Shown: piece after piece, positions 1 through 23,380 of the stretch
How the letters are laid out: each line of letters begins with the position of its first letter
Numbering within the stretch: the first letter of the stretch is position 1
Virus record (IMG/VR): IMGVR_UViG_3300036828_000838
Span: 1 to 23,380 of that record
Reading direction: 5' to 3' (one strand)
Source of the DNA: a virus
DNA length: 23,380 nucleotides
Position numbers and translations under genes: made by a program
Notes under the pieces: model-generated
Told to the model about the DNA's origin: nothing
Seen by the model: the letters and a program-made list of their open reading frames with translations, nothing else
The model's database searches: none

Positions 1-156
1 GTCCTGCTTCCAGATTGGTGCGCTTTCGCACTGGCGGTCCCAGGCGACGCGGACCGTCCAGTCCCATTGCGCAATGACGGTGCCTTCGTGGCGGCCGTCT
101 TTTTCGCATACCCGATCGCCACCGGAGAAATGGAGTTGAAGTCCGCGGCGGGTCAT
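1..156 (-). CDS. Small protein with SH3/KOW-like segment, partial (runs off left edge)
   Basis: Fifty-two codons are visible from ATG at 156 to the window edge, with no stop, so the C-terminus is missing. The peptide contains GGDRVCEKDGRHEGTVIAQW followed by a V-R-V-A-W-D stretch. This resembles the short beta-barrel 'GDRV...G.V....V.W' pattern of SH3/KOW-like small proteins. GGAGAG lies just upstream as a ribosome binding site. The start overlaps the stop of the upstream gene (CGATGA), so the two are probably translationally coupled. The function is unknown, and the barrel assignment rests only on the pattern. Confidence 0.6.
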   Translation of the reverse strand, partial: MTRRGLQLHFSGGDRVCEKDGRHEGTVIAQWDWTVRVAWDRQCESAPIWKQD

Positions 157-317
157 CGGGTCTCTCCATCGATCAATTCTATCAAGCATCGATCAAGCAT
201 CTCATCATCACCGCATTTGGCGCTATCGAGCGCGCACTGTAGCAACTCAATTATTTGTTGCTTCGTCATTGGCTTCGTTTCCGTTTCGCTTTTAAACTCA
301 GTTCGCTTAGATCTCAT
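153..317 (-). CDS. 54-aa acidic/helical hypothetical protein
   Basis: The ORF starts MRSKRTEFKSETETKPMTKQ and continues with an amphipathic helix-like stretch (QQIIELLQCALDSAKCGDDE), ending ...IDGETR. GAGGA lies about 6 nt upstream of ATG. The stop overlaps the start of the next gene by the ATGA arrangement, which supports both being real. The family is not recognised. It belongs to the cluster of very small genes at the left end. Confidence 0.55.
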   Translation of the reverse strand: MRSKRTEFKSETETKPMTKQQIIELLQCALDSAKCGDDEMLDRCLIELIDGETR

Positions 318-399
318 GATAAGTCCTCACTTGTCCAGCAGTTCATCGATAGTGCAGCGGCAAGAAGCGCACCGCTCGGATGCGCTCCCCGCTGGACTA

Positions 400-624
400 T
401 TAGCGCGATATGCAGATTTGGATATTATTTAAATCAAGCAGCACCGATCGCCCATTAAAGCAGACGTTACTGACTGGCGCGGGATCGCGCTCTCGCGTAA
501 GCTCGGAAACGACGCGGTGCGTCGCCTCAGCTCGCATCCGAAAGGCCGCTGCGATAACTTTCATCGGAGCGACCATTAACAGTTCGCCTTCCTGCGAGTA
601 GACGTTATAGAATTGCGTGGTCAT
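400..624 (-). CDS. 74-aa hypothetical protein (promoter cassette 1)
   Basis: The start at 624 (MTTQFYNVYSQEGELLMVAP) is chosen because GAGGAG lies 8 nt upstream. The longer ORF reading into 625-708 would translate the promoter. The protein looks like a small alpha/beta domain with no recognised family. Codons at 510-540 are a near-copy (30 of 31 nt) of the sequence directly 3' of a dispersed hairpin element at 17509, so this gene is the candidate target of a guide-like sequence (see findings). It is driven by its own promoter at 652-680. Confidence 0.65.
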   Translation of the reverse strand: MTTQFYNVYSQEGELLMVAPMKVIAAAFRMRAEATHRVVSELTRERDPAPVSNVCFNGRSVLLDLNNIQICISR

Positions 625-651
625 TTTTACTCTCCTCGTTTCCATAGGTAG

Positions 652-680
652 AATATAGGGGTAGAAAAAGAAAAAGTAAA
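652..680 (-). promoter_or_regulatory. Sigma70-like promoter with A/T-rich UP region, cassette 1
   Basis: On the - strand: -35 TTTACT, a 17-nt T/C-rich spacer, -10 TATATT, with an A-tract (AAAAAAATAAAAAAAG-like) immediately upstream of -35. The same sequence with near-identical spacer recurs at 1209-1237 and 1514-1542, each time before a small leftward gene. Recurrence plus ideal 17-nt spacing is the evidence. Confidence 0.7.
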
Positions 681-724
681 GTCTTTTTTTATTTTTTTTA
701 TTCGGCAATAAAATCAGCGACTTA

Positions 725-811
725 GCATCTCTTCGGCGGTGCCGCCGTGGCGAGCGGCGTAGGCCTTAGCGCGCGCTTCGGTGATGCCGACTGGCTCATA
801 TGCGGGCCAAT
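725..811 (-). pseudogene. Truncated, frameshifted duplicate of the 823-1089 gene
   Basis: Positions 725-811 repeat 921-1014 almost exactly. The first 66 bp are identical, then 7 nt are missing, which shifts the reading frame. The frame matching the parent reads ...ITEARAKAYAARHGGTAEEM then LSR-stop, but has no ATG or clear start. The copy lacks the zinc-ribbon C-terminus of the parent. It is probably a recent tandem duplication remnant. A short product from an unconventional start cannot be excluded. Confidence 0.6.
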
Positions 812-822
812 TTTTAACCTGG

Positions 823-1089
823 TTATATGCTCCTCCCGCAATCCTCGCAGAGGTGTCCACCATCGTGACGAACTTTCACCCCGCAGCACTTGCAAACCTC
901 CGGTCCGTCACCTTTGCGCGGCATCTCTTCGGCGGTGCCGCCGTGGCGAGCGGCGTAGGCCTTAGCGCGCGCTTCGGTGATGCCGAACATCCGCTGGCTC
1001 ATATGCGGGCCAATCCAGAGCCAGTTAGTCGGCTCGGAATTCATCGCTTCGGCGAGGGCGCGGAACTGGGAAAGGGAAGCTTCGGTCAT
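823..1089 (-). CDS. 88-aa protein with C-terminal zinc-ribbon
   Basis: The protein has an alanine-rich helical N-terminal half (MTEASLSQFRALAEAMNSEP) and a C-terminal four-cysteine ribbon, CKCC...CEDCG, consistent with a small zinc-binding regulator or nucleic-acid-binding protein. AAGGAC precedes the ATG by about 8 nt. A long leader (1090-1208) separates it from its promoter at 1209-1237. The leader holds no convincing gene and has short degenerate direct repeats of a GGGTTAGGG-like sequence. The central part of the gene is duplicated downstream at 725-811. The specific function is unknown. Confidence 0.7.
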   Translation of the reverse strand: MTEASLSQFRALAEAMNSEPTNWLWIGPHMSQRMFGITEARAKAYAARHGGTAEEMPRKGDGPEVCKCCGVKVRHDGGHLCEDCGRSI

Positions 1090-1208
1090 TTTTCGGGTCC
1101 TTTTTACTGGGTTAAGGGTTCGGTCTCGGGGTTAGGGTTTGGTCTAGGTTGCCCCTAGTTTCGCTATTCCGATCGAGGGCGGGACCGGTGCTCCTTCTCA
1201 ACGATCTC

Positions 1209-1237
1209 AATATAGGGGTAGAAAAAGAAAAAGTAAA
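1209..1237 (-). promoter_or_regulatory. Sigma70-like promoter with UP region, cassette 2
   Basis: -35 TTTACT, 17-nt spacer identical to the copy at 652-680, -10 TATATT, reading leftward. An A-rich tract lies upstream (1238-1256). It drives the zinc-ribbon gene through a leader of about 120 nt. Confidence 0.7.
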
Positions 1238-1253
1238 GCCTTTTTTATTTTTT

Positions 1254-1484
1254 TTATTTGATTTCTTTTCCAGGGGCGTACGCTTCCATGAAGGCATCCA
1301 TCATATCCTCCATGATATCGTTTGGATCGTTCTTGAGGAAACTGAGCCTATTCCATTTCTTTTCCAGTTCAGACGACCCGCGAAGCACGCGGACCAGCTC
1401 TCCATAAAATTGCACGCGATCAGTCACGACTTTGGTCATCGCGACCTCCGTAGTAGTAGGGTGTTCTGCCTTCCGCTTCGTCAT
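1254..1484 (-). CDS. 76-aa charged hypothetical protein (cassette 3)
   Basis: Starts MTKRKAEHPTTTEVAMTKVV, with GAGGAGA 7 nt upstream of ATG. The C-terminal half is acidic and methionine-rich (NDIMEDMMDAFMEAYAPG), likely helical. The gene follows directly on the third copy of the shared promoter (1514-1542). Its 3' end runs into the A/T-rich UP region of the next promoter. No family is recognised. Confidence 0.65.
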   Translation of the reverse strand: MTKRKAEHPTTTEVAMTKVVTDRVQFYGELVRVLRGSSELEKKWNRLSFLKNDPNDIMEDMMDAFMEAYAPGKEIK

Positions 1485-1513
1485 TTTCGCTTTCTCCTCG
1501 TTTTGCTTTTCTC

Positions 1514-1542
1514 AATATAGGACTAGAAAAAGAAAAAGTAAA
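1514..1542 (-). promoter_or_regulatory. Sigma70-like promoter with UP region, cassette 3
   Basis: -35 TTTACT, 17-nt spacer (differs from the other two copies by a few bases near the -10), -10 TATATT, with the same upstream A-tract. The A-tract is followed by a sequence also shared with cassette 1 (TTCGGCARTAAAATCA, + strand). The cassette copies probably arose by duplication. Confidence 0.7.
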
Positions 1543-1575
1543 GCCTTTTTTATTTTTTTTTATTCGGCAGTAAAA

Positions 1576-1908
1576 TCAAACATTTATGGCCTTCTCTGTG
1601 GCTTTTTGCAAATCTAGGTAGTGCTTCCAGCGCTTCCGGATTAGACATATGAAGCGGCCGGAAGGCGCGACGGCGTACACCAGTAAGTCCAGGTTATTCC
1701 AGGCGGCTACCGCCGCGTCGGAGAAGCTCAGATAAGTCTGCGTCGTCTTATCGCGCGCCGCGATGACGTTGAAATGACCGGCTCGCGTGGCCGCTATGAA
1801 TACCCGGTCTTCCCAGTCTTCCTGGGTGCCTGTGAAGTCGTGCTCGATAATGCCGGTCTCTACTGGTTTTGGTTTTTTCACAGCACCTTTCTCCGGTTGA
1901 TCTTTCAT
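1576..1908 (-). CDS. 110-aa hypothetical protein
   Basis: A lysine/proline-rich N-terminus (MKDQPEKGAVKKPKPVETGI) precedes a compact alpha/beta-looking domain with several aromatic residues (DWEDRVFIAATRAGHFNVIA). It ends 30-40 nt before the cassette 3 promoter. No strong Shine-Dalgarno is seen. It starts 12 nt after the stop of the 290-aa gene and may depend on coupling. Not recognised. Confidence 0.6.
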   Translation of the reverse strand: MKDQPEKGAVKKPKPVETGIIEHDFTGTQEDWEDRVFIAATRAGHFNVIAARDKTTQTYLSFSDAAVAAWNNLDLLVYAVAPSGRFICLIRKRWKHYLDLQKATEKAINV

Positions 1909-1919
1909 TAAAAGTATTT

Positions 1920-2792
1920 TTATTCAACCAAATAGTCCTTATCAACAAAACCTGCCTGTGCCCTACCGCGCCTGTGCGGTCCCCAGAAGAACAGGCCTGT
2001 GCGGCGCGTCTTGAAGTGCCCGGAAACGAAATGCGAGCGCACCTCCGCGCGGATATCGCCGCTAACTCCGCGAACCATCCTGGGTTTGTGCGCTGGTCTC
2101 AGCTTCAATATCGTGTGCGAGAACAGCGGCTGCTGGCGAGCCTTGATCCTCTTGCGGTTATGCTCGATCTTGTCTACGCGTTCGTGGGAAGCTACGTTGC
2201 GCGCGTTGAGCAATCCCAGCGCGGAAATCAGAAAGCGGATCTCACCCGCCCAATCAGAACGCATTAGCTTCACCATTGACTCCCAGATTTTGGCGTCTGG
2301 AAATTGCTTGATTATGCTATCGGCAAAATCAGCTATGCCAATGATGTTGACTACGTCCTCTAGCTTTTTGTTATTAGTGGCGGTGTCATAGCTAACGGTC
2401 ATCATGCTGACGTTGTTATCCTCCTCCACTCCTGGCCTCCGAATATTCCACAGCAACCATGTGCACCAGCGCGCCATCGTCTTGTCCTCCGCCTCCATGA
2501 GGAAACCGATGCGAGCAGGCTTGTATTGGAAGCCTGGATATTTCAGCTCTGCTTTGCTGAAATTCGGTCTATCATTTTGAGAGAATTCCATCCAGGTCAG
2601 CGGGAATGGTAACCGGCAAAATGGAGCGATGCGGGTTAACTCCGAAATATTGTCTACCATCCCGTCCGCTGCCGCGGCAAATTCCGGAGCGAGAATGAAT
2701 TTTTGCGCCGCGTTAATCTTACTTTGTAAATGGTCAAAGCCCCGGTATTGGTTCGGCAGGTTCTTGTCGTGGACTATTTGATCGCAGAGCAT
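1920..2792 (-). CDS. 290-aa conserved-looking phage protein, function unknown
   Basis: A mixed alpha/beta N-terminal region is followed by a very basic C-terminus (GHFKTRRTGLFFWGPHRRGR). That ending resembles a family of alphaproteobacterial phage/prophage proteins of unknown role known to me only from general resemblance. A central DYTATNNKKLED-like polar stretch separates two helical parts. TTAGGA upstream is a weak ribosome binding site. It lies 10 nt downstream of the 265-aa gene, so probably same operon. The basic tail suggests nucleic-acid contact, but that is inference. Confidence 0.65.
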   Translation of the reverse strand: MLCDQIVHDKNLPNQYRGFDHLQSKINAAQKFILAPEFAAAADGMVDNISELTRIAPFCRLPFPLTWMEFSQNDRPNFSKAELKYPGFQYKPARIGFLMEAEDKTMARWCTWLLWNIRRPGVEEDNNVSMMTVSYDTATNNKKLEDVVNIIGIADFADSIIKQFPDAKIWESMVKLMRSDWAGEIRFLISALGLLNARNVASHERVDKIEHNRKRIKARQQPLFSHTILKLRPAHKPRMVRGVSGDIRAEVRSHFVSGHFKTRRTGLFFWGPHRRGRAQAGFVDKDYLVE

Positions 2793-2801
2793 AATCTAGT
2801 C

Positions 2802-3599
2802 CTAAGCCCTCCGCATCGTTACTACATTGCTATCAGGTTTAACAAGTCTTTTTTTGTTATTGACTAGAATTTGCAAAAGCGCGGCGCGTAATCCTGGACT
2901 AGCAGAATTGTCTGGATGACAAAGCATGAGCATTTGGCGGTATTGAGTCTCAGTGAATACTCCACGTTGGCCAACAATGAGCTGTAGGTCAAAGTTCTCT
3001 TTACGCAGCACCCTGTTCTGTTTACGGGCGGCATCATCTGCTTCGTCGATGCGACGGCGAACCTCTGCATTGACGCGTTGCTCGAATTGCCTATCGAGAT
3101 GGGCTTTGTGAATGCGAATGGCATCTTCAATCCTGAGCTTACCTCTATCGGTAAAATTTTCGGCAGCTACTGCACCAAGCATTTCTTTGAGCGCGTCACG
3201 ACGAGCATTCTCTACCTCTTTCACACGATCAACCATACGTTGGCCAACGCCAACGTCTGCTGCTATCTGGCTAGAGGTCAGGCCTTCATCAGCAGAGGCG
3301 ATAATTTTTTTGTGCTTCTCCTGGACGTGTTGCGGTTTCTTGGTCTTATTTTTTGGCTTTTTCTTAGATGGTTCGCCCACACCATCTTCCACAGTGATCG
3401 CATCCCACGAGATGGTGCCCTCTTGGCGCCACCGGACTAACCGATGACCGAGCCGCGAGATGGCTGAGTTGCTATTGGCGATAATCTGGCGGCTCACCAG
3501 TTGGTAAAACAGCTGCCGGAGCGTCATCGGCCTTTGCTCCTCCAGGATGGCGAGCACGGCCATCAGCACTTTGGCGGCGTCGGTATGAGCGGCGGGCAT
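2802..3599 (-). CDS. 265-aa multidomain DNA-binding-like protein (TopVIA-N-like, HTH, coiled coil, CHPD motif)
   Basis: Residues about 25-70 (LRQLFYQLVSRQIIANSNSA...) match the 'LRQLFYQLV.R..I.N' N-terminal region common to topoisomerase VI A-like proteins of mobile elements. A lysine-rich linker follows (KKKPKNKTKKPQ). About 105-130 looks like a helix-turn-helix (GLTSSQIAADVGVGQRMVDRV). A long charged helical region comes next, then a C-terminal YRQMLMLCHPDNSASPG segment with a J-domain-like HPD. Such domain mixtures occur in rhizobial phage and prophage proteins. No catalytic Tyr/Toprim region is present, so a regulatory or replication-accessory role is more likely than a topoisomerase. The element at 3629 lies in its leader. 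Confidence 0.6.
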   Translation of the reverse strand: MPAAHTDAAKVLMAVLAILEEQRPMTLRQLFYQLVSRQIIANSNSAISRLGHRLVRWRQEGTISWDAITVEDGVGEPSKKKPKNKTKKPQHVQEKHKKIIASADEGLTSSQIAADVGVGQRMVDRVKEVENARRDALKEMLGAVAAENFTDRGKLRIEDAIRIHKAHLDRQFEQRVNAEVRRRIDEADDAARKQNRVLRKENFDLQLIVGQRGVFTETQYRQMLMLCHPDNSASPGLRAALLQILVNNKKRLVKPDSNVVTMRRA

Positions 3600-3628
3600 T
3601 AGGTCAGCGATCCTGGATCCATAAACAA

Positions 3629-3655
3629 CTCTCGCTGTTGTCCCGGCGAGCCGGG
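3629..3655 (-). repeat. Dispersed hairpin element, single copy
   Basis: A full copy in - sense: hairpin CCCGGCUCGCCGGG, linker ACAACA, tail GCGAGAG. It sits 30 nt upstream of the 265-aa gene start, in the gap 3600-3718, which holds nothing else recognised. Confidence 0.9.
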
Positions 3656-3718
3656 GGTGAATTCTCTCTTATCTTAAGAAAAGGTGGTTGGAGGCGATGA
3701 ACCTCCAACCTTCGGCCT

Positions 3719-4081
3719 TTACTCTGGCTCTGGCTGTTGATGCCGAAGCCGCTTACGTTGCTGCTCAAGCTGATGTATAGGTACGCCAGTATTGCGCTTG
3801 TAAGCATAGCGCAATGCTTTCCGTAAAACTTCCGAAGTAACATTGCAAAGACTGTCATAGCCGTTCGCTCTGACAATCTCTATGAACTTGAACGTCAAAG
3901 CAGCTTCATCGAGACGAATTGAACCATGTGGTGATGGCCCTTCGCCTGAGATTGCCTTGTAATATCGTCTGAGCTCCTCTTCATCCTCCCAATGTGCGCG
4001 CATACAAGCCGCAACTTCAGTGATGATGTCAGACGGTCTAGGCGGTCGCATTTCAGCGACTGTCTCTGGGACAAGTGTCAT
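3719..4081 (-). CDS. 120-aa hypothetical protein
   Basis: Begins MTLVPETVAEMRPPRPSDII, preceded by a good AGGGAGGT ribosome binding site. It is helical and charged, with a C-terminal Gln/Arg-rich tail (HQLEQQRKRLRHQQPEPE). Its leader (4082-4213) carries a hairpin element and lies behind the TATAAT promoter at 4214-4242. Possibly a small DNA- or RNA-binding regulator, but no family is recognised. Confidence 0.65.
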   Translation of the reverse strand: MTLVPETVAEMRPPRPSDIITEVAACMRAHWEDEEELRRYYKAISGEGPSPHGSIRLDEAALTFKFIEIVRANGYDSLCNVTSEVLRKALRYAYKRNTGVPIHQLEQQRKRLRHQQPEPE

Positions 4082-4139
4082 TTGGATTACTACCTCCCTT
4101 CTATCGCCTGCTAGGCCTCAGCACACGCGTGGCTGCCGC

Positions 4140-4177
4140 CTCTCGCTGTTGTCCCGGCGAGCCGAGATAGTTTCATC
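4140..4177 (-). repeat. Dispersed hairpin element, long (38-nt) form in a leader
   Basis: Same layout as the other copies, with one stem change: C-U-C-G-G opposite C-C-G-G-G, kept paired by a G.U. It has the 5' extension GATGAAACTAT, shared with the array at 12205-12530. It lies in the 5' leader of the 120-aa gene, between promoter and start codon. Confidence 0.9.
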
Positions 4178-4213
4178 TTGAAACGGAGGCGATACCGTTT
4201 ACACTCCTTCCTT

Positions 4214-4242
4214 ATTATATCCTTTGAAAAAGGAAAAAGCTA
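4214..4242 (-). promoter_or_regulatory. Promoter with perfect TATAAT -10
   Basis: On the - strand: TAGCTT, a 17-nt T/C-rich spacer (TTTCCTTTTTC...), then TATAAT. The spacer composition matches the left-end cassette promoters (CTTTTTCTTTTTC), so it is probably read by the same polymerase holoenzyme. It reads toward the 120-aa gene through a leader containing a hairpin element. Confidence 0.6.
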
Positions 4243-4249
4243 GTATTTT

Positions 4250-4663
4250 TTACTTTGGCTGAAATAGCAGCAAATCCTTGACTTTATCCCAATCCCAACA
4301 CGCCGGTCCGCCGTCCCAAGATCCAATCGCTAGAGCCCCAAGGACCTCTCCAATTATCAATTCACGCGCCGCTGCGCCACGCAGAAGATACAGTGTATCC
4401 GACTGCGCTGTGGTATGGCGCACCGCGATAAATACTCTACCGCCATGCCGTAGCCTTTGCTCGATCCAGCCGACTTGTTCTGGGCTAAAGGTTACGCGAG
4501 CGCGCTTCTTGCCCTTTGCGAATTTGTTCTCAATCCAAACCTCAATACCATTGAAACAGCCGTTAATATCTGGGACGCCTGATCCGGTTATGAAGGTCTC
4601 TATCGCTTGCCAATGAAACTCCGGCAGGTGCTTCTTGAAGAGTTGCCTTAAACCACCGTCCAT
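4250..4663 (-). CDS. PD-(D/E)XK nuclease, VRR-NUC/Holliday-resolvase-like
   Basis: 137 aa. The nuclease core is visible. GSGVPDINGCFNGIEVWIEN contains the PD at about residues 31-32 and E-N-K at about 44-46 (the D...E-x-K catalytic set). It is followed by FSPEQVGWIEQRL, the family's 'S.eQ..wi..l' helix, and GGRVFIAVRH as the last core strand. Proteins of this type cut structured or modified DNA and occur beside phage replication genes. This one sits just downstream of dnaE. A stem-loop at 4674-4694 precedes the start. The exact substrate cannot be told. Confidence 0.75.
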   Translation of the reverse strand: MDGGLRQLFKKHLPEFHWQAIETFITGSGVPDINGCFNGIEVWIENKFAKGKKRARVTFSPEQVGWIEQRLRHGGRVFIAVRHTTAQSDTLYLLRGAAARELIIGEVLGALAIGSWDGGPACWDWDKVKDLLLFQPK

Positions 4664-4673
4664 CTTTGCTACT

Positions 4674-4694
4674 CAAGTAACTCCTATTTACTTG
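4674..4694 (-). promoter_or_regulatory. 7-bp stem-loop before nuclease gene
   Basis: CAAGTAA and TTACTTG are perfectly complementary, with a 7-nt loop containing AGGAG. It lies 11 nt before the ATG of the nuclease gene. It may be an operator or a translation control hairpin, and coincidence is possible. Confidence 0.35.
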
Positions 4695-4720
4695 TTTTCG
4701 GTTTCAAGATATATTATTCA

Positions 4721-4743
4721 CCCGGCTCGCCGGACAGCGAGAG
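4721..4743 (+). repeat. Dispersed hairpin element, inverted relative to its neighbours
   Basis: CCCGGCTCGCCGG, a 2-nt linker, then AGCGAGAG on the + strand, whereas both flanking genes are on the - strand. It is the only copy opposed to local transcription. The linker is shortened and the outer stem pair is lost (C/A). It lies in the 90-nt gap after dnaE. Confidence 0.8.
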
Positions 4744-4753
4744 ACAACTGGTA

Positions 4754-7672
4754 TCAAGGCGGTGGGGCATCGATCTGTTCGCCTGCGTGTAGCTTGATCG
4801 TTGTTCCGCCGCGCTCTAGCGCGATTGGGTGATCTATGTCGCCCAAAAATTTGACCCGCTGTACCATCAGCATTCTAAAATTGGCGAGCACATAGCCCTT
4901 GAGCGCGTACAGCGCCTTGCCCGGACGGCCATGCTCCATGATCTTCTGGCCTATGTCAGGGAAGCGGTAGCGGTCAATCCGGCACAATAGCCGGTCGCTA
5001 TCATCACGCAGAAATATATTGAGTGCAGCAGTAGGCGGAGGACAGATCTTACCGCCGCGGCGCATAATGCGAATAGGCTCATTCATATCAAATTGATCGA
5101 GCCGCTCCGCCAGCCCAAGCACAAGCACCTCCTTGTCGATACCACTTTGCACATCACAACACTGTGTCGGCGTCGTAACAATATTCGCTGCTGGGAGCGA
5201 AGGGTGCAGCCGGTTGATCGCGTCGCGGATTGGATAGATTGAATCAATTTCAGTCTTGCCCTCCTCTAGCTTCTTCCGGAGCACTGGCCGTAATTCAGCG
5301 CCATTGGCGCGTGTTTTCATGATCTCTTGAACAAAGGCTGGGCCTATACCCTTGATAGAGGTCAACGGTCCTATCAATATGGTGCTGCCGTTCTCGCGCT
5401 TGAGCGGTTGCCACCTATCTGTGGAGTGATCGGGATCGAATGACTTATAGTCTATGCCTTCTTCCTTCAGCTCGCGCAACAGCGCAATTTGCCGGTCTGG
5501 CAGGCTCTCAGCATCCAGCGTAGCGGCAGCAAACTCGATTGGATAATGGGCTTTGAGATAGGCGCAATAATAACTGATTATGCCATAGGCCACGGCGTGC
5601 GCCATATTGAAAGCCCATGAACCTAGCGTGCATATCTGATCCCATATTGCCTTGGCCGTCGTCTCTTCGATGCCGTTGGCGAGCGCTCCGGAAAGAAACT
5701 TGCCCCAGAACTGAGAAAAATATTCATCGCCCAGCCGCCCGGACATAGCCTTCCTGATGGAACTGGTATCTTCCCAGGATAGGTTACCAATCTCACGCAC
5801 CACACGCATGCACGTTTCTTGGAAGATCACTACGCCATAAGTGTCCTTTGTCAGCTCCGTCAAAAGCGGATGGATCGTGGTTACTGGATCTAATCCTGTG
5901 CGCCGTCTAATCCAAGCGAGTGTACCGCCGCTGGCGGCTGGACCTGGACGCGAAAGGGCAGTTATCTGGACGATGTCATTAAGGTGGGAGACTGGATAGG
6001 CGCTAGCGGCAACCTGCTTGGTTACGCTCTGCAATACCTGTCCATTGAATTGGAAGATACCAGCGAAATGTCCCCGATTAAGAACATCAAATGCGGCTTG
6101 GTCATCGAACGGCAATTTTTCCAACCAGCCTGATTTGGGTTGCTCGCCAATCAGCTCCAAACAACGCTCGAATATGGAAAGCTGCGTTAGCCCTAACGCA
6201 TCGATCTTGAGTAGGCCAAGATCCTCGCTGTCCTTCTTATCGCACATGACCGCGCCAGTGCGCCCGTCCATAGCGACGTATTCTGCTATTGGTTCGTTGG
6301 TGATGATGATGCCCGCGGCGTGCTGACCCGCCACTACTGGATGACCTTCCATCGGAACCATAATTCGTGCGGCTGGATGAGCTTCAATAAAGTTGCGGCC
6401 GGTCTCAGTGTCAGTAAAACTATCCTCCAAGGTCTGTAGCGCGCGAGCGTCGCCACCGCTGCGCTCCAAGAGTGTATCAACAACCTTTTCAATCTCCCAT
6501 TTCGGGATGCGCAACGCGGCACCGGTTTGGTTAAGGATGGAGCGTGGCCGAAATAGCAGGACGGTGCCGAGCCTTGCCACCCGTTCGCGGCCGTATTTTT
6601 GTTCTGCGTATTGGAACATCAGGTGCCGCCGCTCATCGCTCAAATCAATATCGATGTCAGGAAGGTCGCTGCGATTGATATCTATGAAGCGCTCGAACAG
6701 CAGCCCGAAAGGAATAGGGTCAACTGTCGTAATGTTGAGCAAATAGCAAACGAGCGAACCGCAAGAGGACCCGCGCGCCGGTCCACAGATCATAACCTCT
6801 TTCGCGAACGCCATCAGATCAGCAAGAATAAAAAAATAATCTGCGAATTGTTTCTGCTCGATTAATTCCAGCTCGCGCTCCAGTCTTGCGTAATAGACTG
6901 GATCGCTGAGATTAGTGCTTGTGCGCGCCGCGCCCTCTTCGCAAAGCTGCCGGAGCGTCTTGTTGGTCTGCGGCTTGAGCAGCGTAGCATTCTTGAGCTG
7001 CGCGCGGCAATTCTCCATAACCGCGTCGCGGTTGTCGAGCGCCAGGGATATGGTATCAAAGTCTGCCAGGTGTGCTACTGAGGTCGCCCACTCGCCGTCC
7101 GATAGGATGTGCTGAGGGTAGGTCTGAGTATCCGCCCGCTTGCCTAGGGCGACGCGGTACAGCTCTTTGTCCTCCTCGCAGGTATAGGCGTTGTCAGAGC
7201 TAGCGATAAACTGGTAGCCACCGGCTAGCGCCTTCCGTGCGAGGCCTATGGGCAGGGAGGGCGTTAGCGGGATGTATAGGTCCGGTCGCGGCGGAAAACC
7301 TGCTAGGTTGGCCCGGTTGCCAGTTATTTTGACTACCCCAGGACCGTCTATTGCCTGCTCGCAGGTTAGCCCAGGATGGCGGTTCTCTGGGTCCGTAGCT
7401 ATATAGATCAAGTTGTGTAAAGGCCTTAATTCCCGGAGGGCGAAAAAGGTCCAGTGATCGCCCTCGCCTACGGGCAGCTCAACCCCATAGATAGGGCGTA
7501 GTCCAGCCTTCTTGGCCGCCTTGGTCCACCTGGTAAAGCCAAAGGTCGATAGCCGGTCAGAAATGGGCGCATGGCTCCAGCCAATCGCCTTTAGACGCGC
7601 GATAACGTTGGGGATGCTGCCTATGGCGGTGCGGAAGCTATATCCGGTTCGAATGCGTATGGCAGCCTCCAT
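4754..7672 (-). CDS. dnaE: DNA polymerase III alpha subunit (DnaE-type), phage replicative polymerase
   Basis: 972 aa, somewhat shorter than bacterial DnaE (about 1160). The N-terminal PHP-like domain (1-150) starts MEAAIRIRTGYSF and lacks the usual H-x-H metal ligands, so its nuclease is probably dead. The palm has G-P-A-R-G-S-S-C-G-S (297-306) and the catalytic PDIDIDL (338-344, Asp339/Asp341). The third Asp lies in KIDALGL (Asp491). Finger motifs YGVVIFQETCM and FNMAHAVAYGIISYYCAYLK follow, then helix-hairpin-helix and OB-like regions. The start lacks a good upstream Shine-Dalgarno, with GGAGG just inside the start codon. Proofreading is probably supplied by the adjacent dnaQ-like gene 46 nt upstream. 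It acts in phage genome synthesis. Confidence 0.95.
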   Translation of the reverse strand: MEAAIRIRTGYSFRTAIGSIPNVIARLKAIGWSHAPISDRLSTFGFTRWTKAAKKAGLRPIYGVELPVGEGDHWTFFALRELRPLHNLIYIATDPENRHPGLTCEQAIDGPGVVKITGNRANLAGFPPRPDLYIPLTPSLPIGLARKALAGGYQFIASSDNAYTCEEDKELYRVALGKRADTQTYPQHILSDGEWATSVAHLADFDTISLALDNRDAVMENCRAQLKNATLLKPQTNKTLRQLCEEGAARTSTNLSDPVYYARLERELELIEQKQFADYFFILADLMAFAKEVMICGPARGSSCGSLVCYLLNITTVDPIPFGLLFERFIDINRSDLPDIDIDLSDERRHLMFQYAEQKYGRERVARLGTVLLFRPRSILNQTGAALRIPKWEIEKVVDTLLERSGGDARALQTLEDSFTDTETGRNFIEAHPAARIMVPMEGHPVVAGQHAAGIIITNEPIAEYVAMDGRTGAVMCDKKDSEDLGLLKIDALGLTQLSIFERCLELIGEQPKSGWLEKLPFDDQAAFDVLNRGHFAGIFQFNGQVLQSVTKQVAASAYPVSHLNDIVQITALSRPGPAASGGTLAWIRRRTGLDPVTTIHPLLTELTKDTYGVVIFQETCMRVVREIGNLSWEDTSSIRKAMSGRLGDEYFSQFWGKFLSGALANGIEETTAKAIWDQICTLGSWAFNMAHAVAYGIISYYCAYLKAHYPIEFAAATLDAESLPDRQIALLRELKEEGIDYKSFDPDHSTDRWQPLKRENGSTILIGPLTSIKGIGPAFVQEIMKTRANGAELRPVLRKKLEEGKTEIDSIYPIRDAINRLHPSLPAANIVTTPTQCCDVQSGIDKEVLVLGLAERLDQFDMNEPIRIMRRGGKICPPPTAALNIFLRDDSDRLLCRIDRYRFPDIGQKIMEHGRPGKALYALKGYVLANFRMLMVQRVKFLGDIDHPIALERGGTTIKLHAGEQIDAPPP

Positions 7673-7717
7673 TTAGACTTATTTGATATTACGCAAAATG
7701 CGATGATCATAATAATG

Positions 7718-8251
7718 TCACAACTCGCCCCTCTTGAATAGTTCGCGTGCACAGCGGATCAACGCAGCACAGTCAGTGTTGGCGCGATGAGCGTCCGCGA
7801 ACCTTTCACCAAATAGGTGCTCGTGTAATGCGCTCAGGCTCAGCCGCCTTCCGGTAAGATGAACGGTCTGCTCCACACTACAGATGGTGCGCGGCCATTT
7901 GATCTCCAGCCCAATCCGCGAAGCCTCAATGTCCAGGCACTCGCAGTCGAAATGCGCATTGTGAGCTATGACAGCTGGGGCTTTCTCGATCATCTCGATA
8001 ATGATCGGAGCTATATCCTTGAAGCTTGGTTGTTTATCGACTGTGGCGTTGTCTATGCCTGTGATCTTTGTGATCTCTTCTGAAATAGGCTTAGCTGGCT
8101 TTATTAGGTGATGTAGATAGGCGATGCTGTTGTCGTTCGCCAGGTCAACCATCTCGGCGTAGATCTCAATAATTTCTGGCAACCAGCTATCTGCCATAGA
8201 GCGGTTAGCGACTAGCGCGGTAGTCTCAGTGTCAAGAATAAGGGCGATCAT
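7718..8251 (-). CDS. DnaQ-like 3'-5' exonuclease (DEDDh)
   Basis: 177 aa with all three exonuclease motifs. ExoI is ILDTETT (Asp7, Glu9), ExoII is AHNAHFD (Asp102), and ExoIIIe is HRANTD (His155, Asp160), which makes it DEDDh. The size is that of a bare epsilon catalytic domain without the alpha-binding tail of cellular DnaQ. It immediately precedes dnaE in the operon, so it most likely proofreads for the phage polymerase. A processing RNase/DNase role is the alternative. Confidence 0.92.
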   Translation of the reverse strand: MIALILDTETTALVANRSMADSWLPEIIEIYAEMVDLANDNSIAYLHHLIKPAKPISEEITKITGIDNATVDKQPSFKDIAPIIIEMIEKAPAVIAHNAHFDCECLDIEASRIGLEIKWPRTICSVEQTVHLTGRRLSLSALHEHLFGERFADAHRANTDCAALIRCARELFKRGEL

Positions 8252-8274
8252 ATCGCGTCCGCATCGCCGAACTG

Positions 8275-8294
8275 CTCTCGCTGTTGTCCGAGTA
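8275..8294 (-). repeat. Truncated hairpin element (tail and linker only)
   Basis: Tail GCGAGAG and linker ACAACA are intact, but the hairpin is replaced by unrelated sequence after TCC. It sits between the dnaQ-like gene and the 71-aa gene, in the usual orientation. It reads as a decayed copy. Confidence 0.7.
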
Positions 8295-8296
8295 TT

Positions 8297-8512
8297 TTAT
8301 ATAATGTAGCGCCATTCGACCATGTGAACAATTGGACCGCTGATGATCTCGACTATTCTTAGATGCGCATTCCATTGTGCTCGCGCAATAGGACCGCCAA
8401 CGCGCTCGCGCACTTCAACTACAGTGTCGTCTTGCGGAAATCTACTCATATCTTTCCATTCATCAAGTATGAAATCTTCCGCCTTTAGCTCATGGACTAT
8501 TTTCTTCATCAT
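8297..8512 (-). CDS. 71-aa hypothetical protein
   Basis: Starts MMKKIVHELKAEDFILDEWK. GAGGAGGT precedes the ATG by 8 nt. The upstream TTG in frame is closer to the site and is not preferred. It overlaps the 51-aa gene by 23 nt. The fold looks like a small beta-rich domain (VVEVRERVGGPIARAQWNAH). Not recognised. Confidence 0.65.
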   Translation of the reverse strand: MMKKIVHELKAEDFILDEWKDMSRFPQDDTVVEVRERVGGPIARAQWNAHLRIVEIISGPIVHMVEWRYII

Positions 8513-8645
8513 CAAAGTCTACCTCCTCAATCTCATCAAGAACATCTTTCAAATTCTTGATGTTTTCCCAGAATGTCATCCACGCTCCGCGACCAACTGT
8601 ACTGGGACGTGGTAGCGTAACGCCGTCGAAAACTATCTCATCCAT
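8490..8645 (-). CDS. 51-aa hypothetical protein
   Basis: The start at 8645 (MDEIVFDGVTLPRPSTVGRG) gives an 8-nt overlap with the preceding gene (ATGGATGA). A longer frame from 8741 would overlap that gene by about 100 nt and has no ribosome binding site. The C-terminus is strongly acidic (DEIEEVDFDDEENSP) and also encodes the ribosome binding site of the next gene. Function unknown. Confidence 0.55.
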   Translation of the reverse strand: MDEIVFDGVTLPRPSTVGRGAWMTFWENIKNLKDVLDEIEEVDFDDEENSP

Positions 8646-8955
8646 TTGGATCTCGATTAACGATGTCAGCTCTCGCACCATCTCGCACTGCAAGCATTGC
8701 AAGATATACGATTGCGTCGTGGAGAGAGTCATTGTGGCCATGTTCCCATTGTACCGCGTATCTGGTCAATTTGACTAGCTCCAAAGCCAGCAAAAGGAAA
8801 CGGGCATAATCCTCCGCGATCCTTAGGGTGATACCGTCTGGAAATAGCGCAGCCAGCATCTTCGCTAACCGCTCGTGGTTGTCGCGGTAGGTTGCGGCGC
8901 GTTCTAAGTGGAGCGCTGCGGCCTCACGCAATACGCTTTCTACGTCAGCGCCCAT
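8638..8955 (-). CDS. DUF6378-like phage protein
   Basis: 105 aa, helical. The order 'R..TYRDN.E', then 'ALELVKLTRYAVQWEHGHND', then 'SLHDAIVYLAML', resembles the common phage family annotated DUF6378 (R..YG / K..R / H.DS..D..gY). CAGGAAACGAA is a reasonable ribosome binding site. It overlaps the upstream gene by 16 nt. The family's biochemical role is not known to me. The assignment rests on motif order by eye. Confidence 0.6.
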   Translation of the reverse strand: MGADVESVLREAAALHLERAATYRDNHERLAKMLAALFPDGITLRIAEDYARFLLLALELVKLTRYAVQWEHGHNDSLHDAIVYLAMLAVRDGARADIVNRDPNG

Positions 8956-9449
8956 TTCGTTTCCTGCTGTTTGACGAAATGTAGACGGCGGATGAATTTA
9001 AGGTAGTTGCCTGGACCTAGCCGATAAATGCGGTAGTGGTAGCGGCGACGGTAGCCGATGCTGATTGGATCGGTTAGAAACTTTGAAGTGTGAGATGCGG
9101 TCACCGTCTCCTGTACCAGCGGCCAGGAAACCTCTGGAAAATCTTCATCGTCATTGAGATGTGCCCCAATGTGACTGAGAAATGGCGAGTTTGAATTATA
9201 ATTTTCGTTGGTCTGGTGCCAGTGCGGTCCGCTGATATAGCGAATGATCTCTAGCTCCATACCTAAATCATAGGCAAATTGCAGCTCCGCGATATTGATA
9301 TCGTGCTTCACTGTACCGTTGAGCAAGACGCGAGAGGTAGCGGTTACAGTATCCTTGATCCAACGGTCATCCGCAATTTTAAGATCTTGCTTTAGCTTCT
9401 CGGCGTTCCTGTCGGTGGCGCAATAGTAGCTTACTTGATCGATGCGCAT
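8940..9449 (-). CDS. 169-aa hypothetical protein, possibly VOC-fold
   Basis: GGGGGACC precedes the ATG, which follows the SDR gene's TAA directly. The middle and C-terminal parts read like a beta-rich domain: SPFLSHIGAHLNDDEDFP, then VQETVTASHTSKFLTD, then YHYRIYRLGPGNYLKFIRRL. The SHIGAH...D and HTS..., K-F-I pattern is reminiscent of vicinal-oxygen-chelate (glyoxalase-like) folds or a phage family of that shape. I cannot assign a reaction. Confidence 0.6.
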   Translation of the reverse strand: MRIDQVSYYCATDRNAEKLKQDLKIADDRWIKDTVTATSRVLLNGTVKHDINIAELQFAYDLGMELEIIRYISGPHWHQTNENYNSNSPFLSHIGAHLNDDEDFPEVSWPLVQETVTASHTSKFLTDPISIGYRRRYHYRIYRLGPGNYLKFIRRLHFVKQQETKWALT

Positions 9450-10130
9450 TTATGGTCCCCCATATTGGATATCGCAACCGGCTAGGTATTTGTGTCGCTG
9501 TTTACTCGATAATAAAAAAGCGATGAACTCTGCCAACGTGTCTGGATCCGTTTCTTCGCCCGCTGGTAACGCGTCAAGTTGATACTTGCTCGCTTGCTCT
9601 GCTGTCCAGCCGCGTAGCTCCATCACCCGCTTCTCGATATAGCTCGACATGAACGTACCGCTGAGCTTATTGGGTGAGACAGAGAACACAGTTATGTTGT
9701 GGGTCTTGATCAGCTCGCGTGCAAGCTGTTTGGTCACCATCAGCGCCGCAGCCTTGGAGGCGTTGTAGGCAAGCGAGGCGGTCATCGGAATGCGGCTAGC
9801 GTTAGAGACTATGTTGAGCACCGTTCCACCGCGTAGCTTGGGGAGTAGCAGCTTGGTTATTAGGAAGATACTCCTGGCATTGACATCCATTACATTGTCC
9901 CAAGCTTGCTCTGTCAAATTCGGAAGATAATCGATGAAGTTGACGCCAGCGCAGTTGATCACTATGTCAATAAGCTCTGGTAGCTTATCCGCTGCCTTTT
10001 CGATAGAATCAAAACTAGCTACATCAACGTTCGGTTTTGACCATTCAAATATTTCATGGTCCTCTTTCATAACCTTGACAATGGCTCTGCCAAGCCCTGA
10101 GGTAGTTCCAGTTATAACAATCTGGCTCAT
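9450..10130 (-). CDS. Short-chain dehydrogenase/reductase (SDR)
   Basis: 226 aa Rossmann oxidoreductase. The dinucleotide motif is TGTTSGLG (7-14), the structural motif NCAG (59-62), active-site Asn84, Ser109 in NIVSNAS, and Y122-x-x-x-K126 (YNASK). All catalytic residues are present, so it should reduce or oxidise a carbonyl/hydroxyl with NAD(P)(H). The substrate is unknown. It sits between a HAD phosphatase and a hypothetical gene in the thyX cluster, which hints at nucleotide or small-molecule metabolism, though that is inference. SDR genes are uncommon in phages. Confidence 0.9.
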   Translation of the reverse strand: MSQIVITGTTSGLGRAIVKVMKEDHEIFEWSKPNVDVASFDSIEKAADKLPELIDIVINCAGVNFIDYLPNLTEQAWDNVMDVNARSIFLITKLLLPKLRGGTVLNIVSNASRIPMTASLAYNASKAAALMVTKQLARELIKTHNITVFSVSPNKLSGTFMSSYIEKRVMELRGWTAEQASKYQLDALPAGEETDPDTLAEFIAFLLSSKQRHKYLAGCDIQYGGP

Positions 10131-10153
10131 GTGTACAGCTCACGGTTTCATGT

Positions 10154-10567
10154 TCACCATGGCAGCTCGACAGTAAAGAAGCCCAACGCGCGATACGCCG
10201 CACGAACGTCCGCCCGGTCGTCAAAGGCCAATACCTTTTGGTCTTTGCTACACAAATGATAGGTCTCGGCCAAGGCTGCCTTTAAAGCTGGCGAAGGGCG
10301 AAAGTCATCGTTAGGCCGCATGATCATTTCTGGGATCTTGATCCAGTGCCGGATTAGCCATTTGTTAGTTAAGCCACGCCAACGCTCCGGTCGCGTTGTG
10401 ATACAGACGATGCGGATACCCTCAGATAGCTCATTGAGCAGCTCGACCATGGCCTTGTTAGGTTGGTCGTCTTTGCTGGCGGCGTGATACTCCTCCCAGT
10501 TGCCCTTCAGATTATCGCGCCAGCTGGACTGCGCGAGCGTACCGTCAATATCTGTGATGATGATCAT
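10154..10567 (-). CDS. HAD-superfamily phosphatase (polynucleotide kinase 3'-phosphatase-like)
   Basis: 137 aa. Motif I is DIDGT (Asp6 nucleophile, Asp8), motif II is ITTRPE (Thr57/58), and motif IV is FDDRADV (Asp116/117). The size and the DIDGTLA...TTRPE...FDDR.DV pattern fit the small phage HAD phosphatases related to the T4 PseT phosphatase domain, or nucleotidases. The start overlaps the upstream stop by ATGA. No kinase domain is present. It could act on nucleic-acid ends or on nucleotides. Confidence 0.85.
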   Translation of the reverse strand: MIIITDIDGTLAQSSWRDNLKGNWEEYHAASKDDQPNKAMVELLNELSEGIRIVCITTRPERWRGLTNKWLIRHWIKIPEMIMRPNDDFRPSPALKAALAETYHLCSKDQKVLAFDDRADVRAAYRALGFFTVELPW

Positions 10568-10782
10568 GGTTCAGTGCTTATGGTAAACTTGACTTTCTGG
10601 TTGATCTCCAGATCTGGCTTTTCCATCGAGATCCAGATGCTATCTAGCATCCCGTCCAGCAGCACATACCATCCCATATTTTCATACTCGTTGTGGATCT
10701 CGCCATCCTTGGCCTTGATTGAGCGGAGCAGCTTACTCTTTTGCTCCAGCTTAACTACGCGTGTGTGAAAGACGTATTGCAT
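10564..10782 (-). CDS. 72-aa hypothetical protein
   Basis: ATG at 10782 (MQYVFHTRVVKLEQKSKLLR) overlaps the thyX stop by one base (TAATG), indicating reinitiation coupling. The longer frame uses a TTG inside thyX and is not preferred. Likely a small beta-barrel (WYVLLDGMLDSIWISMEKPD). The family is unknown. Confidence 0.65.
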   Translation of the reverse strand: MQYVFHTRVVKLEQKSKLLRSIKAKDGEIHNEYENMGWYVLLDGMLDSIWISMEKPDLEINQKVKFTISTEP

Positions 10783-11534
10783 TACCCCCAAGTCGCCTTC
10801 AGCCTATCTACGTCCTTGAGCGCATCGTTGATCTCCGGAGCGTCCACCGGACTGCGGTTGCCTAATGCGTCGCGCAATAGCTTGTCCAGGTGTGGCGTCT
10901 CCGTCCGCGGCGGACTAAGGAAGATATCGGTCCAAGGATGTACCGCCAACACCTCCACCTTCATAGCTCTTACAACCTTAGAATATTCGTCTTGAGCCCG
11001 CGGGTTGTCGCGCTTACCGCACAGATCCGCGAACGCTCTCAAGTTGAAGCTAGCTACGATGTTAGTCAGGATGTTGGTTGGCAAAAGACCGCGCGCGTCC
11101 TGCGCCGGAACACTAGCCTTGCGCAGCTCCTTGTAGCTCTCCGCGATCACTCCCATCGTCAGCTCCCACAGCTTATCCTTACCGGCCGCTTTGACAGTGT
11201 CTGGAACCAGAGTATCAAAAATACTCATATCCGCTACCCGCATAGCTTGTTGCGCGAAGCTAGCGTGGCGTGATCTAACAAATTGATGAGTAAAGGCCCG
11301 CGTCACGCCTGTGATCTGCCAAGTATAGCTAATGAACTCCCACGATGAGCGGATGGTTCGCGAGATAGCCTCTAGCTCGCGATCAATCTCGGTCTTGGGC
11401 ATAACCTCAATGATGGAGCGCAGGACGCTGCCCTGCGTTAGCCGGGTAGACTTGGCGTAGATCAATAGCCGCGCGGCGTAGTCGGATGGACTTTTGGTTC
11501 CTGCGCCTGTGTAATCTATGAGCTGAACCTTCAT
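10782..11534 (-). CDS. thyX: ThyX-like flavin-dependent thymidylate synthase with altered signature
   Basis: 250 aa from MKVQLIDYTG, the family's canonical start. A GTG further upstream lies inside the previous gene and is rejected. ThyX methylates dUMP to dTMP using CH2-THF, FAD and NADPH. The signature RHR-x7-S appears here as R87-S-R-x7-A97 (RSRHASFAQQAMR), so the His and the active-site Ser are both replaced. The C-terminal NLRAFADLCGKRDNPRAQDE block is well kept. Either the enzyme tolerates the change or its reaction has drifted. It is coupled by TAATG to a 12-aa ORF upstream and to a 72-aa gene downstream. Confidence 0.85.
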   Translation of the reverse strand: MKVQLIDYTGAGTKSPSDYAARLLIYAKSTRLTQGSVLRSIIEVMPKTEIDRELEAISRTIRSSWEFISYTWQITGVTRAFTHQFVRSRHASFAQQAMRVADMSIFDTLVPDTVKAAGKDKLWELTMGVIAESYKELRKASVPAQDARGLLPTNILTNIVASFNLRAFADLCGKRDNPRAQDEYSKVVRAMKVEVLAVHPWTDIFLSPPRTETPHLDKLLRDALGNRSPVDAPEINDALKDVDRLKATWG

Positions 11535-11572
11535 TACACAGGGACGCCACCGGCTCGGGGTGTTTTTCTCAT
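11534..11572 (-). CDS. 12-aa coupling ORF before thyX
   Basis: ATG at 11572 overlaps the upstream TGA (TTATGA). The ORF reads MRKTPRAGGVPV and ends in TAATG, where thyX starts. GAGAGAG precedes it. thyX itself has no clear Shine-Dalgarno, so this mini-ORF probably delivers ribosomes to thyX. It may have no function as a peptide. Confidence 0.4.
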   Translation of the reverse strand: MRKTPRAGGVPV

Positions 11573-11796
11573 AACTCTCTCTCCATTTGTTGTAGTAACT
11601 CAGTCCATTTAGTGACGACACGACGAGCAGCGTTGATAATCTCCTCAGTTATTGGACCTGAGTAGGGGGTGCATTCGCGCCGTTTCCTTGTACGTGTACG
11701 TTCACTCTGGCTACCCTCAAAATGGAAATTGATTTTCCAGCGGATTGATGGTATCGTGAGGATTAAAGTCTTGATCGATCCACCAATATGCGCCAT
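11569..11796 (-). CDS. Hypothetical protein upstream of thyX, start uncertain
   Basis: The C-terminal part (PITEEIINAARRVVTKWTEL then LQQMEREL) looks like a real helical protein, and its TGA overlaps the next ATG. The only ATG in frame (11796) lies 80 nt inside the preceding gene, so either a long overlap or a non-AUG start near 11710 is used. The region 11640-11720 is basic (ERTRTRKRRE). No family is recognised. Confidence 0.5.
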   Translation of the reverse strand: MAHIGGSIKTLILTIPSIRWKINFHFEGSQSERTRTRKRRECTPYSGPITEEIINAARRVVTKWTELLQQMEREL

Positions 11797-12142
11797 ACTG
11801 GCCTTGATGTGTTGGTGTATGTTGTAGCCGTCGCCAAACGTTCTGTGAGGTTTCCTGCGTCACAAAAGACCCATCTGGATTTGCCAATCGAACATAGGTC
11901 TGTATCACTCTTCCATCCTGCTCCGCAGCTAAGGCATCGCTCAAGGCTTTGGCATTCAGCGCCCAATGGCTTCTTTCGTTCTTACGCTGAATGTTAATCA
12001 GGCTTTCTTTGGAGAACAAGTTGTGGGCGATGTGATTAGGATACCAGCCGCGTTCCTTATTCTGGCCCGTCCATTCCCAAAGCTTTTTATCGAGAATGGT
12101 TAAGTCGGTTCGCTTATTCGACATTCTTCCCGTCATATTCAT
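11717..12142 (-). CDS. 141-aa hypothetical protein
   Basis: Starts MNMTGRMSNKRTDLTILDKK, with AGGAG 7 nt upstream of ATG. Tryptophan/tyrosine-rich (WEWTGQNKERGWYPNHIAHN; GAYWWIDQDFNP). Looks like a folded domain, perhaps a winged-helix or nucleic-acid-binding unit, but no family is recognised. It is the first gene downstream of the six-copy hairpin array (12205-12530), whose transcript would form its leader. Confidence 0.65.
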   Translation of the reverse strand: MNMTGRMSNKRTDLTILDKKLWEWTGQNKERGWYPNHIAHNLFSKESLINIQRKNERSHWALNAKALSDALAAEQDGRVIQTYVRLANPDGSFVTQETSQNVWRRLQHTPTHQGQYGAYWWIDQDFNPHDTINPLENQFPF

Positions 12143-12204
12143 AGAACAGCTCCTTTGTGAGTGTGTGGTGTTAGGTCATGTGTAGTCTTCGGCGGTGTCG
12201 TTCC

Positions 12205-12530
12205 CTCTCGCTTTTGTCCCGGCGAGCCGGGTAGTTTCATCTCACCTCTCGCTTTTGTCCCGGCGAGCCGGGTAGTTTCATCTTTTGACCTAGCGCTTGC
12301 CTACGCGATCCTCTCGCTGTTGTCCCGGCGAGCCGGGTAGTTTCATCTCACTCACGCTTTACGCACCAGCTCTCTCGGCCCTCTCTCGCTGTTGTCCCGG
12401 CGAGCCGGGTAGTTTCATCTTCGTGCCGGCCCTGGCTCTCGCTTTTGTCCCGGCGAGCCGGGTAGTTTCATCGTGTGCCGCGAGCTCCCTCGTTTCTCTC
12501 GCTGTTGTCCCGGCGAGCCGGGTAGTTTCA
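12205..12530 (-). repeat. Near-tandem array of six 35-37-nt hairpin elements
   Basis: Copies start (as + strand CTCTCGC) at 12205, 12246, 12311, 12383, 12436 and 12496. Each except the last is 37 nt: the core hairpin, linker and tail plus the 5' extension GATGAAACTA. Intervening sequences are 4, 28, 35, 16 and 23 nt, all different. The array sits between the 65-aa and 141-aa genes and is read in their direction. It resembles a CRISPR or ToxI repeat array in look, but spacing is irregular. The rest of 12143-12539 holds no gene. Confidence 0.92.
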
Positions 12531-12539
12531 AAGCTCAGG

Positions 12540-12737
12540 TTAGCCCATCATCTCCTTTACTTCAAGAAACTCGATTTGATCTCTCAGTCGCGACGCTTCA
12601 ACATGATGCAGCCACACCTGATCCTTTGCGCAGCGCTGATTTAGAGCCCGCACTTGAGATACTCTTACCCTGCTCCAGCCGATGAAGCGCCAGTGAACTT
12701 CATAGCTGATTGGGCCCTGATCAGATAATGCTTTCAT
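12540..12737 (-). CDS. 65-aa basic hypothetical protein
   Basis: Reads MKALSDQGPISYEVHWRFIG ... LRDQIEFLEVKEMMG. Basic in the middle and amphipathic at the C-terminus, plausible as a small nucleic-acid-binding protein. GGGGACGA is a modest ribosome binding site. It ends 10 nt before the six-copy array. No family recognised. Confidence 0.5.
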   Translation of the reverse strand: MKALSDQGPISYEVHWRFIGWSRVRVSQVRALNQRCAKDQVWLHHVEASRLRDQIEFLEVKEMMG

Positions 12738-12764
12738 GTGTCATCGTCCCCACATTCACTGATG

Positions 12765-12842
12765 CTCGGCGAGCCGGGAAATGCGGCTGGCCCTCATCAT
12801 CTGGATGGGGCGCTGCTCTCGCTGTTGTCCCGGCGAGCCGGG
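12765..12842 (-). repeat. Half element (12765-12778) and full element (12816-12842)
   Basis: The full copy is consensus. The half copy keeps only the hairpin (one stem mismatch) and lacks linker and tail. Both lie in the leader of the 65-aa gene, after the stop of the 87-aa gene. Confidence 0.85.
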
Positions 12843-12845
12843 TAA

Positions 12846-13109
12846 TTAGGTGGTCTCCTCTCCACCAACAATCCTGGCCTCCAACAGTATCAGCCTTCCA
12901 GCAGCCAAACGTTGCGTTAAGCGTTGCCGCGCTGCGCCCTGCAACACTCGCCCCGCGCCCAGCATTACATTGCAATTTTTTGCTTCGGCCGCGCCAGTCG
13001 TTATAGCGTCGAAAGCGGCCTCAGCCATCTCGACTGATCGATTGAGCAAATCCATCTCACTCTTGATCGTGGGATGGATCAATGCGACTTGGCTCTTGGA
13101 TATTGTCAT
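12846..13109 (-). CDS. 87-aa helical hypothetical protein
   Basis: MTISKSQVALIHPTIKSEMD then LLNRSVEMAEAAFDAI and an Ala/Arg-rich C-terminus. Its ATG overlaps the TGA of the TnpB/Cas12-like gene (ATGA), and its GGGAGAGG ribosome binding site lies within that gene's last codons, right behind a hairpin element. Expression is therefore linked to the TnpB-like gene, so it is a candidate partner. Function unknown. Confidence 0.6.
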   Translation of the reverse strand: MTISKSQVALIHPTIKSEMDLLNRSVEMAEAAFDAITTGAAEAKNCNVMLGAGRVLQGAARQRLTQRLAAGRLILLEARIVGGEETT

Positions 13110-14470
13110 TTCGCCTCTCCCTTTCCTCTCGCTGCTGTCCCGGCGAGTCGGGTTTTGCGTGCGGTATTGCGCAGCTTGCGGCCTGTGTCAACTAATACAG
13201 AGCCGATTGCGATAGCTGGTGCTGTCTCCTCAACGATGTCGCACCGAATGCCTGCCTCCTCTGCCTTGTAGGTCAACATCGCAACAGCAGCAGCAGGCGC
13301 CATGGATAAAACATTACGGTTGAGCTCCGATACTGTGTCCGTAGCCGCTCCCCATTGCTTTTCGTCACCGTGCGGAGAGACAACGTGATCGCTGACCCTT
13401 GGCGTTATTATGGTCAGATCCTTGGCGCGGCTGACGAGCCTAGTGCTCCACACGTGGAGGGCGTCGCGCCGGATCCGCGCGCTACGCGCCGATAGGCTGC
13501 TGATCTCTTGGTTGGCCTCAACCCAATCTGGATCGCGCGGGCTGCGGCGTGGCCAGCGTTGGTCGCGCTCTGATTTGAGTTCATCAATTATCTCAGTCAA
13601 ATCGTGAGCACGCAACAGACCCTCTGGTGTTTCCGGTTCACCTGATACGCGCGCGAGACAATCTAGACCGTCAAACTCTACTGTGATCTTCCCGGTGCCG
13701 GGCTCTCTGCGCGGTGGCATCTCTACACAAATCGAGAACCACCACTTGTTGTTGCGCCAAAGAACGTCTGCGTTTTTGCAAATAACATTATCAAGCGGAA
13801 ACCGTCCGCGTGCGTGGATTGATCCGTTCACTCCCTTGAGCGTTAATCGCCAATTCTGCGTTCGCTTGCGTTCGGAAACCGGCTCCAACCGACAGCCGCT
13901 GCCGCTGCTACTCTTTTTGACGCCTTTAGTCGCTGTTGGATTGTGTACGTGGGGTATGCGTCGGCCGTCCTCGCTGCGCTGGTAGCGCGGATAGCCTGCG
14001 CGTGCTCCGGCGCCAGCCCGCGCGCGGCGATAGAAAGCGCTAAAGGCCTCATCCATCGATTTGGCAATACGATGAGGCGACCAAACCGAGAGCGCAGCCC
14101 ACTCCGGACACTCATGCCGTAGCTGGGTAACCTCGCTGGTCATGTCAAAGAATGAATAGCTCGCCTTGTCCTCGCTGTGGAGGACGCCGCGTTGACCCTT
14201 AGTGCGCCGCCAAATGTCCTCGTGGCGTTGCAAAAATGCGTTCCACAACTGCGCCATCATGCGGCGTTGGGTATGCAGCTGGCATTTTTGTTCTTCAGTC
14301 GGGTAAATTTGAAATATGTACCGGCGGAAGACAGTGATGTTGCGGCTGCCGGCGCCTGGCTCCGCTCGGACTCTCTCGCTGTTGTCCAGGCGAGCCTGGT
14401 TGTGTTCCGGCCAACATGGCGTTCTCTCGCTGTTGTCCCGGCGAGCCGGGTTATCGTTGTTATCTAGCAT
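13106..14470 (-). CDS. TnpB/Cas12-like protein with degraded RuvC motifs
   Basis: 454 aa. Two translated hairpin elements occupy residues about 5-34 (NPARRDNSER; NQARLDNSER). The TnpB-type wedge/REC part follows. RRYIFQIYPTEEQ (49-61) is the family's 'K.rlYPT.eQ' start, SPHRIAKSMDEAFSAFYRRA (131-150) and GYPRYQRSEDGRR continue it, and ADVLWRNNKWWFSICVEM (234-251) is the last strand before RuvC. RuvC-I may survive (FDGLDCLARVSG, Asp267). RuvC-II reads DLTIITPRVS where 'vvEdL' is expected, so the Glu is missing. YKAEEAGI (401-408) marks the approach to RuvC-III, but the CxxC zinc ribbon is absent and only VDTGRKLRNTAR stands in the D-x-N-A-A region. Nuclease activity is therefore doubtful. This is like TldR or Cas12m proteins, which bind DNA by RNA guide without cutting. 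No TnpA is nearby. Confidence 0.8.
   Translation of the reverse strand: MLDNNDNPARRDNSERTPCWPEHNQARLDNSERVRAEPGAGSRNITVFRRYIFQIYPTEEQKCQLHTQRRMMAQLWNAFLQRHEDIWRRTKGQRGVLHSEDKASYSFFDMTSEVTQLRHECPEWAALSVWSPHRIAKSMDEAFSAFYRRARAGAGARAGYPRYQRSEDGRRIPHVHNPTATKGVKKSSSGSGCRLEPVSERKRTQNWRLTLKGVNGSIHARGRFPLDNVICKNADVLWRNNKWWFSICVEMPPRREPGTGKITVEFDGLDCLARVSGEPETPEGLLRAHDLTEIIDELKSERDQRWPRRSPRDPDWVEANQEISSLSARSARIRRDALHVWSTRLVSRAKDLTIITPRVSDHVVSPHGDEKQWGAATDTVSELNRNVLSMAPAAAVAMLTYKAEEAGIRCDIVEETAPAIAIGSVLVDTGRKLRNTARKTRLAGTAARGKGEAK
13126..13152 (-). repeat. Hairpin element forming the C-terminus of the TnpB/Cas12-like gene
   Basis: A copy with one loop-proximal stem change (CCCGA opposite CCGGG) and linker ACAGCA. 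It is translated as TRLAGTAARG, six residues before the stop. In TnpB systems the omega-RNA begins in the 3' end of tnpB, so this placement matches where a guide scaffold would be expected. Confidence 0.85.
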
Positions 14471-14856
14471 TAACGTACCTATGCCAACCGTGAGCTGCTC
14501 TCTCGCTGTTGTCCCGGCGAGCCGGGTTGGTGGTTGCTGCCCCAGGCATGACCCGAGCGGCGGCCCCCTCTCGCTGAACCTTCTCTCGCTGTTGTCCCGG
14601 CGAGCCGGGTTAGATCCTTTCGCGCTAATTCCCGAACCTCTCGCTGTTGTCCCGGCGAGCCGGGTGTCGTCCGCTCGCGCTCACACTCTCGCTGTTGTCC
14701 CGGCGAGCCGGATTGTTGGTTTGCTCCATGATGTTGTGGAACGATGAGCGCCACCTCTCGCTGTTGTCCCGGCGAGCCGGGTTAATCGTTGCTGAGATCG
14801 GCCAGTGCGCGCGCGGGACCACCTTCCTCTCGCTGTTGTCGTCCCGGCGAGCCGGG
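14373..14856 (-). repeat. Array of eight hairpin elements plus one tail fragment, upstream of and into the TnpB/Cas12-like gene
   Basis: Full copies start (+ coordinates) at 14373, 14424, 14500, 14583, 14638, 14686, 14755 and 14827, with a tail-only fragment at 14568. The first two lie inside the coding region. The others fill the gene-free stretch 14471-14870, which would be the leader. Gaps are 21-56 nt and unlike each other. The copy at 14373 has a compensated stem (CCAGG with CCTGG). The 14827 copy carries a GAC insertion in the linker. Frames open across the array only translate the repeat and are not genes. Confidence 0.92.
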
Positions 14857-14870
14857 CATCAAAAAATAAT

Positions 14871-15767
14871 TCATCGTGCTTTCGCCATACTATAGCGGTC
14901 GTTAATCCAACCAGATATTCGTGTCACATCTTGTACCATGTCGTCCGCCAACAGCCCAGGCCTCCAAGTCGCGAAGCGGCCTAGCGAAAAGATACCGTGG
15001 TGGTCAGTGGCCCAATACATAAAATCCTTCCTGATGTTATCATCAATTGGTTGAATTTTCGCGTAGGGCTGCTGGTGAACGGTGATAGAGCTAAACTTAT
15101 CCTCTGGGATCCCTAGCAGCGCGCTAGCGCTGGTGATGATACCTATGTTGCTCCAATCGCTTTCACCGCTCTCGATGATCGCTTCGCTACCGGTGATGCT
15201 GATGCGGGTTATCGGATTGGCCGGGTCTGGAATCAGCAGCGAAACGTAGGCATCGCAGTCCGCTATTTGCGCGTGGATGTTGCGGCCGCTGTGATGGCGG
15301 AATTGCGGTCCTCTATATTTCAGTATCTCCATCAACCGCGGCATCGGGATGGTCGAAATGATCGGCTGTGTCCAGTCGCTGTCAAAGTCAAACTCGCGAT
15401 CAAGAAGAATAGCATCCGAAGGGATTTGCCCGGCCATGCGCATAATCAAGTCGGCTGGCGCCACGTAGCGGGTGTCTACTACAGTGCCAGAGACTATAGA
15501 GCGATCGCTCCGGTACTGGCCGGTCGCCTTGAAGGAATAGGCGAGTGCGTCCGCTATCGGATTGCCCCAGGCAACTGCGCTCTTGATCATCGTCACCTTC
15601 CGGAACGGTATGCCAAGAACGTCCGCCACCTTGGTGCTGCGAAAGCGCAAGACCGCGGTGTGATTATTTGGCAGTGTTGCTTGCCGCTCAAAAACCACCG
15701 GCTCCATCCTGTGAAGCATGTTCGCCGCAAGCAGTCCCGCCATTCCGGCCCCGACAATTGAAAGCAT
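14871..15767 (-). CDS. FAD-dependent oxidoreductase-like protein
   Basis: 298 aa. It starts with a Rossmann dinucleotide motif, MLSIVGAGMAGLLAANML (GxGxxG), then VVFERQ (the acidic residue at the end of strand 2). It ends with GIFSLGRFATWRPGLLADDM, the 'G.RfA.W...l~dd~v' closing motif typical of FAD enzymes of the UDP-galactopyranose mutase/amine-oxidase type seen in phages. The reaction is unknown. Because ThyX is flavin-dependent and lies a few genes downstream, a shared role in nucleotide or base modification is conceivable but unproven. The start follows the 303-aa gene by 32 nt. Confidence 0.8.
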   Translation of the reverse strand: MLSIVGAGMAGLLAANMLHRMEPVVFERQATLPNNHTAVLRFRSTKVADVLGIPFRKVTMIKSAVAWGNPIADALAYSFKATGQYRSDRSIVSGTVVDTRYVAPADLIMRMAGQIPSDAILLDREFDFDSDWTQPIISTIPMPRLMEILKYRGPQFRHHSGRNIHAQIADCDAYVSLLIPDPANPITRISITGSEAIIESGESDWSNIGIITSASALLGIPEDKFSSITVHQQPYAKIQPIDDNIRKDFMYWATDHHGIFSLGRFATWRPGLLADDMVQDVTRISGWINDRYSMAKAR

Positions 15768-15799
15768 GCGCTAGCTCCATTTTCTTTTCTCTTGTTTTT

Positions 15800-16711
15800 T
15801 TACATCGGATTGTCAGCGTCAGCGTGGTCTTCAACAGTAGGCGGAGTTTCAGCCGCCTGAACGCCGCTCAGGAAGGCCTCGTGCAAGGTCTTCCCGCGAA
15901 TGAACTCAATTTTACTCGCGCGCCGCTCAAACTTGATCTCCCACATATGCCAGGTTCCCATCTGGTTTGTGCGTGGGCGGGTACGCATCCGGTAGATGCC
16001 GTCCCAGCTGGGGACGCTTTTACCGGAGGCGGTTAGCCTCTGGTTCATGACCATCATCCAGGTGCGCGAGGTAGTGTGGCCAGTCCCGCTCATTGGGATA
16101 ACGTACGGCAGCGCCATACCGTTGTTCAGCGCGTAGCCAATGTGGTTGCGGTTCATAATGACTTCATTGCCGTTGGGTCGGGTATATTTGATCTTGTTTG
16201 GATTGCGCGGGTCTTTGCTAACGATAATGTCCGCGATAGGGCACTGCTCCGCTTTGGCTAAGTTCGGATGGCGCGCGACAAAACCGCCTCCGCGCTCGCG
16301 TGGGATCCACTCCAGCCAGCTGATCTCAAAATAGCAAGGCTGGAACAAGAGACCATCGTCACTCTTAATAAGCGGATTAGGCGCGTTGCGTAGCCAGATA
16401 TCGCCCGCCTTGGCTCCATCTAGATAACTCTGATTGCTATCGTCAACCTGCGGCGAGCCCTTCTGCAGAATGTAAATCAGCGGAACGAGATTATCCGCGG
16501 CCGACTTGCTCAGGCCCTGGTCGGCATACTTTTCCAGCTCCTCCATATCCACTGGCTGGTCGTCAGCCGCTCTCGCTGTTGTCTCGGCGAGCCGAGTTTC
16601 GTCATTGGCGAGCATTAACTCTTGCTGGTTTTCTTCTCTCTCGCTGTTATCCCGGCGAGCCGGGTTATCATTGCTGTTTTCTTTAGTGAGTTGTTCTTTG
16701 GCTTTGGCCAT
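15800..16711 (-). CDS. 303-aa conserved phage protein with two translated hairpin elements
   Basis: Excellent ribosome binding site (AAAGGAG, 6 nt from ATG). The N-terminal tail (1-60) is low complexity and contains the element twice: NPARRDNSER in one frame and TRLAETTARA in another. The folded part begins about residue 65 (ADNLVPLIYILQKGSPQVDD) and continues with EISWLEWIPRERGGGFVARH, RNHIGYALNNGMALPYVIPM and GTWHMWEIKFERR. This layout resembles phage proteins encoded beside replication genes, often thought to bind single-stranded DNA. That function is a guess from context. The insertions sit only in the disordered tail. Confidence 0.75.
   Translation of the reverse strand: MAKAKEQLTKENSNDNPARRDNSEREENQQELMLANDETRLAETTARAADDQPVDMEELEKYADQGLSKSAADNLVPLIYILQKGSPQVDDSNQSYLDGAKAGDIWLRNAPNPLIKSDDGLLFQPCYFEISWLEWIPRERGGGFVARHPNLAKAEQCPIADIIVSKDPRNPNKIKYTRPNGNEVIMNRNHIGYALNNGMALPYVIPMSGTGHTTSRTWMMVMNQRLTASGKSVPSWDGIYRMRTRPRTNQMGTWHMWEIKFERRASKIEFIRGKTLHEAFLSGVQAAETPPTVEDHADADNPM
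16570..16664 (-). repeat. Two in-frame hairpin elements in the 303-aa gene
   Basis: Copies at 16570-16596 and 16638-16664. The first has a fully compensated stem (CTCGG/CCGAG), keeping the hairpin while changing codons. The second has linker ATAACA. They are translated in two different frames. Confidence 0.9.
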
Positions 16712-16943
16712 TTGGCTCTCCTTTATCTTTATTACAAAACCTATGCAGATCCTTACGCATGAACTCGATCAGCAAGCCTAGTGTTTCGAATTTTTGTTCT
16801 TTACTGTCATATGACTCATTGATGGCAAAGGCAACTAAACGAGCGCATACCGTCGCGATATCTAACAAATCCTCGCCCTCAATTGATTTGGATATCCTCA
16901 TAGACAGGCTGTTCAATTTTTCTTCTTGGTGTTGCTTCATCAT
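16683..16943 (-). CDS. 86-aa helical hypothetical protein
   Basis: MMKQHQEEKLNSLSMRISKS then IEGEDLLDIATVCARLVAFA and LGLLIEFMRKDLHRFCNK: an all-helical protein. Its last 29 nt overlap the start and ribosome binding site of the 303-aa gene, so translation of the two is linked. Its leader contains a hairpin element (16969) followed at once by a 24-nt duplicate of 17064-17087. Function unknown. Confidence 0.6.
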   Translation of the reverse strand: MMKQHQEEKLNSLSMRISKSIEGEDLLDIATVCARLVAFAINESYDSKEQKFETLGLLIEFMRKDLHRFCNKDKGEPNGQSQRTTH

Positions 16944-16944
16944 T

Positions 16945-16968
16945 GCGGTTCCGTGGCCAGGCCTTGTA
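16945..16968 (-). repeat. 24-nt guide-like copy of 17064-17087 directly 3' of an element
   Basis: In RNA sense it starts TACAAGGCCTGGCC. It matches 17064-17087 at 23 of 24 positions, and its first base abuts the tail of the element at 16969. The match ends exactly at the element boundary. Confidence 0.8.
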
Positions 16969-16995
16969 CTCTCGCTATTGCCTCGGCGAGCCGAG
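16969..16995 (-). repeat. Hairpin element with compensated stem
   Basis: The stem is CTCGG/CCGAG, the loop is unchanged, the linker is GCAATA, and the tail GCGAGAG. It overlaps the 3' end of the 72-aa ORF (translated ILGSPRQ-stop) and lies in the leader of the 86-aa gene. Confidence 0.9.
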
Positions 16996-17193
16996 TATTG
17001 GTCTTGGACGTGGCAAAGGTATCAACTCTGTTGAACTCAACTCACACTTGAACTGGCTGCCAGGCGGTTCCGCGGCCAGGCCTTGTAAGACACAGGCCCG
17101 CTCGGAGCGATAGCGTCCAGCGCTGCGCCAGACGCAATCGCCGTCATAATTGTTACAGATGTGGAGCACCAGGAGATATTCAATCATCATCAT
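16975..17193 (-). CDS. Small cysteine-containing hypothetical protein
   Basis: 72 aa, MMMIEYLLVLHICNNYDGDC ... GRYRSERACVLQGL ... FKCELSS. The four Cys in a C..C-W, AC, C pattern resemble small phage proteins of unknown function. The C-terminal end runs into a hairpin element and stops inside its linker. The ribosome binding site is weak. The segment coding for VLQGLAAEP is the near-identical partner of 16945-16968. Confidence 0.5.
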   Translation of the reverse strand: MMMIEYLLVLHICNNYDGDCVWRSAGRYRSERACVLQGLAAEPPGSQFKCELSSTELIPLPRPRPILGSPRQ

Positions 17194-17219
17194 AGCCAGT
17201 CATCTTGTACTCTTCCACA

Positions 17220-17535
17220 CTCTCGCTGTTGTCCCGGCGTTGCTCGCTGGACAAGGCCTCTCGCTTTTGTCCCAGCCGGGTATTTATTTGATGGCTTGCT
17301 AGGTTTCATGGCCAATGCTAATACTCGCTGTGTCCAGCGAGCAAGGGTGGGAGCCAAACCTGGCCTTGTAGTGCCTTGAACACTTGCCCGTTGCCATCGC
17401 GGTTGCAGGAGAGAATATCCCACCCTTTGCTTGTTGTCACACAATTTTGTAGTTCATAGTTTTATATCAAGGGTGCTCGACGCGGTGCGTCGCCTCAGCT
17501 CGCATTCGCTCTCGCTTTTGCCACGGCGAGCCGGG
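17220..17535 (-). repeat. Degenerate hairpin elements in a gene-poor stretch
   Basis: The stretch 17194-17575 has no convincing gene. It holds a copy broken in its hairpin (17220-17239), one that lost its loop (17258-17280), and one with a stem mismatch (17509-17535). An inverted repeat of TTGCTCGCTGGACA lies at 17241-17254, with its complement at 17327-17340. Positions 17433-17461 and 17538-17564 are near-identical direct repeats (GTTGTCACRCAATT...). They bracket the third element and the 31-nt sequence attached to it. Confidence 0.75.
17478..17508 (-). repeat. 31-nt guide-like copy of 510-540 directly 3' of an element
   Basis: It matches 510-540 at 30 of 31 positions, including an uninterrupted 28 nt, and abuts the tail of the element at 17509 with no gap. 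In RNA sense it begins CGAATGCGAGCTGAGGCG and is sense to the small gene at 400-624, 17 kb away. Confidence 0.9.
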
Positions 17536-17575
17536 TAGTTGTCACGCAATTGTAGTCCATAGTTACGCATATTTG

Positions 17576-18151
17576 TCAATCCTTACGTGGCTTGAGCTCA
17601 GCGATGCGCCCCACGCGCGCGCCGATAGTTTCAAGGTCTGGTATCTCTCCGCCATTTGCGAATTGCTCTCTTAGCCAAGCGGTCAGCGTTTGGTGGTGGA
17701 CGGTCTCGGCCACTTCAGGATCGATCTGATACTGTAATCGCAGAAAGTCTACAATGGCGGTGGCCAGCTCGTGCTCGCCGCGCGCCAAATTGATACGCAA
17801 TTGGGTCTTGATCAAATCGCCATTGCCAGAGGCTTCCAGCGCTGCGAATGCCGCTGCGCGCTTTTCAGGCGGCCAATTGGCCGCGATGTTAGCGTAGATA
17901 TAAGGCTCCAGGATAAGATCATAAGCCGGCATATTGTCCTTGGCCGGAAGGCCTATGCGGTCCATGCCGATGTTATCCATCATGTTTGGTAGCGTCTCAA
18001 ATTGAAGCTCACGCATCTGTCTCTTTGCTAGTTCCAGCCGTTCTTCAAGCTCTTTGATCGTTATATCTAAATCGCGTAGCTCTGCAGCCGTCTGGCGTAG
18101 CAAATCGACGCGTTCGCGCGCTACTGTTTGGATTGTATCGCTCTCGTCCAT
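17576..18151 (-). CDS. Phage helical protein (Gam-like layout), function unknown
   Basis: 191 aa from ATG at 18151. The N-terminal coiled coil (about 10-55, LRDLDITIKELEERLELAKR) is followed by LPNMMDNIGMDRIGL and an alpha/beta body. It then has VHHQTLTAWLREQF, matching the 'VHp.TL.afvRE.l..G..iP' segment of a family encoded beside ssDNA-binding proteins in many tailed phages. The tail AGCGAGAG of the element at 18158 lies 7 nt before the ATG and is the only Shine-Dalgarno-like sequence available, so the element may set this gene's translation. First gene of the left arm. Confidence 0.75.
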   Translation of the reverse strand: MDESDTIQTVARERVDLLRQTAAELRDLDITIKELEERLELAKRQMRELQFETLPNMMDNIGMDRIGLPAKDNMPAYDLILEPYIYANIAANWPPEKRAAAFAALEASGNGDLIKTQLRINLARGEHELATAIVDFLRLQYQIDPEVAETVHHQTLTAWLREQFANGGEIPDLETIGARVGRIAELKPRKD

Positions 18152-18157
18152 CAATTT

Positions 18158-18327
18158 CTCTCGCTATTGTCCCGGCGAGCCGAGTATTATCTCACGTGCG
18201 GCGTGCGCTCACACTCGCGCACACGGCTAGAGCTAGCCTCTCGCTATTGTCCCGGCGAGCCGGGTATCACTCTCATCAGACAACAAAAAGCTATATCCAG
18301 CTCTCGCTATTGTCCCGGCGAGCCGGG
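18158..18327 (-). repeat. Three hairpin elements in the leader of the left arm
   Basis: Copies at 18158-18184, 18238-18264 and 18301-18327, all with linker ACAATA. The first has a C-U-C-G-G stem kept by a G.U pair. Intervening sequences are 53 and 36 nt and unrelated. A leftward transcript would carry all three ahead of its first gene. Confidence 0.92.
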
Positions 18328-18669
18328 TATTTGACTTGACTCAAGGGGAAAAGTGGAGGCTGGACCTATACTCGACAGGGAGGTACAACCTGAAAAGATC
18401 CAGCCTCCTAAGTTGGCCTTGCGATTGCGACTCGAAACAAGGCCAGATCGATCAATACTCCCAAACCAGAAAAAAAGAAAGCGAAAAGTTTTTCACTCAA
18501 CCGATTTTTTTTATCTTTGTATAAGTGCTTGATTTTACTAATGTTTTATGGTACAAGGTAAAGGGTTACCGTCCGGCCGGATTTGGTACTTTACTTATCG
18601 ATGGTAAGGGCGCTAGCCTCTCGGAACAACGTCCAAAGCTCCCATAACTAAGACACAAGGCCGCACGTG
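18328..18669. promoter_or_regulatory. Divergent intergenic region with stem-loops
   Basis: No gene is seen. It contains an inverted repeat GGAGGCTGGA (18355-18364) with TCCAGCCTCC (18399-18408), which encloses a smaller AGGTACAACCT palindrome. A second one is TGGCCTTG (18414-18421) with CAAGGCCA (18438-18445). A T/C-rich tract on the - strand (CTTTCTTTTTTTCTGGTTT, near 18465-18485) resembles that near 23262-23280. TATAAG near 18521 is a possible + strand -10. Promoters for both arms must lie here or nearby, but exact ones cannot be fixed. Confidence 0.5.
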
Positions 18670-19596
18670 ATGACCACGATGCTGGCGGCGGCTCTAGCCT
18701 ATGCGCGCGTTGGACTGGCGGTCTTCCCCGCTCCGCCAGGATCCAAAATGTCGTACAAGGCCGCGCGCAACTATAGTGGCGTGCGCTGGGGAGCGACGCG
18801 TGACGAGACTGAGATAAGACGCGATTGGGCGCGCTGGCCCGACGCCAATATTGGATTGCCCACCGGCCGCGATAACAAAATATTCGTCGTGGAGACCGAT
18901 ACCGCGGCCCACGGCGTCGATGGCGAAGCGGCACTGGCGGTGTGGACATCGCAGCAAGGCCAATTCCCGCTCACGCGTCTGGCGATATCGCCCAGCGGAT
19001 CGCGACACTATTATTTCACTTACCCGCCTAGTGGATTAGAAGTGAAGAATGATACTGGGAAAATACTGGGCGTTGGCGTAGATATCCGCGGCGAAGGTGG
19101 GATGGTGATCGCTCCGCCATCAATCAGAAGCGATGGGGTGTATAAGTGGGTTGTTAATGAACCTCCGGCGAAGGCGCCATATTGGTTGATCAAGCTGGTG
19201 TCCAGCGAGGTGAGGCGGAATAGGCGAAGCGCTATTGAAGAGGACTTTGGGTTGCTAAATGAAGATTATGTAGCGGCGACGGTCGATGCTATTTCAACTG
19301 CGTTGGACTGGCACACACGCAACAATGTTGGCATGGCAATCTTCACCGCTACAAATGGATCGTCACGCGGATTTGCGATATGGGATAAATGGCTGCAGCG
19401 CAGTGGTAAGTATAACATGAACGCGACGCGACAGCGCTGGCGCAAGATGGCCAGCTCGCCGCCTAACAATATTGGATATGGAACGCTCCATCATCTTGCT
19501 ATGAGGAATAGTCCGGAGTGGTTGAGTGAGCTGGATCGCAAGTTGATAACTAAAATGGAACAAAACTATCAGAACGCGGAGTATGAAGATGACTGA
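18670..19596 (+). CDS. PrimPol-type DNA primase/polymerase (bifunctional primase N-terminal domain)
   Basis: 308 aa. ATG at 18670 is preferred to GTG at 18667, with AAGG about 9 nt upstream. The N-terminal 180 residues fit the 'Prim-Pol' fold: YARVGLAVFPAPPGSK at the start, NIGLPTG, the metal-binding FVVETDTAAHGVDG (Glu75, Asp77) and SGSRHYYFTYP with His113, then GVDIRGEGGMVIAPPS. A C-terminal helical part of PriCT type follows. It makes primers for phage replication. It overlaps the helicase gene by 8 nt, a typical primase-helicase pair. Confidence 0.88.
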   Translation: MTTMLAAALAYARVGLAVFPAPPGSKMSYKAARNYSGVRWGATRDETEIRRDWARWPDANIGLPTGRDNKIFVVETDTAAHGVDGEAALAVWTSQQGQFPLTRLAISPSGSRHYYFTYPPSGLEVKNDTGKILGVGVDIRGEGGMVIAPPSIRSDGVYKWVVNEPPAKAPYWLIKLVSSEVRRNRRSAIEEDFGLLNEDYVAATVDAISTALDWHTRNNVGMAIFTATNGSSRGFAIWDKWLQRSGKYNMNATRQRWRKMASSPPNNIGYGTLHHLAMRNSPEWLSELDRKLITKMEQNYQNAEYEDD

Positions 19597-21496
19597 TGAA
19601 AGCGATAACATCATCAATTTGAACTGGCAACAGGCCATCCGCTCCCTGCCAGAAGAGGTTTTGGGACTAATCAAATTGAAAGGCGAAGCCTCTAATGCGC
19701 TGTTTGTTGCGTTTATTGAAACTGCGCTACAAAGGAATGTTGATGAAGATGTTATAATCAAGGTTTGCATTGATCCAAATTTCAACAATTGCGCTATCTT
19801 CAAACACGTAGCGGCTAATGGTGGAGAACATTATATCAAACGATTTATAATGGCCACCGTCAACGCTCCACCAGCAGTGACGCGCCGCACTATCCGGATT
19901 GTAAACATTGGAGCTGACAATGATAAATATTGGCGGGAAACGGAACGCTCGCTGATCGAGACAAATAGTCCAGTGTATGTGCGCGGAATGCGGTTGGTGC
20001 AGCCACTATGGCACTGGCAGAAGGCTGATGAGCGAAATGTGCTGGTTTCTGAACTAGAGCATTTTAATGAGATCCAACTAGCTGATATGATCGCTCACAA
20101 TGCTGTGATATTCCAGAGATATGATGCCAGAGCAAGAGATTGGCGCAATATCGATCCGCCTCCGCCGATTATCAAAGGATTGCTGAATGCGCATCACTAT
20201 ATCTTGCCTTCAATCATCGGCATCATCACCAGTCCAACAATGCGACCGGACGGCTCATTATTGACTGAGCCAGGATACGATCCACAAACGCAGCTTTGGT
20301 ACAAGCCTTCAGATAATATCAAGTTGCCTTCGATACCAAACAATCCAAACAAAGATGATGCGCTGAACGCATTAGCTAAACTGAATGACCTGTTGCAGGA
20401 ATTTCCCTTTGATAATGAAACGCCAGTGGATTGGAATGAGACGACGGAGGTAAAACAATCGCGGCGCTCGGTGTCGCGCTCCGTTGCTTTAGCTGCGATA
20501 ATGACGACGGTAGCGCGTGGTGCTTTTCAAAGCGCAGTGCCGCTATTTGTTGTAACAGCAAACAAGGCCCGTACAGGAAAAAGCTTTCTTGTCAATACCA
20601 TCGGTATAATTGCCACAGGCCATATTCCTGTTCCCACCAGCGGCTCTTTCAAGAAGGAAGAACTTGAAAAACGCGTTGAAGCTTCCGCTATGGCGGGACG
20701 CTCCATTATGCATTTCAATAATCTGCCGAATGGTATGGTGATTGAAAGCGAGCGACTAGCAGAATTGAGTACTGAAGGTATTATGCATGTGCGTAAGCTG
20801 GGAAAACACGAAGAGGCGCTATGCGATTGTCGAGCGACGACCGTCTTCTTGAATGGAAACAATATCTTGCTCAGCTCTGACCTTGTGTTCCGAGCGGCAA
20901 CGTGCAGGCTCAATACCCAGACTGAGAAGCCAGAGGAGCGGGAGTTCAACTGCAATCCGCTAGAACGTGTACGAACCAATCGTGGTGAATACATTGCCGC
21001 GGTCTTCACCATCATCCGCGCATTTAAATGCGCGGGATCTCCGCCACCGATGTCAGATGAAATGAAACGGGTGGCAGGCTTCGAGCGATGGTCAAAGTTG
21101 ATCCAACAAGCCTTGATATGGCTCGATATGTCCGATCCATTCGGCTCGATGGAAGAAATGATTGGCATGGATCCACAACAAGAACAACTAGGTCAGGTGA
21201 TTGAAGTTTTGAAAAAACACTTTTCAACGGACGAAAGGTTTGACGTGGCGCTTTGCGTTAAGCTGGCTGAAGAACAAGAGGGCACCCAATTTGGCCCGCG
21301 CTATAAGCATCCGGAGCTACGGGATTTAATGACTAACCGTGGCCGGATTGATGGGCGACATCTTGGTCGTACATTGATGAACCTCAGAGACCAGATCAAA
21401 GACGGCTGGTGGATCAAAGTACTCCCCCTCAAAATCAGCACCAAACAATTTTGCCTGGCTGGACTGCCGCATATTGCTCCTACAAACCGGATGTAA
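19589..21496 (+). CDS. Phage replicative ATPase/helicase
   Basis: 635 aa. ATG at 19589 is chosen because GGAG lies 7 nt upstream. The in-frame ATG at 19583 sits too close to it. The first 290 residues have no motif I recognise. A P-loop lies at about 325-332 (NKARTGKS), preceded by a hydrophobic strand (PLFVVTA). A Walker-B-like stretch (SIMHFNNLPNG) and a sensor strand (ATTVFLNGNN) follow. This arrangement is that of the helicase half of phage/plasmid primase-helicase proteins of the D5/SF3-like group. The C-terminus looks like a winged-helix. Coupled to PrimPol, it should unwind DNA at the fork. Confidence 0.8.
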   Translation: MTDESDNIINLNWQQAIRSLPEEVLGLIKLKGEASNALFVAFIETALQRNVDEDVIIKVCIDPNFNNCAIFKHVAANGGEHYIKRFIMATVNAPPAVTRRTIRIVNIGADNDKYWRETERSLIETNSPVYVRGMRLVQPLWHWQKADERNVLVSELEHFNEIQLADMIAHNAVIFQRYDARARDWRNIDPPPPIIKGLLNAHHYILPSIIGIITSPTMRPDGSLLTEPGYDPQTQLWYKPSDNIKLPSIPNNPNKDDALNALAKLNDLLQEFPFDNETPVDWNETTEVKQSRRSVSRSVALAAIMTTVARGAFQSAVPLFVVTANKARTGKSFLVNTIGIIATGHIPVPTSGSFKKEELEKRVEASAMAGRSIMHFNNLPNGMVIESERLAELSTEGIMHVRKLGKHEEALCDCRATTVFLNGNNILLSSDLVFRAATCRLNTQTEKPEEREFNCNPLERVRTNRGEYIAAVFTIIRAFKCAGSPPPMSDEMKRVAGFERWSKLIQQALIWLDMSDPFGSMEEMIGMDPQQEQLGQVIEVLKKHFSTDERFDVALCVKLAEEQEGTQFGPRYKHPELRDLMTNRGRIDGRHLGRTLMNLRDQIKDGWWIKVLPLKISTKQFCLAGLPHIAPTNRM

Positions 21497-21838
21497 AATG
21501 AAGAGGTTAAAGAGGGTCAATAGGTTACGGTAAAGCTACGCGTACGAGGAAGCATTCTCAATAGTAGTAGAGTTTTTTAACCCTATTATTCCTATTTGAC
21601 CTATTTTTGGAGCTATGGACTTTCATATTTTACTGATGTTTTTTTCAATAGGGTGATGAATAGGTTCTTTCGCCCCGTTTTTGGCTGTGGAGCAAATTCG
21701 CCCGTTTTTTTTTGCTTGAGGCGAATTTGGAGTGAATTCGCCCCGTTTTTTGGCTGAGCAAATTCGCCACGTTTTTTGGCTGGGGGAGCGATTAAAGGTG
21801 TTTACTTTGGACTGGTTTTGGAGCGATAACATCATAAC
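21497..21838 (+). other. Intergenic region with short repeats, possible origin/terminator zone
   Basis: No gene is seen. It holds GGGTCAATAGG near 21516 and CCTATTTGACCTATT near 21590 (inverted iteron-like words), plus AATAGGGTGATGAATAGG near 21649. Four spaced copies of a TTCGCC-x-CG-T(n)-GGCTG-like unit follow between 21669 and 21782. The position behind the primase and helicase genes would suit a replication origin, but the repeats could simply be stacked terminators. Confidence 0.45.
21720..21751 (+). terminator. Rho-independent terminator
   Basis: GGCGAATT, a 7-nt loop, AATTCGCC (8-bp perfect stem), then CCG and six T. It reads rightward behind the helicase gene. The half-site AATTCGCC...CGTTTTTT recurs at 21765-21778. 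Confidence 0.7.
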
Positions 21839-22312
21839 ATGGCAGATTGCTGGGCTGTAGCTGTGACCTGGCCGAACTATGAACGACGCGTTGAGCGAGC
21901 GCTCCAGCAAAACGGGTTTGAGGTCTACCTCCCGCGGCTGCGTAACCCGCGCACGTTGCTATTCCCGCGCTATGTGTTCGCCGCTCCAGACCACTCGGCT
22001 CGCCGAGACCACAGCGAGATCAGGAAGGTTTACGGCGTGAGTAAGCTCTTGCGTTCTGATGATGAGCAACCGGCGCTGGTTCCTGATGATCAACTATTGC
22101 ACATACGCCAGCACGAAGACAAGGACGGTTTCATTCAGCTTCCGAGTAAGCCGCGCTTCCGACGTGGACAGCGTGTCCGCATTACGCTGGGAGCGTTGAC
22201 GGGTCAAGTCGGAACATACCAAGGGCTAAAGCGCCGCAACGTTGAACTGGTACGACTGGCGCTTGGAACTGTGAGTGTGCCATACGGCAATTTGGTCTGC
22301 GCCGAAGTATAA
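21839..22312 (+). CDS. NusG-like transcription elongation factor (NGN + KOW) with in-frame hairpin element
   Basis: 157 aa. The NGN domain (3-90) has WAVAVTWPNYERRVERALQQ, GFEVYLPRL, TLLFPRYVF and VYGVSKLL, in the normal NusG/RfaH order. The KOW motif is FRRGQRVRITLGALTGQVGT (107-126). Residues 51-60 (DHSARRDHSE) are a translated hairpin element, inserted in a loop after the 'PRYVF' strand. NusG paralogues of this type act as operon-specific antiterminators that bind RNA polymerase, so it may control right-arm or late transcription. No strong ribosome binding site is seen. A link to the RNA hairpin elements is speculative. Confidence 0.82.
   Translation: MADCWAVAVTWPNYERRVERALQQNGFEVYLPRLRNPRTLLFPRYVFAAPDHSARRDHSEIRKVYGVSKLLRSDDEQPALVPDDQLLHIRQHEDKDGFIQLPSKPRFRRGQRVRITLGALTGQVGTYQGLKRRNVELVRLALGTVSVPYGNLVCAEV
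21994..22020 (+). repeat. Hairpin element in the NusG-like gene (+ orientation)
   Basis: Compensated stem CTCGG/CCGAG, linker ACCACA, tail GCGAGA. Sense to the host gene, as in the left arm, although the strand is opposite. Confidence 0.88.
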
Positions 22313-22403
22313 CAACTGGCCAAATAGCCTTGTGATTTCAATGATTTGCACTGTTCATTAGAACGTGTGCAAAAAGGCCGTAGGCGTGAAAAGTTGTTAG
22401 TTT

Positions 22404-22486
22404 CTCGGCTCGCCGAGACAATAAAAAGCGAGAGGCGACTCGGAGGCAGGTCATGATAACTTGGCTCGCCAAGTATAAAGCGAGAG
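22404..22486 (+). repeat. Two hairpin elements between NusG-like gene and next ORF
   Basis: 22404-22434 has stem CTCGG/CCGAG and a longer linker (ACAATAAAA). 22459-22486 has stem ACTTGG/CCAAGT, a further compensated variant, with linker ATA. Both end in AGCGAGAG. They occupy the gene-free stretch 22313-22511, which shows nothing else. Confidence 0.9.
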
Positions 22487-22511
22487 GGGATGTCAAGCAG
22501 GTTGGCGCCTG

Positions 22512-22775
22512 ATGGTGCATCACAACTCGCAAATTACCGTTTGGGGCGATTGGGCATTGGGTGCGGACGCTCTGCAATGGATATTGTGCCGTAAGCATCA
22601 TCATGTGTCGTTTGTGCGCTCGGAGCGGCGGGTTCTTGAGCGCTGTATGCAGGAGAAAGGCTGTCCGCGGGACGCTAGGGTGGTTTTGCTGGCTGGGCTG
22701 CCTACAACCTTTGACCAGTGGAAAATAACTGGCCTAACCGTTGGCCTGGGCGATTACGATGTAAGGCGCGATTGA
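22512..22775 (+). CDS. 87-aa phage protein, function unknown
   Basis: MVHHNSQITVWGDWALGADA, then LQWILCRKHHHVSFVRSERR and a C-terminal helix. The 'w.lg.D.lqWil' opening followed by a basic helix is seen in small phage proteins of unknown role. Its TGA overlaps the ATG of the HNH gene (TGATG). The ribosome binding site is weak. A hairpin element ends 25 nt upstream. Confidence 0.6.
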   Translation: MVHHNSQITVWGDWALGADALQWILCRKHHHVSFVRSERRVLERCMQEKGCPRDARVVLLAGLPTTFDQWKITGLTVGLGDYDVRRD

Positions 22776-23119
22776 TGGTTGTACGTTCCAAGCAACCTCC
22801 AAGTGAGTGGTATGGGCTACGGTCCTGGAAGCATAGAGTGGAGCACCATTTGCGCATGGAGCCTTTCTGCCGCTTCTGCGCTAGGCGCAAACAGTATGTA
22901 GCAGCTGAGATAGCAGACCATATTGTTCCGCACAAAGGCAATTGGGATGCCTTCAGGATTGGTGAGCTACAGTCTTTGTGTATACACTGCCACAATAGCG
23001 ACAAGAAGTTTGAAGAGCACCGTGGCTTCTTGAAAGGCATTGGCTTGGACGGTATGCCGATAGACCTTAACCATCCAGTGTATGGTGGATACTTGTGTTA
23101 TCCGGCTCGCCGGATTTAA
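22775..23119 (+). CDS. HNH endonuclease
   Basis: 114 aa. A zinc pair FCRFC (32, 35), then ADHIVPH (Asp48, His49, His53) and LCIHCHNSDKK (Cys69, Cys72, His73, Asn74) form a complete HNH/zinc-ribbon nuclease core. The start at 22775 fits the TGATG overlap. An upstream frame from 22718 lies inside the previous gene. In HK97-like phages such HNH proteins are encoded next to the terminase genes and help cos cleavage, and the gene's position at the end of the window fits that. The last residues (CYPARRI) and the stop are supplied by a hairpin element. Confidence 0.88.
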   Translation: MVVRSKQPPSEWYGLRSWKHRVEHHLRMEPFCRFCARRKQYVAAEIADHIVPHKGNWDAFRIGELQSLCIHCHNSDKKFEEHRGFLKGIGLDGMPIDLNHPVYGGYLCYPARRI

Positions 23120-23172
23120 GCGAGAGAAGCGCGAGAGAAGCGAGAGGCAGCCATCCACCATACATTGGATGG
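23071..23172 (+). other. Long-range 20-bp RNA stem around the end of the HNH gene
   Basis: 23071-23090 (CCATCCAGTGTATGGTGGAT) and 23153-23172 are inverted copies, 19 of 20 identical. The single difference gives a G.U pair, so the transcript could pair over all 20 bp. The loop holds the hairpin element and several tail copies. Confidence 0.75.
23100..23146 (+). repeat. Hairpin element with extra tails at the HNH gene end
   Basis: The stem is ATCCGG/CCGGAT, the linker TTA carries the HNH stop codon, and the tail is AGCGAGAG. Two further tail-like units (AGCGCGAGAG, AAGCGAGAG) follow immediately, and more GCGAGAGAG-type words lie near 23182-23205. Confidence 0.85.
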
Positions 23173-23244
23173 TGCTGGGATAAGCGAGAGAGAGCCGAGA
23201 GAGCCCACCAAGCAGAACAGGCATAAGAACACCACAGTTTCATA

Positions 23245-23285
23245 GTAAAAAAATATTATTCTCTTTCTTTTTCTGGTTTTATCGA
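23245..23285 (+). promoter_or_regulatory. Candidate rightward promoter
   Basis: An A-tract (AGTAAAAAAATATTATT) precedes CTCTTTCTTTTTCTGGTTTTATC, the same UP tract plus T/C-rich spacer layout as the left-end promoters. TTTATC is a poor -10. It would drive genes beyond the window edge. Weak evidence. Confidence 0.35.
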
Positions 23286-23319
23286 TGTACAAAGTATGGG
23301 GTAAGTACCTGAAATCATT

Positions 23320-23380
23320 GACGAAAAAGCTATAGCCAGGGGGGACCCGAAAAATTTCACACGGGTACCGCCCTCCCAGG
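23320..23380 (+). other. G-run/aaatttc region at right edge, possibly near cos
   Basis: GGGGGGACCCGAAAAATTTC followed by CACACGGGTACCGCC, with ACCCG/CGGGT able to pair. Sequences of this look often sit between an HNH gene and terminase in HK97-type phages. I cannot show a cos site here. Confidence 0.3.

What the first reader, a model, noticed from the sequence alone, without database searches (positions are those of the whole stretch)
13106..14470. Phage TnpB/Cas12-like protein with lost RuvC residues at the centre of the element arrays
About 16 of the roughly 31 copies lie within 12.2-14.9 kb, around and inside this gene. The protein keeps the TnpB N-terminal and WED-like motifs, but the RuvC-II Glu and the zinc ribbon appear absent. 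Known relatives with dead RuvC domains (TldR, Cas12m) bind DNA by guide RNA and repress transcription. A hairpin directly followed by a variable sequence is also the layout of Cas12a crRNA, and an element lies at the 3' end of the gene where TnpB omega-RNA starts. I propose an RNA-guided, non-cutting phage regulator that uses many dispersed guides.
Basis: partly seen in the sequence, partly recalled or inferred. Interest (0 to 1): 0.88.

Follow-up and report, generated by a model that had tools for sequence, protein, structure and literature searches.

The report
Non-cutting phage CRISPR with scattered repeats
This phage gene appears to encode a miniature CRISPR protein that has lost its cutting site, and the hairpins scattered around it are its CRISPR repeats; in related phages they form ordinary CRISPR arrays, so phages seem to use it to silence rather than cut DNA.

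Summary
The gene at 13106-14470 (-) encodes a TnpB/Cas12-fold protein (ISDra2 TnpB, Z 17.5) without the RuvC-II Glu, zinc ribbon and RuvC-III Asp. Exactly 16 hairpin elements lie at 12.2-14.9 kb. Five other phage contigs in IMG/VR encode the same protein family. In three of them the element is the repeat of a regular CRISPR array (36-nt repeat, mostly 36-41-nt spacers) near the gene. So the elements are crRNA handles: a 5-bp hairpin whose loop pairs with the downstream tail, with compensatory changes in both helices. The protein is under purifying selection (dN/dS 0.15 and 0.08) although predicted dead. In one relative, 3 of 7 spacers match the antisense strand of a capsid gene, which points to silencing of related phages. 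In the window the handles are also dispersed, some inserted in frame in genes. Several orthologous handles keep their 5' flank but carry unrelated guides, and two window guides (31 and 24 nt) copy the phage's own genes. Own-genome targeting is not above background overall. I read this as a phage-borne, nuclease-dead, compact type V CRISPR, with silencing inferred. It is a new variant of a known kind.

The parts
13106..14470 (-). Compact TnpB/Cas12-like effector gene, predicted nuclease-dead (conserved core about residues 43-440)
12205..12541 (-). Array-like run of 6 repeats (full repeat about 37 nt, GATGAAACTACCCGGCTCGCCGGGACAACAGCGAGAG or close) with irregular spacers of 5-36 nt
12816..12842 (-). 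Single handle
13126..13152 (-). Handle overlapping the 3' end of the effector gene (the place of the omega-RNA in TnpB)
14373..14856 (-). 8 handles in the 5' part and upstream leader of the effector gene, mostly without the 5' half of the repeat
16969..16995 (-). Solitary handle; conserved in relative G003 with its 5' flank but with a different guide
16945..16968 (-). 24-nt guide-like segment after the handle at 16969, 1 mismatch to 17064-17087
17064..17087 (-). Putative protospacer of the 16969 guide, in a small upstream gene (5' flank TCT)
17509..17535 (-). Solitary handle; the whole unit is absent from relative G003
17478..17508 (-). 31-nt guide-like segment after the handle at 17509, 1 mismatch to 510-540
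510..540 (-). Putative protospacer of the 17509 guide, inside a small gene (5' flank TTT)
16570..16664 (-). Two handles inserted in frame near the start of a Pam3_Gp34-like gene; the orthologous gene in G003 lacks them
18158..18327 (-). Three handles in the divergent intergenic region upstream of 17576-18154
3629..3655 (-). Solitary handle 30 nt upstream of a start codon
4140..4166 (-). Solitary handle 59 nt upstream of a start codon
21994..22020 (+). Handle inside the NusG-like gene, in frame
22404..22486 (+). Two handles with covarying stems (CTCGG/CCGAG, CTTGG/CCAAG)
23101..23128 (+). Weaker handle at the end of the HNH-like ORF

Best explanation
A phage-borne, minimal, nuclease-dead type V CRISPR system. 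Shown by sequence: a TnpB/Cas12-fold effector without the catalytic Glu, RuvC-III Asp and zinc ribbon, maintained by selection; cognate repeats whose conserved 27 nt form a hairpin plus loop-tail pseudoknot; variable sequence straight after it; regular arrays in relatives; no Cas1 found. Inferred: the repeat RNA is trimmed to handle plus guide, the effector binds it as a crRNA-only RNP, and the RNP sits on matching DNA and blocks transcription without cutting, as Cas12m and TldR do. The likeliest targets are genes of related phages (capsid in one relative). In the window's lineage the repeat units have spread from the array to many places in the genome, so crRNA-like units can come from many transcripts; some of these may also act on the phage's own genes.
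For: Fold: ISDra2 TnpB Z 17.5 over 306 residues, Cas12f about 14, Cas12m2 about 12-13 (model pLDDT only 63). Catalytic loss in the family. Relatives with regular arrays: 36-nt repeats, spacers 36-41 nt in G006, mostly 36-39 in G007 and G008. Pairing: 97.0% of pair cells standard against 89.5% in shuffles, 35 cells changed on both sides against 7 (0/500 shuffles); loop changes CTCG->CCCG and CTCG->CTGG are matched by tail changes CGAG->CGGG and CGAG->CCAG. dN/dS 0.15 and 0.08. Six orthologous handle pairs with conserved 5' flank and replaced guide. 3 of 7 G006 spacers match the antisense strand of its MCP-like gene at score >=15 (0.4% of shuffled spacers reach this), two at the same codons. No Cas1 and no Y1 TnpA in 15 contigs.
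Against: The window itself has no regular array; its spacers vary from 5 to 47 nt. No exact protospacer was found in GenBank phages or plasmids for the G006-G008 spacers, nor for the two guides scanned in IMG/VR. Own-genome guide matches are not above background. No expression, binding or repression data. PAM undetermined. The structure model is of middling confidence and rests on 5 sequences.
Confidence: 0.72

Rival explanations
1. The dispersed handles are mobile palindromic elements (REP/PATE/MITE-like relics of an IS200/IS605 element); the TnpB-like protein is a domesticated remnant and the 3' sequences are not guides.
For: Handles insert in frame into genes, with empty sites in a relative; a 75-nt unit with a handle sits inside the G009 effector gene; the nearest cellular relatives are IS605 TnpBs with tnpA next door; an element overlaps the gene's 3' end as omega-RNA does.
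Against: Regular arrays with near-constant spacer length in three relatives; pseudoknot covariation fits RNA better than a DNA transposon end; no Y1 transposase in 15 contigs; guides are replaced while handle and 5' flank stay.
Confidence: 0.15
2. Self-regulation at RNA level: the effector binds handles in phage mRNAs (leaders, coding starts, its own leader) and controls their processing or translation; guides matter little.
For: Handles lie in the leader of the effector gene in window, G003, G007, G008 and G009; several solitary handles lie 4-60 nt upstream of start codons; in many copies only the 27-nt handle is conserved, not the 5' half of the repeat.
Against: Long regular arrays with unrelated spacers in relatives; capsid-matching spacers; handles in G001 and G005 lie antisense to the surrounding ORFs.
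Confidence: 0.25
3. RNA anti-CRISPR (Racr): repeat mimics that block a type V system of the host.
For: Solitary repeats in phages can be Racrs, also for type V-A (PMC10651486). Several contigs carry handles without a detected effector.
Against: A cognate effector is encoded by the same phages; the 50 single hits to the pattern in 84,980 bacterial and archaeal genomes are about the number expected by chance and never form arrays, so no host system with this repeat is seen.
Confidence: 0.06
4. An active nuclease with a rearranged RuvC site.
For: D267 is invariant in all aligned members.
Against: No Glu/Asp at the RuvC-II position in any member and no RuvC-III Asp.
Confidence: 0.06

Closest known systems
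[quoted passage not shown]
   Same: Phage-borne, TnpB-like effector beside an array with 36-nt repeats, no other Cas genes, suggested regulatory role
   Different: NCBIfam c2c8 model matches only 2 of 5 members, best E 0.004, far below its cut-off; here the RuvC-II Glu, RuvC-III Asp and zinc ribbon are lost and repeats are dispersed in genes
Cas12m / type V-M (PMC10442227, PMC11013384)
   Same: Inactive RuvC, crRNA-only, binds DNA to silence transcription
   Different: Cas12m2 is 596 aa with a REC2 insertion and an HCCC zinc finger; this family is about 380-480 aa without zinc finger
TldR, nuclease-dead TnpB repressors of prophages (PMC13418256)
   Same: TnpB-derived, RuvC-dead, phage-borne, RNA-guided silencing
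   Different: TldR is described there with a guide RNA downstream of the gene and host flagellin targets; here short crRNA-like handles in arrays and dispersed copies
V-U variants of huge phages (PMC7162821) and compact type V of landfill phages (PMC12607003)
   Same: Small phage effectors without Cas1/Cas2, short arrays; spacers against structural genes of other phages; some without RuvC motifs
   Different: Relationship of those proteins to this family not tested; dispersed in-gene repeats are not mentioned in the passages I read
Solitary repeat units / Racrs (PMC10651486)
   Same: Single CRISPR repeats scattered in phage genomes
   Different: Those mimic host repeats and lie away from cas genes; here the phage carries the effector too

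Membership tests
Type V CRISPR-Cas (broad) | Single TnpB/Cas12-fold effector | tested here: met
   HMM hits; Z 17.5 to ISDra2 TnpB, about 14 to Cas12f
Type V CRISPR-Cas (broad) | Regular repeat-spacer array near the effector gene | tested here: met
   Met in G006, G007, G008; in the window itself the array is irregular
Type V CRISPR-Cas (broad) | crRNA made from the repeats and bound by the effector | not testable with these tools
   Needs RNA-seq/RIP-seq; structure conservation only
Type V CRISPR-Cas (broad) | Spacers match mobile elements | tested here: inconclusive
   3 of 7 G006 spacers resemble the antisense of an MCP gene; no exact protospacers
IS200/IS605 TnpB | RuvC D-E-D triad and zinc ribbon | tested here: not met
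   Glu replaced, RuvC-III Asp and zinc ribbon missing
IS200/IS605 TnpB | Y1 TnpA or transposon ends nearby | tested here: inconclusive
   No Y1_Tnp in 15 contigs, which are mostly fragments; ends not searched
Type V-U2 / c2c8 | Score above the curated c2c8 model cut-off | tested here: not met
   Best E 0.004; P0001 11 bits against a cut-off of 350
Cas12m (V-M) | About 600 aa, REC2 insertion, HCCC zinc finger | tested here: not met
   382-481 aa, zinc ribbon absent; no Cas12m entry among the PADLOC hits
TldR | RuvC-dead TnpB | tested here: met
TldR | Long omega-RNA-like scaffold at the gene's 3' end with a single guide | tested here: inconclusive
   A 27-nt handle overlaps or abuts the 3' end in window, G002, G003 and G009, but most guides lie in arrays and elsewhere
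Racr solitary repeat unit | Matches a CRISPR repeat of the host, no cas gene in the phage | tested here: not met
   The phage encodes the effector; no host array with this repeat was seen

The most novel reading that the evidence does not exclude
A 'distributed CRISPR': a nuclease-dead phage effector whose crRNA handles have spread as single units into leaders and coding sequences, including in frame in essential genes and in the effector gene itself, so that ordinary phage mRNAs yield guides with which the phage tunes its own and its relatives' transcription.
Probability: 0.25. Interest if true: 0.86.

Novelty: new variant of a known kind. Interest (0 to 1): 0.72.

Why it matters
It would be an independent TnpB-to-CRISPR transition that has lost cutting, in ordinary-sized phages, with the crRNA handle visibly spreading out of the array into genes. 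It gives a small crRNA-only DNA-binding candidate and lets one test whether phages use CRISPR as a gene-silencing weapon against relatives or as self-regulation.

Tried and rejected
Rfam at gathering threshold: no family. Self-targeting as a general rule: an offset profile shows no clear excess at the handle end (9 of 120 guides with <=3/20 mismatches, against about 4-6 per 70-110 at other offsets), because element-rich regions are full of local duplications; only the 31-nt and 24-nt matches and a few weak ones stand out. Spacer hits in GenBank phages and plasmids: none. Translated spacers against own genomes: scores overlap shuffles except for the G006 capsid cluster. Close relatives of the G006 capsid gene in IMG/VR: only itself. 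Exact scans of one window guide and one G006 spacer in IMG/VR: nothing new. Effector protein in GenBank phages: P0001 no match; the L028 protein finds only distant TnpB. phmmer against PDB with the single sequence: no match. Handles always in sense with genes: true in the window, not in all contigs. Genome contigs pattern hits: 50, all single, about the number expected by chance, not followed up.

Full report
What is there. The gene at 13106-14470 (-) encodes 454 aa. Profile searches agree on TnpB/Cas12: NCBIfam guided_TnpB 2.6e-25, slightly below its cut-off; the Pfam helix-turn-helix of OrfB_IS605; PHROG transposase; PADLOC Cas12f and Cas12u4. A predicted structure (mean pLDDT 63) aligns best with ISDra2 TnpB (Z 17.5, 306 residues), then Cas12f, the TranC protein LaTranC, Cas12k and Cas12m. 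Aligned with three IS200/IS605 TnpBs, the RuvC-II Glu is replaced by T, A or S in all five family members, and the proteins stop before the zinc ribbon and RuvC-III Asp would come. An invariant Asp, D267, probably is the RuvC-I Asp. So a non-cutting protein is predicted. It is not decaying: dN/dS is 0.15 between window and G003 and 0.08 between G008 and G009.

The elements. The consensus read in gene sense is CCCGG-CTCG-CCGGG-ACAAC-AGCGAGAG. The window holds 29 good copies, 16 of them at 12.2-14.9 kb. The five-base stem and a pseudoknot between the loop (CTCG) and the tail (CGAG) both show paired changes: CTCGG/CCGAG, CTTGG/CCAAG, CCAGG/CCTGG, TCCGG/CCGGA, CCGGG/CCCGG in the stem, CCCG/CGGG and CTGG/CCAG in the pseudoknot. 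Over 60 distinct copies 97.0% of pair cells are standard and 35 cells change on both sides, against 89.5% and 7 in shuffles; sliding the partners by one to three columns destroys this. Related sequences can exceed shuffles without structure, but the slid controls and the loop/tail swaps in separate phages make chance unlikely.

Relatives. A pattern scan of IMG/VR found the element in further contigs, and protein scans found the effector family in five other contigs besides the window, plus a fragment in G002. In G006 (3300032144_000043), G007 (3300010361_000015) and G008 (3300045110_000283) the element is the 3' 27 nt of a 36-nt repeat in a regular CRISPR array near the effector gene, with spacers of 36-41 nt in G006 and mostly 36-39 nt in G007 and G008. 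This settles the nature of the hairpin: it is the handle part of a CRISPR repeat, and the variable sequence after it is the spacer side. The layout (hairpin plus pseudoknot at the 3' end of the repeat, straight before the spacer) is that of crRNA-only type V systems; this last point is general knowledge, not tested here. No Cas1 and no Y1 transposase are found in the 15 contigs, most of which are fragments.

What differs in the window's lineage. The window, G002 and G003 hold handles in irregular runs and as single copies. Alignment of window and G003 shows four things. (a) The handle at 16969-16995 and its 5' flank are the same in both, but the next ~24-40 nt are unrelated. (b) The same holds for five more orthologous handle pairs among window, G002 and G003. 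(c) Two handles (16570, 16638) sit in frame in a Pam3_Gp34-like gene whose G003 ortholog lacks them, and there the 3' sequence is simply the gene's own. (d) The whole unit at 17509 is absent from G003. In G009 a 75-nt, in-frame piece holding a handle lies inside the effector gene. So handles have spread, and where they stand alone the following segment can be exchanged.

Targets. The guide after 17509 copies 31 nt of a small gene at 510-540 with one mismatch (5' flank TTT). The guide after 16969 copies 24 nt of 17064-17087 with one mismatch (5' flank TCT). But a profile of matches at many offsets around handles shows no clear excess at the handle end, so own-genome targeting is not established as a rule. 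In G006, three of seven spacers match the antisense strand of its own major-capsid-like gene at about 75-86% identity over the aligned part, two of them at the same codons (KSGT). Of shuffled spacers 0.4% reach that score. These spacers probably come from a diverged homologous capsid gene of another phage. Spacers against core structural genes of other phages are known from huge phages (PMC7162821).

How it most likely works. Inferred: array and solitary transcripts are trimmed to handle plus guide; the effector binds the handle between its WED and RuvC domains as TnpB and Cas12m do; the complex finds matching DNA next to a short, possibly T-rich, 5' motif and blocks transcription without cutting, as shown for Cas12m (PMC10442227, PMC11013384) and TldR (PMC13418256). 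The likeliest use is against related phages. Clusters of handles in the leader of the effector gene in five of six lineages suggest, in addition, autoregulation through the effector binding its own mRNA; this is untested.

Comparison with known systems. The nearest described arrangement I found is the putative V-U2 locus of cyanophage CL131 (PMC6293099), also a TnpB-like gene beside 36-nt repeats. The present family does not reach the c2c8 model cut-off, lacks the zinc ribbon and two catalytic residues, and disperses its repeats in genes. It works like Cas12m or TldR as far as can be inferred, but fails the size and zinc-finger features of Cas12m and the single-guide layout of TldR. I therefore call it a new variant of a known kind: phage-borne compact type V, nuclease-dead.

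Limits. All evidence is from sequence. Contigs are metagenomic, partly fragments, and several of the element-bearing contigs come from one sampling project. The structure model is of middling confidence. No exact protospacer was found, so the PAM and the true targets are open.

Noticed in passing
L099 13159-13185 (G009:C1:63158-63184): A 75-nt in-frame unit with a handle is inserted in the RuvC-I region of the G009 effector gene.
   Followed up: partly
L101 8395-8710 (G010:C1:34394-34710): A 95.6-kb phage contig has a short effector remnant (about 31 aa matched) about 200 nt upstream of a single handle; looks like a decayed locus.
   Followed up: no
L021, L025, L026, L102-L105 (G001, G004, G005, G011-G014): Other phage contigs with 1-7 handles but no effector found; they are fragments or may use the effector of a co-infecting phage.
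   Followed up: no
L026 15886-15911 (G005) and L105 4784 (G014): The guide after a G005 handle matches another contig of the same sample over 25 nt with 1 mismatch, a possible inter-phage target.
   Followed up: partly
L024 10364 (G003:C1:24863): One handle runs antisense to its genes; its guide matches the start-codon region of the adjacent gene (18/20 against the window's ortholog at 4647).
   Followed up: partly
652-716, 1209-1273, 1514-1578: Three copies of a ~65-nt AT-rich repeat upstream of small genes, with a partial inverted copy at 23248; possibly a phage promoter or terminator repeat.
   Followed up: no
725-790 and 921-986: Exact 66-nt direct duplication.
   Followed up: no
21690-21781: Three short tandem-like copies of GAGCAAATTCGCC(C/A)CGTTTTTT.
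   Followed up: no
4721-4743: Degenerate handle on the + strand, antisense to its surroundings, orthologous to the antisense handle in G003.
   Followed up: partly
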